A DNA stretch of 64,000 nt from Holophagales bacterium (lineage in GTDB: Bacteria; Acidobacteriota; Thermoanaerobaculia; Multivoradales; Multivoraceae), in contig VXSP01000022.1 in assembly GCA_009837885.1 (NCBI GenBank), forward strand, positions 1 to 64,000, written 5' to 3'. Both the position numbers and the translations under genes were made by a program. Below are positions 1 through 64,000 of this stretch, in pieces. How positions within the stretch are numbered: position 1 is the first letter of the stretch; each line of letters starts with the position of its first letter. The notes beneath the pieces were generated by a model. It did no database searches, had not been told where the DNA came from, and saw only the letters and a list, made by a program, of their open reading frames with translations.

Positions 1-2554
1 CGGTGAACGCCGCCGCCGTGCCCTCCGTCACCGCCGAACCGCCCGTGATCGTGATTGTCGGACCCGAAGTGCTCTTCGTGCGGATGTACGTCCAACTGCT
101 CGACGCGCCCGAATTGGGCCGGAACGCGATCCAGTAGTCGGTCTCGGCGGTCATGGAGGGAGCGCTAGGCCCCGACGAGGTCTGGTTGACCGTCTTCGTA
201 CCTCCGGCAGTCGGAGTGAAATCCATCGTGTTCCCGACCTCGTCGGCGGTACGTACGTTTCGGGCCAGGCCGTCCGACGTGCAGAGATAGAAACGGCCCT
301 CCCCGCCGGACGGAAGGGAAGCGGCGAACGTGACCGTCACGGACGATGTGGTCGAAGTGACGCCACTGAACCACGCGGCGTCGGCGCCCGTGCCGCAGCC
401 GGACGGCGCCGCAACGCTTGGCAGGGGGTTTGGAGTGCCGTGCAGGGAGATCACCAGGGAATCGGTGCCGACGGAACCCCAGGTGGTGGTGTTCCAGAAC
501 CGCTCCCTGCCGCCGTTCCCGATGCTCCAGCCTGCCGCTCCGCCGGAATCCTCTGGGTCGTCGTCCGTCCATTTCCTCACCCACTGAGAAGTTGACGAAC
601 TCTGGTTCGCGGTGATGTCGAACACCAGCCAGTAGGTCGTACTGGCCTCCAGGTCGATGGAACCACCGGCGAAGTGCCGGGCGAGCCCGAACGAGCTCGG
701 CCAGGCCGCCGGGTTGGTCAGCGTGCCCAGGCTGGTGCCCGGGCTGTTGGAGGAGTCCGAGTGGATGCTGGCGGTGTAGGTCGGCGCGGTGCCGCTGCCG
801 CCCTGCATGCGGATGTCCGCGCGGGTCAGCTTGTAGCCGGAGGCGTTGCTGCCGGTGGTGAACGACTGCGCCCAGTCGGTTCGGGCCGATACATTCCCAT
901 CGTTGAGTGTCTGCGAGGCGTTGCCGACCAGCTTGGGCGCGAGCGGATAGCCGTGGATGGCGATCATCATGTTGTTGTTGTTGGTAGTAGGACTGGCCCA
1001 GCTAGTCGCGGTGAGAGCCCTCCGCAGGCGAGAGTCCGCGATGCTCCAGCCCGTCGCCGCGCCCGTATCCTCTGCGTCCGACGCTGTCTGGTACACATCG
1101 TCGGTACTCACGGTTGAGACGTCGAAGACCGCGAAATAGGTCGTGTTGGCGGCCAGCAGGATGCCGTCGCCGGGCGCCGTGAACTCGGCGAGGCCGTCGC
1201 TGGGCAGGCTGGCCGGGTCCGTCAGAGTGGCCACAACGGCGCCCGGATTGCCTGACGAATCCTGACGGATCTCCGCAACGAGGTTTGCGAGGGTGATGGG
1301 GCTCGTACCGTCGCGCTTGAACTTCCAGTCCACGCGGGTCAGGACGTAGCCCCCGGAGTTGCTGCCCGTGGTGAACGCCTGAGCGATATCGGCGGCAGCG
1401 TTGATGTTGGTAGCGGTCTGCCCGGTGGTGCTGACCAGCGGCGGCGCCTCAGAGCCGCGGACGGAGATCCGCGTGGAATTGCTGTCGGTCGTCCAACCAC
1501 CGGTGGTGTAGTTGAAACGCCAGAGGGAGGTGTCCGCGATGCTCCAGTCGGACTCTGAAGTCGAATCCTGGGCGTCCGAGGCAGTTCGCGTGAATGAGGT
1601 GTTGAGGTTGCCTGAGCTGACGTCGACCAACACGAAGTACGTGGTGTTGGCCCTCAAGGCGATACCACCTTCAGGCGCGGAGTACGTGACGATGCCATTG
1701 CCGGCGGGCAGGCTGGCCGGATTTGTCAGCGTGCCGACGCTGGCGCCAGGACTGCCAGCCGAGTCCGAGCGGATGCTCACGCTGTAGACCGGTGGCGATG
1801 TTGCGATACTGTTGGCTTGGACGTCCACGCGGGTCAGCCTGTAGCCACTCGCATTGCTGCCCGTCGTGAACGCCTGGGCGAAGTCTGTGGTGAAGGCACT
1901 CGTGCCGGGCACCTCAACCTGCTGGAGGTTGCTCACGAGCCTGGGCGGGGCGACGTAGCCGTGAAGGGCGATCATCAGGGAATCGTTGTCGGTGGTGGAG
2001 CCGGTCCAGTCTGTGCTGTCTCGAGACCTTGTGCGGTAAGAGTCAGCGATGCTCCAGCCCGTCGCCGCGCCCGTATCCTCTCCGTCCGACGTTGTCTCGT
2101 GCAGTTGGTCAGTACTCGAAGCTGAGACGTTTAAGCCTGCGAAATAGGTCCTGTTGGGGGCCAGCTCGATACCGCCGCCGGGCACCGTGAACTGGGCGAG
2201 GCCGTCGCTGGGCAGGCTGGCCGGATCCACCAGATTGGTCACAGCGTTGTGCGGAGTACCTGACGATTCCTCAGAGATCCACCCGTTGATGTTCGCAAGG
2301 GTGATGGGGGTCGTACCGTCGCGCTTGAATTTCCAGTCCACGCGGGTCAGGACGTAGCCGTTGGGGTTGCTGCCGGTGGTGAATGCCTGAGCGTAGATGA
2401 CGTTGAGGAGTGTGGTTGTAGCGGTCTGCCCGGTGTTGCTCACGAACTTGGCCGAGGTCTGCGCCGGCGCGGACGCGGCCAGCAGGGCGAGGGCGAGCGG
2501 GAAAGCCACCCATGGAAGAAGTACCCGCAACTCGGAGAACCGCACGCGCCTCAT
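1..2554 (-). CDS. large secreted repeat protein, N-terminal 851 residues (3' end beyond window)
   Basis: The reading frame stays open from ATG 2554-2552 to the left edge, so the C-terminus is missing. The start is followed by basic residues (MRRVRF), a hydrophobic core (VAFPLALALLAAS) and an APAQ signal-peptidase-like site, so the product is exported. Then come four repeats of about 167 residues (roughly nt 2470-1955, 1954-1450, 1449-935 and 934-440). Each opens with a VSN..QT segment, has QAFTTGSN or a close variant, and closes with GWSI followed by a strand ending in IALHG or similar. A fibronectin-III-like segment follows (about nt 435-55), then the start of a Calx-beta/cadherin-like domain (GGSAVTEGTAAAF). 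Repeat modules like these occur in large bacterial surface proteins, so adhesion or matrix binding is inferred. No anchor is visible. No Shine-Dalgarno sequence is obvious before the start. Confidence 0.8.
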   Translation of the reverse strand, partial: MRRVRFSELRVLLPWVAFPLALALLAASAPAQTSAKFVSNTGQTATTTLLNVIYAQAFTTGSNPNGYVLTRVDWKFKRDGTTPITLANINGWISEESSGTPHNAVTNLVDPASLPSDGLAQFTVPGGGIELAPNRTYFAGLNVSASSTDQLHETTSDGEDTGAATGWSIADSYRTRSRDSTDWTGSTTDNDSLMIALHGYVAPPRLVSNLQQVEVPGTSAFTTDFAQAFTTGSNASGYRLTRVDVQANSIATSPPVYSVSIRSDSAGSPGASVGTLTNPASLPAGNGIVTYSAPEGGIALRANTTYFVLVDVSSGNLNTSFTRTASDAQDSTSESDWSIADTSLWRFNYTTGGWTTDSNSTRISVRGSEAPPLVSTTGQTATNINAAADIAQAFTTGSNSGGYVLTRVDWKFKRDGTSPITLANLVAEIRQDSSGNPGAVVATLTDPASLPSDGLAEFTAPGDGILLAANTTYFAVFDVSTVSTDDVYQTASDAEDTGAATGWSIADSRLRRALTATSWASPTTNNNNMMIAIHGYPLAPKLVGNASQTLNDGNVSARTDWAQSFTTGSNASGYKLTRADIRMQGGSGTAPTYTASIHSDSSNSPGTSLGTLTNPAAWPSSFGLARHFAGGSIDLEASTTYWLVFDITANQSSSTSQWVRKWTDDDPEDSGGAAGWSIGNGGRERFWNTTTWGSVGTDSLVISLHGTPNPLPSVAAPSGCGTGADAAWFSGVTSTTSSVTVTFAASLPSGGEGRFYLCTSDGLARNVRTADEVGNTMDFTPTAGGTKTVNQTSSGPSAPSMTAETDYWIAFRPNSGASSSWTYIRTKSTSGPTITITGGSAVTEGTAAAFT

Positions 2555-2722
2555 GGGTGCTCATTACACAAGGAAAGGGCGAGGACGTCATATCCCGTTT
2601 TGTAGGTCCACAAGGGCATGATTCCGCCCGACACTCGCCGCTGCAGGCGCCCACCGCCAGGCCAGCGACGCGGCCACCGTGGATCAGCCGGCCGGGCTTC
2701 CTGTGAAGCCGCGGTCTTTCGC

Positions 2723-2728
2723 TAGCAT
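2723..2728 (+). promoter_or_regulatory. -10-like box upstream of glnE
   Basis: TAGCAT lies 46 nt before the chosen glnE start, matching the TA[CG]NNT boxes seen before many genes here. The -35 region is weak. Inferred from pattern only. Confidence 0.35.
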
Positions 2729-2774
2729 CCTGTCTCCGCCGCTGTGGGCGGGCCAGCGACGAGGAGGAGCCGCC

Positions 2775-5700
2775 GTGAACTCGCGCCTTGGGCAAGCGAT
2801 CGAGGCCTTCGCGGCCATGGACATCGAGGACGCCGAGGATCCGCGGGAGACCCTCGCCCTCTCGCAGCGCGACATCCTGCGCGAGTACGCGCCGGCCTAC
2901 GCCCGGTGGCTGGACGCGCATCCGGAGGCGGACGAGGGGCTGTTTCCCGTCGAGCAGGAGCCGGTGGACGAGCAGCGCGAGCGCATGGCCGCGCTCCGGC
3001 CGGCGCCCGACGAGGACGTCCGCCGCTGGCTCCGCGTCCTTCGGTATCGCGAGCTGATCCGGGTCGCGGTCGCCGACTTCAGCGGCCTCGACGACTTCGC
3101 CGCGACGACGCAGAAGATCTCCCAGGTCGCGGATGTCTGCGTCCAGCGGGCGCTCGATGCGACCGGCCTCGACAAGGAACCGTTCGCGGTGATCGCGATG
3201 GGCAAGTGGGGCGGGCTGGAGGTGAACTACAGCTCGGACATCGACGCCCTGTTCGTTGCCTCGGACGATGTCGACCAGGAAGCCCTGCACCGCTTGCAGC
3301 GGCAGGCGCCGCAGTTCATTCGCCTGATCTCCGACAACACGGGCGACGGTTTCGTCTTCCGCGTGGACATGCGCCTGCGCCCCGAGGGGAAGATGGGTCC
3401 CCTGGTGCGGACGGTGGGGCAGTACCTCCGCTTCTACGAGCGCTACGGCATGAACTGGACGTTCCAGGCCCTGATCAAGGCGCGCTTCGCCGGCGGCGAC
3501 GCGGCCGCGGCGAAGGCGCTGATCGACGGTACGCGGCGCTTCGTTTTCGACCCGAACAGATCGCCCGAGACCTTGCTGCGCGAGGTCTTCGAGATGAAGC
3601 AGATGATCGAGAAGTCGCTCCGCTCCAAGGGTACGGAGGTCGGCAACGTGAAGCTCGGCGCCGGCAGCATCCGCGACATCGAGTTCATCGTCCAACTGCT
3701 GCAGCTCTACCACGGCGCCTCCAACAAGAGCCTGCGCTCGCCGAACACCCTGCGCGCCATGTCCCGGCTGCGGGCGCACCGCGTCATCACGAAGGAGGAG
3801 TACGACCGGCTGCGCGAGGCCTACATCTTCCTGCGGGTCGTCGAGCACGTGTTGCAGTTGGAACGCGACCTGCCGGTACGCCAGCTTCCGCGCGAGCCGA
3901 AGCAGTGGGCGACGTTCCAGTGGCGGGTGGCCTTCGCCCTGCGCCAGCCGCTCGACACCCTCGATCTGGGCGGCCGCTACGAAGAGACTGCGGCCGAAGT
4001 GCGGCGCATCTTTGGCGAGTTCTTCGACGAGACGATCGACTTTCTGGAACGTAAGCACCAGGTGCGGGAACGGTGCCCGGACCTGCCGGCGGAACTCATC
4101 GACGAGCACTTTCGGCGCCTCGAGAGCGCCTACTTTCTCGCTCACCCGGTGGAGGAGGTTGCGCGCCACGTGAAGCTGATCCACGAACTGGGCGGCGAGC
4201 GACTGTGCCGGGTCGACGTCCGGCACGTCGGTTCGACTCGCCGGGTGACGGTAGTCGCCAACGACTACCAGGGAGAGTTCGCCAAGATCTGCGGTCTGCT
4301 CGCGGCCTACGGTCAGTCGATCCTGAGCGGCAGTTCCTACACCTACCAGGACGCGGGCGACATGGAGTTTTACCGGCGGGCTGGAAGGGCGGAGCGGCGT
4401 CGTTCGCCGCGGCGGCGTGGTCGGCGTGGTCGTCAGAGTCATGGCAAGGATCGGGGGTCGCGTCCCTCGCACCATGGCCCGACGCGCATCGTGTACTCCG
4501 CGGAAGTTCAGCCTGCGCCGGCCCACGCTTCCCGCGTCTTCTCGTGGACCGACTTCGAGCGGGACCTGAACCGGCTTCTCGGCCTGCTGGCCGAGGGAGA
4601 CGCGCAGCGCGCCAACGAGGAACTGACCCTTCGCGTGATGGAGGCGGCCCGCCTGACCGATCCGGACGTCGATGCGGAACAGGTCATGCCTCCCATCTCG
4701 ATCTCGGTCGACAACGAGTCGGACGAGCACTGCACGGTTCTCGAGATCCGAAGTCCCGACAGCTTCATGTTCCTCTTCGAGTTCGCCAACGTCCTCTCGA
4801 CCCGGGACTACTGGATCGACAAGGTGGAGTTCGACACGGTCGACGGCGAAGTCCGCGACCGCCTGTTCGTCACCACGCGGAGCGGCGGGAAGATCGAGGA
4901 CCGCCTCGGCGTCGACCATCTCCGACTCACGGTGACGCTGATGAAGCAGTTCGCGCGGCGGCTGGCGGTGGCGCCGAACCCGCAGCTCGCCCTGCGGCAG
5001 TTCGGGGCGCTGATCGACGCGGCCTGCAAGCAGGTCGCCGATCCGACGCAGGCTCTGGCGTCGTCGCTGGATGAGCTGGCGCGCGTATTGGGCGCCGGCA
5101 CGTATCTCTGGGAGGAGTTCCTGCGCCGGCAGCACGAGAACCTGATGCCGCTGCTCGAAGGCATGGCCGACCTCGACCTGGGCGCCGGTCGAGAGGATCT
5201 GGAGCGCCGCCTCGATGCCGCGCTCGAAGCAGAAGACACGCCGGGCGAGGCCCTCAACCGCTTCAAGGACGACGAGATCGGGCGGATCGACATGCGGCAC
5301 CTGACGCGACGCATCAAGCGCTTCAGCGACTTCGGCGAAGAGCTCTCGACGCTCTCCGATGTCGTGCTCGCGCGGGCGGCGGCCGAAGCCGTTGGGGAGA
5401 CGGCCGGCGACGGAGCCGAGCCTGGGGCCTGGTGCCTGTGCGCGCTCGGGAAGTGGGGCGGACGCGATTTGGGGTACGCGTCGGACATCGAGTTGATGTT
5501 CGTCTGGGACACCGAACGGTCGCGGCTCGCTGACGGCGGCGAGTTCTACGAGCGGGCGGCGCAGCGGCTGGCGCGGTTGATCCGCGCCAAGCGCGACGGG
5601 ATCTTCGAGCTCGACTGGCGGCTGCGGCCGGGCGGTGCTTCGTCGCCGCTTGCCGCCTCGTTTCAGCGCTTCGTCTCGTACTACAGCTTCGACGGCGAAG

Positions 5701-6272
5701 CCGACCCGTATGAACGTCAGGCGCTCGTGCGGCTTCGCACCGTTGCCGGCAATCCTGACCTGGCCGCCCGACTGGAGGCGCACCGCCAGCAGTTCGTCTT
5801 CGATCCGCGTCCGCACGACGTCGCGCGGATCCGGCATCTCAGGAACCGCCAACGGTCGGAACTCACAACGCGCGGCACGACGAACGCCAAGTTCAGCGCC
5901 GGCGGCCTGCTCGACGCAGAGTACTTCGTCCAGGTGCGGCAGATCGCGTCCGGCGCCGGCGACCCGGAGGTGCGGCAGACGAACACCCTCGACGCGGTTC
6001 ACGCGCTCCACGAGCGCGGCCACCTGTCGGCTGACGAGTTCGAGCAGATCAGCGACGGTTACCGTCTCCTGCGCGCAGTGATCAACTGCCTGCGCATCGT
6101 CCGCGGACACAGCAAGGACCTCGTGATTCCCCCGGCGGATACGAGGGAGTTCCGCTTCCTGGCACGTCGGCTGCACAGTCTCGGACAGCTGCCTGACGAG
6201 GAGGGCGCCTGGGACCGGATCGCGGAACACATGCGGTCGCTCGAGCGTCTCTTCGACGGGCTGTCGGACTGA
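2775..6272 (+). CDS. glnE: GlnE-like glutamine synthetase adenylyltransferase with two internal ACT domains
   Basis: The product (1165 aa) resembles the bifunctional enzyme that adds AMP to, and removes it from, glutamine synthetase, but is about 200 residues longer than the E. coli enzyme (about 945 aa). The N-terminal nucleotidyltransferase motif GKWGG..NYSSDID is at residues 143-157, followed by the GlnE hallmarks MRLRPEGKMG and GSIRDIEFIVQLLQLYHG. The middle holds an ACT domain (about 485-575, RRVTVVANDYQGEFAKICG...) interrupted by an Arg-rich insert, and a second ACT domain (about 640-715, TVLEIRSPDSFMFLFEF...). Both resemble the C-terminal pair of GlnD. The C-terminal nucleotidyltransferase motif is GKWGGRDLGYASDIE (ending at 906), with Glu where the second metal Asp is normal. 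GTG 2775 was chosen because GAGGAGG lies just upstream; an in-frame GTG at 2679 has no such site. The convergent glnB and amtB next door support a role in nitrogen control. Confidence 0.85.
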   Translation: MNSRLGQAIEAFAAMDIEDAEDPRETLALSQRDILREYAPAYARWLDAHPEADEGLFPVEQEPVDEQRERMAALRPAPDEDVRRWLRVLRYRELIRVAVADFSGLDDFAATTQKISQVADVCVQRALDATGLDKEPFAVIAMGKWGGLEVNYSSDIDALFVASDDVDQEALHRLQRQAPQFIRLISDNTGDGFVFRVDMRLRPEGKMGPLVRTVGQYLRFYERYGMNWTFQALIKARFAGGDAAAAKALIDGTRRFVFDPNRSPETLLREVFEMKQMIEKSLRSKGTEVGNVKLGAGSIRDIEFIVQLLQLYHGASNKSLRSPNTLRAMSRLRAHRVITKEEYDRLREAYIFLRVVEHVLQLERDLPVRQLPREPKQWATFQWRVAFALRQPLDTLDLGGRYEETAAEVRRIFGEFFDETIDFLERKHQVRERCPDLPAELIDEHFRRLESAYFLAHPVEEVARHVKLIHELGGERLCRVDVRHVGSTRRVTVVANDYQGEFAKICGLLAAYGQSILSGSSYTYQDAGDMEFYRRAGRAERRRSPRRRGRRGRQSHGKDRGSRPSHHGPTRIVYSAEVQPAPAHASRVFSWTDFERDLNRLLGLLAEGDAQRANEELTLRVMEAARLTDPDVDAEQVMPPISISVDNESDEHCTVLEIRSPDSFMFLFEFANVLSTRDYWIDKVEFDTVDGEVRDRLFVTTRSGGKIEDRLGVDHLRLTVTLMKQFARRLAVAPNPQLALRQFGALIDAACKQVADPTQALASSLDELARVLGAGTYLWEEFLRRQHENLMPLLEGMADLDLGAGREDLERRLDAALEAEDTPGEALNRFKDDEIGRIDMRHLTRRIKRFSDFGEELSTLSDVVLARAAAEAVGETAGDGAEPGAWCLCALGKWGGRDLGYASDIELMFVWDTERSRLADGGEFYERAAQRLARLIRAKRDGIFELDWRLRPGGASSPLAASFQRFVSYYSFDGEADPYERQALVRLRTVAGNPDLAARLEAHRQQFVFDPRPHDVARIRHLRNRQRSELTTRGTTNAKFSAGGLLDAEYFVQVRQIASGAGDPEVRQTNTLDAVHALHERGHLSADEFEQISDGYRLLRAVINCLRIVRGHSKDLVIPPADTREFRFLARRLHSLGQLPDEEGAWDRIAEHMRSLERLFDGLSD

Positions 6273-6339
6273 GCGGCCGCCAAAGCGGAGCCGGCCTGGC
6301 GGCCGGCGCGTATCTCTGGCCGCCTGCGGCGCGCGTCTA

Positions 6340-6383
6340 CCGGGGGTCAGAAGACCCCCGGCTACGGACCCCGCGCACCCAGG
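6340..6383 (-). repeat. hairpin with GGTGC head, possibly related to the dispersed REP-like family
   Basis: Read on the minus strand, a CCTGGGTGCGCG head (6383-6372) is followed by a perfect 9-bp stem CCGGGGGTC/GACCCCCGG with a 4-nt loop (6340-6361). The head matches the other repeats of this window but the palindrome differs. It lies downstream of glnE and could also act at the glnE mRNA 3' end, although no T-tract follows. Confidence 0.35.
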
Positions 6384-6390
6384 GGAAGCC

Positions 6391-6433
6391 AAACGAAGAA
6401 ACGCGCCGTGGGAGCAGGAACTCCCACGGCGCG
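6391..6433 (-). terminator. Rho-independent terminator of glnB
   Basis: On the minus strand a perfect 13-bp stem (CGCGCCGTGGGAG / CTCCCACGGCGCG) with a 6-nt loop is followed by TTTCTTCGTTT. It begins 22 nt past the glnB stop codon and is the clearest intrinsic terminator in the window. Confidence 0.8.
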
Positions 6434-6455
6434 CGTCCCGTGCGATGCGGTGGGG

Positions 6456-6797
6456 CTACCCGATCGCCACGTTTCCCGTCTCGCCCGTGCGGATCCGGAT
6501 CGTCTCTTCTAGCGGCATCACGAAGATCTTTCCGTCGCCGACCCGGCCGGTCTTGCCGCCCCTCGTGATCGCGTCGATCACGATGTCGACGTAGTCGTCG
6601 TTCACCGCGATCTCGATCTTCAGCTTGCGCAGCAGAGCGCCCGCTTCCTTGTGGCCGCGATAGATCTCGGAGACGCCCCGCTGGCGGCCGCGCCCCATCA
6701 CGTTGGAGACGGTCAGGAGGTGAATCTCCTTCTCTTCCAGGAGATCGAGGACCTCCTGCATCCGGTCGGGCTGAACGATTGCCACGATGTACTTCAT
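6456..6797 (-). CDS. glnB: PII nitrogen regulatory protein lacking the Tyr51 modification site
   Basis: This 113-aa protein has the usual PII length and fold signatures: MKYIVAIVQP at the N-terminus, the T-loop entry GRGRQRGVSEIYRG, and the ATP-binding signature TGRVGDGKIFVMPLEE with RIRTGE after it. PII trimers bind ATP, ADP and 2-oxoglutarate and, when encoded beside amtB, plug the ammonium channel (GlnK role). Aligned to E. coli GlnB, Tyr46 is kept, but residues 49-51 read His-Lys-Glu instead of Ala-Glu-Tyr. The tyrosine modified by GlnD (or adenylylated in actinobacteria) is therefore absent, and so is the cyanobacterial Ser49. The gene follows amtB by 18 nt on the same strand and ends in a strong terminator. 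Confidence 0.95.
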   Translation of the reverse strand: MKYIVAIVQPDRMQEVLDLLEEKEIHLLTVSNVMGRGRQRGVSEIYRGHKEAGALLRKLKIEIAVNDDYVDIVIDAITRGGKTGRVGDGKIFVMPLEETIRIRTGETGNVAIG

Positions 6798-6815
6798 GTC
6801 ATTCCTCCTTCGGCC

Positions 6816-8156
6816 CTAGTCAACCAGGGTGTAGGCGTTTTCGCGGTGGTCGGTGAGGTCGAGACCGATCCGCTCCTCGTCGTCGCTGACGCGGAGGCCA
6901 ACGATCAGGTCGACGATCTTGAGCAGGATGAAGGAAACGACGGCGGCCCAGACGATGGTGTAGGCGACGGCCTTGAGCTGAATCAGGACCTGTCCGGCAT
7001 TGCCGTAGAAGAGGCCGTTCGCGTCGTTGCCGGGAACCACGTCGGTGGCCCAGAGGCCGGCCGCGACCGCGCCCCACATGCCGGCGACTCCGTGGACGCC
7101 GAAGACGTCCAGCGAGTCGTCGTAGCCGAGCTTCGACTTCAGCCAGGTGACCGCCAGGTAGGCGAACACGGAAGCGCCGGCGCCGACGCCGATCGCCCCG
7201 ATGGCGCTGACCGAGCCGCATGCCGGCGTGATCGCCACGAGTCCGGCGACGGCGCCGGTGATGACGCCCAGAAGCGTCGGCTTAGAGTCGCGGATCCAGT
7301 CGATCAGACCCCAGGCGGCGGCGGCAGTGGCCGTGGCGACCTGGGTGACGACGAAGGCATTGGCCGCCGAGCCGTTCGCCGCCACCGCGCTGCCGGCGTT
7401 GAAGCCGAACCACCCGAACCAGAGCAGTCCCGTGCCGAGAACGGCAAACGGCAGGTTGTGGGGCGGGGAGGTATGCACGGGATAGTCGCGCCGCCGGCCG
7501 AGGACCATCGCCGCGACCAGGGCCGAAACGCCGGCGTTGATGTGGACGACGGTGCCGCCCGCGAAGTCGAGCGCGCCGTCGCCGCCGAGGCCGAAGAAGC
7601 CCTCCGAACCGCCCCAGACCCAGTGACAGACCGGAGCGTAGACCACGAGCAGCCAGGCGCTCATGAACAGGCAGATGGCGCTGAACTTCATCCGTTCAGC
7701 GAATGCCCCGACCATGAGAGCGGGCGTGATGATCGCGAACATGCCCTGGAAGATCATGAACAGCGGCGCCGGGATGCCGGTGCCGTCCCAGGCGTCGTAG
7801 CCGAGGCCGCTCAGCAGGAAGTAGTCACCGCCGCCGATCACGCCGCCCAGGGCGTCGGAACCGAAGGCGAGGCTGAAGCCAACGACGACCCAGAGCACGG
7901 TCATGACGCCCATGCACAGGAAGCACTGCATGAGGATCGAGAGGACGTTCTTGCGGCGGACGAGACCGCCGTAGAAGAACGCCAGTCCCGGCGTCATCAG
8001 CAGCACCAGGGCGCTGGCGGTCAGCATCCATGCCGTGTCACCGGTGTCTACGCCGTCCTGGGCTGCCGCCGGCGAAGCGGCCAGCAGGGCCAGGAGCAGC
8101 GTCAGTCCCAGGGCCGGACCCAGACGAAACGTCCGGCCTCGCGTTCTGAAGCTCAT
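6816..8156 (-). CDS. amtB: AmtB-type ammonium transporter
   Basis: The 446-aa protein starts with a signal peptide (hydrophobic LGLTLLLALLAASPAAAQ) and continues into the roughly eleven helices of the Amt family. Family motifs include MLTASALVLLMTPGLAFFYGG, the two channel histidines in PVCHWVWGG and FGVHGVAGMWG, and FGFNAGSA. It would conduct ammonium across the inner membrane, gated by the PII protein encoded directly downstream (18-nt gap). A sigma-54-like promoter and two palindromes precede it. The cytoplasmic tail (RVSDDEERIGLDLTDHRENAY) matches the PII-contacting tail of Amt proteins. The copper amine oxidase gene upstream would supply ammonium from amines. Confidence 0.96.
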   Translation of the reverse strand: MSFRTRGRTFRLGPALGLTLLLALLAASPAAAQDGVDTGDTAWMLTASALVLLMTPGLAFFYGGLVRRKNVLSILMQCFLCMGVMTVLWVVVGFSLAFGSDALGGVIGGGDYFLLSGLGYDAWDGTGIPAPLFMIFQGMFAIITPALMVGAFAERMKFSAICLFMSAWLLVVYAPVCHWVWGGSEGFFGLGGDGALDFAGGTVVHINAGVSALVAAMVLGRRRDYPVHTSPPHNLPFAVLGTGLLWFGWFGFNAGSAVAANGSAANAFVVTQVATATAAAAWGLIDWIRDSKPTLLGVITGAVAGLVAITPACGSVSAIGAIGVGAGASVFAYLAVTWLKSKLGYDDSLDVFGVHGVAGMWGAVAAGLWATDVVPGNDANGLFYGNAGQVLIQLKAVAYTIVWAAVVSFILLKIVDLIVGLRVSDDEERIGLDLTDHRENAYTLVD

Positions 8157-8231
8157 TCGAGTACCTCCTCGTAGTCGGTTGGTCCGGCCGAGCGTCGGCC
8201 GGGCGTGCCCACGGCGGGCTTTCCGGGGAGT

Positions 8232-8248
8232 TACGAGAATCGTGCCAA
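8232..8248 (-). promoter_or_regulatory. sigma-54-like promoter of amtB
   Basis: On the minus strand TTGGCACG (8248-8241) matches the -24 element exactly. After 4 nt, TCGTA matches the -12 consensus TTGCA at three of five positions. The predicted start is near 8222, about 65 nt before the amtB ATG. The weak -12 half keeps this tentative. Confidence 0.4.
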
Positions 8249-8410
8249 CCGCGCAGGTCGCCGCCGGTCGCGGTCGTCGATCCGGCCGGCGGCCGACCGG
8301 TGACCCGGAAAGCCCCGGTTCAACGGGACTTGGGTTCGAACGACGGAGATGCCGGGGAACTCCCGGACGGGCTCAGCGATCGACTCGGCGAGGCGGTCGA
8401 CCGGCCTTTG

Positions 8411-8457
8411 CCGCACAGGAATGTGCGGACGTTGTTTACGTGCGACAGATTTGTCGC
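8411..8457. promoter_or_regulatory. pair of palindromes in the 320-bp amtB upstream region
   Basis: CCGCACA-GGAA-TGTGCGG (8411-8428) and GCGACA-GATT-TGTCGC (8442-8457) share a 4-nt spacer and have centres 30 bp apart. Relative to the sigma-54-like amtB promoter they sit near -197 and -227, where NtrC-class enhancers are expected. The GCAC...GTGC half-sites resemble NtrC sites, but with a 6-nt rather than 7-nt gap. They also lie just after the amine oxidase stop codon and could instead be mRNA 3' hairpins. The rest of the gene-free stretch 8157-8476 shows nothing else recognisable. Confidence 0.4.
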
Positions 8458-8476
8458 GTGGTCTCCGCTCCCGGAC

Positions 8477-10474
8477 TCAGGGGAGATCGAGCGCCGGGTT
8501 GCGGTCGAAGAAGTCGAACGGCCGCAGTTCGAAGCCGTGCCACATGACCGGCATCACCGGCCAGTCCTCGGCGCGGGGCAGGTGGTGCATGCCGACCGTG
8601 TGCCACAGCACGAGATCCTCGTCGCTGATCGACCGGTCCGCTTCGGTCCAGGCCGGCAGGCCCATTCCCGGCTCGCTCAGGGTGGGATGGTCACCGGCGG
8701 CGTAGCGCTCGTCCGGATCGTACGGCGTCACCCAGAGGTGATGTTCGATGAATCCGGCGCGCCGGAGCGAGTAGTCGTCGGCGACGAACAGGTGGTTGGC
8801 GTTGCGGCCCGGCATCAACTGGTAGCTCGTCGGGTAGCCGACCGCGTTCTGGCGGCTTGAGCTCAGAACCCGCCACAGCGCCGGCTTCGCGAGGTTGATG
8901 TCGAGCTGGGCGTCCTGCTCGGTTTGCGCGGCGTGAGCCTCCTGAACCCAGAGGCTGCGGCGGGGATGGTCGGCCGGCAGCTCCTGCGTGACCAGGCGGT
9001 CGGCCACGAACCGGTTGTCCGCGCCGTCGACGTCGAGGTCGAGGCGGTAGCTGAAGTAGTGGTCGTGGTTCACGCCGATGACGTTGCGGTCGAGGAAGCG
9101 ACCGTGGGCGTCGGCGGGAGTTCCGGCCTGCAGGGCGTCCACGGCGGCGGCGTTCACCGGGCCGGCCGCCGGGGCCGGCTGGATGGCCGACACGGCGCTC
9201 GTCGCCTTGACCTCGAGGAGGCCGGTCGCGCCCACGCGGGCCTCGATCGAGCCGTCCTGGCGGAAGATCCAGTCGAGCAGGTAGTCGTAGTTGCCGACCA
9301 CGGCGGCGGTGCGCACGACGAGGTCGCGGCTCGCGCGGCTGTCCGGCTGTTCGTCCTCGTAGTGCCGCCAGGACGGGTCTCCCGTCTCGCGTTCGTAGAT
9401 GCAGGTGGTCCGGGGCACCGTGCGCGGCCGGCCCTGGGCGTTCGTGTTGATCGAGTCGATGTAGACCGCGTGGTCCGGGCAGTCCCGGCCGCGCAGCAGC
9501 GGCTTGGCCAATCCCCCCGCCGGGAACTCCCCGGCGTCGATGAAGTTGCGGGCGTACCAGGCGAAGGCCGGGTCCATGTAGGGCACGTAGATCTCGGAGA
9601 GCTGGCCCTGGTACATGACCGAGCGCGGATTCGTGTCGGGGCTCTCGCTGTAGTCCACGAGGGACACCACCAGCCCGGTGCGCTGGTCCGGCCGCAGGTG
9701 GAAGCTCCAGTTCTGCCAGCTCACCTGGTAGCCGTTCATGTCGAAGCCGACGCCCTCGGGCAGATCGAGCCTGAAGGGGCCGGCGATCTCGCGCGGATGG
9801 TCGAGCGTGGTCCGGTCGTAGTCGGCGTCCACGTCCGGGATCGGCGCCACGCCGTCGTCGACGACCCTGAGCACCTCGCCGGCCGTCAGGTCGACCACGG
9901 CGGTCAGGCCCTCGACCTGCCGCGCCCAGGTGTTCCGGGCGCCGCGCGCCTCGGAGCACCGAACGTGTCCGAGCCGCCGCCCCTTCTCCTCCTCGGTGCC
10001 GAAGTAGCCGGGCGGGATCGTCGAGCAGTCCAGGAAGCTGGTGTCGGTGATGCCCCGCTTCTCGAGCCCCGCGATGAACTCGGGATGTTCGAGCACCTTT
10101 CCCACCACCGCGCCGAACTCGCCGAGGCTCCAGTTCGGCTGAACGCCGGTGAGCGGCGTCCAGGAAGAGACCTTCCCGGCGTTCAGGTCGACCGTCGCCT
10201 CGAACGTTTCCTCGCCCTGGCGAACGAGCGCGTAGGCGGCTCTCGGGATCTCGTCGCCCTCTCTCCAGGCGCGGACGACATCCTTGGCCGGTTCGCTCAG
10301 CGTGAGTTGTGAGAAAGTCGTCCCGCTGTCGAGTCGCCCGGCGTCGCGGAGGATCTCGAGCGCACGCCAGACCTCCTGGTAGCTGAGCTGATCGAGCGGA
10401 TGATCCGCCGCCGCCGCGGGGATGGCTGCTGCCGCGAGCAGACAGAGAGTCAGACGGAGGGTCGGCTTGCGCAT
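8477..10474 (-). CDS. secreted copper-containing primary-amine oxidase
   Basis: The 665-aa precursor has a signal peptide (LRLTLCLLAAAAIPAAAA). It oxidises primary amines to aldehyde, ammonia and H2O2 outside the cytoplasm. The topaquinone motif N-Y-D-Y is at residues 395-398, with Tyr396 the residue converted to the cofactor. The copper ligands are His470 and His472 (NHDHYF) and His646 (MWHGFEL). The catalytic-base region reads AWYARNFIDAGEFPAGG. Size and motif order fit the family. GGGGAG precedes the ATG and a TAGACT -10-like box lies at 10541-10546. The gene is 320 bp upstream of amtB on the same strand, consistent with use of amines as nitrogen source. Substrate preference cannot be read from the sequence. 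Confidence 0.93.
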   Translation of the reverse strand: MRKPTLRLTLCLLAAAAIPAAAADHPLDQLSYQEVWRALEILRDAGRLDSGTTFSQLTLSEPAKDVVRAWREGDEIPRAAYALVRQGEETFEATVDLNAGKVSSWTPLTGVQPNWSLGEFGAVVGKVLEHPEFIAGLEKRGITDTSFLDCSTIPPGYFGTEEEKGRRLGHVRCSEARGARNTWARQVEGLTAVVDLTAGEVLRVVDDGVAPIPDVDADYDRTTLDHPREIAGPFRLDLPEGVGFDMNGYQVSWQNWSFHLRPDQRTGLVVSLVDYSESPDTNPRSVMYQGQLSEIYVPYMDPAFAWYARNFIDAGEFPAGGLAKPLLRGRDCPDHAVYIDSINTNAQGRPRTVPRTTCIYERETGDPSWRHYEDEQPDSRASRDLVVRTAAVVGNYDYLLDWIFRQDGSIEARVGATGLLEVKATSAVSAIQPAPAAGPVNAAAVDALQAGTPADAHGRFLDRNVIGVNHDHYFSYRLDLDVDGADNRFVADRLVTQELPADHPRRSLWVQEAHAAQTEQDAQLDINLAKPALWRVLSSSRQNAVGYPTSYQLMPGRNANHLFVADDYSLRRAGFIEHHLWVTPYDPDERYAAGDHPTLSEPGMGLPAWTEADRSISDEDLVLWHTVGMHHLPRAEDWPVMPVMWHGFELRPFDFFDRNPALDLP

Positions 10475-10567
10475 GGTTGCTCCCCTTGAGGTCTCAGAGG
10501 GTGAGGCCTGGTCGGTGGCTGCTCCGAGGATCGAATTGACAGTCTAACGGGCAGGTGCCGTGAGCGG

Positions 10568-10573
10568 TACACT
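10568..10573 (+). promoter_or_regulatory. -10 box for a probably leaderless methyltransferase mRNA
   Basis: TACACT ends 9 nt before the GTG start at 10583 and no Shine-Dalgarno sequence is present, so transcription should begin at or next to the start codon. Confidence 0.5.
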
Positions 10574-10582
10574 CTTCTCCCG

Positions 10583-11524
10583 GTGAGTTTGCGCGTCGTT
10601 CCGCCGCCTCCGCGCTCGAGCGTGGCTTCTGCCCCCGCACCAGTTCCGGCCGCGCCGCGACGCTGGCCCGGGCCGCAGGGCCGGCAGTTGTTCCGGCAGG
10701 CCGCGGACGGCAAGAGCCCGCGCCAGGTGAAGACGAGCTTCGCTCTGCAGTTCCTGCACCGCATCGTCGGCCTGGAGCACCTGAACTTCGGGATCTGGAG
10801 CGAGGACGATCCTCTCGACGTGACCGGTCTGCGCCGTGCCCAGGAGCGCCTGGTGGCGCGACTGTTCGAACTGCTGCCGCCGGGCGCGTCTTCCGTGCTC
10901 GATGTCGGCTGCGGCACCGGCATGATCAGCGAGCGGCTGACCTCCCTCGGCTACGACGTCGAGGGCCTGTCGCCCGATCCCTACCACGGCAAGCTCTTCG
11001 CCGAGCGGCTTCCGGAGCGGCGCTTCCACCTGGGCCGCTTCCAGGAGTTCGAGCCGGATCGCCGGTACGACCTCCTGTTCCTCTGCGAGTCGGCGCAGTA
11101 CGTCTGGCTCGAGGAGTTCTTCGAGGCGGTCGAACGATCTCTGGCGCCGGGAGGCAGCTTGCTGCTCTGCGACTACTTCACCGTGGAACCCGACCAGGGA
11201 AGGCCGAGGAGTGGTCACCCGCTGGATGAGTTCCTGACCCGGGCCGAGGCGGCCGGCCTCGTGCTGGAGGTGGACGAGGACGTCACCTCCTCGGTGCTGC
11301 CGACGCTCCGTCTCGGACAGGCGATCGTGGATCGCTTCGGCCACGGCATCGTGAGCCTGCTGCGCGACGCCTCGACGTCGCGTGTCCCCCGGCTGGCGGG
11401 CGCCGCCTGGCGCCTGGCGGGGCCGGTGACTCGCCGTCTGGACCGGCTCGACCGGCTACTGGATCCGGAGGCCTTCGCGATGACCAGGCGCTACCGGGTG
11501 ATGCGCTTCCGAAGCGCGCCCTAG
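10583..11524 (+). CDS. class I SAM-dependent methyltransferase
   Basis: The 313-aa protein has the SAM-binding motif I VLDVGCGTGMISERL (about residues 96-110), an acidic end of strand 2 (DVEGLSPDP) and the post-motif FLCESAQYVW. The HLNFGIW segment before motif I is typical of small-molecule and quinone-type methyltransferases. The substrate is unknown. The first 40 residues are Pro/Ala-rich and may be a flexible extension. The C-terminal 100 residues are Arg/Leu-rich helices ending in YRVMRF. GTG 10583 is chosen because a TACACT box lies 9 nt upstream and nothing better occurs downstream before the conserved core. The next gene starts 4 nt after the stop, so the two are probably cotranscribed. 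Confidence 0.85.
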   Translation: MSLRVVPPPPRSSVASAPAPVPAAPRRWPGPQGRQLFRQAADGKSPRQVKTSFALQFLHRIVGLEHLNFGIWSEDDPLDVTGLRRAQERLVARLFELLPPGASSVLDVGCGTGMISERLTSLGYDVEGLSPDPYHGKLFAERLPERRFHLGRFQEFEPDRRYDLLFLCESAQYVWLEEFFEAVERSLAPGGSLLLCDYFTVEPDQGRPRSGHPLDEFLTRAEAAGLVLEVDEDVTSSVLPTLRLGQAIVDRFGHGIVSLLRDASTSRVPRLAGAAWRLAGPVTRRLDRLDRLLDPEAFAMTRRYRVMRFRSAP

Positions 11525-11528
11525 GGCG

Positions 11529-12041
11529 ATGCGCTGGCGGAGCGTCGCCGCGCTGGGCTTGTGCCTGGTGCTGAACGCCGCCGGCGCCGGCGCGTCAAAC
11601 GAAATCCCGCGAGCGGTGACGCTGGCCGGGAACGAGATCGAGGCGACGAACGATCTGGGCGCGCGGTCGCTGCTCGTCGTCAGCTTCCATCGTGTCGCGA
11701 ACGGCGGCGCGCGGGAGTGGCGGCGCGTTCTCGACGACGACCCGCGGGTTGAGAGCTGGTCGGTCTACACCGTCGTCGTGCTCGAAGGAGCGCCCGGGTT
11801 CGTTCGCCGCATGGTGGTCCGGGCGCTCCGCGGCGACGTGCCCGCCGCGCGCCAGGACTCGTTTCTGGTCGTCGAGGAAGGCGCGGACGCCTGGCGGGAG
11901 CTTGCCGGCTCGGATGGCGAAGACGAGAACCAGGCGGAGGCGGTCTTCGTTGTCCGGCTCGAGGACGGCGGGATCTGCGCCCGCTACCGTGGTTTCGCCT
12001 CAGGCGTAGCGCTGGCCGACCTGCTTGGCGCCTCCTGCTAA
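11529..12041 (+). CDS. small exported protein, possibly thioredoxin-like fold without CxxC
   Basis: The 170-aa product has a signal peptide (VAALGLCLVLNAAGAGAS). The mature part begins with a strand (AVTLAGNEIEATNDLG), then SLLVVSFHR and a helix, a pattern seen in thioredoxin-like or ATP10-like proteins. No CxxC redox motif is present; the only cysteines in the mature part are one in GICARYRG and the last residue. I do not recognise the family firmly. It starts 4 nt after the methyltransferase stop codon, so the pair probably form one transcript, but a shared function is not evident. Confidence 0.65.
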   Translation: MRWRSVAALGLCLVLNAAGAGASNEIPRAVTLAGNEIEATNDLGARSLLVVSFHRVANGGAREWRRVLDDDPRVESWSVYTVVVLEGAPGFVRRMVVRALRGDVPAARQDSFLVVEEGADAWRELAGSDGEDENQAEAVFVVRLEDGGICARYRGFASGVALADLLGASC

Positions 12042-12063
12042 CGGGCAGACCTGTGAGGCACAC

Positions 12064-12096
12064 ACTGGGTGCGCCGGCGTCCCCGCCGGCTTCCGG
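12064..12096 (+). repeat. REP-like palindromic repeat, type B
   Basis: A CTGGGTGC head is followed by a perfect 7-bp stem GCCGGCG/CGCCGGC with a TCCC loop (12073-12090), then TTCCGG. It sits between two convergent genes. Near-identical copies lie at 40368 and 52818, with a reversed copy at 16732. Confidence 0.7.
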
Positions 12097-12108
12097 ACTA
12101 TCGAACCG

Positions 12109-13185
12109 TCAGCACTCCAGGCAGAACCCCACGCCCGCCGTCACCGCCCGGGACTTGTTGCCGAACCACGGCGGAATGACCGCCGCGAAGCCTCCGGCCG
12201 GGCCGCCGGCGGCGACGATCAACAGGTCCGCCGGTGACTGGAGCGCCGCGTACTCCTGGTTCCGGTTCGCGTCGCTGACCACCGACGCCTTGCCGACTCG
12301 TTCCCAGTCGCCGCGGCGCACCCGGGCGTGCCGGTGCAGGTAGTTCCGGATGTCCGCCTTGCTCCAGCCTGCGGACGCGAAGCGGTCCCGCAACTGCGGC
12401 GGCAGGACGAGACAGTGATTGCCGGCCCAGATCGAGTAGTGGAGGAGATTCGCCCGCATCTCGGCCGCGATCGTGTCCAGGATCGCCTCCGGTTCCGTCG
12501 TCCACTCGTTCATGATCTGCCGGGGCGAGCCGGCGGCGAAGACGGTCACCGTCGAGGCACCGCCGGGTGCGCCGCGGTCGGCTCCCAGCGAGGGCCACGG
12601 CGAGCCTTCTTCGTCCTCGGCCAGGCAGTAGCTGAGCTTGCCGGGATGCCCCAGGGTGGAGCGGTCGAGTTCCCCGGGCCGGACCCCGAGCAGGTTGCGG
12701 AGGACGAGCCGAACGGCCCGGCCGATGGCCAGCGAGGCCCGGTCGGCGCCGCCCAGGGCGTTGAATGTCCCGGTCATGCCGAGTTCCCGGCGGATCGGAC
12801 CGTTCACGATGATCATCACGGCGCAGCCGCCGGTGCTGGAGGTGGCTCCATGCAGCAGGAAGGCCGGGTCGCACATCGCTTCGACGGCGGCGGCGACGAC
12901 CGCGAAGTCGCGGGGCCGGCAACCGGCCATCACCGCGTTGATCGCTGCCTTCTGGGCGGTGATCGCCCGGCCGCGGACGGTCTCCACGCCCAGCACCTGG
13001 CCCGGCTCCAGGAACGCGGCCTGGAGAGCGGCCGCCACGCGTTCGGGCGTCGGCGGCGTGATCGGAAGCCCGTCCGTCCAGCCGCGGGCCTCGAACAGTT
13101 CACGGACGCTCTCTTCGCCGCCGGCGGAGTGAACCGAGGCGAGAGCGGCGGGAACTGGCTCGACGGCGGATCGTTCGTCGTTCAT
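12109..13185 (-). CDS. conserved protein of unknown function (AINAVMAGC motif)
   Basis: The 358-aa protein has no signal peptide. It opens with GWTDGLPITPPTPERV, then RAITAQKAAINAVMAGCRP, STGGCAVMIIVNGPI, LGGADRASLAIGRAVRLVLRN and LDRSTLGHPGKLSYC. This block order marks a widespread family that I recall only as uncharacterised and often encoded near UGSC-type proteins. The conserved cysteine in MAGC and the C-terminal CLEC could be catalytic or metal-binding. No enzyme fold is obvious. TAGGCT, 15 nt upstream of the ATG, is a candidate -10 box. It stands alone between convergent and divergent neighbours. Confidence 0.75.
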   Translation of the reverse strand: MNDERSAVEPVPAALASVHSAGGEESVRELFEARGWTDGLPITPPTPERVAAALQAAFLEPGQVLGVETVRGRAITAQKAAINAVMAGCRPRDFAVVAAAVEAMCDPAFLLHGATSSTGGCAVMIIVNGPIRRELGMTGTFNALGGADRASLAIGRAVRLVLRNLLGVRPGELDRSTLGHPGKLSYCLAEDEEGSPWPSLGADRGAPGGASTVTVFAAGSPRQIMNEWTTEPEAILDTIAAEMRANLLHYSIWAGNHCLVLPPQLRDRFASAGWSKADIRNYLHRHARVRRGDWERVGKASVVSDANRNQEYAALQSPADLLIVAAGGPAGGFAAVIPPWFGNKSRAVTAGVGFCLEC

Positions 13186-13237
13186 GGCAATCGGAGGTCA
13201 GCCTACCGGGGCCTGCCTTTCGAGGGCCAGTGGGCGG

Positions 13238-13243
13238 TACGAT
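13238..13243 (+). promoter_or_regulatory. -10-like box for the serine-hydrolase lipoprotein
   Basis: TACGAT lies 30 nt before the ATG at 13274, leaving room for the AAAGGAGG ribosome binding site at 13258-13265. It belongs to the same TA[CG]NNT pattern as the other boxes. Confidence 0.4.
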
Positions 13244-13273
13244 CAGGCGTTCCGACCAAAGGAGGACGATGAG

Positions 13274-14512
13274 ATGTCTGGAAGGTGGGGAGAGCGGATC
13301 GTGAGTACAGGAGTCTGGAACAGCCGGTGGTTGGTCGCCGGAATCGCGATGATGCTGGCGTTCGCCGCCTGCGCGGCACCTGTCGCCGACACCGAGGCTG
13401 ACGGCGCGGCCGAGCCGGCGAATCCCGATCTGGAGAATCTGGGCCCGCGCGATCAGGTGCTGTTCTGGACACCGGAGCAGCAGATCGCGGGTTACCGGAA
13501 CGCGGACCTCGTCGGTGCTGCCCGCTGGTTCGAGGCCTCCGACGATCCGTACCCGCTGACGCCGGCGCCGCGGGACCTGTCGTCGGTGACCTACGAGGTC
13601 GAGGGCGAGACATTCACCGTCGAGGACTACATCCAGGATCGTCGGATCGCCGGCCTCCTGGTCGTCAAGGATGACCAGGTCGTGTTCGAGCGCTACGGCC
13701 TCGGCAACGACGAGAACAGCCGCTGGATCTCGTTCTCGATCGCGAAGTCCGTCGTCTCGATGCTCTACGGCGCCGCGATCTCCGACGGCTACATCGGCAG
13801 CGTCGACGATCCGGTCACGAAGTACCTGCCGTTGCTTTCGGGTGGCGGCTACGACGAAGTGTCGATCAGGGACGTGCTGCAGATGGCCTCAGGCGTCGAC
13901 TGGAACGAGGACTACGCGGACCCCGAGTCCGACGTGGCGACGTTGCCGGGGCCGATCGTTCAGCAGACGAAGTACATGGCGGGGCTTGAGGAACTCCATC
14001 CTCCGGGCGAGGTCTTCAACTACAACACCGGCGAGACGAACATGGCCGGCGCCGTGCTGAGGGCGGCGATCGGCAACAACCTCTCGACCTACCTCGAGCA
14101 CAAGATCTGGGGCCCGTTCGGCATGGAGGCCGACGCCAACTGGCTGCTCCACGAGGAGGGTGGCGGCGAACTGGGCGGCTGCTGCATCAACGCGACGCTC
14201 CGCGACTACGCCCGGATCGGGATCTTCGCGATGAACGGGGGCGTCCTGCGCGACGGGACGCGTGTGCTGCCCGAAGGCTGGATGGAGGAGTCGACAACCC
14301 CCAGCAACGGCTACGACGGCTATGGCTATCTCTGGTGGCTCTCGGACGACGGCGTGTTCTCGGGCAGGGGCATCTTCGGTCAGCTCCTGTGGATGGACCC
14401 CTCGACCAACACCGTGATCGTCACCCACAGCGCCTGGCCCTACGCGACCAGCCCGGAGTACAGCCGCCACCGCGCCGCCCTGGTCGCGGCGCTCGCCGAC
14501 GCGGTGCGGTAG
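13274..14512 (+). CDS. beta-lactamase-family serine hydrolase, lipoprotein
   Basis: The 412-aa protein belongs to the class C beta-lactamase/penicillin-binding-protein-like hydrolases. The nucleophile motif SxxK is in SFSIAKSVVSML and the YxN motif in FNYNTGETNM. A lipobox (LAFAAC) follows a hydrophobic stretch near residue 30, so it is probably anchored in a membrane facing the periplasm. Typical substrates of such enzymes are esters, amides or D-amino-acid peptides; this one is not assigned. ATG 13274 is preferred over an upstream in-frame start at 13184 because AAAGGAGG lies 8 nt before it and the lipoprotein signal then starts correctly. Confidence 0.87.
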   Translation: MSGRWGERIVSTGVWNSRWLVAGIAMMLAFAACAAPVADTEADGAAEPANPDLENLGPRDQVLFWTPEQQIAGYRNADLVGAARWFEASDDPYPLTPAPRDLSSVTYEVEGETFTVEDYIQDRRIAGLLVVKDDQVVFERYGLGNDENSRWISFSIAKSVVSMLYGAAISDGYIGSVDDPVTKYLPLLSGGGYDEVSIRDVLQMASGVDWNEDYADPESDVATLPGPIVQQTKYMAGLEELHPPGEVFNYNTGETNMAGAVLRAAIGNNLSTYLEHKIWGPFGMEADANWLLHEEGGGELGGCCINATLRDYARIGIFAMNGGVLRDGTRVLPEGWMEESTTPSNGYDGYGYLWWLSDDGVFSGRGIFGQLLWMDPSTNTVIVTHSAWPYATSPEYSRHRAALVAALADAVR

Positions 14513-14534
14513 GACTACCTGAGCGCGCCCCGGC

Positions 14535-14948
14535 TCAGTCGGCCAGCAGGTAGTCGCTCGCGGTCCGAATGGCTATGCCGCGGAACGGGTTCAGCACCAG
14601 GAGATCCGCGTCACCCGTCAGGATCAGGTCCGCGGCCCCGCTCAGGGCCAACTCGAGGAACCTGTCGTCGCCGGCATCCCGGGAGGCCCGGACGACGTGC
14701 CGGACCGTGACCATCTCGACGGTCCCCAGCAGCCTGCGAAGATACTCCCGGCGCTGTTTGACGCTGACGTAGCGGTCGAGTTTCCGTCGGCTGAGAACGT
14801 CTGACAGCTCGTCGAGGGTTGCCCGGGAAGCGAGGACGACCCCTCTCCGCTCCGCCTTCCGCACCGCCTGACCCGGAACCGAGTCTGGGAGCAGCAGCCG
14901 GCTGACGAGAAGGTTCGTGTCAACGACGATCCGCTTCGCCGCCGGCAT
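14535..14948 (-). CDS. PIN-domain toxin (VapC-like ribonuclease)
   Basis: The 137-aa protein has the PIN-domain layout: VVDTNLLVSRLL with the first catalytic Asp, a mid-chain Glu in LDELSDVL, Asp in DAGDDRFLELAL, and a final Asp in LILTGDADLLVL. PIN toxins are Mg-dependent endoribonucleases that usually cut tRNA or rRNA. Its start overlaps the end of the PHD-type antitoxin gene by 29 nt, the usual antitoxin-first arrangement with translational coupling. All expected acidic residues are present, so it looks intact. Confidence 0.88.
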   Translation of the reverse strand: MPAAKRIVVDTNLLVSRLLLPDSVPGQAVRKAERRGVVLASRATLDELSDVLSRRKLDRYVSVKQRREYLRRLLGTVEMVTVRHVVRASRDAGDDRFLELALSGAADLILTGDADLLVLNPFRGIAIRTASDYLLAD

Positions 14949-15189
14949 CGTCCAGGATCTCGGCGAGTTTCTCCTCGGTCAGCCCTCGCTCGGCAGCCTG
15001 GGCTCCGATGCGCTGGCAGTACTCGTCGAGCTCCCGCAGGTTCAGTGCGCGCAGGCGCTCGTAGTCTCGCGGCGACAGCACGACGGCCACTTCGCGCTTC
15101 TGCCGCCGGACCATGATGGGCTCGTGCTGAGCCGCGTCGAGGATCGCCGCGAATCTCTGCTTTGCTTCGGTTGCACTGACGGTTCGCAC
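14920..15189 (-). CDS. PHD/YefM-type antitoxin
   Basis: This 89-aa protein begins VRTVSATEAKQRFAAILDAA, the DNA-binding N-terminus of PHD antitoxins, followed by PIMVRRQKREVAVVLSPRDYERL, also standard. The charged C-terminal part (about 56-89) should wrap the PIN toxin encoded downstream. GTG 15189 is chosen because GGAGG (15201-15197) lies 7 nt upstream; an in-frame ATG at 15243 would sit inside the promoter. PHD proteins normally repress their own operon, so the operator should overlap the promoter at 15214-15243. Confidence 0.88.
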   Translation of the reverse strand: MRTVSATEAKQRFAAILDAAQHEPIMVRRQKREVAVVLSPRDYERLRALNLRELDEYCQRIGAQAAERGLTEEKLAEILDDAGGEADRR

Positions 15190-15213
15190 GATCACGCCTC
15201 CTTCACAACGCCG

Positions 15214-15243
15214 AGAATAGTGCGAAATGACCACTTTGTCCAA
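15214..15243 (-). promoter_or_regulatory. promoter of the toxin-antitoxin operon
   Basis: Minus-strand TTGGAC (15243-15238), an 18-nt spacer and TATTCT (15219-15214) precede the GTG antitoxin start by 24 nt. The -10 matches the sigma-70 consensus at four of six positions. Autorepression is expected from the family. Confidence 0.5.
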
Positions 15244-15282
15244 AACGAGCGATTCCGGTGAATCCCAGGCTGGACGATGTCG

Positions 15283-16650
15283 TCATGCGGGTCGCGATTC
15301 GGCCGCAGGACTTGACGATCGTCGCCGTCGGAGCCACTGGCTGGTGGGCACTGCGGCCGCTGCAATCACCAGAACCCATGGCAGGACGCCCTGAGGCACG
15401 GCATCGAGCAGCGGTGCCAGGGGGCGGTACTGCAGGAGGTCGGAGCCCCGGTCGCCGGTCCAGTGCCAGGCGGTGTGGACGATGAGGGCCGAGACGAGGA
15501 TGATCCCCAAGCGTTCGTTCGGCAGGCGGCGGAAGACGAAGTCCATGAGGGGAATCAGCAGCAGCAGGACCAGGAGCTGGCCGAGTTCGACGCCGACGTT
15601 GAAGGCGAGCAGGGAGGTCACCAGGTGCGAGCCTGCGAACTGGAGCGATTCGCTGAGGGCGAACGAGAAACCGAAGCCGTGGACGAGGCCGAAGCCGAAG
15701 GCGGCGGTCCAGCGGCGCTCCTGGCCGACTCCCAGGATGTTCTCGAAGGCCATGTAGACGATCGAGAGTGCGATCAGGACCTCGACCAGGGTGGGGAACC
15801 ACAGCACGCGGGGCGCCAAGCCCGCGGCGGACGCAATCAGGGTGATCGAGTGGGCGACCGTGAAGGATGTGACGACGAGCACGAGCTGGCGCAGGCGGCG
15901 GAGCGGCGCCACCAGGCAGACCAGGAAGAGCAGGTGGTCGAGGCCGCTCAGGATGTGTTCGAAGCCCATCGCGATGAAGTGGAGCGAAGCCTGTGCCCAG
16001 TTCGGATCGAGCCGGACCCGGCCGGGTTCGGCGGCGAGCTGGAGCGCTCGCGCATCGCCGTCGGGCGACTCGTAGCGGATGACGGTGAGCACCCGCAGGC
16101 CCAGGCGGCCGAAACGCGGGTCGATCGAGAACCGGGGCCGTTCGCTGGTGCCGCGAGCGCCGAGCGGCGTCTCCAGGTGAACGTCGAGCAACGCCTGACG
16201 CCAGACGAGCTGCGTTGACGCCGGCAGGGGTGGCTCGCGGATGTGGGTGAGGGCGCGGTCGAAGTCGGTGAAGGAGCGGTCGGACGGGATCGACAACCGG
16301 ATCGCCTGAACGATCGTCGGCGGCAACTGATCGCGGCCGGCGTACAGGTCGAGATTGGGTGTGATCCAGCGATTGGCGGCTTCCGCGAGCAGGCCGCTGG
16401 CGCGTAGCGCCTCGAGGTCCAGGATGCCCCGGTAGTCGACCGGGAACTGCATCTCCTGCATCGCCTCGAGCGGTGTGCGCACGAGCACCTGGAGCCGGTC
16501 GTCCTGCTGCTTGACCAGCACCTGGACCGTGACGCTGCCGGGCACCTCGTGGGCCGCTGCGGAATCGGCGGCGAAGAGCAGCGGCGCTGCGGCCAGGACG
16601 GCGCGGCCGACCCGAAGTCGCGGAAACGCGTTGGAACGGAGGCGGTACAG
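15283..16650 (-). CDS. HupE/UreJ-family membrane protein
   Basis: The mature protein starts HEVPGSVTVQVLVKQ after a signal peptide ending AADSAAA. An exposed beta-rich part of about 200 residues is followed by about six or seven membrane helices carrying the family motif MGFEHILSGLDHLLFLVCLV and later FGLVHGFGFSFAL. Histidines and acidic residues in these helices suggest nickel or cobalt handling, as for HupE/UreJ relatives; this is inferred. The first ATG of the open frame (16752) lies inside a REP-like repeat and would add 34 residues before the signal peptide. A CTG at 16650, 7 nt after a TAGCAT -10 box, gives a normal signal peptide and is preferred. Confidence 0.8.
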   Translation of the reverse strand: MYRLRSNAFPRLRVGRAVLAAAPLLFAADSAAAHEVPGSVTVQVLVKQQDDRLQVLVRTPLEAMQEMQFPVDYRGILDLEALRASGLLAEAANRWITPNLDLYAGRDQLPPTIVQAIRLSIPSDRSFTDFDRALTHIREPPLPASTQLVWRQALLDVHLETPLGARGTSERPRFSIDPRFGRLGLRVLTVIRYESPDGDARALQLAAEPGRVRLDPNWAQASLHFIAMGFEHILSGLDHLLFLVCLVAPLRRLRQLVLVVTSFTVAHSITLIASAAGLAPRVLWFPTLVEVLIALSIVYMAFENILGVGQERRWTAAFGFGLVHGFGFSFALSESLQFAGSHLVTSLLAFNVGVELGQLLVLLLLIPLMDFVFRRLPNERLGIILVSALIVHTAWHWTGDRGSDLLQYRPLAPLLDAVPQGVLPWVLVIAAAAVPTSQWLRRRRSSSPAAESRPA

Positions 16651-16657
16651 GCGGCGA

Positions 16658-16663
16658 ATGCTA
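16658..16663 (-). promoter_or_regulatory. -10 box for a probably leaderless hupE-like mRNA
   Basis: TAGCAT on the minus strand ends 7 nt before the proposed CTG start at 16650, the same spacing as the other leaderless candidates. Confidence 0.4.
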
Positions 16664-16731
16664 ACCGGCCGCGTTGGCGAGGAATCTCGCCCATTCGCTG
16701 CGTGTCGTTGCCTTGCGCCGCCGCCGGGAGG

Positions 16732-16757
16732 GCCGGCGGGACGCCGGCGCACTCAGT
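16732..16757 (-). repeat. REP-like palindromic repeat, type B variant
   Basis: On the minus strand CTGAGTGC precedes a 7-bp stem GCCGGCG/CGCCGGC with a 3-nt loop (16748-16732). It lies in the divergent gap between the hupE-like gene and the NHL lipoprotein gene. Confidence 0.6.
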
Positions 16758-16851
16758 CTGGTCCGTTGTACACTGACCGTCCCTCCCGGGTATCGCAGGA
16801 ACCGCCAACAGCGCGGCAAACGACGGATTCCAACCACTGGATGGGCCGACG

Positions 16852-18090
16852 ATGACATCGAAGCGTTCGTACTCCGTACTCGGCTGCGTGGCAGCCCTTG
16901 CTTTGCTCCTCGCCGCCTGCGGTGGCGGCGGCTACGGCGGCGACGAGGCCGCCGGCGACGGGCCGATGGCGCCGCGCTTCGAGGTCGACCCGTTCTGGCC
17001 GCAGCCGCTGCCGAACCACTGGATCCTGGGCCCGGCGATCGGCGTGACGGTCGACTCTCGCGACCACGTCTGGATCGTTCACCGGAACACGCCGGGCGCC
17101 TTCGGCGCGATCAACGAGATCGGCGCCGCGCAGGATCCGCCGCTCTCCGAGTGCTGCATTCCGGCGCCGCCGGTGCTGGAGTTCGATCCGGACGGCAACC
17201 TGGTCGGCCACTGGGGAGGGCCGAGCGAGACCGGCGAGTACGAGTGGCCGGCGTCGAACCACGGGATCCTCGTCGATCACATGGACAACGTGTGGATCGG
17301 CGGCAACGGGGGCGGCGATTCCCACGCGCTGAAGTTCACCCGGGACGGTCAGTTCCTGATGCAGGTGGGCAAGGCGAACGCCCTCGTCAACGAGGGCGCC
17401 GGCGAGGACGAGCCGCGGTTCGTGCGCAACAGCCACGACATGGAGAACTTCGGCCGGGTGGCGAAACTGTCGGTCGACCCGGAGGCGAACGAGATCTACG
17501 TCGCCGACGGCTACTTCAACCGCCGGGTCGTCGTGATCGACGCCGACACCGGTGAGTTCAAGCGCTACTGGGGCGCCTACGGCGAGGCCCCGGACGACGA
17601 ACTGGATCTCGGGCAGTACGTTCCCGGCGATCCGCCGGCGACCCAGTTCCGCGGCCCGGTCCACTGCGCCGACATCTCGGCCGACGGCCTGCTCTACGTC
17701 TGCGACCGCGCCGCCGACCGGATCCAGGTGTTCCAGGCCGACGGCACCTTCGTGAACGAAGTCTTCATCGCACCCGAGACGCTCTCCCAGGGCTCGACCT
17801 GGGACGTGGCCTTCTCGCCGGACGAGGAGCAGAAGTTCCTCTACCTGGCCGACGGCCAGAACATGAAGGTCTACGTGATCGAGCGCGCGAGCATGGAGGT
17901 GCTCTACGCCTTCGGCGACGGCGGCCGACAGCCCGGCCAGTTCTTCGCCGTCCACAGCATCGCCACCGACTCGAAGGGCAACATCTACACGACCGAGACC
18001 TACGAGGGGAAGCGGCTGCAGAAGTTCGTCAACCTGGGGATGCGCCCGGTGCCGGACGAGGACCTGGGGACCCCCTGGCCGGCTGAGTAG
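16852..18090 (+). CDS. NHL-repeat beta-propeller lipoprotein
   Basis: The 412-aa protein carries a lipobox (LALLLAAC) followed by a Gly-rich tether. NHL-type blades include GVTVDSRDHVWIVHR, VLEFDPDGNLVGHWGG, HGILVDHMDNVWIGG, ALKFTRDGQFLMQVG, ADGLLYVCDRAADRIQVFQ and SIATDSKGNIYTTE. Such propellers occur in peptidyl-alpha-hydroxyglycine amidating lyases and in many bacterial lipoproteins that bind ligands. A CC pair (ECCIPAPP) near residue 103 may form a disulfide. No enzymatic residues can be fixed by eye. TACACT at 16769-16774 is a candidate -10 box. Confidence 0.82.
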   Translation: MTSKRSYSVLGCVAALALLLAACGGGGYGGDEAAGDGPMAPRFEVDPFWPQPLPNHWILGPAIGVTVDSRDHVWIVHRNTPGAFGAINEIGAAQDPPLSECCIPAPPVLEFDPDGNLVGHWGGPSETGEYEWPASNHGILVDHMDNVWIGGNGGGDSHALKFTRDGQFLMQVGKANALVNEGAGEDEPRFVRNSHDMENFGRVAKLSVDPEANEIYVADGYFNRRVVVIDADTGEFKRYWGAYGEAPDDELDLGQYVPGDPPATQFRGPVHCADISADGLLYVCDRAADRIQVFQADGTFVNEVFIAPETLSQGSTWDVAFSPDEEQKFLYLADGQNMKVYVIERASMEVLYAFGDGGRQPGQFFAVHSIATDSKGNIYTTETYEGKRLQKFVNLGMRPVPDEDLGTPWPAE

Positions 18091-18106
18091 GGAACGTACC
18101 GCGGCT

Positions 18107-18131
18107 GTCGGCCGGAAGGCCGGCGCACCGG
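18107..18131 (-). repeat. REP-like palindromic repeat, type A
   Basis: On the minus strand CCGGTGC is followed by GCCGGCC-TTCC-GGCCGAC, a hairpin with one mismatch. Twenty-two bases are identical to the copy inside the alcohol dehydrogenase gene at 49485. It lies between two convergent genes. Confidence 0.65.
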
Positions 18132-18177
18132 CAGCCTGACTGGCCCGGCAGGCGGCAGGTTCCGCGGGAGATCGGCC

Positions 18178-19104
18178 TCAATCGAAAGCGGGGATGATCT
18201 CTTCCGCGACGAGTTGGTAGTGGTCGAGACGGTGGGTCGGAATGCCGCCGATCATGACTTCGTGGGCGCCGGCGTCGATCATCTCGCCGATCCGGTCGAT
18301 GACGTAGCTCTTCGGGCCGGCCGCCGTGCCTTCGCCCAGGCCGCGAGCTGCGATGAAGCGCCTGGCGGCGGCCTCGTCGTCCGTCACGAAGGTCGGCATC
18401 AGCACCGTGTGCCGGATCTCGCCGGGATCGCGGCCCGCGTCCTCGCAGTGCCGGTTGACGACGGAGACCTTGTGCCGGAAGTACTCGCGGGTCATCGGTC
18501 CGCGCGCCCAGCCGTCGAGGTTCATCACGTCGCCGTGGCGCGCCAGGGTGCGCAGCGTCCGCTTCTCGCCGGTGCCGCCGATCAGGATGGGGATGGGTGC
18601 GTCGTAACAGCCGGGCGAGAGGGGCGCGGAGTCGAGGTCGTAGTACTCGCCCTTGAAATCGACCGGCTCGCTCGAACGGAACAGTGCCCGGATCAGTTCG
18701 ACCGCCTCCTCGAAGCGGTCCTGGCGCTCCTTCATCGAGGGGAACTTCCAGCCGTAGGCCTCGTGCTCGCGCTTGAACCAGGCCGCGCCGATCCCGAGCA
18801 CGAAGCGGCCGTGGGAGATGTGGTCCAGGGTGCCCGCCATCTTGGCGACCAGACCGGGATTGCGGTACGTGTTGCCTAGAACCAGGTGGCCGATCTTCAG
18901 GTTCTTCGTGATGCTCGCGGTTGCCGCGGCGACGGTGAAGGCCTCCTGCGCCGCGAGGTGTTCCTCTTCCTTGAGCCCCGGCGGCGGCAGGTAGTGGTCG
19001 GCGTACCAGATGCTGTCCCAGGGGCCCTGGTCGAGCAGTTCGGCCACCTCCCGGACGCTGTCCCAGGTGTTGCGGTAGACGGTGACCTGTGCGCCGAACT
19101 TCAT
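18178..19104 (-). CDS. LLM-class flavin (F420 or FMN)-dependent oxidoreductase
   Basis: The 308-aa protein has the luciferase-like TIM-barrel pattern: MKFGAQVTVY at the N-terminus, WYADHYLPPP, LKIGHLVLGNTYRNPGLVAKM, LDHISHGRFVLGIGAAWF and the phosphate-site strand PILIGGTGEKRTL. LLM enzymes use reduced F420 or FMN; which applies here cannot be told, and the substrate is unknown. It is the last gene of a minus-strand operon after an acyl-CoA ligase and a quinone-oxidoreductase-like gene (gaps 37 and 13 nt), suggesting a shared catabolic pathway for a carboxylic acid. GGGAG lies 8 nt before the ATG. Confidence 0.9.
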   Translation of the reverse strand: MKFGAQVTVYRNTWDSVREVAELLDQGPWDSIWYADHYLPPPGLKEEEHLAAQEAFTVAAATASITKNLKIGHLVLGNTYRNPGLVAKMAGTLDHISHGRFVLGIGAAWFKREHEAYGWKFPSMKERQDRFEEAVELIRALFRSSEPVDFKGEYYDLDSAPLSPGCYDAPIPILIGGTGEKRTLRTLARHGDVMNLDGWARGPMTREYFRHKVSVVNRHCEDAGRDPGEIRHTVLMPTFVTDDEAAARRFIAARGLGEGTAAGPKSYVIDRIGEMIDAGAHEVMIGGIPTHRLDHYQLVAEEIIPAFD

Positions 19105-19117
19105 GTCGTTATCTCCC

Positions 19118-20092
19118 TCAGGAGCGCTGCATGACCATCTTGCCGATGATCTTGCGGTCCATCATGTCGCGAAGCGCCTGCGGGACCTCTTCCAGGGGAT
19201 AGCGGCGCGAGATGAAGGGCTGGATCTTGCCGGAGGCGGCGAGGGCCTCGGTCTCCACCCTCGTCGCCTCGAAGATCTCCGGCTCGCGCATCCTGGAGGC
19301 GCCCCAGAACACACCGACGACGTCGCAGCCCTTGAGCAGGGTGAGATTGAGCGGCATGCGCGGAATGCCTGCGGTGAAGCCGATCACAAGGAACCGGCCG
19401 CGCCAGTTCGTGGCGCGGAGCGCGGCCTCCGCGTAGTCGCCGCCGACCGCGTCGTAGACGACGTCGACGCCCTTGCCGTCCGTCAGTTCCTTGGCGCGGT
19501 TCTTCAGGTCCTCTTCGGCGTAGTTGATCGTCTCGTCGGCGCCGCGCTCGCGGCAGAGCGCCAGCTTCTCCTCGCTCGAAGCGGCGGCGATCACCCGGGC
19601 GCCCATCACCTTGCCCAGCTCCAGGGCGGCAAGGCCGACGCCGCCGGCGGCGCCGAGCACGAGGAGCGTCTCGCCCGGCTTCAGGTTGCCCCGGTACTTC
19701 AGCGCGTAGTGGCCGGTGCCGTAGGCGTAGCCGTACCCCGTGGCCTCGGCGTGGCCGAGCCCCGGCGGCAGCTTGCGCACCTGGGACGCCTTGATCAGCA
19801 CCTGCTCGGCGAAACCGCCGGTGCCGCCGCCTCCGACCACGTCGTCGCCGACTGCAAGGCCGTTTACATCGGGCCCCACGGCCGCGATCCTGCCGCCCAC
19901 CTCACCGCCGACGACGAAGGGCGGCTCGCCCCGGAACTGGTATCGGTTCTCGATGATCAGGGTGTCGGGCCAGGTGATCGCCGCCGCCCGGATGTCGACG
20001 ACGACCTCGCCCGGCCCCGGAGCCGGATCGGGAAGGTCCTCGATCGTCAGGTTCTCCGGGGGTCCGAACGCATTACATACAACTGCCTTCAT
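19118..20092 (-). CDS. NADPH:quinone oxidoreductase-like protein (zinc-free MDR family)
   Basis: The 324-aa protein is a medium-chain dehydrogenase/reductase of the quinone-reductase type. The N-terminal GroES-like part has PFVVGGEVGGRIAAVG. The Rossmann motif VLGAAGGVGLAALELGK begins near residue 144, and NADPH contacts are likely in AAASSEEKLAL. The zinc-binding cysteines of alcohol dehydrogenases are absent. It lies in the middle of the ligase/reductase/LLM operon, so reduction of an enoyl-CoA or quinone intermediate is plausible but not shown. GAGG precedes the ATG. Confidence 0.9.
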   Translation of the reverse strand: MKAVVCNAFGPPENLTIEDLPDPAPGPGEVVVDIRAAAITWPDTLIIENRYQFRGEPPFVVGGEVGGRIAAVGPDVNGLAVGDDVVGGGGTGGFAEQVLIKASQVRKLPPGLGHAEATGYGYAYGTGHYALKYRGNLKPGETLLVLGAAGGVGLAALELGKVMGARVIAAASSEEKLALCRERGADETINYAEEDLKNRAKELTDGKGVDVVYDAVGGDYAEAALRATNWRGRFLVIGFTAGIPRMPLNLTLLKGCDVVGVFWGASRMREPEIFEATRVETEALAASGKIQPFISRRYPLEEVPQALRDMMDRKIIGKMVMQRS

Positions 20093-20129
20093 GGTTGCCT
20101 CGGGATGTGGTTTGTGGGGAAGCTCTCCG

Positions 20130-21710
20130 TCAGATCTGGCGCTCGCGGCCCTTCCAGTACGGCGCTCGGACCAGGCCGCGCTGGATCTTGCCGGTGGGCA
20201 TGCGGGGGAGGTCGGTCGCGAAGTCGATGGAGCGCGGGCGCTTGAAGTCCGGCAGGTGCTCGCGGCACCAGGCCAGGAGTTCCTCGGCCAGTTCGTCGCC
20301 GGCTTCGTAGCCTTCGTCGACTTCGACGACCGACTTGACGCTTTCTCCCCACTCCTCGTGGGGCACGCCGACGGTGCAGACCTCGTAGACCGCGGGGTGC
20401 TGCTGGATCACGTCGTCGATTTCCTGGGGGTAGATGTTCACGCCGCCGGCGATGATGGTCTCCGCCGAGCGGCCGGTCAGGAACAGGTAGCCGTCCTCGT
20501 CGACGTAGCCCATGTCGCCCATCGTGAAGTAGCCGTCGCGGTAGGCGGAGGCGGTCTTCTCGGGCGCCTTGAAGTAGACGAAGCTGTTCTCGGACGCCTC
20601 GAAGTAGACCGTGCCGGTGGTTCCGCTCGGCACCGGCTCGCCGTTGTCGTCGAGCACCTTGTACTTCGTTCCCTCGACCGTGCGGCCGACGCTGCCGGGC
20701 TTCTCGAGCCACTCCTTCGAGTCCACCCAGAACGTGCCGCCCTCGGTGGCGGCGTAGTACTCCCAGACAACCGGCCCGAACCACTCGATGATCTTGTGCT
20801 TGACGTGGACCGGCGTGGGCGCCGCGCCGTGGCAGAGCCAGCGCATGGAGGAGACGTCGTAACGCTCCCTGACCTCCGGCGGTAGCGTGAGCATGCGATG
20901 GAACATCGTCGCCACCATGTGCGTGTGAGTAACCCGATGGCGGTCGATGAGGGCGAGCGTCTCCTCGGCATCCCACTTGTCCATCAGCACCGAACCGACG
21001 CCGGCGCCCATCGGCATCGCCAGGTTGAGACCCAGCGGAGCGGCGTGGTAGAGCGGCCCGGTGACCAGGGCGCAGTCCGTGTCCGGCTCGAAGTCGCCCG
21101 ACTCGCGGACCGCCAGCAGGAACGGCGTCGGCGTCGGGTCCGCCTTACGGTAGACCCCCTTGGGGTGGCCGGTGGTGCCGGAGGTGTAGAGCATTGGCAC
21201 GCCCAGGATCGGGTTGTCGATGTTCGAGCCGTCCTCGGCTGCGAGCGCTTCCTCGTAGGACTCGGCGCCCTCGATCTGGCCGCCGACCGCCAGGGTCAGG
21301 CGCAGGTGGCTGGAGGCCGCCTGAGCCGCGGCAACAGCCGGCGCGAAGGCCTCGTCGGCGATCAACACGCGGGCCTCGCAGTTGTCGGCGATGTAGGCCA
21401 CCTCGGGTGGCGAGAGGTGCCAGTTGATCGCCGTCATGCGTCCGCCGGAGCGCTGGCAGGCGACGACCGTTTCGACGAACTCGGGCCGGTTCCGGCACAG
21501 CAGGGCGACGCCGACATCCGGACCGACACCGTGGGCCCGCAGCACGCGGGCCAGGCGATTGGCGTTGGCGTTCAGTTCGCCGAGCGTTCGGCCGCCGAAC
21601 TTCGACAGCACGGCCATCCGGTCGGGGGCCACCTCCGCGTGCACCGCGAAGCCCATGCCGTAGGGCGCGGCCGCCATCAGTCGTTCCTGTAGTTCGAGGT
21701 CGATCGCCAT
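20130..21710 (-). CDS. acyl-CoA synthetase (AMP-dependent ligase)
   Basis: The 526-aa ANL-superfamily enzyme has the adenylate motif MLYTSGTTGHPKGV, the EYYAATEGG motif, the hinge segment YLFLTGRSAETIIAGGVNIYP and the C-terminal catalytic lysine in MPTGKIQRG. It activates a carboxylic acid with ATP and transfers it to CoA. The chain length and the exact acid are not readable from the sequence. It is the first gene of a three-gene minus-strand operon; GGAGAGG precedes the ATG and a TAGACT box lies at 21795-21800. The divergent aconitase X operon shares the intergenic region. Confidence 0.93.
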   Translation of the reverse strand: MAIDLELQERLMAAAPYGMGFAVHAEVAPDRMAVLSKFGGRTLGELNANANRLARVLRAHGVGPDVGVALLCRNRPEFVETVVACQRSGGRMTAINWHLSPPEVAYIADNCEARVLIADEAFAPAVAAAQAASSHLRLTLAVGGQIEGAESYEEALAAEDGSNIDNPILGVPMLYTSGTTGHPKGVYRKADPTPTPFLLAVRESGDFEPDTDCALVTGPLYHAAPLGLNLAMPMGAGVGSVLMDKWDAEETLALIDRHRVTHTHMVATMFHRMLTLPPEVRERYDVSSMRWLCHGAAPTPVHVKHKIIEWFGPVVWEYYAATEGGTFWVDSKEWLEKPGSVGRTVEGTKYKVLDDNGEPVPSGTTGTVYFEASENSFVYFKAPEKTASAYRDGYFTMGDMGYVDEDGYLFLTGRSAETIIAGGVNIYPQEIDDVIQQHPAVYEVCTVGVPHEEWGESVKSVVEVDEGYEAGDELAEELLAWCREHLPDFKRPRSIDFATDLPRMPTGKIQRGLVRAPYWKGRERQI

Positions 21711-21809
21711 GCGGGCCTCTCCGTGGGTGCCGGCAGTGCCGGCGCCGTGTGTCGCTGGTTCCCTGAGTCGTCGGTTGCCGGGTTGTGGAGCGGGAGTCTA
21801 GCCCCTGGC

Positions 21810-21815
21810 TACACT
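21810..21815 (+). promoter_or_regulatory. -10 box for a probably leaderless aconitase X mRNA
   Basis: TACACT ends 8 nt before the ATG at 21824, with no Shine-Dalgarno sequence in between. Minus-strand TAGACT (21795-21800) just beside it may serve the divergent ligase operon. Confidence 0.5.
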
Positions 21816-21823
21816 GGCCGCCC

Positions 21824-23146
21824 ATGCCCGCCGCGACCACGCCCGAGACGGTCGATCTGACAGACCGCGACCGGGCCATGCTTGCCGGCGATTTCGGTCA
21901 AGCCGCGGCGGTCGCGATGCGCATCATCGCCACGATGGCCGGCGTCTACGGCGCCAAGCGGCTGCTCGACATCGAGGGCGCCCACATCGACGGCTGCCTC
22001 TACCACGGCGACTCGGGCGTCGACTTCGCGGAGCTCCTGGTTGCGGGCGGCGCGCGGGTCAGCGTACCGACGACGCTGAACGTCGGCGGCCTCGACCTGG
22101 TGCATCCGGAGGAGTTCGCCGGCACGGCGGAGCGGCGGGCGAAGGCGCTGCGGCTGATGGAGTGCTACGAGGAGATGGGCTGCCGGACGATCTGGACCTG
22201 CGCGCCCTACCAGACGACGCCCCGGCCGGCGTTCGGGCAGCAGGTCGCCTGGGCCGAGAGCAACGCGATCGTGTTCGCGAACTCGGTCCTCGGCGCGCGC
22301 ACCCACCGCTACGGCGACTTCATTGACATCTGTGCCGCGATCACGGGCCGCGCGCCGGCGGTGGGGCTCCACCTGGAGGAGAACCGCCGCGGCCAGGTCG
22401 TGTTCGACCTGCGGTCGTTGCCGCGCGCTCTTCGGAGCGCGGCCTGGCTGCTGCCGGCGATCGGTTACCTGGTGGGGGAGCGCTGCGGCAACCGGATTCC
22501 CGTTCTGCTCGGCCTGGAGGAGGCGGACGAGGACGGCCTGAAGGCGCTGGGAGCGGCCGCGGCGTCCTCGGGAGCCGTCGCCCTGTTCCACGCGGTCGGC
22601 ATCACGCCCGAGGCGCCGACGCTGGAGGCCGCGCTCGGCGGCGAGGAGGCGGCGGAGTGGATCGCGGTCGGCGTGTCCGATCTGCGTGCCGGCCTGCGGA
22701 GTCTGTCGACGGCGCCGGGGGCAAGCGAAGTCGGGATCGGTGGTTCAGAAGACGACGGATTGCCGATCGACGTCGTGGCGCTTGGCAGTCCGCACTTTTC
22801 GCCGCGCGAGTTCGCGGAGTTGCTGCCTCTCGTCGAGCGCCATCCGCCGGCCGGGAGAGTCGAGTTCGTCGTCTGCACGAACCGGCTCTCCCTCGGCGAA
22901 CTGGAGCGGACGGGGAACCTGGAGCGGCTGCGCGCCCACGGCGTCCGCGTGGTCGTCGACACCTGCGTGGTCGTGGCGCCGATCCTGCGCACGCCGGCGG
23001 GCGGCGTGCTGATGACGAACTCGGGGAAGTTCGCGCACTACGCCCCCGGCAACGTGGGCTTCGACGTCGTCTTCGGCAGTCTGGCCGAGTGTGTCCGCTC
23101 GGCTCACCGCGGTCGGCTGTGGCGCGACCCGGCGCTGTGGCCATGA
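21824..23146 (+). CDS. aconitase X, large (catalytic) subunit
   Basis: The 440-aa protein matches the aconitase X catalytic domain (formerly DUF521): MLAGDFGQAAAVAMRIIATMAGVYGA, IEGAHIDGCLYHGDSGVDFAELL, VPTTLNVGGLDLVHP, TIWTCAPYQTTPRPAFGQQVAWAESNAIVFANSVLGART, VALGSPHFSPREFAELL and ILRTPAGGVLMTNSGKFAHYAPGN. Known members dehydrate cis-3-hydroxy-L-proline in bacteria or phosphomevalonate in archaea, using an iron or iron-sulfur centre. The bacterial proline-type role is the likelier guess. The stop codon overlaps the start of the small-subunit gene (ATGA), so the two are translationally coupled. Confidence 0.92.
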   Translation: MPAATTPETVDLTDRDRAMLAGDFGQAAAVAMRIIATMAGVYGAKRLLDIEGAHIDGCLYHGDSGVDFAELLVAGGARVSVPTTLNVGGLDLVHPEEFAGTAERRAKALRLMECYEEMGCRTIWTCAPYQTTPRPAFGQQVAWAESNAIVFANSVLGARTHRYGDFIDICAAITGRAPAVGLHLEENRRGQVVFDLRSLPRALRSAAWLLPAIGYLVGERCGNRIPVLLGLEEADEDGLKALGAAAASSGAVALFHAVGITPEAPTLEAALGGEEAAEWIAVGVSDLRAGLRSLSTAPGASEVGIGGSEDDGLPIDVVALGSPHFSPREFAELLPLVERHPPAGRVEFVVCTNRLSLGELERTGNLERLRAHGVRVVVDTCVVVAPILRTPAGGVLMTNSGKFAHYAPGNVGFDVVFGSLAECVRSAHRGRLWRDPALWP

Positions 23147-23565
23147 GCGTCGCGGAACTCGAGGGCCGGACCCTGGTGGCCGGCGCCGGTGCGGGCCCGG
23201 TGCTGCGGCTCGAGGAGCCGCTGTCGTTCTGGGGCGGCGTCGATCCGGTGACCGGGCGGATCATCGACCGGAGGCATCCGCGGTGCGGAGAGAGCGTCGC
23301 CGGCCGCGTCCTCGTGATGCCCTACGGGCGGGGGTCGAGCAGTTCGAGCTCGGTTCTACTGGAAGGAGTGCGTCTCGGCACGGCGCCGGCCGCCGTCGTG
23401 CTGCGGGAACTCGACGGGATCCTCGCCCTCGGCGCGGCGGTGGCCCGGGAACTCTACGAACGGTCGCCGCCGGTGCTGGTGCTGGCCCCCGCTGACTGGG
23501 AGGCCCTGCCGGAAGGGGCCGAAGCCTCGGTCGACGTCAGCGGCCGCCTGCGGATCGCAGGCTGA
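23143..23565 (+). CDS. aconitase X, small (swivel) subunit
   Basis: The 140-aa protein is the DUF126/swivel domain: LEGRTLVAGAGAGPVLRLEEPLSFWGGVDP, RHPRCGESVAGRVLVMPYGRGSSSSSSVLLE and a C-terminal strand. It closes the active site of the catalytic subunit; the SSSSSS segment corresponds to the conserved serine region of the family. It starts inside the last codons of the large-subunit gene (ATGA). Its last 29 nt overlap the convergent outer-membrane barrel gene. Confidence 0.92.
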   Translation: MSVAELEGRTLVAGAGAGPVLRLEEPLSFWGGVDPVTGRIIDRRHPRCGESVAGRVLVMPYGRGSSSSSSVLLEGVRLGTAPAAVVLRELDGILALGAAVARELYERSPPVLVLAPADWEALPEGAEASVDVSGRLRIAG

Positions 23566-24787
23566 CGTTCCAGGAGGTCCACACCCAGACCTTGAACGTG
23601 TCGGTGCCGAACTCGTCGGCGTCGTACTGCGCCAGCTTGATGCCGAAGTCCTGCTTCCAGGGCGTGTTCCAGACCGCCATCGCGTCGATCTCCGTGCCGT
23701 AGTCCATGCTGCCGACCGCGGACCGGAACTGGTGCCAGCGAATCGTCCAGTTCCAGGTGTCCAGGTTGTGGTCGAGACGGAGGTAGACGTCGACGAGGCC
23801 GTTGGCGGGAGTGCCGAGGAACTTGTCGGTCCAGCCGTTGAAACCGTGCAGCGTCGCCAGCGGCGTGCGGAAGCCGTACGTGCCGTCGCCGTCGAGGGCT
23901 TCGCGCACTGCGCGCATGCTGATGTCGCCGCGGGTGAAGCCGATGCCGGTCTTCTGGTAGTCGAGGTCGACGCTGCCGGGGTGGTCCGCCCAGTCCGACT
24001 GCACGGCGTACTGGAGTTCCCACAGGACCGACGCCGCGCCGGCGTCGTGCGAACCGTTGTAGCTGGCGCCCCAGTTGGAAGTCGAGTTGGCCGCGGCGCC
24101 GGGTCGCTCGTAGTCCAGCAGATAGCCGAAGAGAGCCAGGTTGCCGGGCCCGGCCGGGCCGGAAACGTAGATCAGGTGGGAGCCCATCGGTTCCTCTGCG
24201 CCGGTGATCCGGTGGGCGCGATCGAGGAAGGCGTAGCGGAGGGACCAGTCGGCGCGCAGCTTCGCGTCGAGGGCGGCGGCGTCGAAGGCCTGGTGGTGCT
24301 GGCGCCAGCCGACGGCGCCGACGAAGCGCTGGTCGCCGATCAGAAGCTCCGTCCGGCCGAGGGTGAACGCGACCGGTCCGCGCTCCAGCTTCGCGGCCGC
24401 CTGGTTGATCGCCGTGAGCGCCGGGTCGGCGATGACCGGCCGGTCGCGGACACCGTTGTCGAGGCTGCCGTAGCCGAGATTGCGGTAGGTGCGGTCGTTC
24501 CCGACCGGGGTCACCTCCTCCGCCTCGAGCAGGAACGAGAAGCCGCGGAAGACCTTCGTCTGCAGCTTGAGGCTCGTTCGCAGGGTCGAGGCGAGCGCCG
24601 CGCTATCGAACGCGTCGTCGTCCGATTGCTCGATCCGGTAGCGGAGACCGACGGAAACGTCCGCGTCGCGGATCGCCTGTCCGAGCGTCGCCGGCTCGTT
24701 GGGAGCATTCTCCTCGTCCCCTTGCGCGAGCCCGGGCGCAACGCCGAGGGTCACGCTGAGCGCGAGCGGAATCAGACACTTGCGCAT
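23537..24787 (-). CDS. outer-membrane beta-barrel (alginate-export/porin-like) protein
   Basis: The 416-aa precursor has a signal peptide (MRKCLIPLALSVTLGVAPGLAQG). The remainder alternates polar and hydrophobic residues in strands with aromatic ends and closes with KVWVWTSWNVSLRSAGGR. Features such as VGLRYRIEQ, RTELLIGDQRFVGAVGWRQ and LDRAHRITG resemble the alginate-export/porin family, so passive uptake of a solute across the outer membrane is inferred. ATG 24787 is chosen because the signal peptide starts there. TATACT at 24846-24841 is a near-consensus -10 box. The gene converges on the aconitase X operon. Confidence 0.78.
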   Translation of the reverse strand: MRKCLIPLALSVTLGVAPGLAQGDEENAPNEPATLGQAIRDADVSVGLRYRIEQSDDDAFDSAALASTLRTSLKLQTKVFRGFSFLLEAEEVTPVGNDRTYRNLGYGSLDNGVRDRPVIADPALTAINQAAAKLERGPVAFTLGRTELLIGDQRFVGAVGWRQHHQAFDAAALDAKLRADWSLRYAFLDRAHRITGAEEPMGSHLIYVSGPAGPGNLALFGYLLDYERPGAAANSTSNWGASYNGSHDAGAASVLWELQYAVQSDWADHPGSVDLDYQKTGIGFTRGDISMRAVREALDGDGTYGFRTPLATLHGFNGWTDKFLGTPANGLVDVYLRLDHNLDTWNWTIRWHQFRSAVGSMDYGTEIDAMAVWNTPWKQDFGIKLAQYDADEFGTDTFKVWVWTSWNVSLRSAGGR

Positions 24788-24840
24788 GATCAGGTTCGGT
24801 ACTCGAGGAGAAGAAGGTGGAGTCGCCGGAGGCCGGCGGC

Positions 24841-24846
24841 AGTATA
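24841..24846 (-). promoter_or_regulatory. -10 box for the outer-membrane barrel gene
   Basis: TATACT (five of six against TATAAT) lies 53 nt before the ATG at 24787. A plus-strand TACACT at 24864-24869 may serve the divergent cytochrome gene. Confidence 0.4.
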
Positions 24847-24954
24847 CAAGCCACCTGTTGGAGTACACTTGCTGAGCACTGACCTAGGATCCGAGCCAGC
24901 ACTCGATTCCATGCCGCCCCTGGCGCCGCTGGCCGCAAACCGGAGACCAGACTG

Positions 24955-26286
24955 ATGAAGACCGCGACATCTCGATCTGTCGTCGTCGTGCTCGCTGCCG
25001 CCCTTGCCCTTCCGGGCGTGGTCGTGGCTGCCGACGCGGACACGCCCACCTTCTACGCCGACGTCCTGCCGGTCCTGCAGGAGAACTGCCAGACCTGCCA
25101 CCGGCCGGAAGGCGAAGGCGAGAACATCGGCGGCATGATCGCGCCGATGCCGCTGATGACGTACCAGCAGACGCGGCCCTGGTCGCGCTCGATCGCGCGC
25201 GCGGTCGAGAACCGATCCATGCCGCCCTGGTTCGCGACCGAGGCGACCCGCGGGCAGTTCCACCACGAGCGCGTGATGTCGGACGACGAGATCGAGACGG
25301 TCCTCGCCTGGGTCCGCGGCGGTTCGCCCGCCGGCGACGCGGCTGACGCGCCGGCGCCGAAGAAGTTCGTCGAGGAAGGCTCCGGCGGCTGGTCGCTCGG
25401 CCGTCCCGACCTGGTCGTTGCGATGCCCGAGGAGTACTGGGTGGCCGACGACATCGCTGACATCAACATCAACTTCGAGACCGAGCTCACCGAGGAGATG
25501 CTGCCGGAGACGGTCTGGGTGCGCGGCGTCGAGTTCAAGGTCGGCGGCAGCGACGTTCACCACATGTGCGCGAGCGTTCGGCCGCCCGGCGGCGCCACCG
25601 CGCTCGGCAAGTTCAGCGACAGTTCGATCGGCTGCATCGCCCTGGGCGCCGAGAGCCACCTGATGGAACCCGGCTACGCGATGAAGCTCGAGCCGGGTTC
25701 GACGATCGAGTTCTCGATGCACTACAACAAGGAGGCCGGCGAGGGCAGCGGCTTCCATGACCGGTCCGAGATCGGCTTCGTGTTCGCCGACGTTCCGGAG
25801 AGCGAGCTGCGCGAGGTCAAGTTCGACTCGATCGGCAATCTGACCTTCGAGATTCCGCCCGGCCACGAGCGCTGGAAGGTCGGCGCGGCGCGGGTCTTCC
25901 CGGTCGAGACGGACATCCTGGCCCTGTGGCCCCACGCCCACCTGCGGTCGGTCGCGGTGCGCTACGACGCCTTCTACCCCGACGGCACGACCGAGGTTCT
26001 TCTCGACGTGCCGAACTACGACCAGGAATGGCAGACGACGTACCAGTACAAGAAGCCGAAGACGATCCCTGCCGGCACCCGGGTCGAGGTTTCGATGTGG
26101 TTCGAGAACTCGCCCGAGCGCGGCGAGGAGCGCGGCTTCGACCCGGCGGACAACGTCGTCAACGGCACGGCCACGACCGACGAGATGATGCTCGGCTTCG
26201 TGGCCTGGGCGCCGGTCGAGCCGGTCGATCCGATCGCGCTGCGGCTCGGAGTCGCCTCGATTCAGAGCGCCGGCGGCGGGGAGTAG
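24955..26286 (+). CDS. cytochrome c fused to PHM-like copper monooxygenase domain
   Basis: The 443-aa exported protein has a signal peptide (VVVVLAAALALPGVVVAA), then a c-type heme motif CQTCH at 45-49. After that comes a two-domain beta region resembling peptidylglycine alpha-hydroxylating monooxygenase. Candidate copper ligands are HH in GGSDVHHMCAS, a His in FSMHYNKE, the HxH of LALWPHAHLRS and a Met in TDEMMLGFVAW. Proteins of this layout are frequent in Acidobacteriota and other groups; a copper hydroxylase or electron-transfer role is inferred. The next gene (DUF2911) starts 10 nt downstream. The substrate is unknown. Confidence 0.82.
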   Translation: MKTATSRSVVVVLAAALALPGVVVAADADTPTFYADVLPVLQENCQTCHRPEGEGENIGGMIAPMPLMTYQQTRPWSRSIARAVENRSMPPWFATEATRGQFHHERVMSDDEIETVLAWVRGGSPAGDAADAPAPKKFVEEGSGGWSLGRPDLVVAMPEEYWVADDIADININFETELTEEMLPETVWVRGVEFKVGGSDVHHMCASVRPPGGATALGKFSDSSIGCIALGAESHLMEPGYAMKLEPGSTIEFSMHYNKEAGEGSGFHDRSEIGFVFADVPESELREVKFDSIGNLTFEIPPGHERWKVGAARVFPVETDILALWPHAHLRSVAVRYDAFYPDGTTEVLLDVPNYDQEWQTTYQYKKPKTIPAGTRVEVSMWFENSPERGEERGFDPADNVVNGTATTDEMMLGFVAWAPVEPVDPIALRLGVASIQSAGGGE

Positions 26287-26296
26287 GCAGGCGCGA

Positions 26297-26968
26297 ATGA
26301 CCGGTTTGCGCGGATGGTGGCGGCTGCCTTCGGTCGCTGCCGTCCTGCTGCTCTCGGCAGCGGCGTTTGGGGCGCCTGCGGCGGGTCAGTTCGCCGAGAC
26401 CGAGAAAGTCATCGAGAAACCCTCGAAGGAGGGAGAGGGTCGCAAGCTCGACGCCTCGGGCCTGACGAACGCGTTCACGCTGCTGGTCGCCGCGACGCGT
26501 TCGATCGACCGGGCCGAGATCGGCGGCGGCACCGTCGAGGTGAACGCCGGAAGGCTGCCGCTCCTCGGCGTGGACTGGGAGGCCTTGCAGGAACACGAAC
26601 AGGGCCTGTTCGAATTTCAGACCGCGGCCGCGATCAAGCTGCGCACGGAGGCTGACATCGTGGTCGGCGACCTCGAGGTGCCGGCCGGCAACGTCTCACC
26701 CGGCTTCGCGGGTCTCTACAGCCTGTGGCTCCGCCTCGACGACGACGGTCAGTGGGTATTGATCGTGAATCACGAGCCGGATGTCTGGGGCACGATGCAC
26801 GATCCGGCGAAGGACCTGGGCGAGATCCGGCTCGAGCACTCGATCGTGGAGGGCGGGAAGCCGCGCCTGACGATCGAGATCGAATCGCCCGAAGGCGACG
26901 TTCCCGGGACGCTCAGACTGTCCTGGGGCGAGCGCGTCTGGCAGACGACGGTTTCTGCCGCCGGCTAG
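26297..26968 (+). CDS. exported DUF2911-like protein
   Basis: The 223-aa protein has a signal peptide (VAAVLLLSAAAFGAPAAG) and a C-terminal half with the DUF2911 pattern: AGLYSLWLRLDDDGQWVLIVN, EPDVWGTMHDPAKDLGEIRL and a final strand LRLSWGERVWQTTV. The family's function is unknown. It follows the cytochrome c/PHM-like gene by 10 nt, so the two are probably cotranscribed and may act together in the periplasm. Confidence 0.7.
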   Translation: MTGLRGWWRLPSVAAVLLLSAAAFGAPAAGQFAETEKVIEKPSKEGEGRKLDASGLTNAFTLLVAATRSIDRAEIGGGTVEVNAGRLPLLGVDWEALQEHEQGLFEFQTAAAIKLRTEADIVVGDLEVPAGNVSPGFAGLYSLWLRLDDDGQWVLIVNHEPDVWGTMHDPAKDLGEIRLEHSIVEGGKPRLTIEIESPEGDVPGTLRLSWGERVWQTTVSAAG

Positions 26969-26999
26969 CAGCGGCGCCGTACGCTCAGCACGCGAGTCG

Positions 27000-28277
27000 C
27001 TAGCCGCTAGAGGAACTCGCGGCTACCGGCGCGATCGGGCGCGCCCCGAGGACGGGCGCGCGCAGGCCGAAGGCGACCAGTGCCCCCAGGAGGCAGGTGG
27101 TCGCCATGATCGAGAAGGTCAGCACATGGGAGCCCGACCAGTCGGAGAGCATGCCGGCCAGTGTGGGGGCGGCGGGGGCGATGACGCCGGTGATGGCGAA
27201 GCGGGTGCCGACGGTGGTGCCGAAGGCCCGGCGACCGTAGAACGCCGAGTAGGTGACGGGAATGCAGACGTAGGCGGCGCCGAAGCCAAGGCCGACGAGG
27301 ATGACGGAGAGGTAGGCCAGCAGGGTCGTCTCGGCGAAGATCAGTCCGGCGCAGCCGAGTCCCTCGATGAGCAGCACGATGCCCAGCAATGTCTGTGGCG
27401 GCATGAAATCGCCGAGGAAGGCGCTGAACCGGCCGAACAGGCTGACCAGTACCCGGGCGCCGAGAATCGAGCCGGCTGCTGCGAGCGTGAAGCCCAGCGA
27501 TTCCAGGTGGTCTCGGCCGAAGACGCTGATGATGCCCCACGGAACGCCGTAGGCGATCGAGAGGCCGACCAGCAGGTAGAACTGGGACGTTCTGAGAGCG
27601 AGCGGCGCCGTCCATTCGCCCTGGCCGGTGGGACCGCGTTGATCTTCGAGTTCCGCGTCGCCGGAGGCGGGTCCGCCGTCAGGCTCCTGGCCGACCTTCT
27701 CCGGCGTGCCGCGAATGAACAGCGCGGCAATCACGCCGACAGTCGCCGAGATGCCGGCGATGATCACCCAGCCCGTGCGCCAGTCGGCCAATCGGATGAT
27801 CTCCGGTGCGAAGTACTTGTTCACGCCGAAACCGACGACGGCGCCACCGCCAAGCACCAGAGCGATGGCCCTCGAACGCGAGCGCACGAACCAGTTCGAG
27901 GCGAGGGTCTGAGCGGGCAGAATGGTCGCCAGGCCGATCGCGATTCCGCCCAGGACGCCATACGCGAGCAGGCAGTCGGCGAAGGAGTCGGCCCGGCTCA
28001 TGAGCCAGAAAGCCACTACCGCGATTGCGGAGCCGGGCACCATCACCGACCGGATTCCGTAGCGGCCCATGGCGATGCCTACCAGCGGGCCGAGCAGGTG
28101 GTAGATGTAGCTGAAGACGCTGAAGACCAGGCCGCTCTGGGTGTCGTTCAGGCCCAGATCGCGCTGCATCTCGGGCAGGAAGAGGCCCCACGAGTAGTAC
28201 ATCGGCGAAATGCCGAATCCATAGCAGAGCGACCCGACGCCGACGACCCACCAGCCGATGAAGGGACGCTTGGTCAT
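27000..28277 (-). CDS. MFS transporter (monocarboxylate/oxalate-formate type)
   Basis: The 425-aa protein has about twelve hydrophobic helices, with the family opening GWWVVGVGSLCYGFGISPMYYSWGLFLPEMQRDLGLNDTQ and a basic loop RYGIRSV after helix 2. A hydrophilic linker (about 190-225) separates the two six-helix halves. It belongs to the major facilitator superfamily and looks closest to carboxylate antiporters, so uptake of an organic acid is a reasonable inference. The carboxylesterase gene upstream is on the same strand with a 59-nt gap, so ester hydrolysis and transport may be linked. Confidence 0.88.
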   Translation of the reverse strand: MTKRPFIGWWVVGVGSLCYGFGISPMYYSWGLFLPEMQRDLGLNDTQSGLVFSVFSYIYHLLGPLVGIAMGRYGIRSVMVPGSAIAVVAFWLMSRADSFADCLLAYGVLGGIAIGLATILPAQTLASNWFVRSRSRAIALVLGGGAVVGFGVNKYFAPEIIRLADWRTGWVIIAGISATVGVIAALFIRGTPEKVGQEPDGGPASGDAELEDQRGPTGQGEWTAPLALRTSQFYLLVGLSIAYGVPWGIISVFGRDHLESLGFTLAAAGSILGARVLVSLFGRFSAFLGDFMPPQTLLGIVLLIEGLGCAGLIFAETTLLAYLSVILVGLGFGAAYVCIPVTYSAFYGRRAFGTTVGTRFAITGVIAPAAPTLAGMLSDWSGSHVLTFSIMATTCLLGALVAFGLRAPVLGARPIAPVAASSSSG

Positions 28278-28336
28278 CGGGGGTGCTTTGGTTGTCTCAG
28301 GCTGTCCGTTTTACCATCTTCGTTTCACTGATCCGA

Positions 28337-29935
28337 CTACTGCCCGCGAATCGCCTCCAGCCGGTCGTTGATTTCCCGTTCCAGCGCGTTCCCCGTTTTC
28401 ACCTCGTCACCGAGTTCGAGATAGGCCTGCCTGTCGCCATCGAACTTCGGCCAGGCCGGCCGGCCGCCGCCGTTCGGGTCGCCGGTGCGGGCGAACTGGA
28501 CCCAGTAGTCGATCATCAGCGCCGCGAGACGGTCGTCCGTCTCGTCGTAGTTCTCGCCCTGGAGCGTGTTGAAGACGTAGCCCAACTCGGCTGCGTGATG
28601 GGCGCCCCAGGCCGGGTTCTCCGGGTTCACCCGGGTGAAGAAGTACTGGAACGCGGGGGAGGACACGTTGTCCATGCCGAGCAGCATCCGGCGCGTGCCG
28701 CGCAGGAACCAGGTGTCGGTGATGAAACGGTCCTGCTGCACCTTGAGTTCCTCGGCGTTCGACGACGGGTAGAGCTTCGCCACTTCCTTGGCCTGGTCGC
28801 CGTAGACGGGCTTCAGCGTTTCAAGGAACTCCGCCCGATCGCTGATCGGCTGGAAGGCCATGAACATCGTGCCCTCGTTGCGATTCGTGCCGGCGATCAG
28901 GGGGATGTCGTTCTGCTTCCCGGCCGTGTAGCGGTCTTCGCTGGACTCGGGCATGAAGGCCGTGCCGAAGGTGACGTGCGGCTCGTAGGCGCCGGGCTGG
29001 CCCGCCTGGGGGGTTCCGGTGATGATCGTCTTCGCGTCGAGGGTCCGCAGCGCCTTCGCCGTCTGTTTGGCGCCGTCGCCGAGCATCGCCGTCGCCCAGG
29101 CGACGCCGACGTCCTCGGCGCTGCCGTGAATGCCGTTCGCTCCCTTGAGCGGGCGGATGTTCGTGTCGGTGACCCAGGGGCTCTCAGCGATCGCCCGGTG
29201 GATGAGCCCGCTGGCAAGCGGACTCGCCATCAGCGCGTGGACGCTCGTGCCGCCGGCCGACTCACCGAAGATCGTGACGTTGGCCGGATCGCCGCCGAAC
29301 TGCGCGATGTTCCGCTCGACCCACTGGAGCGCCGCGATCTGATCGAGGAAGCCGTAGTTGCCGGATTCGCCGCCGGACTCACTGGAGAGCGCGGGGTGAG
29401 CGAGGTAGCCGAGCGGTCCGAGACGGTAGTTGATCGAGACCAGGACCACGCCCTTGCCAGCGAGGGCGGAGCCGTCATAGCCGATCTGGTTGCTCCAGCC
29501 GAGGCTCAGGCCTCCTCCGTGGATCCAGACCATCACCGGCCGCGGATCGTCGTCTTCCCCAGCCGCCGTCCAGACGTTCAGGAACAGGCAATCCTCCGAT
29601 GTCTCCGGCAGGGCCTCTCCGGTCACCATCGCCAGAACCGGTGCCTGCGGGCAGATCGCGCCGAACTCCGTCGCGTCGCGCACGCCGCTCCACGTCGACG
29701 CCGGTTGCGGCGCCTTCCAGCGCAGTTCCCCGACCGGTGCCACCGCGAACGGAATGCCGCGGTAGACGCTCAGGCCGGTGTCTGCGTCGAGAACCTCGCC
29801 TTGCAGCTTGCCGGAGTCGATCTTGACGACGGTCGAGTCGGTGCCGGCGCCGGGGGCCGCGGTCGCGAACAGGAGCGCGGGAACCAGGATGGCGGTCCAG
29901 TGGACTCGGTTTCTGCGGCAGCGGAGTTCGGCCAT
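28337..29935 (-). CDS. secreted carboxylesterase, type B
   Basis: The 532-aa alpha/beta hydrolase has a signal peptide (ILVPALLFATAAPGAG) and all type-B landmarks: VYRGIPFAVAPVGELRW, EDCLFLNVW, the oxyanion-hole strand MVWIHGGGLSLG, the nucleophile elbow TIFGESAGG, the acid region GTNRNEGTMF and the catalytic His in WGAHHAAELGYVF. It hydrolyses carboxylic esters outside the cytoplasm; the natural substrate is not evident. GGAGGC lies before the ATG and TAGAGT (29985-29980) is a candidate -10 box. Confidence 0.94.
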   Translation of the reverse strand: MAELRCRRNRVHWTAILVPALLFATAAPGAGTDSTVVKIDSGKLQGEVLDADTGLSVYRGIPFAVAPVGELRWKAPQPASTWSGVRDATEFGAICPQAPVLAMVTGEALPETSEDCLFLNVWTAAGEDDDPRPVMVWIHGGGLSLGWSNQIGYDGSALAGKGVVLVSINYRLGPLGYLAHPALSSESGGESGNYGFLDQIAALQWVERNIAQFGGDPANVTIFGESAGGTSVHALMASPLASGLIHRAIAESPWVTDTNIRPLKGANGIHGSAEDVGVAWATAMLGDGAKQTAKALRTLDAKTIITGTPQAGQPGAYEPHVTFGTAFMPESSEDRYTAGKQNDIPLIAGTNRNEGTMFMAFQPISDRAEFLETLKPVYGDQAKEVAKLYPSSNAEELKVQQDRFITDTWFLRGTRRMLLGMDNVSSPAFQYFFTRVNPENPAWGAHHAAELGYVFNTLQGENYDETDDRLAALMIDYWVQFARTGDPNGGGRPAWPKFDGDRQAYLELGDEVKTGNALEREINDRLEAIRGQ

Positions 29936-30026
29936 GTTGCCTCCGGGGGTTCGGTCTGGATGGTGTGATCAGGGAGGCGACTCTACACGGCTGGTCGCTG
30001 GCCGCTCGGACGAGTCGGCGGTGCGC

Positions 30027-30032
30027 TAGAAT
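30027..30032 (+). promoter_or_regulatory. -10-like box before the small secreted protein
   Basis: TAGAAT, a five-of-six match to TATAAT, lies 58 nt upstream of the ATG at 30091. Confidence 0.4.
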
Positions 30033-30090
30033 CGTTCGTGACCACTTGAAACGACTGCCGTGCGGCAGTCACGATGAGGAGATGATCAGG

Positions 30091-30594
30091 ATGCCGAAGT
30101 CAGTCAGGGTTGTTGTCGCGGTCGTTGGTCTGTCGCTGCTCGGACTGCATGTCGAGCCCGTTCGCGCCGGCGAAGCCGAGGTGCCGGAACCGGCTGGCGC
30201 GGCCGGTTCGGTCTCGTCGCCGAGCGAGGACGGCTGCGTCGAGAGCGCCACCACGCTGTGCCTGCAAGAGGGCCGCTACGAGGTGACGGTCGACTTCACG
30301 GCGAACGGCGAGACGATGCCCGCAAAGGTGGCGAGGCCTCGCACGGACGATTCCGGGCTGTTCTACTTCTTCGCGCCGAACAACTGGGAGATGCTGCTGA
30401 AGGTGCTCGACGGCTGCGGCGTCAACCAGCATCACTGGGTGTTCGCGGCCTCCGCAACCGACGTCGGCCTGAACCTCACGGTTCGGGACACGATGAGTGC
30501 TGCGAGCAAGACCTACATCAAGGATCCCGGTGAACCGGCGCCTGCGATCACCGATGTCGGAGCGTTTCCGGACGCCTGCGCGGCTACCAGCTAA
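30091..30594 (+). CDS. small secreted protein with an acidobacterial-type C-terminal module
   Basis: The 167-aa product has a signal peptide (VVVAVVGLSLLGLHVEPVRA), a Pro/Ala/Ser linker, and a module running CLQEGRYEVTVDF, GLFYFFAPNNWEMLLKVLDGC, HHWVFAASATDVGLNLTVRD and SKTYIKDP. As I recall, this module (a FWFF..N.E..VKVLDGC followed by VFA..T.V...LTV.DT) closes many secreted proteins of Acidobacteriota. Its function is unknown, and here it stands almost alone. ATG 30091 has GAGGAG 9 nt upstream; an ATG at 30082 is too close to that site. Confidence 0.72.
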   Translation: MPKSVRVVVAVVGLSLLGLHVEPVRAGEAEVPEPAGAAGSVSSPSEDGCVESATTLCLQEGRYEVTVDFTANGETMPAKVARPRTDDSGLFYFFAPNNWEMLLKVLDGCGVNQHHWVFAASATDVGLNLTVRDTMSAASKTYIKDPGEPAPAITDVGAFPDACAATS

Positions 30595-30605
30595 CGCAGC
30601 AGCAG

Positions 30606-31565
30606 TCACCGGTAGAGCCCGGCAAGCGCCCGGATCGACTCCTCGATCTCCCACGGCGCCGCGTCGGGAACGCCGCAGCGGGCGATGACGTGGGTCATGC
30701 CGATGCGCTCGCGATAGCGGTCGAGGCCGGCGCGCACCTCGTCGCGCCCGCCGACGACCGCCCAGTTCCCGATGTCCGCCAGCTCCTTTTCCTGCACGAG
30801 ACGGGTGCCGGCCCGCGCCATCCTGAGTGCCTGCGCGGTCAGGGCGGAGCCCACGCGCTCGCAGGTGGCCCGGTCTTCCGAGATGAAGACGGTGCGCATG
30901 ACCGGGACGATCGGTCGCGGCGTCCCTTGCGGAAGGGCCTCACGATGGAGTTCGTGGTTCCTCGTGAGGCGGCCGATCGTTTCGAGGGGAGAAGACAGGT
31001 AGGGCAGGCCGAGTTCGCCGGCCTGCTTGAGCGCCAGCGGGCCGAACGCGGCCACCCATAGTTCCGGATGCGGCTGCTGCACCGGCAGCGGCGCGATGCG
31101 CACGGGTTGGCGCGTGCCGGGTTCGCCGACCTCGATCGCCTCGCCGACCCAGGCCCGCTTCATCAGGTCGAGCGATTCGAGGAAACGCTGGCGCTTGGTG
31201 CGGGGATCGACGCCGAAGGCCGCGAACAGCGCCGGCCGGAAACCGCGGCCCAGGCCGAGGATCACGCGGCCGTTGGAGAGGCGGTCGAGGACGGCGACCT
31301 CCTCGGCCGCCTGGAAGGCGTTGCGAACCGGCAGCAGGTAGGAGGTGGTGCCCAGCCGCAGGTTCGTCGTTCGTGCCGCTGCCGCAGCGAGAACGACGAT
31401 GGGCGAGGGGCAGGCCGCGGCGCCTGTGAAGTGGCTTTCGGGCAGGAATAGCGAGTGGAAGCCGAGCCGGTCGGCGAATTCCGCCTGGTCGGCGATCGAC
31501 CCCGCCTCGTCGCCCAGGTAGTTGACCCAGGGGGTCAGCCCGATCTCGATGCGGCTCTCCTTCAG
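30606..31565 (-). CDS. LLM-class oxidoreductase with a probable CTG start
   Basis: The canonical N-terminus of the luciferase-like family (IEIGLTPWVNYLG, FADRLGFHSLFLPESHFTG, TTNLRLGTTSYLLPVRN, LDRLSNGRVILGLGRGFRP) lies upstream of the first ATG/GTG/TTG of this frame (GTG 31265). The frame stays open to the end of the beta-oxidation gene. CTG 31565-31563 overlaps that gene's stop codon as CTGA, with GGAG 6 nt upstream, and gives a 319-aa protein of normal family length. Substrate and flavin (F420 or FMN) are unknown. Coupling to the fatty-acid oxidation gene suggests a related pathway. Confidence 0.82.
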   Translation of the reverse strand: MKESRIEIGLTPWVNYLGDEAGSIADQAEFADRLGFHSLFLPESHFTGAAACPSPIVVLAAAAARTTNLRLGTTSYLLPVRNAFQAAEEVAVLDRLSNGRVILGLGRGFRPALFAAFGVDPRTKRQRFLESLDLMKRAWVGEAIEVGEPGTRQPVRIAPLPVQQPHPELWVAAFGPLALKQAGELGLPYLSSPLETIGRLTRNHELHREALPQGTPRPIVPVMRTVFISEDRATCERVGSALTAQALRMARAGTRLVQEKELADIGNWAVVGGRDEVRAGLDRYRERIGMTHVIARCGVPDAAPWEIEESIRALAGLYR

Positions 31566-33652
31566 CCGGCTCTCCAGTCGCTGAAGCTCTTGCCTTCCGA
31601 GGCGAGGTCCGCCAACAGGGCCGAGGGCTGCCAGAAGTCGTCGCCCGTCTGGTCCGCGAACTCCCGCATGCGGTCGGCGACCTTGCCGAGGCCCACGCTG
31701 TCGCCCCAGTGCATCGGGCCGCCCCGGTAGACCGGCCAGCCGTAGCCGTTGACCCAGATCACGTCGACGTCGGACGGCCGGATCGCGATCCCTTCCTCCA
31801 GGATCTTCGCGCCCTCGTTGACCATCGGGTAGAGGCAGCGTTCGAGGATCTCCTCCTCGCCCACATCACGCTGCGCGATGCCTTTGGCTGAGCCGAAGTC
31901 GCTGATGATCTGCAGCACTTCCGGATCGGGCGCCGAGGCGCGGGTTTCCGGATCGTAGACGTAGTAGCCGCGGCCGTTCTTCTGGCCGCGCCGGCCGGAT
32001 TCGCAGAGGATGTCGCGGATGTCGCGGGATGCCGACTCCTTCTCGTTCCAGCCGATGTCGAGGCCTGCCAGATCGCTCATCGCGAACGGACCCATCGGGA
32101 AGCCGAAGTCGTACAGGACGCGGTCCACGTCGTAGTACTTCGCGCCTTCCAGGATGATCTGCTGCGCCTGCTGCTGGCGCTGGAACAGGATCCGGTTGCC
32201 GACGAAGCCGCGGCACACGCCGACCAGCACCGGCACCTTGCCGATCTGCTTGGAGATCGTCATCGCGGTGTGGATCACGTCTTTCGCCGTCTTCTCGCCG
32301 CGCACGACCTCCAGCAGGCGCATGATGTTGGCCGGCGAGAAGAAGTGCATGCCGATCACGTCCTCGGGCCGGCTGGTGGCGGCGGCGATCTCGTTCACGT
32401 CGAGCGCCGAGGTGTTCGTCGCCAGCACCGCGCCCGGCTTCACGATCCGGTCGAGGCTGGCGAAGATCTCCTTCTTCAGATCCATGTTCTCGAACACGGC
32501 TTCGATCACCAGGTCGCAGTCGGCGAGCGCTTCGCGCTCGGTCACGCCGCTCAACAGGCCCATGCACTGGTCGACCTGTTCCATCGTCATCCGGCCGCGG
32601 CTGGCGGTCCGTTCGTAGTTCTTGCGGATGACGCCGAAGCCGTGGTCGAGCCGGCCCTGCTCGGCCTCGACGATCGTCACGGCGATGCCGCGGTTGGCGA
32701 AGTTCATCGAGATGCCCCCGCCCATCGTGCCGCAGCCGAGGACGCCGACCTTCTCGATCTTCCGCATCGGGGTGTCGCGCGGCACGTCGGGCACCTTGGC
32801 CGCCTCGCGCTCGGCGAAGAAGTAGTAGCGCTGGGCGATCGACTGCTTGCCGGACATGAGCTCGCCGAACAGCTTCCGCTCGTAGTCGAGCGCTTCGTCG
32901 AAGGACATGTCGAGGCCGGCCTCGATCGCCCGCACGTTCGCTTCCGGCGCCTCGAAGCCGCGGGTGCGGCGGGCGATCTTCCGCCGGAAGCCGTCGAAGA
33001 TCTCCTCCCGCTTCGCCCGTGCCTCGTTGACCTTCTCCTCCAGGTCGCGGATCTTCTTGAGCGGCCGGCCCTCGGCGATCAGCTTCTCGGCGAAGGCGAC
33101 GCCGCCCTCGAACACGTCCTCGACGATCTCGTCGATCAGGCCGCCCTCGAGTGCCTCCGCGGCGCCGATCGGGTTGCCGATCACGCACATCTCGAGCGCC
33201 TTCGGATAGCCGACCAGCCGGGGCAGCCGCTGCGTGCCGCCCGCGCCCGGCAGAATCCCCAGCTTGACCTCGGGCTGGCCGAAGCGGGCCGATGCGACAC
33301 CCACCCGGTAGTGGCAGGCCATCGCCGTCTCCAGGCCGCCGCCCAGGGCGGTGCCGTGGATCGCCGCCACGACGGGCTTGGTCGCGTTCTCCATCGCCTC
33401 GATCGCCTCGTTGAGCCCCGGTTCCTTCATCGGCTTGCCGAACTCGGTGATGTCGGCGCCGGCGATGAACGTACGGCCCTTGCAGACCAGGAGCACCGCG
33501 GCCACCTGTTCATCGGCCTCGGCCTTCGCCAGTCCCTGGACCATGCCGGCGCGCACACCGTGGCTGAGCGCGTTGACGGGCGGGTTGTCGATCACGATCA
33601 GGGCGACCTGGCCGCGGACTTCGTAGTCGACCATGTCGGTGAGTGCAGTCAT
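31562..33652 (-). CDS. fadJ: bifunctional enoyl-CoA hydratase/3-hydroxyacyl-CoA dehydrogenase
   Basis: The 696-aa beta-oxidation enzyme has an N-terminal crotonase domain (VIDNPPVNALSHGV, the oxyanion strand IHGTALGGGLETAMACHYRVG, LPGAGGTQRLPRL) and a 3-hydroxyacyl-CoA dehydrogenase part. The latter has the NAD motif VGVLGCGTMGGGISMNFANRG, the HFFSPANIMRLLEVV catalytic-His segment and the C-terminal domain FVGNRILFQR / GPFAMSDLAGLDIGW. It converts enoyl-CoA to 3-ketoacyl-CoA. AGGAG lies 11 nt before ATG 33652. The stop codon is shared with the start of the LLM gene. Confidence 0.94.
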   Translation of the reverse strand: MTALTDMVDYEVRGQVALIVIDNPPVNALSHGVRAGMVQGLAKAEADEQVAAVLLVCKGRTFIAGADITEFGKPMKEPGLNEAIEAMENATKPVVAAIHGTALGGGLETAMACHYRVGVASARFGQPEVKLGILPGAGGTQRLPRLVGYPKALEMCVIGNPIGAAEALEGGLIDEIVEDVFEGGVAFAEKLIAEGRPLKKIRDLEEKVNEARAKREEIFDGFRRKIARRTRGFEAPEANVRAIEAGLDMSFDEALDYERKLFGELMSGKQSIAQRYYFFAEREAAKVPDVPRDTPMRKIEKVGVLGCGTMGGGISMNFANRGIAVTIVEAEQGRLDHGFGVIRKNYERTASRGRMTMEQVDQCMGLLSGVTEREALADCDLVIEAVFENMDLKKEIFASLDRIVKPGAVLATNTSALDVNEIAAATSRPEDVIGMHFFSPANIMRLLEVVRGEKTAKDVIHTAMTISKQIGKVPVLVGVCRGFVGNRILFQRQQQAQQIILEGAKYYDVDRVLYDFGFPMGPFAMSDLAGLDIGWNEKESASRDIRDILCESGRRGQKNGRGYYVYDPETRASAPDPEVLQIISDFGSAKGIAQRDVGEEEILERCLYPMVNEGAKILEEGIAIRPSDVDVIWVNGYGWPVYRGGPMHWGDSVGLGKVADRMREFADQTGDDFWQPSALLADLASEGKSFSDWRAG

Positions 33653-33732
33653 GTCGATGGTGTCTCCTGGCGCGGGCGCGCCGGTGCGTTGACGTGGGGA
33701 TCGTTGGTGAAACGGGCCGGTATCGTAGCCGT

Positions 33733-34467
33733 TCAGTGGCCGTGGCCAAGCACGTCCAGGAACCGACGGATCCGGGCCGCGTTTTCGCCCAGGTCGCCGA
33801 CTCCGACCTGGGACACGGAGCGTACGTCGATGGCCGTGCCCGCGGCTTCGGGGCGTACGCGGACGGCGACGAAGTCGATGAAACGGAACCAGGGCGTGAC
33901 GTCCGAGAACTCGAAGCGCCCGTTTTGCGGGTCTTCGAGGATCGGCGCCCAGCCGAGGTCCTCGGCCGCGTGGCGGACCCGCCACGCCGCTTCGTCTCCT
34001 GAGATAGCGAGATGGAGCGTGTCGATGTCGGGGTAGGCCCGGCGCTGCTGATCGGGTACCGCGGCGCCGCCGCTCGGATAGGCGAAGCCGGCGCCGCGGC
34101 TGTCCTGGGCGGCTGCGGCCTCGAAGGCCGGCGGGTCGTCGATGTTCGTCGTGATGTCGTGGATCGGCGGCGCCTGCGCGGTTGCGTAGCCGAGCACGAA
34201 CACCCAGCCGAGTACCGCGACGGAGAGGAGCGCTCCAGCCCACGCCTGCGACGCCCCGCCACGGCGCTGGTTGCGGCGGGTCCGGAGCAGGCCGATCAAC
34301 CCGAGGAGCAGGCCGAACAAGACGCCCAGGGGCATCAGAAAGGAGAACAGGGCGAAGCCGAGGAGGGGCGAAACCAGGCCGAACCGGGCCTCGAGCACAC
34401 CGATCAGACCGACCACGAGCGCGGTGGCCGAGATCAGCGGAGACGCGAGAGCGGTAAGGGAGTTCAT
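33733..34467 (-). CDS. DUF1499 membrane protein
   Basis: The 244-aa protein has three or four N-terminal membrane helices (ISATALVVGLIGVLEARFGL, GFALFSFLMPLGVLFGLLLGLIGLL, WAGALLSVAVLGWVFVLGYA) and a soluble DUF1499 domain: PPIHDITTNIDDPPAF, GWAPILEDPQNGRFEF, FIDFVAVRVRP and IDVRSVSQVGVGDLGENAARIRRFL. The function is unknown. ATG 34467 is preceded by TACCCT ending 8 nt upstream and no Shine-Dalgarno sequence, so the mRNA is probably leaderless. The sulfatase gene is divergent. Confidence 0.85.
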   Translation of the reverse strand: MNSLTALASPLISATALVVGLIGVLEARFGLVSPLLGFALFSFLMPLGVLFGLLLGLIGLLRTRRNQRRGGASQAWAGALLSVAVLGWVFVLGYATAQAPPIHDITTNIDDPPAFEAAAAQDSRGAGFAYPSGGAAVPDQQRRAYPDIDTLHLAISGDEAAWRVRHAAEDLGWAPILEDPQNGRFEFSDVTPWFRFIDFVAVRVRPEAAGTAIDVRSVSQVGVGDLGENAARIRRFLDVLGHGH

Positions 34468-34475
34468 CGCGGCGG

Positions 34476-34481
34476 AGGGTA
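34476..34481 (-). promoter_or_regulatory. -10 box for a probably leaderless DUF1499 mRNA
   Basis: TACCCT on the minus strand ends 8 nt before ATG 34467 and no ribosome binding site is visible. Confidence 0.45.
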
Positions 34482-34497
34482 GCAGGCCGGGACTTGC

Positions 34498-34503
34498 TAC
34501 GGT
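34498..34503 (+). promoter_or_regulatory. -10-like box before the sulfatase gene
   Basis: TACGGT, preceded by TTGC, lies 29 nt before ATG 34533. No good Shine-Dalgarno sequence follows. Confidence 0.35.
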
Positions 34504-34532
34504 CGGGCCGGCCGCTGCTCCCTCCTGTCGAC

Positions 34533-35942
34533 ATGCCGCCATCCTCTTCTCCATTGCACGACTCACGTTTGGCGCTCGCTGCGCTGAGCGGCGCCGCCGG
34601 TTCCGTCTGTCGCCTGGTGGGTGGAGCGGCGGTGGCCGTGGCGCTGGCCGCCTGCGGCGCCGGGCCGCCGGACGGGACGTCCGAGCCGCGGCGACCGAAC
34701 ATCGTGCTGTACGTCGTGGACACGGTCCGCGCGGACCGTCTGGGTGTCTACGGTTACGAGAAGCCGACGTCGCCGCGGCTCGACGCGTTCGCGGCTGGCG
34801 CCGTTCTGTTCGAGAACGCCTACGCCCAGTCGTCGTGGACGCGGCCGGCCGTGGCCTCCCTGTTCACCGGCCTGCTGCCGCCGGCGCATCGCACCGTCGG
34901 CCGGCGTTCCGTGCTGCCCGAGGACGCGGATACCCTGGCCGAGATCCTGGCCGCCAACGGCTACGAGGGCCTGGGGCTCGTCCGCAACCCGAACGTCGGC
35001 CGTGCGTTCGGCTTCGCACAGGGCTTCACCCGCTTCCGCAGCGAGGATCGCGAGCGCGACGAGACGATGCTGGACCGTGTTCGCTTGTGGCTCGATGAGC
35101 GACAGAGCGCGGACGGGCCGTTCTTCCTCTTCCTGCACGCGATCGACCCCCACGGCCCCTACGACCCGGCGCCGGAGTTCGAGGAGATGTTCGAGGCCGG
35201 CGGCGCGCCGGCGCACTACCGCACGGTCCGTTACCTGCTGGGGTTGAACCGTGGCGAAGTGGAGCCCGAGCCGGGGACCGCCGAGGCGCTCTCGCGGCTG
35301 TACGACGCCGAGGTTGCCCAGAACGACCGTGCCTTCGGCGACTTGCTCGACGAACTGGAGGACCGTGGCCTGGCAGAGGAGACCGCCGTGATCTACGTCT
35401 CCGACCACGGCGAGGAGTTCGCGGAGCACGGCCGCTGGGAGCACGGGCTTTCGCTTTACGAGGAGGTGTTGCGGGTCCCGCTCGTCATGCGCTTGCCCGG
35501 CGTGCCGCCGCGGCGCGTGGAAGCACCGGCCCAGCACGTCGACGTCCTGCCGACGCTGCTCGGCTATCTCGGCATCGAGGCACCGCCCAACGACGGGCGG
35601 AATCTGCTGGCGGCGCGCCGCCGCGGCGACGATTTGCCGGATGTATACACCCACCTCGACGTCGACGGTCACCGTGCCGCCTCCGTGATGCGCGGCCACT
35701 ACAAGCTCGTGCTGCCGCAGTCACCCTCCCAGGGAACCGAGCCGATGCTCTTCGACCTGGATGCGGATCCAGGCGAGTTGGAGAACCTGGCCTCCGAACG
35801 GCCGGATATCGTCGAACGGATGCTCGGGCTGTTGACCGAGCGGCACCTGGCCGACGAAGTCGAATCCGCGGAAGAGATCGAGGACGATCAGCTCGACGAG
35901 GACGTGCGCCGGCGCCTCAGGGCGCTGGGCTACGTGGACTGA
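34533..35942 (+). CDS. sulfatase/alkaline-phosphatase-superfamily lipoprotein
   Basis: The 469-aa protein has a lipobox (VALAAC) and then the sulfatase fold: PNIVLYVVDTVRADRLGVYGYEK (metal Asp), the nucleophile region SSWTRPAVASLFTGLLPPAHR, FLHAIDPHGPY, and the metal site VIYVSDHGEEFAEHGRWEHG. The residue at the usual formylglycine position is Ser or Thr rather than Cys, and the CxPxR motif is replaced. It may therefore hydrolyse phosphate rather than sulfate esters, or depend on serine modification. A long acidic C-terminus (ADEVESAEEIEDDQLDEDV) ends it. It overlaps the convergent aminotransferase gene by 13 nt. Confidence 0.85.
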   Translation: MPPSSSPLHDSRLALAALSGAAGSVCRLVGGAAVAVALAACGAGPPDGTSEPRRPNIVLYVVDTVRADRLGVYGYEKPTSPRLDAFAAGAVLFENAYAQSSWTRPAVASLFTGLLPPAHRTVGRRSVLPEDADTLAEILAANGYEGLGLVRNPNVGRAFGFAQGFTRFRSEDRERDETMLDRVRLWLDERQSADGPFFLFLHAIDPHGPYDPAPEFEEMFEAGGAPAHYRTVRYLLGLNRGEVEPEPGTAEALSRLYDAEVAQNDRAFGDLLDELEDRGLAEETAVIYVSDHGEEFAEHGRWEHGLSLYEEVLRVPLVMRLPGVPPRRVEAPAQHVDVLPTLLGYLGIEAPPNDGRNLLAARRRGDDLPDVYTHLDVDGHRAASVMRGHYKLVLPQSPSQGTEPMLFDLDADPGELENLASERPDIVERMLGLLTERHLADEVESAEEIEDDQLDEDVRRRLRALGYVD

Positions 35943-37105
35943 GAAAAACGCCCCGGCGCGAGTTCCCGCAGGCAGCCGGCCAGCAACTCGACTCCTTCCT
36001 GGATCATGGCGACGGAGGGGCAGGCGTACGCCAGACGCAGGAACGGAACGTCTTCGCCGCCGGTGTGGTAGGCGGCGCCGTAGCCGTAATCGAGGCCGCG
36101 CTGCTCGGCCATGTTGAACAGTGCGGCACGGTCCACTTCCCTGGGCAGGCCGACCCACAGGAACATGGCCCCGGCCGGCTTTCGCCAGGTGCAGATGCCG
36201 CCCAGCTGCTCCGCGAGCGCGGCCAGCAATGCGTCACGCTTCGGCAGCAGGGCGGCGTTGTTGCGCTCGATCTGCGCGGGCAGGCGGCCGCGCAGCAGTT
36301 CCGCCACGATGCTGGATGACAGCGTGCTCTGGCCGGCGTCGAAACGCTCGTCGAGAAACCGCTGCTGCAGCGGCTGCCTGGCCAGGAGATAGCCGATACG
36401 GACGCCGGCGCCGAGGATCTTGGACAGCGAGCCGATGTAGACGACGCCCTCGCCGTTCGCCAGCGCGTAGAGGCTCCGCGGCGGCCGCGGCGCGTCGTCG
36501 TAGTGGACGTCGCCGTAGCAATTGTCCTCGACCAGGAGGACGTCGTAGTCGCGCGCGGCCTCGATCATCTCGAGTCGCCGCTGGCGGGGCATCACGGCGC
36601 CCGTCGGGTTGTGGTAGGTCGGCAGCGTGTAGATGAAGCGCGGCTTTTCACCGGCCGCGGTCAGGTTCTCCAGTGTCCGGCGGAGCGCGCCGATGTCCAT
36701 CCCCTGCTCGTCGAGCGGCACGCCGACCAGGCGGTAGCCGAGGCCCCGGTAGGCGCCGAGAGTGCCCGAATAGGTCGTCTCTTCGGTGATCACGATGTCG
36801 CCCGGCTCTTCCATCAGCACCCTGCCCACCAGCGTCACCGCCTGCATGGAGCCGTTGGTCAGCGCGATCTCGTCGGGGTCGAAGTCCGTGCCCTCGCGAT
36901 CCGCTTCGCGCCGGGCCAACACCTCGCGCAGACCGGGATGACCCAGGTCGCCGGGGTAGAAGGCGAAGTCCTTGCCGATGTCCAGGATGGCGCGGCCGGC
37001 CGCCTCGGCCATCTCGGCCGCCGGGAAGGCCTCGGGCGCGGTCATGCCGACCCGCATCGGGATCGGATTCAGAGGCGGGTGGCTTGAGCGTGGGGCGTCT
37101 GTCAT
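35930..37105 (-). CDS. PLP-dependent aminotransferase (class I/II)
   Basis: The 391-aa fold-type-I aminotransferase has the cofactor lysine in YIGSLSKILGAGVRIGY, the substrate-binding Asn in YTLPTYHNPTGAVM, Asp and Tyr in VEDNCYGDVHYD and the C-terminal Arg in FLRLAYACPS. It resembles the 2-aminoadipate/MocR-catalytic branch but has no DNA-binding domain. The amino-acid substrate cannot be named. ATG 37105 has no Shine-Dalgarno sequence and a TACAGT box ends 10 nt upstream, so it is probably leaderless. Confidence 0.92.
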   Translation of the reverse strand: MTDAPRSSHPPLNPIPMRVGMTAPEAFPAAEMAEAAGRAILDIGKDFAFYPGDLGHPGLREVLARREADREGTDFDPDEIALTNGSMQAVTLVGRVLMEEPGDIVITEETTYSGTLGAYRGLGYRLVGVPLDEQGMDIGALRRTLENLTAAGEKPRFIYTLPTYHNPTGAVMPRQRRLEMIEAARDYDVLLVEDNCYGDVHYDDAPRPPRSLYALANGEGVVYIGSLSKILGAGVRIGYLLARQPLQQRFLDERFDAGQSTLSSSIVAELLRGRLPAQIERNNAALLPKRDALLAALAEQLGGICTWRKPAGAMFLWVGLPREVDRAALFNMAEQRGLDYGYGAAYHTGGEDVPFLRLAYACPSVAMIQEGVELLAGCLRELAPGRFSQST

Positions 37106-37115
37106 CGCGGCGGGG

Positions 37116-37121
37116 ACTGTA
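37116..37121 (-). promoter_or_regulatory. -10 box for a probably leaderless aminotransferase mRNA
   Basis: CTGCTACAGT on the minus strand: TACAGT ends 10 nt before ATG 37105. The same ten bases precede the SMP-30 gene. Confidence 0.5.
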
Positions 37122-37182
37122 GCAGCGGCCGCGGGCTGTTACCCTCTGCGGCCCTCGACCCTCGACCAAGGAGAAGCGCACG

Positions 37183-37950
37183 ATGAAGGATCTCTTCGAC
37201 CTCACCGGCAGGGTGAGCGTCATCACCGGATCGACGAAGGGAATCGGCAAGGCGATGGCCGAAGCCCTGGCTGCCTTCGGCTCGAAGGTCGTCATCTCGA
37301 GCCGCAAGGCGGATGCCTGCGAGGCGGTCGCGGCCGCGATCAATGAGAGCGGCGGCGAGGCGATCGCGCATCCCTGTCACGTCGGTCACAAGGATCAGTT
37401 GGATCGGTTGGTCGCGGCGACCCGCGAGCGCTGGGGGAAGATCGACAATCTCGTCGTCAACGCCGCTGTCAATCCGTACTACGGATCGAGCCTGGGCATT
37501 CCGGACTCGGCTTTCGACAAGGTGATGGAGGTCAACATCAGGAGCGTCCACTGGCTGTGCCAGATGGTGATTCCCGAGATGCAGGAGCGCAAGGACGGAT
37601 CGATCGTCATCGTCTCCTCGGTCGGCGGCTTTCGGGGCAACGCGGTGCTCGGCGCCTACGCGATCTCCAAGGCGGCCGACATGCAGCTCGCGCGGAACCT
37701 CGCGGCCGAATTCGGTCCCGACAACATCCGCGTCAACGCGGTCTGCCCCGGGCTGGTGAAGACGGACTTCGCCCGCGCTCTGTGGGAGGACCCGCAGCGC
37801 GAACAGGCGGTCGCCGGAAGAACGCCGCTCCGGCGCCTCGGCGAGCCGGTCGACTGCGCGGGCATCGCGGTCTACCTCGCCTCGCGTGCGGGCTCGTGGA
37901 CGACGGGCCAGACGTTCACCGTCGACGGCGGAGTGCTGGGCTGCGGCTAG
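37183..37950 (+). CDS. short-chain dehydrogenase/reductase
   Basis: The 255-aa classical SDR has the cofactor motif VITGSTKGIGKAMA, NAAVNP (NAG-type), the catalytic Ser in IVIVSSVGG, the YAISK active-site pair, and VCPGLVKTDF. SSRKAD after strand 2 suggests NADP(H). It ends GQTFTVDGGV like FabG-type reductases. The substrate is unknown. AAGGAG lies before ATG 37183 and TACCCT at 37140-37145 is a candidate -10 box. The PhoD-like gene starts 43 nt after the stop. Confidence 0.93.
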   Translation: MKDLFDLTGRVSVITGSTKGIGKAMAEALAAFGSKVVISSRKADACEAVAAAINESGGEAIAHPCHVGHKDQLDRLVAATRERWGKIDNLVVNAAVNPYYGSSLGIPDSAFDKVMEVNIRSVHWLCQMVIPEMQERKDGSIVIVSSVGGFRGNAVLGAYAISKAADMQLARNLAAEFGPDNIRVNAVCPGLVKTDFARALWEDPQREQAVAGRTPLRRLGEPVDCAGIAVYLASRAGSWTTGQTFTVDGGVLGCG

Positions 37951-37993
37951 GAACGGAGGAGGCCTCGCGGGTTCGACCGGGGCGGCTCGGCGG

Positions 37994-39481
37994 GTGACCG
38001 TGCCGTTCCGGCCTCGAGCCCGTTGCCGCTCGGCTCTGGGAGCTGCGGCTCTCCTGGTCCTGGCGGGCGGCGCCGCGGGCGCCCCTGCGGTCGAAGCGCA
38101 GGCCGGTGGCGTCTTCCTGGCGAGCGGCGTTCGCGTCGGCGAAGTCGACGCGGAGTCGGCGATCGTCTGGACGCGAACGACGGCCGAGCCGCAGCGGCGT
38201 TCAGGCCAGGAGATCTCGGGCCGGCCGGTGGTGACGCTGGCGCCCGGTATCGAAGTGTCGTCCCTCGAAGGCGCCGTGCCGGGCGCACCGGGCGAACTGC
38301 GGATCGTGTTGCGGCCGGCGGCGCCGTCGGACGAGGCAGGCGGCGTCCCGGTGAGACGGATCTCCGGCTGGCGCCCGACCGGGGCTGAACGCGACTTCAC
38401 CCACCAGGCGAGATTCGACGGCCTGACTCCGAACACTCGCTACCTGGTCACGGTCGAGGCGAGGCCCGCGAACGGCCACGCGGACGGGCCCGCGACGGCG
38501 ATCGAGACCGCGACCTTCCGCACCGCGCCGGCCTCCGGCCAACGGTTGCCCGTGCGGTTTACGGCGATGACCTGCCAGTACTACGGCCGCCGCGACCGCC
38601 CGGACGGCTTCCGGATCTACCCGTCGATGGCGACGGCTCGGCCTGACTTCTACCTGTCGATCGGCGACAACGTCTACTACGACAACGAGTCGCCGCGCGC
38701 GACCTCGGTCGAGCTTGCCCGCTACCACTGGCAGCGGATGTTCACCCTGCCGGCGATCGCATCGTTTCTGCGCTCGGTGCCCGGCTACTGGCTCAAGGAC
38801 GACCACGATCTCCTGCGGAACGACTCCTGGCCCGGGGTCGAGCCGGGCATCTCCGCGCCGATGACCTTCGAGGAGGGCCAGGCCGTCTTCGTCGAGCAGA
38901 CGCCCGCGCCGGAACGCCCTTACCGCACGGTCCGCTGGGGCAAGGGCGTGCAGCTCTGGCTGGTCGAGGGCCGCGACTTCCGCTCGCCCAACGACATTGC
39001 GGACGGCCCCGGCAAGACGATCTGGGGGACCGAGCAGTGGCGGTGGCTGCGAGACTCCCTGCGCGCGAGCGACGCGGACTGGAAGGTCCTCGTCTCGCCG
39101 ACCCCGATCGTCGGCCCGGACCGGAGCAACAAGGCCGACAACCACGCCAACGCCGCCTTCAGCCACGAAGGCGACGCGATCCGCGAGTGGTTCCGCGCGA
39201 ACCTGGACGACAGCTTCCTGGTCATCGTCGGCGACCGCCACTGGCAGTACCACTCGGTTCATCCGGAGACGGGACTCGACGAGTTCTCGGTAGGCCCGGC
39301 CAGCGACGCCCACGCCGGCGGCACACCGGGCGAAGACCCTGACTACCACCGCTTCCACCGCGTCGGCGGCGGGTTCCTCAGCGTCGACGTCGACTGGGTC
39401 GGCGAGCTGCCGCGGATCGTTCTGCGACACCGCGACGTGTCCGGCCGGGTGGTCTACGAGGTCGAGCGGCTGGGTTTGTAG
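37994..39481 (+). CDS. phoD: PhoD-like phosphatase/phosphodiesterase
   Basis: The 495-aa protein has an exported N-terminus (ALGAAALLVLAGGAAGAPAVEA), an N-terminal beta-sandwich starting VFLASGVRVGEVDAESAIVWTR, and a metallophosphatase part. Landmarks there are FYLSIGDNVYYDNE, GYWLKDDHDLLRND, the WLRDSLRASDADWKVLVSPTPI segment and VIVGDRHWQYHS. PhoD enzymes hydrolyse phosphate mono- and diesters using Ca/Fe. GTG 37994 is chosen because the signal peptide then has a short basic n-region; an earlier frame start at 37886 lies inside the SDR gene. It probably shares a transcript with the SDR gene. Confidence 0.87.
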   Translation: MTVPFRPRARCRSALGAAALLVLAGGAAGAPAVEAQAGGVFLASGVRVGEVDAESAIVWTRTTAEPQRRSGQEISGRPVVTLAPGIEVSSLEGAVPGAPGELRIVLRPAAPSDEAGGVPVRRISGWRPTGAERDFTHQARFDGLTPNTRYLVTVEARPANGHADGPATAIETATFRTAPASGQRLPVRFTAMTCQYYGRRDRPDGFRIYPSMATARPDFYLSIGDNVYYDNESPRATSVELARYHWQRMFTLPAIASFLRSVPGYWLKDDHDLLRNDSWPGVEPGISAPMTFEEGQAVFVEQTPAPERPYRTVRWGKGVQLWLVEGRDFRSPNDIADGPGKTIWGTEQWRWLRDSLRASDADWKVLVSPTPIVGPDRSNKADNHANAAFSHEGDAIREWFRANLDDSFLVIVGDRHWQYHSVHPETGLDEFSVGPASDAHAGGTPGEDPDYHRFHRVGGGFLSVDVDWVGELPRIVLRHRDVSGRVVYEVERLGL

Positions 39482-39485
39482 CGAT

Positions 39486-40313
39486 TCAGATCACAGCCAT
39501 CGGTACCGGCAGCCCGGCCACGGGCGACCGCGTCCGGAAGATCGAACCGCTGCTTCCAGGCTCCTTCGGGTCGCCGGTGGTGACGACGTAGACGTCGCGC
39601 CGGTCGCTGCCGCCGAAGCAGACACTGGTGATGTTCTTCGCGGGGACTTCCAGGTGGCTGAGGATTCGCCCAGTGGGATCGAAGCGGGTAACGCAGCCCC
39701 CGGCGACGCAGGCGACCCAGAGGCAGCCTTCCTCGTCGACGGCGAGGCCGTCGGGTCGGCCGCGGTCGGGTTCGGCGATCGCTCGCCGGTTGACGCAGCG
39801 GCCGTCGTTCGTGACGTCGTGGGCGATCACGTGGCCCCTGGCTGTGTCGGCGTGGTACAGGGTGCGGCCGTCCGGCGAGAAGCCGATGCCGTTGGTCAGG
39901 CTGATGTCGCCGTAGAGCTCGGTCGCTTCACCCTCCGCCTCGATCCGCCAGCACTCACCGGGTGTCCGTTCCTTCTCGCCGGTGAACGGGCTCGTGCGCA
40001 TCGTTCCGCAGATGACGCGGCCCCGGGAGTCGGCGAACAGGTCGTTGAAGCCGGGCGTGTCAGGCGGGTCGAAGAGGATCCGGGTCACGCCGTCCCGGAC
40101 GTGGCAGATGTTGCGGCCGGAGCACACGATGCCGCCGTCGGCGTGGAGCGCGATGCCGCCGACGCCGCGGCGCTTCGGCACGACGGTTTCGATCTCGCCG
40201 TCCGGGCTGCGGCGGTAGACGCCGCCGTTGTGGACGTCGCTGAAGTAGAGGCGGTCTTGCCCGTCGACCCGCGGTCCTTCGATCAGGGTGTAGCCGGATG
40301 CCAGGAGTTCCAT
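39486..40313 (-). CDS. SMP-30/gluconolactonase-family protein
   Basis: The 275-aa six-bladed propeller has the family's metal ligands: Glu in LIEGPRVDGQDRLYFSDV, Asn in FNDLFADSRGR and SLTNGIGFSPDG, and Asp in GRPDGLAVDEEGCLW. Such enzymes open sugar-acid lactones or related esters in the cytoplasm; no signal peptide is present. ATG 40313 has no Shine-Dalgarno sequence and a TACAGT box ends 9 nt upstream. It converges on phoD with a 4-nt gap. Confidence 0.9.
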   Translation of the reverse strand: MELLASGYTLIEGPRVDGQDRLYFSDVHNGGVYRRSPDGEIETVVPKRRGVGGIALHADGGIVCSGRNICHVRDGVTRILFDPPDTPGFNDLFADSRGRVICGTMRTSPFTGEKERTPGECWRIEAEGEATELYGDISLTNGIGFSPDGRTLYHADTARGHVIAHDVTNDGRCVNRRAIAEPDRGRPDGLAVDEEGCLWVACVAGGCVTRFDPTGRILSHLEVPAKNITSVCFGGSDRRDVYVVTTGDPKEPGSSGSIFRTRSPVAGLPVPMAVI

Positions 40314-40322
40314 GGGGCGGGC

Positions 40323-40328
40323 ACTGTA
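40323..40328 (-). promoter_or_regulatory. -10 box for a probably leaderless SMP-30 mRNA
   Basis: CTGCTACAGT on the minus strand: TACAGT ends 9 nt before ATG 40313, and no ribosome binding site is visible. Confidence 0.5.
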
Positions 40329-40367
40329 GCAGCGGCTTCAGCGCGCCTGGGAGCCTGCGCGGCAGAA

Positions 40368-40420
40368 ACTGGGTGCGCCGGCGTCCTCGCCGGCATCCGG
40401 CGCGAAGCGCCGGCTTCTGG
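40368..40420 (+). repeat. REP-like repeat, type B, with a second hairpin
   Basis: The CTGGGTGC head is followed by the 7-bp stem GCCGGCG/CGCCGGC with a TCCT loop (40377-40394). Immediately after comes a second perfect stem, CCGGCGC-GAA-GCGCCGG (40397-40413). It occupies most of the gap between trkH and the SMP-30 gene. Confidence 0.7.
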
Positions 40421-40433
40421 ACCTTCTGCCGCG

Positions 40434-41912
40434 CTAGCGCCAGCGGAGCCCGAGCCAGGCGGCGGGGTGCAGGAAGATCAGGACCGTGATGATCTCGAGC
40501 CGCCCGATCCACATGTTGAGCGAGAGATACACCTTGATCGCCGCCGGGAAGTGGGCGTAGTTGTCGAAGGGGCCGACGTCCCCGAGCCCGGGGCCGATGT
40601 TGCCGAGCGTGGCGATGCTGGCGGTTACGGCGGTCTCCATCCCCACGCCGGTCAGCCCGACCACTCCGACGCTCAGGGCGAACAGGACGAGGTAGAGCAG
40701 AAGGAAGGAGACGATGGCGTGGATGACATCCTCCGGGACCCGGCGGCCGTCGAGTCGCAGGGGCCGCACCGCGCGCGGGAAGACGGTGTGGAACAGCTCG
40801 AGCAGAGATGACTTGGCGATCAGCCAGATACGCACGAGCTTCGGCCCGCCGGCGGCGGAACCGCCGCAGCCACCGCAGAACATGAGCAGCAGGAGAATCG
40901 TCTGGCTCGCTCCCGACCAGAGCGCGAAGTCCTCCGTCGCGAAGCCTGTCGTGGTGATGAGGGTCAGCGCCTGGAAGCCTGCCCGCCTCAGAGTCTCCTC
41001 CGACAGCGCTCCGGCCCTGATCCAGTCCCACAGGGACACGTCGTCGCTCTTCAGCGTGCACGCCAGGAGCAGGGTCGCGACGAGGACGATCAGGAGGTAG
41101 AGACGGAACTCCTCGCTGCGCAGCAGGGTCAGCGGCCGCCCCCGGATGGCCTGGAACTGGAACGCGTAGTTGGCGCCGGCGAGGAGCATGAAGGCCATGA
41201 CCGTCCACTCGATCGCGGGGCTGCTGTACCCCGCGATACTGCTCGGATGCGGCGAGAACCCGCCCGCCGAGACGGTCGAGAGGGAGTTGCAGACGGCGTC
41301 GAACAGCGGCATGCCGAGACGGACGAGGAGTCCGGTCTCCAGGACGGTCAGGCCGACGTAGAGGGTGTACAGCGCCACCGCCGTGTTGCGAATGCGGGGT
41401 GTTAGCCGTTCCTCCGTCGGTCCGGGCGCCTCGGCGAAGAACATCTGGCGGCCGGCGATGCGGAGGGCGGGCAGGACGGCGATGAAGAGGGCGATGATGC
41501 CCATGCTCCCCACCCACTCGCTCAGGCTGCGCCACAGCAGAACGCCCTCGCTGGCCGCATCGAAGTCGGTGAGGATCGTGGCGCCGGTGCCGGTCAGCCC
41601 GGACATCGACTCGAACAGCGCATCGGCGGGCTCGAAGCCGTTCACGACGTAGGGGGCGGCACCGACCAGGACCAACAGCAGCCAGGACATGCCGACGGTG
41701 GCGAGCCCTTCCATGCGACGCATCTCCAGGCCCCGCCCGGGCAACAGGCGAGACCCGAGTCCGAGCAGGATGGCCACGACCGCGGCGCCGAGAAAACCCG
41801 TCGCGCTGCGGCCGTTGCCGTAGGCGGCTTCGACCGCGGAGGGCGCGAGCAGGACGACGCCGAAGCAGCCGACCAGGGCCAGGGTCGTGCGAAGTACCAG
41901 TGAGCCGCGCAC
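40434..41912 (-). CDS. trkH: TrkH-type potassium uptake channel subunit
   Basis: The 492-aa membrane protein has the four pore loops of the TrkH/KtrB family: SMSGLTGTGATIL, CNSLSTVSAGGFS, LITTTGFATEDF and FCGGCGGSAAGGPKLVR, each with the filter glycine. About ten helices surround them. It conducts potassium across the inner membrane under control of TrkA, whose gene lies 18 nt upstream on the same strand. The N-terminus GSLVLRTTLALVGCFGVVLLAP is the first helix. Confidence 0.94.
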   Translation of the reverse strand: MRGSLVLRTTLALVGCFGVVLLAPSAVEAAYGNGRSATGFLGAAVVAILLGLGSRLLPGRGLEMRRMEGLATVGMSWLLLVLVGAAPYVVNGFEPADALFESMSGLTGTGATILTDFDAASEGVLLWRSLSEWVGSMGIIALFIAVLPALRIAGRQMFFAEAPGPTEERLTPRIRNTAVALYTLYVGLTVLETGLLVRLGMPLFDAVCNSLSTVSAGGFSPHPSSIAGYSSPAIEWTVMAFMLLAGANYAFQFQAIRGRPLTLLRSEEFRLYLLIVLVATLLLACTLKSDDVSLWDWIRAGALSEETLRRAGFQALTLITTTGFATEDFALWSGASQTILLLLMFCGGCGGSAAGGPKLVRIWLIAKSSLLELFHTVFPRAVRPLRLDGRRVPEDVIHAIVSFLLLYLVLFALSVGVVGLTGVGMETAVTASIATLGNIGPGLGDVGPFDNYAHFPAAIKVYLSLNMWIGRLEIITVLIFLHPAAWLGLRWR

Positions 41913-41930
41913 GCTAGCTCGCGCCGCCCG

Positions 41931-43283
41931 TCAGGCCGCCCCGGGCGTCAGGCCGAAGGTCGGACCGACGAGTGCCGCGCTCTCCGCCGTGGTTACGATC
42001 AGCAGGCGGTCACCCGGTCGCACCTCGTCTTCGCCGCCGGGCACGATGGTGTTGTATTGGCGCAGCACTCCGCCGACGATCACGCCGTTCGGCATGTCCA
42101 TCTCTCTCAGCTGACGGGCCTCGAAGTCCTCCGGAACGACGACTTCGACGACTTCCGCGAGGCCGTCCTCGAGCGTCGCGCGGTACTCCAGCCGGGGCGC
42201 CTGGATCTGGTGGAGGACCTCGGCGATCGCGGCGGATCGGGCGTTCAGGGTGACGTCGATGCCGACTCGCTCGAAGAGGGCGCTGCTGGTTTCGTTGCTG
42301 ACGCCTGTGACCACCTTCGGGATCCCGAGCTGCTTCGCGATCAGGGAGCAGAGCAGGTTCGTCTGATCGTCGCCGGCCATGGCGACCAGCGCATCGCTGC
42401 GCGCGACGCCGATTTCCTCGAGCAGCCTAAGGTCCGTTCCGTCGCCGTGGAAGACGATCGCCCGGCCCACCTGGTCGGCGATGTCCTCGCAGCGCCGTCG
42501 CGAGGACTCGATGATCTTCACTTCCGGCCACAGGCCGCTCGTGAGGTCGCGCGCGAGGAGCCTGCCGGTGCGGCCGGCGCCGACGATCGTCACGCTGCGG
42601 ACCACGGTTTCGGGAGCGGCGAAGAAGCGCTTCGCTACCTGGCGAAGCGGTGTGCGCCGGCCCATGAAGAGCACCTTGTCGCCGGCTTCCAGGCGGTCCG
42701 GTCCGCGGGGCACGGTCAGCCTGCCGTCGCGCACCCTGCTCACGACGAGGGCGTTGCTCGGCAGGGGCGCCTCGGCGAGCGTGGGGCCGCAGAGCGGGGA
42801 GTCGGCCTCCAGCCTGTACTCCACGAGCCAGATGCGGCCGCGGTGGAAGCTCTCGACATCGAGGGCCCGAGGCTCGAGCACGATGCGGCCGATCTCCCGG
42901 GCCAGTGACCACTGCGGCCAGATCAGGTGGTCGATGACCTCCTCGAGAGTGGTCTGCTCAGGGTCGTTGAAGCTCTCGTGGTGCTCGTCCTGGGTGATGA
43001 AGCAGTACGTGGTGCATTGCGCCCGGCCCCGCGCCGCCAGACAGGCGATGATGTTGCGCTCGTCGGAATCGGCGCAGGCGACGAAGGTGTCGCCGTCGGA
43101 GATCCCTACGTGCTGCAGAACGGACCGGCTGGCCGCCGGCCCCACCGTGATCTGCAAATCGAGGTTCTCGAACCGGTCGCGGGCGGCCTCCGTCGGCAGG
43201 ATGACGAAGACGTCCTCCTCCCGCGCCAGCGAGGAAGCAAGCAGATACGCGATGTCGCCGCCACCGGCGATGACGACAGTCAC
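41931..43283 (-). CDS. trkA: TrkA-type potassium uptake regulator
   Basis: The 450-aa protein has two RCK/TrkA-N Rossmann domains (TVVIAGGGDIAYLLASSLA at the N-terminus and VTIVGAGRTGRLLARDL near residue 230), each followed by a TrkA-C domain. It binds nucleotides and gates TrkH. GTG 43283 is chosen because the first Rossmann strand begins there; an upstream in-frame start at 43481 adds a Ser/Arg-rich tail with no fold. No Shine-Dalgarno sequence is present and TATCGT ends 7 nt upstream, so the trkA-trkH mRNA is probably leaderless. Confidence 0.93.
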   Translation of the reverse strand: MTVVIAGGGDIAYLLASSLAREEDVFVILPTEAARDRFENLDLQITVGPAASRSVLQHVGISDGDTFVACADSDERNIIACLAARGRAQCTTYCFITQDEHHESFNDPEQTTLEEVIDHLIWPQWSLAREIGRIVLEPRALDVESFHRGRIWLVEYRLEADSPLCGPTLAEAPLPSNALVVSRVRDGRLTVPRGPDRLEAGDKVLFMGRRTPLRQVAKRFFAAPETVVRSVTIVGAGRTGRLLARDLTSGLWPEVKIIESSRRRCEDIADQVGRAIVFHGDGTDLRLLEEIGVARSDALVAMAGDDQTNLLCSLIAKQLGIPKVVTGVSNETSSALFERVGIDVTLNARSAAIAEVLHQIQAPRLEYRATLEDGLAEVVEVVVPEDFEARQLREMDMPNGVIVGGVLRQYNTIVPGGEDEVRPGDRLLIVTTAESAALVGPTFGLTPGAA

Positions 43284-43290
43284 AGTGGAG

Positions 43291-43296
43291 ACGATA
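43291..43296 (-). promoter_or_regulatory. -10 box for a probably leaderless trkA-trkH mRNA
   Basis: GGTATCGT on the minus strand: TATCGT ends 7 nt before the GTG start at 43283. Confidence 0.45.
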
Positions 43297-43329
43297 CCGG
43301 AGCCGCGCTCGCGGGCCGCGTTGCGAGAT

Positions 43330-44733
43330 CTAGAAGATGCGCGAGAAGCCGCCGCTCTCGCTGCTGAGTCTCGAGTTGACGACGTTGTTGTAGATCGAGC
43401 CGAACGTGTAGCGGAGCTGGATGCCGCCGCGGAAGGAAAGGTCCGTTTCCAACTGACGTCTGGCGACCAGGACCTCGGCATCGGTCGCGCCGCCCTTCGG
43501 CAGGTAGATCTGGTCCCGGATCCTCGAGATGCCGGCGTAGACGTCGAAGCTCAGCCCGCGCACGATGTGGTACTCGACCTCGGTGTTGAACTCCACCCGG
43601 CTGCGGTCGAAATCGTCGATGAAGTGGCTGTACTGGAGGTCGAGGTGGGCTTCGCCCCAGGGCCGCTCCATGCCGAAGGCGATGTACGCCCCCTGGTCCG
43701 TGAAAGTCTCCTCCAGCTTGTCGAAGACGGTGATCTCTTCATAGTCGAGACGCGTACCGCCGATGAAGTAGGCGAATGTGAACTCGCGTTCGGACGACTC
43801 GCTGTAGGGGAAGTAGTTGTACTCGATGGCCGCCGCTGCGCGGTAGGAGTTGTCCAGGTTCAGGAAGGTCGAACGCCGGCTGCTGGCGCCGACGCCCACT
43901 CCCCAGTGCGGGGCCAGGGTGCGGATCACCTGGCCGAAGTAGCTCGTGCTCCGGGAGACGTTCTTGAAGGTGCTGCCGTCCTCGAACTCGAAGTTGCTCT
44001 CCCGGTAGGAGTAGAAGACGCCCATTCCCATCCGCCACAAGTCCGTGGTGCGGCCCGCCGAAGCGCTCGTCTGGTAGGACTGCGAGTCCCTGCGATCCTC
44101 GCTTCGGAAGTCGGTGTTCAGGCGCAGGCGGTAGACCCAGTGGTTCCAGGGGTCGTCCACCACCAGGGTGTGTGGCTCGTCCTCCGCTTCCCCGTTCTGG
44201 AACTCCACGACGAGTCCTGCGGCCTGCGGCGTCTCCAGCACGTAGCGCACCAGACCCAGTTCGAGGAGGCGCTGGATGCCGCGCCGGCGTTCGTCGTCCG
44301 TGTCGGTGTACGACGACGCGTAAATCAGCCTCTGATCGGTGCCTTCGAAGCGCTCCAGACCAATGAAGTTGAACGTGTACTCGCGCGAGTTGCCGCCGCC
44401 CTGGATGGTCACGAGGACGTGGACTTCGGCGTCCTGGCGATCGCGCACCCAGTTGACGTAGGTGATCTGGGTGCGCAGGAACGTGAAGTCGCAGCCCCAG
44501 TCGCAGTCGAGGTAGAGACGCAGGGCTTCCGTGCCGTCGGTGGTCTCGAGCGCCGGCGCCGCCGCCTCAGCGGGCCCGGTCAGGCCGGCGAGAGCGAGCA
44601 GCAACAGAACCGGGAAGATCGTGCGCAAGGCGCGGCGTTGTCCATCCCGGACCGGCTTCCGCGATGCCTCGCCCCGGGTTCCTCGAACGTCGCTATGATG
44701 CCGGATCGACTCCCGTGAGTTCCGCGGTGACAT
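43330..44733 (-). CDS. outer-membrane beta-barrel protein of unknown function
   Basis: The product contains a signal peptide (RTIFPVLLLLALAGLTGPAEAA), a soluble part of about 120 residues with a Cys pair (LYLDCDWGCDFTFLR), and then a C-terminal region of alternating strands with aromatic girdles (for example VSRSTSYFGQVIRTLAPHWG, AIEYNYFPYSESSEREFTFAYF) ending in FSRIF with a terminal Phe, as in outer-membrane barrels. I do not recognise the family. ATG 44733 gives an unusually long basic n-region; an in-frame TTG at 44628 would start directly at the signal peptide (MRTIFPV...) and may be the true start. Confidence 0.7.
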   Translation of the reverse strand: MSPRNSRESIRHHSDVRGTRGEASRKPVRDGQRRALRTIFPVLLLLALAGLTGPAEAAAPALETTDGTEALRLYLDCDWGCDFTFLRTQITYVNWVRDRQDAEVHVLVTIQGGGNSREYTFNFIGLERFEGTDQRLIYASSYTDTDDERRRGIQRLLELGLVRYVLETPQAAGLVVEFQNGEAEDEPHTLVVDDPWNHWVYRLRLNTDFRSEDRRDSQSYQTSASAGRTTDLWRMGMGVFYSYRESNFEFEDGSTFKNVSRSTSYFGQVIRTLAPHWGVGVGASSRRSTFLNLDNSYRAAAAIEYNYFPYSESSEREFTFAYFIGGTRLDYEEITVFDKLEETFTDQGAYIAFGMERPWGEAHLDLQYSHFIDDFDRSRVEFNTEVEYHIVRGLSFDVYAGISRIRDQIYLPKGGATDAEVLVARRQLETDLSFRGGIQLRYTFGSIYNNVVNSRLSSESGGFSRIF

Positions 44734-44880
44734 CTGTTGCGTGGCCTTGTGGCGGCTTCGGTGGTTGGGCGAAGGGCGGCGGCTGATGCTCCGGTGGAAA
44801 GTAACACAGCGAAGAGAGAGACTTGGAGGCGTGAACAGGCTCCCGTGTGACCGACCGGCGGACCGGCGGGGAGATACCCG

Positions 44881-45744
44881 TTGAGCGTCTTCGATTCCGC
44901 CCCGTCAGGCGCCGTTCCTGTGCGCGAAACACGGCCCGCGAGCGAACTCTGGCGGCGTGTCAAGGCCCTGATCAAGTGGCCGTTCTACGTCGTCTACCAG
45001 CGCCGGCTCGAGTCGAAGGTGCGAAGCTGGAGGCTGCCCCAGCACATCGGTCTGATCATGGACGGGAACCGGCGCTTTGCGCGCCAGCAGAGGCTGGGCA
45101 ACGTGAGCGCCGGGCACTTCCGCGGCGCCGAGAAGCTGTGGGAAGTACTCAACTGGTGCTACGAGGCGGACGTTTCGACCGTCACGGTGTGGAGCATGTC
45201 GCTCGACAACTTCAATCGCTCCGCGAAGGAAGTGCAGGCGCTGTTCGATCTGTTCGAGGAGAAGACCCGGGAACTCACGAACCACGACGATGTCCATCAG
45301 AAAGGCATCCGGGTGCGGTTCCTGGGCCAGATCGAACTCCTGCCGGAGAGCCTTCAGACCGCGATCCGCGAGGCGGAAGCGGCAACCAGCGGCTACGACC
45401 GCTACCGGCTGAACATCGCGATGGCCTACGGTGGCCGCGAGGAGATCGCGAGCGCCTTCCGCAACTACCTGCTCGACAACTCGGCGGTCGGCAAGTCGCT
45501 CGACGAGGTCGCGGACGAGTTCAGCGCCTCGTCGATCGAGCGCTATCTCTACACGTCGGGCCAGCCCGAGCCCGACCTGATCCTCCGCACCAGCGGCGAG
45601 GTTCGCCTGAGCGGCTTCCTGCTCTGGCAGAGCACCTACTCGGAGTACTACTTCTGCGATACGCACTGGCCCGCCCTGCGTAAGATCGACCTCCTGCGCG
45701 CGTTGAGGTCGTACAGCAGCCGCCAGCGCCGCAGAGGACGTTGA
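44881..45744 (+). CDS. uppS: cis-prenyltransferase (undecaprenyl-diphosphate-synthase family)
   Basis: The 287-aa enzyme condenses isopentenyl diphosphate into a polyprenyl carrier lipid for cell-wall or glycan synthesis. The catalytic Asp61 is in QHIGLIMDGNRRFAR, followed by FRGAEKLWEVLNWC, VTVWSMSLDNFNRS, NIAMAYGGREEI, and DLILRTSGEVRLSGFLLWQ with YSEYYF near the end. DGNRR and SGEVRLS..LLWQ are closer to the eukaryotic/actinobacterial branch than to E. coli UppS (DGNGR). The N-terminal 50 residues with KALIKWPFYVVYQRR form an amphipathic, membrane-binding extension. The start is TTG 44881, supported by GGGGAG 7 nt upstream. Confidence 0.9.
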   Translation: MSVFDSAPSGAVPVRETRPASELWRRVKALIKWPFYVVYQRRLESKVRSWRLPQHIGLIMDGNRRFARQQRLGNVSAGHFRGAEKLWEVLNWCYEADVSTVTVWSMSLDNFNRSAKEVQALFDLFEEKTRELTNHDDVHQKGIRVRFLGQIELLPESLQTAIREAEAATSGYDRYRLNIAMAYGGREEIASAFRNYLLDNSAVGKSLDEVADEFSASSIERYLYTSGQPEPDLILRTSGEVRLSGFLLWQSTYSEYYFCDTHWPALRKIDLLRALRSYSSRQRRRGR

Positions 45745-45782
45745 ACTCAAGGACCCGAAACGAACAGGACAGCCGCCGTAGC

Positions 45783-45809
45783 CGCCCGACCGTGACCCGC
45801 GGTCGGGCG
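45783..45809 (+). terminator. hairpin between uppS and the M42 peptidase gene
   Basis: CGCCCGACC / GGTCGGGCG forms a perfect 9-bp stem with a 9-nt loop, 39 nt after the uppS stop codon. There is no T-tract, so it may be an attenuator or mRNA stabiliser instead. Confidence 0.35.
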
Positions 45810-45831
45810 AAACAGCGACTGGGAGTAGCAA

Positions 45832-46905
45832 GTGAACAAGACAGCACGCAAGTTCTTCATTGATCTGTTGGCCGCGCCGAGCCCCTCGGGACACGAGGAG
45901 CCGGCGCAGGAAGTCGTTCGCGCCTACGCGGGCAAGTTCGCCGACGACGTTTCGACCGACGTTCACGGCAACGTGATCGCGGCGGTGAACGTCGAGGCCG
46001 GCGAGAAGCCGGACGGCCGTCGCGTGCTGTTCGCCGGTCACTGCGACCAGATCGGCCTGATCGTCAGCTACATTGACGACAAGGGCTTTCTGTGGGTGCA
46101 GCCGATCGGCGGCTGGGATCCGCAGCAGCTCATCGGTCAGCGGATGACCGTGTGGGCGAAGGACGGGCCGGTCCCGGCGGTCATCGCCCGCAAGCCGATC
46201 CACCTGCTCGACATGGAGGAACGAAAGCGGGTGGTCAAGATGGAGAACCTCTGGCTCGACATCGGCGCGACGGATGGCGACGACGCGAAGAGCGCGGTGC
46301 GGGTCGGCGATCCGGTGACGCTCGACCTGGGGTTTCAGGAGATGCGCAACGGCTTGGCGAACGCCCCGAAGATGGACAACACGACCGGCCTGTGGGTGGT
46401 CATCGAGGCGTTGCGGCGCGTCGCCAGGAAGAACCCGAAGGTGGCGGTGTACGCGGTGTCGACGGTGTGCGAGGAGATCGGCCTGCGCGGCGCTCGTACC
46501 AGCACTCACGGCGTCGACCCCGACGTGGGCATCGCGGTGGACGTCACCCACGCGACGGATTGCCCGACGATCAGCAAGCGCCAGGAGGGCGACCTGAAGC
46601 TGGGCGGCGGTCCGGTGATCGTCCGCGGCCCGAACATGAACCCGAAGGTCAGCGACCGGCTGGAAGCGGTCGCGGAAAAAGAGAAGATCCCGTTCCAGTT
46701 GGCGGCCCTCGGACGAGCCGCGCCGAACGACGCGAACTCGATCCAGATCACCCGCGCGGGCGTCGCGACCGGGCTGATCAGCGTCCCGAACCGGTACATG
46801 CACAGCGCAGTCGAGACGATCTCGCTGGACGACATCGATCACTCGGCGGATCTCCTGGCCGGCTTCGCGGCGTCCCTGACCCCCGACGAGTCGCTGATTC
46901 CCTGA
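45832..46905 (+). CDS. M42-family metallo-aminopeptidase
   Basis: The 357-aa peptidase has the M42/M20-like two-metal site: LFAGHCDQIGLIV (His, Asp), PKMDNTTGLWV (bridging Asp), VCEEIGLRGA (catalytic Glu and ligand Glu), IAVDVTHATD (Asp) and YMHSAVETIS (His). It removes N-terminal residues from peptides in the cytoplasm, usually as a large oligomer. GGGAG lies 8 nt before the GTG at 45832. All metal ligands are present. Confidence 0.93.
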   Translation: MNKTARKFFIDLLAAPSPSGHEEPAQEVVRAYAGKFADDVSTDVHGNVIAAVNVEAGEKPDGRRVLFAGHCDQIGLIVSYIDDKGFLWVQPIGGWDPQQLIGQRMTVWAKDGPVPAVIARKPIHLLDMEERKRVVKMENLWLDIGATDGDDAKSAVRVGDPVTLDLGFQEMRNGLANAPKMDNTTGLWVVIEALRRVARKNPKVAVYAVSTVCEEIGLRGARTSTHGVDPDVGIAVDVTHATDCPTISKRQEGDLKLGGGPVIVRGPNMNPKVSDRLEAVAEKEKIPFQLAALGRAAPNDANSIQITRAGVATGLISVPNRYMHSAVETISLDDIDHSADLLAGFAASLTPDESLIP

Positions 46906-47054
46906 CGGGCTCGGGCCGGTGGGCCCCAGAGGCCACGCGGGTTCGGCGTTTCGACCCACCCCGTCCTTCGCGCGTGCTCCATGACGAAAGCGCGTAGTAT
47001 TCGCCGCCACAGCCACGTGCAAGCGCCAAACAGGCGACACAGGGAGGCAAGGCC

Positions 47055-47828
47055 ATGCCGATGAAGAATCGTCTGCGCGACAAGATCGACAACGGGGAGC
47101 CGGCGCTCGGCGCCTGGCTCGCGTTCCCGGACACGCACAGCGCCGAGCTGATGTCGCGGCTTGGCTTCGACTGGGCGACGATCGACATGCAGCACGGCCT
47201 GGTCGACTACCAGCGCGCGACGGAGATGCTGCAGGCGATGACCGCCTCCGACACGACGCCGATCGTCCGCGTGCCCTGGAACGAGCCGGGGATCATCGGC
47301 AAGATGCTGGATGCCGGCGCCCACGGGATCATCATCCCGATGGTGAACAGCCGCGCGGAGGCGGAAGCCGCGGCGGCCGCCTGCCGGTACCCGCCGCGCG
47401 GGAAGCGCAGCTTCGGTCCGTTCCGCGCCGGTCTGCTCTACGGCGGAAACTACCTGGAGGAAGCGAACGAGCAGATCTACTGCATCCCGATGATCGAGAC
47501 CCAGCAGGCGCTCGACAACCTCGACGACATCCTCTCCGTGCCGGGCCTCGACGGCGTCTACGTCGGTCCCAGCGATCTCAGCGTGTCGCTGGGTCTCCGG
47601 CCTGCCGCCGACCAGGAGGACGAGAAGTTCACGGCGGCGATCGACAGGATCCTCGACGGCTGCGAGCGGCATGGTCTCTTCGCCGGGGTCGCCGGCACGG
47701 TCAAGGAGGCCCCCAAGCGGATCGGGCAGGGATTCCGCTTCGTCGAAGTGGCGCGTGACGGCGGTTCGATGGCAAAGGCGGCGCTCCAGGACCTGCGGAC
47801 GGTGCGGGCGTCGATGGAGGACTCCTGA
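47055..47828 (+). CDS. HpcH/HpaI-type class II aldolase
   Basis: The 257-aa TIM barrel has the family signatures WLAFPDTHSAELMSRLGFDWATIDMQHG, PIVRVPWNEPGIIGKMLDAGAHGIIIPMV (with catalytic Arg), CIPMIETQQALDNLD (metal Glu) and GVYVGPSDLSVSLG (metal Asp). Such enzymes cleave 2-oxo-4-hydroxy acids to pyruvate and an aldehyde, with Mg or Mn. The natural substrate is not defined; aromatic and sugar-acid pathways are both possible. AGGGAGG lies upstream of the ATG and TAGTAT at 46995-47000 is a candidate -10 box. Confidence 0.92.
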   Translation: MPMKNRLRDKIDNGEPALGAWLAFPDTHSAELMSRLGFDWATIDMQHGLVDYQRATEMLQAMTASDTTPIVRVPWNEPGIIGKMLDAGAHGIIIPMVNSRAEAEAAAAACRYPPRGKRSFGPFRAGLLYGGNYLEEANEQIYCIPMIETQQALDNLDDILSVPGLDGVYVGPSDLSVSLGLRPAADQEDEKFTAAIDRILDGCERHGLFAGVAGTVKEAPKRIGQGFRFVEVARDGGSMAKAALQDLRTVRASMEDS

Positions 47829-47910
47829 GCCCTCTGCTCCGGGAACGAATCGCGGCCACGAGCGTTTTCCATGTAGCGGCGGGTTCCGGAGACGAGGCAC
47901 GCCGCGACGA

Positions 47911-47916
47911 TAGACT
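47911..47916 (+). promoter_or_regulatory. -10-like box before the PDZ protein gene
   Basis: TAGACT lies 48 nt before ATG 47965, leaving room for the AGGAGAGG ribosome binding site at 47949-47956. Confidence 0.4.
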
Positions 47917-47964
47917 GGCGCGAGCCGGGTGGAACGAACGCGGAGACAGGAGAGGAACCGAACG

Positions 47965-48942
47965 ATGTCGAGAGTGAAGCTCTGGTTGGTGGTTGGTCTG
48001 GCGCTGGCGGTTGTGGCCCCGGCCGTCGCACTGGACGACGAGGAGAAGAAGGTTCGCCGTATCGAGGTCAAGAAGATCAAGGCGGCGGTGGATTGCGAGG
48101 GCGATGACTGCCCCGAAGCAGTGTCGCGGGTGCTCTTTGTCGGCGACGACGGCGATGTACGGGTGCTGCACGGCGACGACAACGAATGGGTGGCCGAGGA
48201 CAACGTCCGGACTCTCGAGGCTGACGACCACGACGTGGTCCTGATCGAGGCGCACGAAGCTGATGGCCACGATGTGGTCCTGATCGAGGCACACGAGGTT
48301 GACGGCGAAACCGGCGAGTCGGCGCGGCGGCACTTGCACCGGGTGATGCAGCGACTCGGCGAGCGCGGTTCGCGGCTGCACCTGCGGCACGGCGGCGGCG
48401 CGTTTCTCGGCGTGCAGCTCTCCGATCTGACTCCGGAGCTTCGCACCCACTTCGGCGTCCCCGAGGACGCGGGCGTCATGGTCGGCAAGCTCGTCGACGG
48501 CAGCCCGGCCTTCCGTGCCGGCCTCGAGGTCGGCGACATCGTCACCGCCGTCGACGGCGAGCCGGTCGCATCCGCAGCGGCGCTGGCGGGGGCCATCCGC
48601 GGCCACGAGGACGGCAACACCGTCGTGCTCGAGGTCTGGCGCGATGGCCGGATGCAGAAGATCAGCGCCACGCTGGAGGAGCGGGAGCGACGCGTCGAGA
48701 TGTCCAGCGCGGTCTCGGCCGCCGCCGACGGCCAGTCCGAGGCCCGCGTCATCGAGGTCAAGGTCGACTGCGAGGATGGCGAAGACTGCACGGTCGATGT
48801 CGAGAACGCGAACTCCTTCGAGTTCGCGGCCGCGGCCTGCGGCGACTCGGGCGAGTGCGAGGTGAGCGTCGACTGCACGGGCGGCGACTGCGCCTGCACC
48901 GTGAACGGCGAAGCAGCGGACTGTTCCGAACTCGGCCTCTGA
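47965..48942 (+). CDS. exported PDZ protein with acidic Cys-rich segments
   Basis: The 325-aa protein has a signal peptide (LWLVVGLALAVVAPAVA) and one PDZ domain (about residues 150-240: GGAFLGVQLSDLTPELRTHFGVPEDAGVMVGKL, SPAFRAGLEVGDIVTAVDGEPV). No protease or other catalytic domain is fused. Short acidic cysteine motifs flank it: VDCEGDDC near the N-terminus, then VDCEDGEDC, ACGDSGEC, VDCTGGDCAC and AADC at the C-terminus, ten cysteines in all. A 39-nt unit (48223-48300) is duplicated in tandem, giving two copies of HDVVLIEAHE. Metal binding or protein capture in the periplasm is inferred only. AGGAGAGG precedes the ATG. Confidence 0.78.
   Translation: MSRVKLWLVVGLALAVVAPAVALDDEEKKVRRIEVKKIKAAVDCEGDDCPEAVSRVLFVGDDGDVRVLHGDDNEWVAEDNVRTLEADDHDVVLIEAHEADGHDVVLIEAHEVDGETGESARRHLHRVMQRLGERGSRLHLRHGGGAFLGVQLSDLTPELRTHFGVPEDAGVMVGKLVDGSPAFRAGLEVGDIVTAVDGEPVASAAALAGAIRGHEDGNTVVLEVWRDGRMQKISATLEERERRVEMSSAVSAAADGQSEARVIEVKVDCEDGEDCTVDVENANSFEFAAAACGDSGECEVSVDCTGGDCACTVNGEAADCSELGL
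48223..48300 (+). repeat. tandem duplication of a 39-nt coding unit
   Basis: Two copies of a 39-nt unit (48223-48261 and 48262-48300) encode HDVVLIEAHEADG- and HDVVLIEAHEVDG-like segments in the PDZ protein. They differ at only a few bases, so the duplication is recent or maintained. Confidence 0.8.
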
Positions 48943-48956
48943 TCGCGGGGCGTTGC

Positions 48957-48962
48957 TACGAT
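48957..48962 (+). promoter_or_regulatory. -10 box for a probably leaderless alcohol dehydrogenase mRNA
   Basis: TTGCTACGAT: TACGAT ends 7 nt before ATG 48970, and no ribosome binding site lies between. Confidence 0.5.
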
Positions 48963-48969
48963 CCGCGCG

Positions 48970-50079
48970 ATGCGCGCGGGCGTCTATCGCGGCCCCGGTG
49001 AAGTAGCGGTCGCCGAGCGGGCGCTGCCGGATCCCGGCCCGGGCGAGGTGCGGCTTCGGATCACCGCCTGCGGCCTGTGCGGGACCGACCTGCATCTGGT
49101 TCACAGTCCGAAGCCGATCATCGAGCCGGGCTCGATCATGGGCCACGAGATGGCGGGCGTAGTGGACGAACTGGGAGCCGGTGTCTCGGGCTTCGAGGCC
49201 GGAGAACCGGTGGTTGTGGAGCCGCTAGCCTCCTGCGGCGACTGCGACCCCTGCCGCGAGGGCCGGGATTCGATCTGCCGGAGCCTCGAGCTCTACGGCC
49301 TGCGGCGGCCGGGCGGCTTCGCGGACGCCGTTGTCGTGCCGGCCCATCGCCTTTACCGTGTTCCCGGTTCCCTGTCGCCGTCCCTTGCCGCCCTCGCTGA
49401 ACCGTTCGCGGTCGCCGTCCACGGCCTGCGGCTATCGGGCGTGCCCGGGAGCGCGGGCATCGCGTCGGCAGCCGGCGCGGCACCTGTCGGTGCGCCGGCC
49501 TTCCGGCCGGCATCCGGCGCGGGCGCGCGGGAGGGGCCACCTTGCGCCCGCAGACTCCTGGTTCTTGGCGCCGGCGCGATCGGTCTGGCGGTCGTTGCGG
49601 TCGCCCGCGAGTGGGGCTTGGGTCATATCGCCATCACGGCCCGCTATCCGCACCAGGCGCGTCTGGCCCGGCAGCTCGGCGCCGACGAAGTGATCGATGC
49701 GGCGGAGGGCGGTGATCTTGATGGCTACGACGCCGATCTCGTGGTCGAGACCGTGGGCGGTCTGTCGGACACGATGACGGCGGCCGGTATCGCCCTCGCG
49801 CCGGGCGGCACGATTTGCGTACTGGGCGTGTTCATGGGCCTCTTGACCCTTGACCCCCTCGTGCTGCTCGGCAAGGAAGCACGCCTGCAGTGGTCGAACT
49901 GCTACTCGCGCCGGCCCGGCGAGGCCGACTTCGGCGAGGCGGTGCGGATTCTGGCCTCGTGCGGCGATGTCTTGACAGGCCTGCTCACCCACGAGGTGCC
50001 GCTGGAGGAGATCGAGCGTGCCTTCGAGATCGCGGGCGACAAGCGGTCCGGGGCGGTCAAGGTGACCGTCATCCCCTGA
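48970..50079 (+). CDS. zinc-dependent medium-chain alcohol dehydrogenase with in-frame repeat insertion
   Basis: The 369-aa enzyme has the catalytic zinc ligands in CGLCGTDLHL and GHEMAGVV and the structural zinc cysteines in CGDCDPCREGRDSIC. The Rossmann motif is LLVLGAGAIGLAVVAVARE. It belongs to the sorbitol/threonine-dehydrogenase-like branch and oxidises a secondary alcohol with NAD(P). Between GLRLSGVPG and RRLLVLGAG a segment of about 33 residues rich in Ala, Gly and Pro (roughly 161-193) is inserted at the hinge before the Rossmann domain. Its DNA contains a type A REP-like repeat (49485-49518). Reading frame and downstream motifs are intact. A leaderless start is likely. Confidence 0.88.
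   Translation: MRAGVYRGPGEVAVAERALPDPGPGEVRLRITACGLCGTDLHLVHSPKPIIEPGSIMGHEMAGVVDELGAGVSGFEAGEPVVVEPLASCGDCDPCREGRDSICRSLELYGLRRPGGFADAVVVPAHRLYRVPGSLSPSLAALAEPFAVAVHGLRLSGVPGSAGIASAAGAAPVGAPAFRPASGAGAREGPPCARRLLVLGAGAIGLAVVAVAREWGLGHIAITARYPHQARLARQLGADEVIDAAEGGDLDGYDADLVVETVGGLSDTMTAAGIALAPGGTICVLGVFMGLLTLDPLVLLGKEARLQWSNCYSRRPGEADFGEAVRILASCGDVLTGLLTHEVPLEEIERAFEIAGDKRSGAVKVTVIP
49485..49518 (+). repeat. REP-like palindromic repeat, type A, inside a coding sequence
   Basis: TGTCGGTGC followed by the perfect hairpin GCCGGCC-TTCC-GGCCGGC (49494-49511) and ATCCGG. Twenty-two bases match the intergenic copy at 18107. Here the repeat is translated as part of the alcohol dehydrogenase. Confidence 0.75.
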
Positions 50080-50097
50080 GACCGCGCGCCGGCCGGG

Positions 50098-51516
50098 TCA
50101 GACCTCCGGCCAGTTCGGGTGCCAGGGGCGGGCGCGCTCGAACAGCCGGGCCGCCCGCAGCACGAGATCGTCCCGGTGGCGCGGCCCCACGATCTGCAGG
50201 CCGACTGGCAGGCCGGCGTCGGAGAAGCCGGCGCGCACCGTCGCCGCCGGGTGTCCGGACATGTTGAACGGAACCGTGAACGCCGCGACTCCTGCCGGCA
50301 CCTGCTCTCGTCCCTCGGTATGGGTGGGGAAGGGACCGCGGGCCGGCGGCGGATCGTAGGGCACGGTCGGCGTCAGCAGCAGGTCGAAGCGGTCGAAGAC
50401 GTCGCCGCACCATTGGTTCAGTCGTCCGCGTTCGCGGGCGGCAGCGCCGAACGTCTCGGGCGTCATCTCCCAGGAGCGCTCGAGCGCCTCCGCGAACGAA
50501 TGCGTCATGTCCTGGCGCTGGTTGCGCAGCGGTTCGTGGATCTGCCCGGCGATCAGGAAGTTGCCGAGCGTGCCCCAGGCCGCCGTGAGCATCGGCGGAC
50601 CCGCCGGTACCTGCTCCTCGACCGGTTCGACCGGGAGACCGGACTGATCGAACACGGCCGCCGCGTCCGCGGCCACCCGCGCGACGTCCGACTGCACCCT
50701 CGCGTAGCCAAGGTCCGGCGACCAGGCGATGCGGACGGAAGACGGGAGGCCCGACTCGAGCACTTCGCGGTAGCTCAGACCCGGGTGGGGCAACGAGCCC
50801 GGATCGCAGGGCGAGGGGCCGGCGACCAGGTCGAGGAACAGGGCCCCGTCCTCCACTGTGCGGGTGAGGGGGCCGTAGACCGCGGTGCTGCCGTAGTCCC
50901 AGGCCTTCATTGGCCCGCGCGGTATCCGGCCCTGGCTGGGCTTCAGGCCGAAGGCGCCGGTGAAGCTGGCCGGAATCCGGATCGAGCCGCCGCCGTCGGA
51001 GGAGGTGACGAGTGGCAGCACTCCACCCGCCAGCACCGCGGAGGAACCGCCGCTCGAGCCGCCGGGAGTGCGCTCCAGGTTCCAGGGCGAGCGCGTGACA
51101 CCGAACAGGGGGTTCTTGGTGATCGCCGTGAACCCGAACTCGGGAGTGTTTGTCTTGCCGACGACGATGGCGCCGGCGTCTCGAAGCCGCGTCACCTGGG
51201 TCGAGTCCGCCTCGGCGACCGAGTCGCGGAACACCCGCGAACCCATCGACGTCACCATGCCGGCCACGTCCTCGAGGTCCTTGACGCCGAGGGGCACGCC
51301 CTCGAGCGGCCGGGCGTCACCGGCAGCGCGGCGGGCGTCGGCCGCCTCGGCGTCGGCCAGCAACTCTCCGCGCGGCCGCTGGCTGACGACGGCGTTGAGC
51401 TTCGGGTGCGTGGCTTCGACGCGCTCCAGGGTCGCGTCCATCAACTCGACGCACGAGAGTTCTCCGGCCGACAGAAGGTCGAGGAGCTGAATCAGGCTGA
51501 GGCGGTCGAGGTGCAT
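50098..51516 (-). CDS. amidase-signature-family hydrolase
   Basis: The 472-aa protein has the amidase signature: the catalytic Lys in GVPLGVKDLEDVAG, the Gly/Ser-rich block RTPGGSSGGSSAVLAGG and the cis-Ser/nucleophile region TSSDGGGSIRIPASFTGAFGLKPS. It hydrolyses an amide (or similar C-N bond) to acid and ammonia. The GatA-like transamidation role is less likely because no gatB or gatC is near. ATG 51516 is chosen because GGAG lies 7 nt upstream and the protein then begins at the family N-terminus (LIQLLDLLSAGELSCVEL). Its start overlaps the O-antigen ligase gene by 25 nt. Confidence 0.92.
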   Translation of the reverse strand: MHLDRLSLIQLLDLLSAGELSCVELMDATLERVEATHPKLNAVVSQRPRGELLADAEAADARRAAGDARPLEGVPLGVKDLEDVAGMVTSMGSRVFRDSVAEADSTQVTRLRDAGAIVVGKTNTPEFGFTAITKNPLFGVTRSPWNLERTPGGSSGGSSAVLAGGVLPLVTSSDGGGSIRIPASFTGAFGLKPSQGRIPRGPMKAWDYGSTAVYGPLTRTVEDGALFLDLVAGPSPCDPGSLPHPGLSYREVLESGLPSSVRIAWSPDLGYARVQSDVARVAADAAAVFDQSGLPVEPVEEQVPAGPPMLTAAWGTLGNFLIAGQIHEPLRNQRQDMTHSFAEALERSWEMTPETFGAAARERGRLNQWCGDVFDRFDLLLTPTVPYDPPPARGPFPTHTEGREQVPAGVAAFTVPFNMSGHPAATVRAGFSDAGLPVGLQIVGPRHRDDLVLRAARLFERARPWHPNWPEV

Positions 51517-52778
51517 GCCGAATCTCCGGGCTGGTCCCTTGGAGCGCGGAGAACAACCGGCAGCGCGAGCAGGAACAGCGTCCAGCGCTGGATCTCCGTG
51601 TCGCGCCAGTTCGCCTCGAACAGGCCGGCGACGTTCAGCGCCAGGAGAGCGAACAGGACGCCCAGGTAGAGGTCGGCGCGCGGCCCGGCCCGTCCTCCTT
51701 CCCGGCGATAGCCCTCGAACGCCATCGCCGCCGCCGCAGCCATCAGCCAGAGATAGGCGAGCAGTGACGGGATGCCGCGGCTGGCGGCCATGTGGACGAA
51801 CGTGTTGTGCAGGTGTTTCACCCGCGCGCGGACCGAGGTCGGATGGCGGTAGGCCGGGTACCACTCGCGGACCATGGCGGGGCCGATGCCCGTGAAGGGG
51901 CGGTCGGCGATCATCTGGCCGCCGGCCCACAGCATGCACAGGCGGTCGTAGTTCGAGGGATAGCGGAGTTCGATCATCGACGTCGCTCGCTGCCAGTAGG
52001 TCGGCCACAGGGTCGGTGCAACGGCTGCGAGTGAGGCGGCGGCCAGGACCAGCGCGGCCGCGAAACCCAGGAAGACGCGCCGGCGCTGAAGGGCCATCGC
52101 CGCGACCGCGAGGGCGAAGGCGCCCACCCAGGCGCTGCGGGTCAGAGTCAAGGCCAGCGCCCCGCCGACGAGTGCCAGACCGATCCAGTTGACGCGCGAG
52201 CGCCAGCCGCCCGCTCTGCTGAGGCGGCCGGCGATCAGGGCGAGGCCGAGCAGGAGGACGCCAGAGAAGGTCATGTAGTGCGAGAACGGTCCGGGGATCC
52301 GTTGGTGGAGCGGGCCATAGTCGGTGAAGGCAAACTGCGCCAGGCCGTAGACGGCGAGTACGGCGGAGATTCCGACCAGGGAAGCGATGGCGACCCGCGC
52401 CTGGCGTTCGCCACGGACGAGCAGGAGCGCAAGCGGCAGGGTCAGGACGGCGTAGAGCGTGGAGAGCTCCTTGAGGCTGGTCTCCGGATCGTAGGAGAAG
52501 ACGGCCGAGAGCACGAAGCAGCCCGCGTAGAGGCCTAGGGGGAGCAGGATCCGCCGCCTCCGTCGCCGGTCCTCCTCGGCCGTGGCGAAGTGGAGCCGCC
52601 GCCGTCGGATGGCGGCCCAGATCAGGGTGAAGAAGAGGAGGAAGTTCGACAGCGCGATGCCGAACGTGGTGACGAGGTGGCTCACGAAGAGCCAGAACCC
52701 CGCGTTGCCCCCCGCCTCGCGGCAAGGCCGGATCAGAGCGCGCCGGATTGCCGCCATCGCCCCTCGCGCCGCACTCAT
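51492..52778 (-). CDS. O-antigen ligase/polymerase-family membrane protein
   Basis: The 428-aa protein has about ten to twelve helices and the Wzy_C/O-antigen-ligase segment ALALTLTRSAWVGAFALAVAAMAL, followed by a large external loop (about 235-320) containing FTGIGPAMVREWYPAY and VKHLHNTFVHMAASRGIPSLLAYLW, the conserved H-N pair region of the family. It transfers or polymerises lipid-linked glycans at the periplasmic face. TAGACT ends 6 nt before ATG 52778 and no Shine-Dalgarno sequence is present. No other glycan genes are in the window except uppS. Confidence 0.88.
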   Translation of the reverse strand: MSAARGAMAAIRRALIRPCREAGGNAGFWLFVSHLVTTFGIALSNFLLFFTLIWAAIRRRRLHFATAEEDRRRRRRILLPLGLYAGCFVLSAVFSYDPETSLKELSTLYAVLTLPLALLLVRGERQARVAIASLVGISAVLAVYGLAQFAFTDYGPLHQRIPGPFSHYMTFSGVLLLGLALIAGRLSRAGGWRSRVNWIGLALVGGALALTLTRSAWVGAFALAVAAMALQRRRVFLGFAAALVLAAASLAAVAPTLWPTYWQRATSMIELRYPSNYDRLCMLWAGGQMIADRPFTGIGPAMVREWYPAYRHPTSVRARVKHLHNTFVHMAASRGIPSLLAYLWLMAAAAAMAFEGYRREGGRAGPRADLYLGVLFALLALNVAGLFEANWRDTEIQRWTLFLLALPVVLRAPRDQPGDSACTSTASA

Positions 52779-52784
52779 GCCGGC

Positions 52785-52790
52785 AGTCTA
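52785..52790 (-). promoter_or_regulatory. -10 box for a probably leaderless O-antigen ligase mRNA
   Basis: CGTAGACT on the minus strand: TAGACT ends 6 nt before ATG 52778, and no ribosome binding site is visible. Confidence 0.45.
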
Positions 52791-52817
52791 CGCTCGCAGG
52801 TACGTCGGCCGTCACAC

Positions 52818-52846
52818 ACTGGGTGCGCCGGCGTCCCCGCCGGCCA
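52818..52846 (+). repeat. REP-like palindromic repeat, type B
   Basis: CTGGGTGC plus the stem GCCGGCG/CGCCGGC with a TCCC loop (52827-52844), with the same core as the copy at 12064. It lies between the VWFA gene and the O-antigen ligase gene. Confidence 0.7.
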
Positions 52847-52879
52847 GTTGAAGAACGGGCGAGGCGTTAGCCTCGCTCC

Positions 52880-55501
52880 TTATCTCCCCCGGCTCCGCAC
52901 ACCGGTCACCGTCAGCCCCGCCCGCGACACCGCGACCTGAATGTCCCGGAGCCCGTCGCCACCCGCCTCGATCCCGGGCGGCGGCTCGAAGGCGATCAGG
53001 TACTGCGAGCGGAGCGCTCGCTCGATCTCGCGGTAGACGCGGTCAAGGTCCTCGACCGAGTCGGCCGTGTGGTAGCGGCCGCCTGTTCGTTCGGCGAGGC
53101 GCCTGAGCGCCTCGGTGGTTGCCGGGTCGGAGACCCTCAGGGCGATCGGGTAGACGACGACGCCGGCGAGTTCGACCTGCGCCAGCACGGGCTCGAAGTC
53201 GAGGTTGCTGTCCGTGTCGGCGCCGTCGCTGAGCACGACCAGGGCGCGCCGGTCCGGACGACCCGCGAACGACGACACGGCGTAGGCGATCCCGTCGTAG
53301 AGGCGGGTGGCGCCCCATGCGCGCAGGCCCTCGGCGGCGTAGCGGAGCAGGCGCGTGTCGCCCGAGAAAGGCGCCAGACGGTCCAGGTCGTGGTTGAAGA
53401 CGATCAGGCTGGCGGTGTCGCGATCGGTCAGGATGCCCTCGAAGAAGCGCTGCGCGCTGGTCGCGGCGACGCGGACGCCACGGCCCATCGAACTCGAGAT
53501 GTCCATCAGCAGGGCGACCGTGAGTGGCCGGTCGGCAAGGTTCCGGAAGTCGCGGATCCGTGCCTCGACGCCGCGGTGCAGAACGCGGAAGTCGGCCGCG
53601 TCCAGTCCCGTTGCCGGCCCCGCCTGCCGGCCTCCGACGGAGACCAGCAAGTCGACGAGACGCACCTCGATCTCGTCCGGCGCCCCCGGCCCGAGGAAGA
53701 CGAGGTCCTCGACCGTTTCGCCCGTACGGAGCGTGGCGGCGGCCCGGACGAAGCTCAGCGGCAGGCGCAGCCCGGCCGGAACCCGGCATCGAAACGGCGG
53801 CGCGGTCATGCTCTCGAGGAGTTCGGCGTCCAGATGACAGTCGACGCGGTCGAGCTCCCGGCCGGACGGGACGTCGACGCGCACGGACAGGTCGAGCGCT
53901 TCTTCGATGAAGGCCGGGTCCGGGCGCTCGAGCGCGATCGAGAACGGGTGCTCCTCCCGCTCGACCTCCAGTGCGTGACGGGCCAGGAGCGCTCCCGCCG
54001 CGTCGTGTCCCCGGACCTCGATCTGGTGGCGGCGGTCCGGCAGATGGATGTCTTGCACGAAGGGAGGGGCGTCGACGGTTGCGACCGTCTCGCCGTCGCG
54101 AAGGAGGACGAGCCGGGAGACGGCCGGGCTGGCTACGACACGGGCGGTGAAGGTCGAACCGAGGACGCGGCCCTCGGGCGCCAGCAACTCGACGCTCGGC
54201 GACTGGTTGAGGGCGATCGTCTCGCGCCGGCTCAGTAGGCCGAGGCCGGGGACGTCGGGCTGCACGTCCAGCGCCGGCACCTCGAGCGTGCTGCTCAGGC
54301 GGAGAAGCCCGCGGCCCAGGTGATCCTCGGCGCGGATCTCGATCCGGTAGGCGCCTGCCGGCAGCCGCCGGTAGAAGTCGAGGGCGATGTTTGCGTTTCC
54401 GCCGCTCACGTGATGGGTGACCACGAAGGCGTCGGCCAGCCGGTCGCGCAGGAAGACGTCGCCGGTGATCGTCACGCGATCGAGGATCTGGCCGGCGCCG
54501 ATGGCGGCGAGGTGTTCGGGCGGCAGTCGCAGCCGGCCGCGCATCGCCGTGCGCCGGTTCTCGGTACCGACGGCTTCGAAGTCGAGCGCAACGCCCGGCA
54601 GGGCCATCGCGTCCACGTCCAGCACTGCTTCGACGCGAAGGAAACGCTCGACCCAGCTGGTGTCGGACGTTGCGCTCACCCAGCCTAGCCGCTCGATGAA
54701 GTCCCGCCAACCGACGGCGCGTCCAAGCCGCCGCTCCAGGCGGCGGCGCTCGGTTGGGGTCAGGCAGCGTCGCCGCTCCGCCTGGTCGAGCACCCTGGAC
54801 GCGCCGGTTGGCGGCGCCTCGGCGGCGCGACCATTCCCGTCCGGCCGTACCGGTTCGAAGGTCAGATCGACGCCGGAGGACGGCGACCACAGCCGCAGCG
54901 ATCGCGGGTCGAAGTTCACCTGCTGGACGAACACCAGGACGATCTCGTCTTCGTCAGGGAGAGGCGGACGGCCGAGCTGGTGTTCGAGCCGCCAGCCGTC
55001 GTAGGTCCAGATCTCGATGCGCCGGAGTTCCGACTCGCAGGGTTCAACCGTCTGGCGGTAGGCCGGCTTGCCGGCCAGGAGCACGGCGCGATCCATCGCC
55101 GGCGACCGTTCCCGGAGCTGGTCGCGGGCCTCGCGGTTCTCCTGCCAGCGCTCGAGCAGACGCTCCGGCCGGGCCGCCCAGAAGGCGCGCAGGAAGCGCT
55201 CGCGCGCGCCCGGACCTTCCAGACGCTCGAGGGCGCGACGCTCCGCTTCGGCAAGCAGCGGCTCCACTTCCGCGAGCCACTGCTCGTAGAAGTCCGTCAG
55301 TCGCGCCTGCGGCCGCCGGCTGCCCTGGGCTGCGGCCGGTGTCGCGGCAGCAGCGAGAACGGCTGCCGCGATGAAGAGCGCCGGTGCGGCCGCGCCGACG
55401 CGGCCGCACCGGGGAACGAGCTGTTTCGGGCGGGCCGAGCCTCTACTCCGGGAGGAGCGCCTTGATCGCGTCGGAAGGCTCGAAGACGCTCGGGTCGACA
55501 T
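52880..55501 (-). CDS. GWxTD/VWFA-related secreted protein of acidobacterial type
   Basis: The 873-aa product has a hydrophobic export segment (ALFIAAAVLAAAATPAAAQ). Next comes a GWxTD-type domain (about 70-170: YEQWLAEVEPLLAEAERRALERL, FLRAFWAARP and IEIWTYDGWRLEHQLG), a middle region of beta-sandwich modules, and a C-terminal VWFA domain (about 660-850). The MIDAS motif is VALLMDISSSMGRGV, with a Thr site in LRAWGATRLYDGIAY and Asp in VVLSDGADTDS. This pairing is known mainly from Acidobacteriota; its role is uncertain (surface or periplasmic binding). ATG 55501 lies inside the upstream LolA-like gene and gives a long basic leader; the true start may be later but no standard codon is available before the signal. 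Confidence 0.85.
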   Translation of the reverse strand: MSTRASSSLPTRSRRSSRSRGSARPKQLVPRCGRVGAAAPALFIAAAVLAAAATPAAAQGSRRPQARLTDFYEQWLAEVEPLLAEAERRALERLEGPGARERFLRAFWAARPERLLERWQENREARDQLRERSPAMDRAVLLAGKPAYRQTVEPCESELRRIEIWTYDGWRLEHQLGRPPLPDEDEIVLVFVQQVNFDPRSLRLWSPSSGVDLTFEPVRPDGNGRAAEAPPTGASRVLDQAERRRCLTPTERRRLERRLGRAVGWRDFIERLGWVSATSDTSWVERFLRVEAVLDVDAMALPGVALDFEAVGTENRRTAMRGRLRLPPEHLAAIGAGQILDRVTITGDVFLRDRLADAFVVTHHVSGGNANIALDFYRRLPAGAYRIEIRAEDHLGRGLLRLSSTLEVPALDVQPDVPGLGLLSRRETIALNQSPSVELLAPEGRVLGSTFTARVVASPAVSRLVLLRDGETVATVDAPPFVQDIHLPDRRHQIEVRGHDAAGALLARHALEVEREEHPFSIALERPDPAFIEEALDLSVRVDVPSGRELDRVDCHLDAELLESMTAPPFRCRVPAGLRLPLSFVRAAATLRTGETVEDLVFLGPGAPDEIEVRLVDLLVSVGGRQAGPATGLDAADFRVLHRGVEARIRDFRNLADRPLTVALLMDISSSMGRGVRVAATSAQRFFEGILTDRDTASLIVFNHDLDRLAPFSGDTRLLRYAAEGLRAWGATRLYDGIAYAVSSFAGRPDRRALVVLSDGADTDSNLDFEPVLAQVELAGVVVYPIALRVSDPATTEALRRLAERTGGRYHTADSVEDLDRVYREIERALRSQYLIAFEPPPGIEAGGDGLRDIQVAVSRAGLTVTGVRSRGR
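55381..55412 (-). terminator. 14-bp hairpin downstream of the LolA-like pair
   Basis: CCGGTGCGGCCGCG / CGCGGCCGCACCGG is a perfect 14-bp stem with a 4-nt loop, 31 nt after the stop codon at 55443 and followed on the minus strand by CGCTCTTC. It also encodes part of the N-terminus of the VWFA protein, so it may separate the two genes or attenuate read-through. Confidence 0.4.
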
Positions 55502-56258
55502 CGTCGAAGGTCACGGAGTCGATGGTCTGGGTGATCTCCATGCCGAAGGACGGGATGCTCGTGGTCGTGGATGTTGCGAACAGGACGCCGCCGAACTCCT
55601 TGTACTCACCCAGGGTAGTGCTCGTTTCCATGGTGCCCATCTCGCTCGTGGTCGTCGACTCTTCGCCGATCAGCAAGCCGGTCTCCACGGCGAAGTAGCG
55701 CGACGACTCGTTACCGTCAACGTCGACGAGATCGATCCGGTAGGCAGCCTGATCGTCCCATTCGGTCTCGCCGACCGCGGTCTGCTCGGAGTAGAGCTCG
55801 TCGTACTCCAGGTCTCCGTGGATGCGGGTCTGGTTCTTCAGGGTGCTCAACTCTCCGCCCTCGAGCAGGCGCGCGCCCTGCATCGGGTCCTCGGACCATC
55901 CGAACTCGCCGTTGAACCCCTGAACGTTGCTGCCGAAGCCCGGGATCTCGATGTTCAGGAGGCCCTTGTCGGGTGCGGCAAGGTAGATCGTCGCCTCGCC
56001 TGACAGGCCCATCGCCGGCATCTCGAAGGCGCCCTTGATCGTCATCGAGGTGTGCGTGCGGATGGCGTCTTCGCCACCGATCGCTTCGACGTGACGGGCG
56101 ATGATCTTCTGCTCCTCCGTCAGCTCCGGCGGTGGAGGAGGCTCTGGTGCGGCCGCGGCCGGGGCTTCTCCGGCTTCGTAGGCGGCGCAGCCGCCGAGAA
56201 TGAGGCCGCAGCAGGCGAGTACGAGCAGAGCGTTGCGGCTGGTGATGTTGATGGTCAT
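55443..56258 (-). CDS. LolA-like lipoprotein, paralogue 1
   Basis: The 271-aa precursor has a lipobox (CGLILGGC) followed by a Pro/Ala tether. The rest resembles outer-membrane lipoprotein-sorting (LolA/LolB-like) and related insert domains: IIARHVEAIGGEDAIRTHTSMTIKG, IYLAAPDKGLLNIEIPG, VQGFNGEFGWSEDPMQGARLLEG, YRIDLVDVDGNESSRYFAVETGLLIG, and an end shared with paralogue 2 (VTFDDVDPSVFEPSDAI). Binding of a lipid or other hydrophobic ligand is inferred. AGGAGA lies 6 nt before ATG 56258. It is 45 nt downstream of paralogue 2, in one operon. Confidence 0.82.
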   Translation of the reverse strand: MTINITSRNALLVLACCGLILGGCAAYEAGEAPAAAAPEPPPPPELTEEQKIIARHVEAIGGEDAIRTHTSMTIKGAFEMPAMGLSGEATIYLAAPDKGLLNIEIPGFGSNVQGFNGEFGWSEDPMQGARLLEGGELSTLKNQTRIHGDLEYDELYSEQTAVGETEWDDQAAYRIDLVDVDGNESSRYFAVETGLLIGEESTTTSEMGTMETSTTLGEYKEFGGVLFATSTTTSIPSFGMEITQTIDSVTFDDVDPSVFEPSDAIKALLPE

Positions 56259-56303
56259 GGATGATCTCCTGGGTTCCTTGTGTGTGCGGGTTCGTGGCAC
56301 GGT

Positions 56304-57089
56304 CTACTCCGGCAGCAGCGCCTTGATCGCGTCCGAGGGTTCGAAGACGCTTGGATCGACGTCGTCGAAGGTGACGGACTCGACAGACGTGATGATCTCC
56401 GTGGCCATCGAGACGATGTTCATGGTGGTCGACGTGGCGACCAACACTCCGCCGAAGTCCTCGTAGTCACCGAGGGTGATCGCCATCTCCATCGGCCCCA
56501 TGGCGTTCGACTGCGTTCCCTCCGTACCGATCAGGAGCCCGGTCTCCTTGGCGAAGTACTGGGACAACTCGTTGCCGTCGACATCGACGACGTCGAGTTG
56601 GTAGGCGGCCTGGCCGTTCCACTCGGTCTCTCCCGCGGTCGTCTGTTGCGAGAAGAGGTCGTCGCGCTCCAGCTCGGCGTAGAACCGAGCCTGACGCTTC
56701 ACCTGGGCCAGCATCTCGCCTTCCAGGATCTGTGTGCCCTGCATCGGGTCTTCGATCCAGCCGATCTCTCCGTTGTAGGCCTGGACGCTTTCGCCCATGC
56801 CTGGCGTCTCGCTCTTGATGATCATCTTGTCGGGGGCGATGAAGTAGGCCGTCGTCTGGCCGGACATGCCTATCGCCGGGATTTCGACCGCGGCCTTGAC
56901 GGTCCTCGAGGTGTGCGCGCGGATCGCTTCCTCACCGCCGAGAGCCTCGATGTGGCGGGCAACGATCTCCTCGGGCGAGGGCAGTTCGTCGTTGGCGGCG
57001 AGGAGCGGAGCGACGGAGAGCGTGGCTCCCAGGAGCAGGACGGAGCCGGCTAGCGAGAGAGCCTTGCGGCGCTGGAGGAAGAGGGACAT
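56304..57089 (-). CDS. LolA-like exported protein, paralogue 2
   Basis: The 261-aa protein has a cleavable signal peptide (ALSLAGSVLLLGATLSVAPLLAA) instead of a lipobox. The body aligns along its whole length with paralogue 1: IVARHIEALGGEEAIRAHTSRTVKAA, TAYFIAPDKMIIKSETPG, VQAYNGEIGWIEDPMQGTQILEG, YQLDVVDVDGNELSQYFAKETGLLIG. The C-terminal 23 residues are identical. One soluble and one lipid-anchored copy side by side suggest a carrier/acceptor pair like LolA and LolB; this is inference. The LLM gene lies 83 nt upstream on the same strand. Confidence 0.82.
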   Translation of the reverse strand: MSLFLQRRKALSLAGSVLLLGATLSVAPLLAANDELPSPEEIVARHIEALGGEEAIRAHTSRTVKAAVEIPAIGMSGQTTAYFIAPDKMIIKSETPGMGESVQAYNGEIGWIEDPMQGTQILEGEMLAQVKRQARFYAELERDDLFSQQTTAGETEWNGQAAYQLDVVDVDGNELSQYFAKETGLLIGTEGTQSNAMGPMEMAITLGDYEDFGGVLVATSTTMNIVSMATEIITSVESVTFDDVDPSVFEPSDAIKALLPE

Positions 57090-57172
57090 GGAGAGTCTCC
57101 TGTGTTGGGTCGCGTGCTGTCGTACCTGACTACGCAGAAGCGATGGTTCGGTTGCGGTTGCCGGTGGGTGAC

Positions 57173-58384
57173 CTAGCTGGCCCACTTGCGGGCCGCGGCC
57201 AGCGCCTCCTCGGACGGTGGAATGGTAGGCCGCAGCCGTGACGTCGTGTTGAACGGTTCCGTGTCGATCTCGTCGAGGCGCACGTCGCCGGCGAGCACCG
57301 CCCGCTTCCACGCCTGCTGCTCGTCCTCGCGAGCCTGAAACTCCGGCATCACCTCGCGGGCGAACAGTTCCAGGCTGCTCATGATGTCCTCGTGGGTGTT
57401 CTTGCCGGCCTGGTTGAGCAGGATGACTTGGTCGACGTGCGCCCGTTCGAGTTCCCGCAGGCGCTGGCGGATCGTCTCCGGCGAGCCGATCAGTTCGCTG
57501 TCCGAGCGCTTCCGGCCTTCGGGGGTCTGCTTCCATTCCTGGTAGCGCTCCCAGAAGTTGTTCGTGCCGGGTTCGAAGGGGCCTTCCTTGTTGTAGAGCT
57601 GGAGGGCGAACTGGAAGAAGGTCCAGCCGTCGGCCTTCCGCTGCGCTTCCTCGTCGGTCGGCGCGCACATGAAGCCGCTGACGGTGGCCAGGTTCGGGTT
57701 CGTCTGGTAGTCGCAGAGCTTGCGCTGGTCGCTTGTGAACGTGTTGTAGTAGGCGTTGACCCAGGCCCGTGCGGAGTCGAGATCGGCGAACTTGAAGCAC
57801 AGCGCGCCCATGCCGCGGTGCGCGGCGTAGCGAATCGTGTCGAGCTGTGAACAGGCGACCCAGAGCGGCGGGTGAGGCCGCTGCAGCGGCTTCGGGATCA
57901 CGTTGCGCAGCGGGAAATCGAAGTAGTGGCCGTGATACTCCCAGCCCTCGTTCCAGAACATCGGCAGGCAGGCCTGGACGGCCTCTTCCCAGACGATTCG
58001 CTTGTCGCGGAAGCTGCGCCCGAAGGGATGTAGCTCGGTGACGCTCGAACCCTCGCCGAGGCCGAGTTCGACGCGGCCGTTCGAGACCAGGTCGAGCGTC
58101 GAAACCCGTTCGGCGACCCTGGCCGGGTGGTTCGTCGTCAACTGGACGATGCCGTGGCCGAGACGGATGTTCTTCGTCCGCTGCGACGCCGCGGCCAGGA
58201 ACACCTCGGGCGCCGAGCTGTGGGAGTACTCCTCCAGGAAATGGTGCTCCACTTCCCAGGCGTAGTCGTAGCCGAGACGGTCGGCGAGTTCGATCTGTTC
58301 CAGCGAGTTCTGAAGCAGCCGGTGCTCCGAGTCCGGCCCCCAGGGCTTCGGTAGCTGATGCTCGTAGAAGATGCCGAATTTCAT
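57173..58384 (-). CDS. LLM-class (bacterial luciferase-like) flavin monooxygenase
   Basis: The 403-aa protein begins MKFGIFYEHQLPKPWGP and has the family barrel segments YDYAWEVEHHFLEEYSHSSAPEVFLAAASQRTKNIRLGHGIVQLTTNHPARVAERVSTLDLVSNGRVELGLGEGSS, PPLWVACSQLDTIRYAAHRGMG and a long C-terminal extension (REVMPEFQAREDEQQAWKRAVL). It is closer to luciferase/alkanal-type monooxygenases than the other two LLM proteins here. The substrate is unknown. ATG 58384 has no Shine-Dalgarno sequence and TACTGT ends 9 nt upstream. Confidence 0.92.
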   Translation of the reverse strand: MKFGIFYEHQLPKPWGPDSEHRLLQNSLEQIELADRLGYDYAWEVEHHFLEEYSHSSAPEVFLAAASQRTKNIRLGHGIVQLTTNHPARVAERVSTLDLVSNGRVELGLGEGSSVTELHPFGRSFRDKRIVWEEAVQACLPMFWNEGWEYHGHYFDFPLRNVIPKPLQRPHPPLWVACSQLDTIRYAAHRGMGALCFKFADLDSARAWVNAYYNTFTSDQRKLCDYQTNPNLATVSGFMCAPTDEEAQRKADGWTFFQFALQLYNKEGPFEPGTNNFWERYQEWKQTPEGRKRSDSELIGSPETIRQRLRELERAHVDQVILLNQAGKNTHEDIMSSLELFAREVMPEFQAREDEQQAWKRAVLAGDVRLDEIDTEPFNTTSRLRPTIPPSEEALAAARKWAS

Positions 58385-58393
58385 AGGCGGCCG

Positions 58394-58399
58394 ACAGTA
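58394..58399 (-). promoter_or_regulatory. -10 box for a probably leaderless LLM monooxygenase mRNA
   Basis: GGTACTGT on the minus strand: TACTGT ends 9 nt before ATG 58384, with no ribosome binding site between. Confidence 0.45.
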
Positions 58400-58444
58400 C
58401 CACTGCGGGGCAACCACTGGTCCGCGTTCCGATGGAAGGACTGC

Positions 58445-58450
58445 TAGGGT
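58445..58450 (+). promoter_or_regulatory. -10-like box before the pterin dehydratase gene
   Basis: TAGGGT lies 22 nt before ATG 58473, with GGAGG in between. It may drive the dehydratase-norQ-norD transcript. Confidence 0.35.
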
Positions 58451-58472
58451 CGCGCGGCGGAGGTAGCAGGCA

Positions 58473-58754
58473 ATGGCAGCGATGACAGCGGGCGAGATCC
58501 GGGCGGCGTGTGGAGAACTGGCAGGCTGGGAGGCGGATGTGGAAGCACCCTCCATCGCCCGGGAGTACCAGTTTCCCACCTTCCCGGCGGCGGTGCGTTT
58601 CGTCGACTTCGTGGCTGAGTTGGCTGAAGCGGCGGACCATCACCCGGACATCGACATCCGCTACAACCGGGTTCGTCTGACCCTCAGCACCCACTCCGCG
58701 GGCGGTGTGACGGAGAAGGACTTCGCGCTCGCCCGTGCGATCGACCATTGCTGA
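58473..58754 (+). CDS. phhB: pterin-4a-carbinolamine dehydratase
   Basis: The 93-aa protein has the hallmark EAADHHPDIDIRYNRVRLTLSTHSAGGVTEKDFALA, with the active-site histidines in HHPD and a third in STHS. The enzyme dehydrates 4a-hydroxy-tetrahydrobiopterin to recycle the cofactor of aromatic amino-acid hydroxylases; other members are linked to molybdopterin use. No phenylalanine hydroxylase is in the window. GGAGG lies 8 nt before the ATG. The NorQ-like ATPase gene starts 18 nt after the stop codon, so they may be cotranscribed. Confidence 0.93.
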   Translation: MAAMTAGEIRAACGELAGWEADVEAPSIAREYQFPTFPAAVRFVDFVAELAEAADHHPDIDIRYNRVRLTLSTHSAGGVTEKDFALARAIDHC

Positions 58755-58772
58755 TTCGCTAGCTCGGCAGGC

Positions 58773-59624
58773 ATGACTCAGCCTTTGCAAGCGGCGACGC
58801 CGCGGCCTGCTCCGGAGGCGCTCTACTATCTGCCCGTCGGCAATGAGGTCGAGCTGTTCCTCGCCGCCTACCGGGCGCGCATGCCGGTGCTGCTCAAGGG
58901 GCCCACGGGTTGCGGCAAGACGCGGTTCCTCGAGCACATGACGCATCGGCTGTATCGCGGAGGCGATGCGGGGGCGCGTACGGGGATCGAGACGCCTCTC
59001 GTCACGGTCGCCTGTCACGAGGACCTGACCGCGACCGACCTGGTCGGCCGCTACCTGCTCGAGGGCGACGACACGGTGTGGATGGACGGTCCGCTGACCC
59101 GCGCCGTGCGCGACGGGTCGATCTGCTACCTTGACGAGATCGTCGAGGCGCGCAAGGACACGACGGTGCTGATCCACGCGCTGACCGACCACCGGCGCAT
59201 CCTGCCGGTCGAGAAGCGCGGCGAGATCCTGCCGGCGCACCCGGACTTCCTGCTCGTCCTGTCGTACAACCCGGGCTACCAGAGCGTGGCCAAGGACCTG
59301 AAGCCGAGCACCCGCCAGCGCTTCGTGGCGCTCGAGTTCGACTATCCGCCTCCCGAGGTCGAAGCGGAGATCATCGCGCACGAGGCGGGAATCGATGTCC
59401 CACTGGCCCGGGACCTTGCCGAACTCGGCAGGCGCATCCGAAATCTGCATCACCGCGGCTTTGACGAGGGCGTCAGCACACGGCTGCTCATCTACACGGC
59501 GCAGTTGATCGCCGGCGGCATCGGCGTGCGCGAGGCCTGCGTCGCCGCGATCTGCCGGGCGATCACCGACGACGACGAGGTCCAGCGCGCCGTGACCGAA
59601 GTCGCAACGACGCTGCTGCCTTAG
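58773..59624 (+). CDS. MoxR-family AAA+ ATPase (NorQ/CbbQ type)
   Basis: The 283-aa ATPase has Walker A GPTGCGKT (residues 43-50), Walker B in [12 protein letters not shown], sensor 1 in [12 protein letters not shown] and an arginine finger region [16 protein letters not shown]. The [28 protein letters not shown] and [13 protein letters not shown] segments match the CbbQ/NirQ/NorQ branch. These hexameric ATPases work with a VWA partner to activate or metallate an enzyme such as NO reductase or Rubisco. The partner gene follows by 15 nt, but no target-enzyme gene is in the window. Confidence 0.92.
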
Positions 59625-59639
59625 GCCGTCCAGTCGCCG

Positions 59640-61997
59640 ATGGCCCGCAATGAGCAGGGTCTCAACGAAGCTGTTGCCTTGAGCGCGGTCGCCCTCGACG
59701 ACGTCGCCCGCGTCCTCGAGATCTACGTCGAGGCGATGCTGGCGCGCCCGGCCGAGGTCCGGCCGCTCGCCGACCTGACAGCCGGCGACAGTTCGCGCGT
59801 CGGCCATCTCGACCTGGAAGGCGCGGCGGCCGTCGGCCGGCCGACGACCGACGGCGCGGCCTTCTACCTGCCGGAGGAGATGGATCGGTTGCCGGACAGC
59901 CAGGGCAACTTCATGGTTTACCGGATGGCCGTGCTCCACCAGTTGGGCGGCGTGCTGTTCGGCACCTACCGGCGCGGTCCGGTCCGGTTCGCCGACTTCT
60001 TCGCCGGGTTCGATGAGCCGGGCCTCGCCCGGGCGCTGTTCGCGCGGCTCGAAGGGGCGCGCATCGACGCCGCACTCGCGCGCGCTTTCCGGGGGGTGGG
60101 CCGCGATCTGTTGCGGCTGGTCGACGATGCGCTTGAGTCGTCGCTGAGCCCGGCATCGAGGCCCCCGGCGCGCCGGCAACCGCGGGAAACGGCCCTGTTC
60201 GACCTGGCGCGAGTGCTTCTCGTCGAGCAGCGCTCCCTGTTGGCCGCGGACCCAGCCGACACGGATTCGTCCAGCGGAATGTCGGTGCGCCGGCCTGACA
60301 TCCGACCGCCCGAAGGCGGGCGCTCGGACTGTGACGCGGCTGGCGCGAGAACGCGCCAGCCGGGTGCTGGCCGGCTTTCCGGGAACGTCGACCGTGGCTC
60401 GCGCTTCGACGAAGCCGCGACGTTGCTCAACGCCGGCGCCACGGTCGATCACACCCTGCGCGCCGTGCGCTCTCTCTATCCCGAACTCGCCGCCCTGCGC
60501 TCGGCTTCCTCCTTGTTCGAGTCCGCCTCGCCCGCCGACGATGGCCCAGCGCATGATCGCGGCGCCGATCCGGCCCCTGAAGCCGAAGCCCAATCGCTCG
60601 ACGTGCCGGCGCCCGCGCACCACGGCGACCCTGCCCCGGAGCGGGTCGAGCTGCGCCGCGAGTGGCAGGAACTTGCTTCCGAAGTCGAAGTGCGGGACGA
60701 CGTGGAACCGGGCCCGATCGCCGCCGGTCTGATGGAGCAGTTGCAGGTCGACGAACTGGGGGTGCTCAGCCTGCAGGACGGCGACCTCTCGGGCACGGCC
60801 GGGCTGCCACTGACAGACGTCGACGTCACGGAAGCGATCGAGGCCGAAGGAGGCGACGAGGAGGCGACGCCGCTCGAACTCGACGCCGAGGAGTTGGCGG
60901 CCCGCCTCGAGGAACTGTCGAAGCGGCTGGAGCGCGAGCTGGCGGAGGCCGGGCTGGACCGCGAACAGGTCTTCTACTACGACGAGTGGGACCACGAGCT
61001 GGGTGGTTACCGCCGCCGCTGGTGCCACCTGCGGGAGAAGACGATCGAACCTCCCGGAACGGCCGTGAACGGCGGTGCGACTCCACCGGACCGGTTCGTC
61101 GACGAGACGAGGCGCCTACACGCCGACCTGCTGCGGCGCGTCAGGAAGCAGTTCGAACTCCTCAAGCCGGAGGAGTTCCGGCGCATGCGGCGCCTGATCG
61201 AGGGCGAGGAGCTCGATCTCGACCGGGTGGTCGAAACCCACGTCGACCGCCGCGCCGGCCGGCCGCCGGACGGCGCCGTCTACATGAGCCGCCGCCGCCA
61301 GCACCGGGACGTGGCGGCCGCCTTCCTGCTCGACATGAGCGCCTCCACCGACGCGGAAGCGCCGGTCGACGAGCCCGAGCCGGCATCAGGCCGCGAACCG
61401 GAGCCGGAGTACGTCGGCGTCTTCGACGACTTCGACTGGCCGGACAACCCGCAGCCGATTCCCCCGGGACGCCGGGTGATCGACATCGAGAAGGAATCCC
61501 TGGTCCTGATGGCCGACGCCCTCGAGACCCTGGGCGACGACTACGCGATCTACGGGTTCTCCGGCTTCGGCCGCAAGGAGGTCGAGTTCTTCGTCGCCAA
61601 GGAGTTCGACGACGACCTCGACCGGGAGGCCGAAGACCGGATCGCGGCGATGGAGCCGAAGCGCAGCACCCGGATGGGGCCCGCCATCCGCCACGCGGCA
61701 GCGAAGCTCGCCGAGCGCGAAGCGAAGGTCAAGGTTCTGCTCATCCTCTCCGACGGCTACCCCCAGGACTTCGACTACGGCAGCGACCGCGCGTCGCGCG
61801 TCTACGGCATCCGCGACACGATGGTCGCGCTCCGCGAGACGGAACGCCAGGGCATCTCCACCTTCTGCATCACCGTCGACCCCGCCGGCCACGACTACCT
61901 GCGCGAGATGTGCCCCGAGCGCCGCTACCTCGTCATCGACGAGATCGCCGCCCTGCCGAGTCAGTTGCCGAAGGTGTACCGCGGGCTGACGGCGTAG
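59640..61997 (+). CDS. NorD/CbbO-type VWA protein
   Basis: The 785-aa protein has an N-terminal helical region (FYLPEEMDRLPDSQGNFMVYRMAVLHQLGGVLFGTY) typical of NorD/CbbO, a long variable middle, and the conserved FYYDEWDHELGGYRRRWCHLREK, DLDRVVETHVDRRAGRPPDGAVYMSRRRQHRDVA and VWA block. The MIDAS motif DMSAS is at 565-569 with TRMGPAIRHA and ILSDGYPQD following. It bridges the AAA+ partner to a target enzyme. The low-complexity stretch around residues 210-250 contains a degenerate REP-like sequence (60280-60300). The enzyme it serves is not encoded nearby. Confidence 0.9.
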   Translation: MARNEQGLNEAVALSAVALDDVARVLEIYVEAMLARPAEVRPLADLTAGDSSRVGHLDLEGAAAVGRPTTDGAAFYLPEEMDRLPDSQGNFMVYRMAVLHQLGGVLFGTYRRGPVRFADFFAGFDEPGLARALFARLEGARIDAALARAFRGVGRDLLRLVDDALESSLSPASRPPARRQPRETALFDLARVLLVEQRSLLAADPADTDSSSGMSVRRPDIRPPEGGRSDCDAAGARTRQPGAGRLSGNVDRGSRFDEAATLLNAGATVDHTLRAVRSLYPELAALRSASSLFESASPADDGPAHDRGADPAPEAEAQSLDVPAPAHHGDPAPERVELRREWQELASEVEVRDDVEPGPIAAGLMEQLQVDELGVLSLQDGDLSGTAGLPLTDVDVTEAIEAEGGDEEATPLELDAEELAARLEELSKRLERELAEAGLDREQVFYYDEWDHELGGYRRRWCHLREKTIEPPGTAVNGGATPPDRFVDETRRLHADLLRRVRKQFELLKPEEFRRMRRLIEGEELDLDRVVETHVDRRAGRPPDGAVYMSRRRQHRDVAAAFLLDMSASTDAEAPVDEPEPASGREPEPEYVGVFDDFDWPDNPQPIPPGRRVIDIEKESLVLMADALETLGDDYAIYGFSGFGRKEVEFFVAKEFDDDLDREAEDRIAAMEPKRSTRMGPAIRHAAAKLAEREAKVKVLLILSDGYPQDFDYGSDRASRVYGIRDTMVALRETERQGISTFCITVDPAGHDYLREMCPERRYLVIDEIAALPSQLPKVYRGLTA
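60280..60300 (+). repeat. degenerate REP-like head inside the NorD-type gene
   Basis: TGTCGGTGCGCCGGCCT (60280-60296) is identical to the first 17 bases of the type A repeat at 49485. The second arm is lost, and a different small hairpin, CGCCCG-AAGG-CGGGCG, follows at about 60307-60322. Confidence 0.4.
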
Positions 61998-61998
61998 G

Positions 61999-63402
61999 TC
62001 AGCGGGAGAGCACGCCCAGCGGCGGCGACCCGTCCGGGCTCTCGAAGTCCACGCCGAGCAGCATCGCGATGAGGTCGGCGATGTCGGTCAGCCCCATGCG
62101 GTGGACGGTGCGGCCGGCTTCGAAGCCGGCGCCCCAGCCGACGAAGCCGGTGAGGATCTCGGGAAAGTCGGTGGGGAAGTGGCCGTGGGTGCCGCCGTCG
62201 GTGGGGCGCACGGCGTCGCCGGAGGCATCGGAGCCGAAGGTGGTGCCGAGCGCGCCGGCCAGGGCGAAGGGGACGCTCGGGCTGGCGCCTATCTCGTCGA
62301 GTTCGTCGCGTTCGACGATACGGAACAGCCGGCCGATGGGCTGAGGCAGGTCCGCGAGGATGGCGCGGACCGCCTTCAGCGCCTCTTCGTCCGCTGCGTC
62401 CCGCAGGTGAAGGAAGGTAGAGCCGCCGCTGGGGTGAAAGGTGGCGCGCCACTCACCGCGGTCGGGCTCGGTGCCGTGGAGGCCGGCTTCGGCCAGCCAG
62501 ACGTTGGGCATCACCTGGGTGTGAAGGTCGACGAAGCCGTGGTCGCCGGTGATGACGAAGGCGGTGCGGTCCAGGATGCCGGCGCGTTGCGCGGCGTCGC
62601 GGACCGCGCCGATGGCCCGGTCGGCGGCGCCGACGGCGCGCCGGATGCGATCCGACTCCCGGCCGTGCGCGTGCTGGGCGGAATCGGTTGTGATCAGGTG
62701 CAGCGCCAGCAGGGCCGGCCGGTGGGTTTCCAGGACGTAGGCCGCCATCACTCCGGTCGTGTCGTCACGCGTGATGTAGGCGGCGGAGTAGTTGCGCAGG
62801 TTGAGGCGGCCCGTTGCCTCCCGCTCCAGTTCCTGCCACAGGCCGGGCGTGCTGCCCTCGCGCATCGGCAGCAGGCGGTCTGCGTTGGGGTCGAGCGAGT
62901 AGACCTCCGGAACGAGCCAGTCGACCGGCGCGCCGACGGACACCGGCCACGAGATCGCGGCGGTCTGCCTACCGGCCTCGCGCACGGCGTCCCAGAGAGT
63001 GGGAACCTGGATCGCCGATTCGTGCCAGTACCACTCTCCACTCTGGCCTTCGGGTTCGAAGGGCCGGTTGTAGTAGATCCCGTGCCGGGCGGGCAGCGCG
63101 CCAGTGACGATCGTCGTGTGCGACGGGTAGGTGACCGTAGGAAACACCCCGCGCACGCCCTCGGCGTGTGCGCCGTCGCGGGCCATCTGCTGGATGTTCG
63201 GCGCCGGCCAGGAGGAGCCGGGGAGGTAGAAGTCCGGCCGGAGGCCGTCGACCGAGACGAGAACGACGTGATCGGCCCGCGGCTCCGCCTGCGCGGCCAG
63301 TGGACCGCTGGCCAGCAAGAGACAGCAGAGGACGGCGCCGGCGACGGCGGGAAGGCTCGGCAGTCCGCGCCGGAGACTGCCGTTCGCGGAAAGCGGCCTC
63401 AT
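61999..63402 (-). CDS. ectonucleotide pyrophosphatase/phosphodiesterase-like enzyme
   Basis: The 467-aa exported protein (signal AVLCCLLLASGPLAAQA) belongs to the alkaline phosphatase superfamily: VVLVSVDGLRPDFY (metal Asp), the nucleophile Thr in FPTVTYPSHTTIVTG, LHLITTDSAQHAHG (Asp, His), VITGDHGFVDL (Asp, His) and GGTHGHFP (His). Such enzymes cleave nucleotide diphosphates or phosphodiesters. Two GXDG-type glycine-rich loops and the C-terminal DIADLIAMLLGVDF helix fit the nucleotide-pyrophosphatase branch. Its stop codon is 1 nt from the NorD stop on the opposite strand. Confidence 0.93.
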   Translation of the reverse strand: MRPLSANGSLRRGLPSLPAVAGAVLCCLLLASGPLAAQAEPRADHVVLVSVDGLRPDFYLPGSSWPAPNIQQMARDGAHAEGVRGVFPTVTYPSHTTIVTGALPARHGIYYNRPFEPEGQSGEWYWHESAIQVPTLWDAVREAGRQTAAISWPVSVGAPVDWLVPEVYSLDPNADRLLPMREGSTPGLWQELEREATGRLNLRNYSAAYITRDDTTGVMAAYVLETHRPALLALHLITTDSAQHAHGRESDRIRRAVGAADRAIGAVRDAAQRAGILDRTAFVITGDHGFVDLHTQVMPNVWLAEAGLHGTEPDRGEWRATFHPSGGSTFLHLRDAADEEALKAVRAILADLPQPIGRLFRIVERDELDEIGASPSVPFALAGALGTTFGSDASGDAVRPTDGGTHGHFPTDFPEILTGFVGWGAGFEAGRTVHRMGLTDIADLIAMLLGVDFESPDGSPPLGVLSR

Positions 63403-63412
63403 CTCAGAGGTC

Positions 63413-64000
63413 CTACACCGCGGCGGCGAGCCGGCCGTCGTAGATGCTCTGTCGCATCTCCTCCAGCTTGTCGAGATAGAGCTGCCGGTACTCGTCGTAG
63501 TCGAGGTCGAACGGGGCCTGACCGCGCTCGAAGCCGGCGAAGGTCTGGTTCGGGCCGTCCTCCGCGAACGGGCGCATCGCCTCGACCTGGGCCTCGAACT
63601 GGTTGACCAGGTGCGGATGCTCGGCGAGCAGCCGCTGCAGGACGTACACGCCGAAACCGATGTGGCGGGCCTCGTCGCGCTGGATCAGGCGGATGCCGCG
63701 GTTGAGCGCGGGCAGCTTGCCCGTCCGCTCGAAAATCTTGTAGTAGATCGGGTAGCTGGCTTCCGCGCCCACGCCCTCGACGTAGAAGTGGTACAGCATG
63801 ATGGCGTTGAGGAGCGCCTCCGGGCTGTCATCCGTGAAGAGCGCGCGCATCGTCGCCGGCAGGCGCGTAGAGAACATGTCGCCGTGAAGATCCGGGTAGG
63901 GGATGTCGACCCCGAAGCGGCCCGGCAGCGCCTCGATCAGCCAGGTCTCGAAGAACTGGACGTGACGGGCCTCCTCGTACATCTGTGCCGTGACGTACAT
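63413..64000 (-). CDS. R2-like ligand-binding oxidase, C-terminal part (5' end beyond window)
   Basis: The visible 195 residues are the C-terminal part of a ferritin-like di-metal protein. Ligand motifs are YEEARHVQFF (Glu, His), LYHFYVEGVGAEASY (Glu) and RDEARHIGFGVYVLQ (Glu, His). The Tyr five residues before the Glu of FYVEG sits where R2lox proteins have the Tyr of their Val-Tyr ether cross-link, so R2lox is favoured over ribonucleotide reductase beta. These enzymes bind a fatty acid and a Mn/Fe centre; their physiological substrate is unknown. The N-terminal part, including the cross-link Val, lies to the right of the window. Confidence 0.85.
   Translation of the reverse strand: MYVTAQMYEEARHVQFFETWLIEALPGRFGVDIPYPDLHGDMFSTRLPATMRALFTDDSPEALLNAIMLYHFYVEGVGAEASYPIYYKIFERTGKLPALNRGIRLIQRDEARHIGFGVYVLQRLLAEHPHLVNQFEAQVEAMRPFAEDGPNQTFAGFERGQAPFDLDYDEYRQLYLDKLEEMRQSIYDGRLAAAV

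Follow-up and report, generated by a model that had tools for sequence, protein, structure and literature searches.

We describe a GlnE-type adenylyltransferase of glutamine synthetase (GS) in which a GlnD-type ACT module of about 310 residues lies between the two catalytic halves, an architecture that we designate GlnE-ACT. The gene was found in the first 64,000 nucleotides of contig VXSP01000022.1 of a Holophagales bacterium (assembly GCA_009837885.1), a stretch referred to here as the window. The most likely explanation, with a probability of roughly 0.6, is that a GlnD-derived sensor enables this GlnE to read glutamine directly, bypassing both GlnD and PII-UMP; we infer the ligand and the direction of the switch from sequence. 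The proposal of the initial annotation that a glutamine sensor is built into GlnE and short-circuits the cascade is thereby retained as the leading hypothesis, supported by the apparent lack of GlnD throughout the 21 genus genomes and by the loss of Tyr51 from PII.

The bicyclic GlnD-PII-GlnE cascade is a textbook example of signal transduction, and a natural version that joins the first sensor to the last enzyme and has lost the intermediates would offer a minimal system for testing what the cascade contributes. GlnE-ACT may also help to explain the control of GlnE in settings in which this enzyme is not governed by PII modification. E. coli GlnE binds glutamine and responds to it directly, in addition to receiving the signal through PII, so the short-circuit is a matter of degree, and what is new is chiefly the architecture and the lost relay, less the direct sensing of glutamine. 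A literature search found no paper on ACT domains in GlnE, which is not proof that none exists.

Gene organization and catalytic halves

The gene starts with a GTG codon that is kept across the genus, and a GAGGAG/AGGAGG-like ribosome site precedes it in most, not all, genus members. The features of the locus are as follows:

2762..2769, plus strand: Shine-Dalgarno sequence AGGAGGAG, 5 nt before the GTG start at 2775
2775..6272 (coding to 6269), plus strand: glnE-ACT gene, 1165 aa (ORF translation; homologs in 21/21 genus genomes)
2862..4025, plus strand: AT-N half, residues 30-417, with GlnE (PF03710) and GlnD_UR_UTase (PF08335) domains; putative deadenylylase half by homology (Pfam)
3201..3245, plus strand: nucleotidyltransferase (NT) motif 1, GKWGGLEVNYSSDID, residues 143-157, catalytic DxD retained (translation, alignment)
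4047..4214, plus strand: GlnD-type pre-ACT helices, residues 425-480 (HHalign to GlnD; helices in the model)
4236..4352, plus strand: first half of ACT1 (beta1-alpha1-beta2), residues 488-526, loop Gly at residue 500 (NCBIfam, model; omega 0-0.08)
4353..4472, plus strand: Arg-rich disordered loop inside ACT1, residues 527-566 (pLDDT < 50; omega 0.36-0.48; in-frame length variation)
4482..4592, plus strand: second half of ACT1 (beta3-alpha2), residues 570-606 (predicted model)
4692..4979, plus strand: ACT2, residues 640-735 (GlnD TIGR01693 758-836; model; omega 0.04-0.09)
4980..6269, plus strand: helical linker and AT-C half, residues 736-1165; putative adenylylase half by homology (Pfam, alignment, HHalign)
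5448..5492, plus strand: NT motif 2, GKWGGRDLGYASDIE, residues 892-906, DxE (translation, alignment)
6456..6797, minus strand: PII gene, 113 aa, the sole PII found in the genome; T-loop YRGHKEAGALL, with Glu at the Tyr51 position (sequence search, alignment)
6816..8156, minus strand: amtB ammonium transporter gene, immediately upstream of the PII gene with an 18-bp gap (named from translated sequence)

A Pfam scan of the 1165-aa protein returned two matches each to GlnE (247.5 bits against a gathering score of 24) and GlnD_UR_UTase (115.2 bits against 21), and residues 76-417 resemble the solved N domain of E. coli GlnE (1v4a, E 5e-44). Both GlnE nucleotidyltransferase motifs read in the initial annotation were confirmed, at residues 143-157 and 892-906, and all three NT carboxylates are present in each half (D, D, D in AT-N; D, E, D in AT-C, with Glu at the second position). 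The AT-C motif is SDIE, not SDLD, in all five GlnE-ACT lineages seen; E. coli has DxD. By homology, the protein is predicted to be a bifunctional GlnE-type adenylyltransferase/deadenylylase with both halves intact. Its scores fall below three NCBIfam GlnE equivalog cut-offs (PRK14109, 399.8 vs 625; PRK11072, 362.6 vs 487; PRK14108, 295.2 vs 724), and it therefore belongs only in the wider GlnE superfamily.

Two further reading frames were noted in this part of the window, both on the minus strand. A 1373-aa antisense frame (2271-6392) spans glnE-ACT and was taken as a high-GC shadow ORF. The other (2-2554) is a large, repetitive, secreted-type ORF with a signal-peptide-like start, open at the window edge, with repeat units of the form 'STTGQTAT...AQAFTTGSN'.

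The GlnD-type insert

The insert (residues about 425-735) is collinear with the C-terminus of GlnD, comprising the pre-ACT helices, ACT1 and ACT2, and a gap opens at its position when the protein is aligned with four GlnEs. A whole-protein NCBIfam scan matched residues 425-530 to GlnD 675-783 and residues 630-710 to GlnD ACT2. When the excised middle region was compared with 18,950 NCBIfam models, GlnD models were the only matches (best E 8.3e-16), and the same region of three relatives (L046, L047 and L102) gave GlnD matches throughout, with one stray non-GlnD match at E 0.07. HHalign aligned the middle region with a GlnD alignment over 234 collinear columns (GlnD alignment columns 680-917; probability 99%, E 3.6e-19). 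Reversed and column-shuffled GlnD controls (E 0.33 and 0.074, respectively) rule out a chance resemblance to ACT domains, and the value obtained against ordinary GlnE (E 0.15) rules out that the insert is the ordinary GlnE linker. The two GlnD-like ACT segments initially read between the catalytic halves are thus upheld by NCBIfam, HHalign and AlphaFold2. Pfam detects no ACT domain in the middle region at E<=10, so that routine annotation would miss the insert and label the protein an ordinary GlnE, and the protein does not reach the full-length GlnD model TIGR01693 (72.7 bits vs a cut-off of 519.4).

The AlphaFold2 model of the middle region contains two ACT-like alpha/beta units (mean pLDDT 74, pTM 0.76), the first of them broken by the Arg-rich disordered loop; the full-length model has a pTM of 0.49 and does not fix the relative placement of the domains. 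The Arg-rich stretch is not the product of a frameshift or an assembly error, since it is in frame and varies in length by whole codons in all relatives. Foldseek placed mycobacterial large glutamate dehydrogenase, through its ACT region, first among the structural neighbours of the middle region (Z about 9), with aspartate kinase, threonine deaminase and CASTOR1 also among the neighbours. Derivation of the insert from large glutamate dehydrogenase was suggested by Foldseek only and was rejected, every strong sequence match being to GlnD. A PDB sequence search with the middle region returned no relative, and no GlnD structure was found in the PDB for comparison, E. coli GlnD itself having no solved relative at E 0.01.

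ACT domains almost invariably have a glycine in the beta1-alpha1 loop. ACT1 has this glycine, at a position occupied by Tyr in E. coli GlnD; ACT2 has Met in its place (DSFMFLFEF), where the compared GlnDs retain the glycine. This arrangement is the reverse of that in E. coli GlnD, so that glutamine may be bound in a different way or the ligand may be another one. The ACT pair could accordingly be a true sensor of glutamate, another amino acid or 2-oxoglutarate, with GlnE responding to that ligand, and the loop residues, the glutamate dehydrogenase neighbour and the lack of a GlnD structure all leave room for such a sensor. We consider it rather unlikely, given that similarity to GlnD is found in all four lineages scanned and that a regulator of GS would logically take glutamine as its feedback ligand.

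Distribution of the architecture and of its signalling partners

The glnE-ACT gene occurs in 21/21 genomes of the genus, as a complete or near-complete single ORF in most and split or cut by contig ends in two. The close relatives with named records are Acidobacteriota MAGs with Thermoanaerobaculia or Holophagales labels, including Candidatus Multivorans thiocomprendens, and we read the genus as sponge-associated from the names of these records. The initial annotation had considered that this layout might be a standard form found alongside a normal GlnD. It is instead rare: among 396 Acidobacteriota genomes, the architecture was found in just 15, namely 14 of the genus and one from another family (G363, locus L102). 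Most of the remaining profile matches fell in ordinary GlnDs, ORFs of about 800-1000 aa, and many of these matches were paired and collinear (ACT1/ACT2). A contig scan also identified GlnE-ACT in a Verrucomicrobia-labelled MAG (L046), in MAG nzgw509 (L047) and in a Spirochaetes-labelled MAG (L048, partial), with 43-44% identity in the middle region; because the scan required matches to two exact 7-residue seeds, GlnE-ACT is probably more widespread than it shows. In a plasmid/chromid collection, 30 records had a GlnE match, all with <=56% query coverage, and no insert was seen. With the insert removed, GlnE-ACT lineages are 36-46% identical to one another and 23-31% identical to four ordinary GlnEs, and a nine-row tree unites them in a single group (95/95). 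This grouping is compatible with a single fusion followed by spread, although the sampling is too thin to establish it. In nzgw509, NrtABC/SsuABC-like ABC transporter genes follow GlnE-ACT (8.9-12.9 kb), a possible nitrogen-uptake neighbourhood.

A search for glnD elsewhere in the window's own genome (97.6% complete), a check raised with the initial annotation, supports the proposed reading: it returned only fragments of up to 27.6 bits. Full-length GlnD is likewise absent from the other 20 genus genomes; two Acidobacteriota control genomes (G125 and G263) gave E<1e-199. Those GlnE-ACT genomes that have named records are MAGs, so a gene missing from them cannot be taken as definitively absent. 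The modification site of PII is Tyr51 (PMC3612183). Every PII of the genus with a covered T-loop reads YRG[HN]KEAGALL, without Tyr51, and both control genomes keep Tyr51 in a PII beside GlnD. Type I GS keeps the adenylylation-type tyrosine as DIYDLSPEE in G000 and four genus members; elsewhere the motif reads DIYSLTPEE (G363), DLYDLAPEE (G415) and NIYELNEAE (G416), and in G417 the search gave no GS match.

Outside the genus, neither GlnD nor a Tyr51 PII was found in the Verrucomicrobia- and Spirochaetes-labelled MAGs, and G363 encodes a GlnD with both active sites degenerate (SSVG for SDxD, HV for HD), neither of its two aligned PIIs having Tyr51. Four of the five GlnE-ACT lineages are thus predicted to be without a working uridylylation arm. 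The fifth, nzgw509 (G416), has, in addition to GlnE-ACT, an intact GlnD with a PII beside it that retains Tyr51; the insert therefore does not always replace GlnD, and this lineage may represent the starting state before loss. The G363 GlnD (L121, G363:C40:38515-41049, minus strand) is a candidate pseudoenzyme that reads SSVGLTF for SDxDLLF and LLHVIGKV for LLHDIGKG, with an ACT tail that still aligns. In the same genome (G363:C1, about 332.3-337.1 kb), the GlnE-ACT gene (L102) adjoins a convergent type I GS gene (L155).

Across the genus, glnE-ACT neighbours the PII gene, and the two are convergent. This arrangement would suit an ACT pair acting as a docking or dimerization module that receives unmodified, 2-oxoglutarate/ATP-loaded PII or holds the oligomer together, binding no small ligand itself; the central region of ordinary GlnE also sits between the halves, and PII binds GlnE (PMC12409994). 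Such a role appears improbable, as PII and GlnE-ACT lie on separate contigs in other lineages and the GlnD origin of the insert would be left unexplained, together with the disappearance of GlnD and Tyr51.

Proposed glutamine sensing and comparison with known systems

In E. coli GlnE, deadenylylation is the task of the N-terminal half and adenylylation that of the C-terminal half, with the balance between them set by the binding of PII (PMC12409994). The ACT pair of GlnD is regarded as a glutamine sensor (PMC3173338). Under direct glutamine sensing, the GlnD C-terminus (pre-ACT helices, ACT1 and ACT2) would have been inserted at the site of the central regulatory region of ordinary GlnE. At high glutamine, binding to the ACT pair would favour the C-terminal half, and type I GS would be adenylylated at its conserved tyrosine and turned down; at low glutamine, the N-terminal half would remove AMP from GS. 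With the sensor placed between the two active sites, neither GlnD nor the PII-UMP messenger would be needed. The residual PII, without Tyr51 and in an operon with amtB, probably serves AmtB and 2-oxoglutarate/energy sensing, a role that we infer. The evidence leans slightly toward a one-protein circuit reached by a defined path, in which GlnE captured the GlnD sensor, GlnD then disappeared or its active sites degenerated, and the modifiable tyrosine of PII was lost. More than one lineage would have taken this path, such that glutamine would set GS adenylylation without a PII-modification cycle.

Between members of the genus, pairwise dN/dS lies at 0-0.08 in the first half of ACT1, at 0.04-0.09 in ACT2 and at 0.05-0.09 in AT-N. 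It reaches 0.12-0.17 in AT-C and 0.36-0.48 in the Arg-rich loop, which resembles a flexible tether. Purifying selection acts on the ACT cores as strongly as on AT-N and more strongly than on AT-C, and their low omega indicates that they are constrained as functional parts. That the insert is an evolutionary leftover of no regulatory role, with GlnE constitutive or using the ordinary direct glutamine effect, is highly improbable in light of this constraint and of the persistence of the module in five lineages, even though the loop inside ACT1 evolves fast.

GlnE-ACT shares with ordinary GlnE two homologous NT halves in the same order and with the same motifs, as well as a genome that encodes type I GS with an adenylylation-type tyrosine. 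It differs in the GlnD-type ACT module, in DxE for DxD in AT-C, in its sub-equivalog NCBIfam scores and in overall divergence, the window's protein being 24-29% identical to four ordinary GlnEs with the insert removed. The insert is collinear with the C-terminal third of GlnD (pre-ACT helices, ACT1 and ACT2) but lacks the HD (uridylyl-removing) domain, the NT halves are of GlnE type and no full-length GlnD model fits. Actinomycete GlnE is reported to be PII-independent and not controlled by GlnK (PMC3612183), and thus resembles the proposed system in adenylylating GS without control by PII modification; unlike it, the Nonomuraea GlnE (the sole actinomycete one aligned) has no insert, and actinomycete PII is modified at Tyr51 by GlnD (PMC3612183). 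Plant ACR11 (PMC3173338) likewise has a GlnD-type ACT pair outside GlnD, linked to enzymes of nitrogen assimilation, but it is a stand-alone chloroplast protein with no adenylyltransferase fusion. An unannotated stretch of Bradyrhizobium elkanii plasmid pS05J (L163:2501-2977), and of similar Bradyrhizobium plasmids, resembles the ACT pair of GlnD only (E. coli residues 705-860), and may represent either a free-standing ACT-ACT protein or the remnant of a gene.
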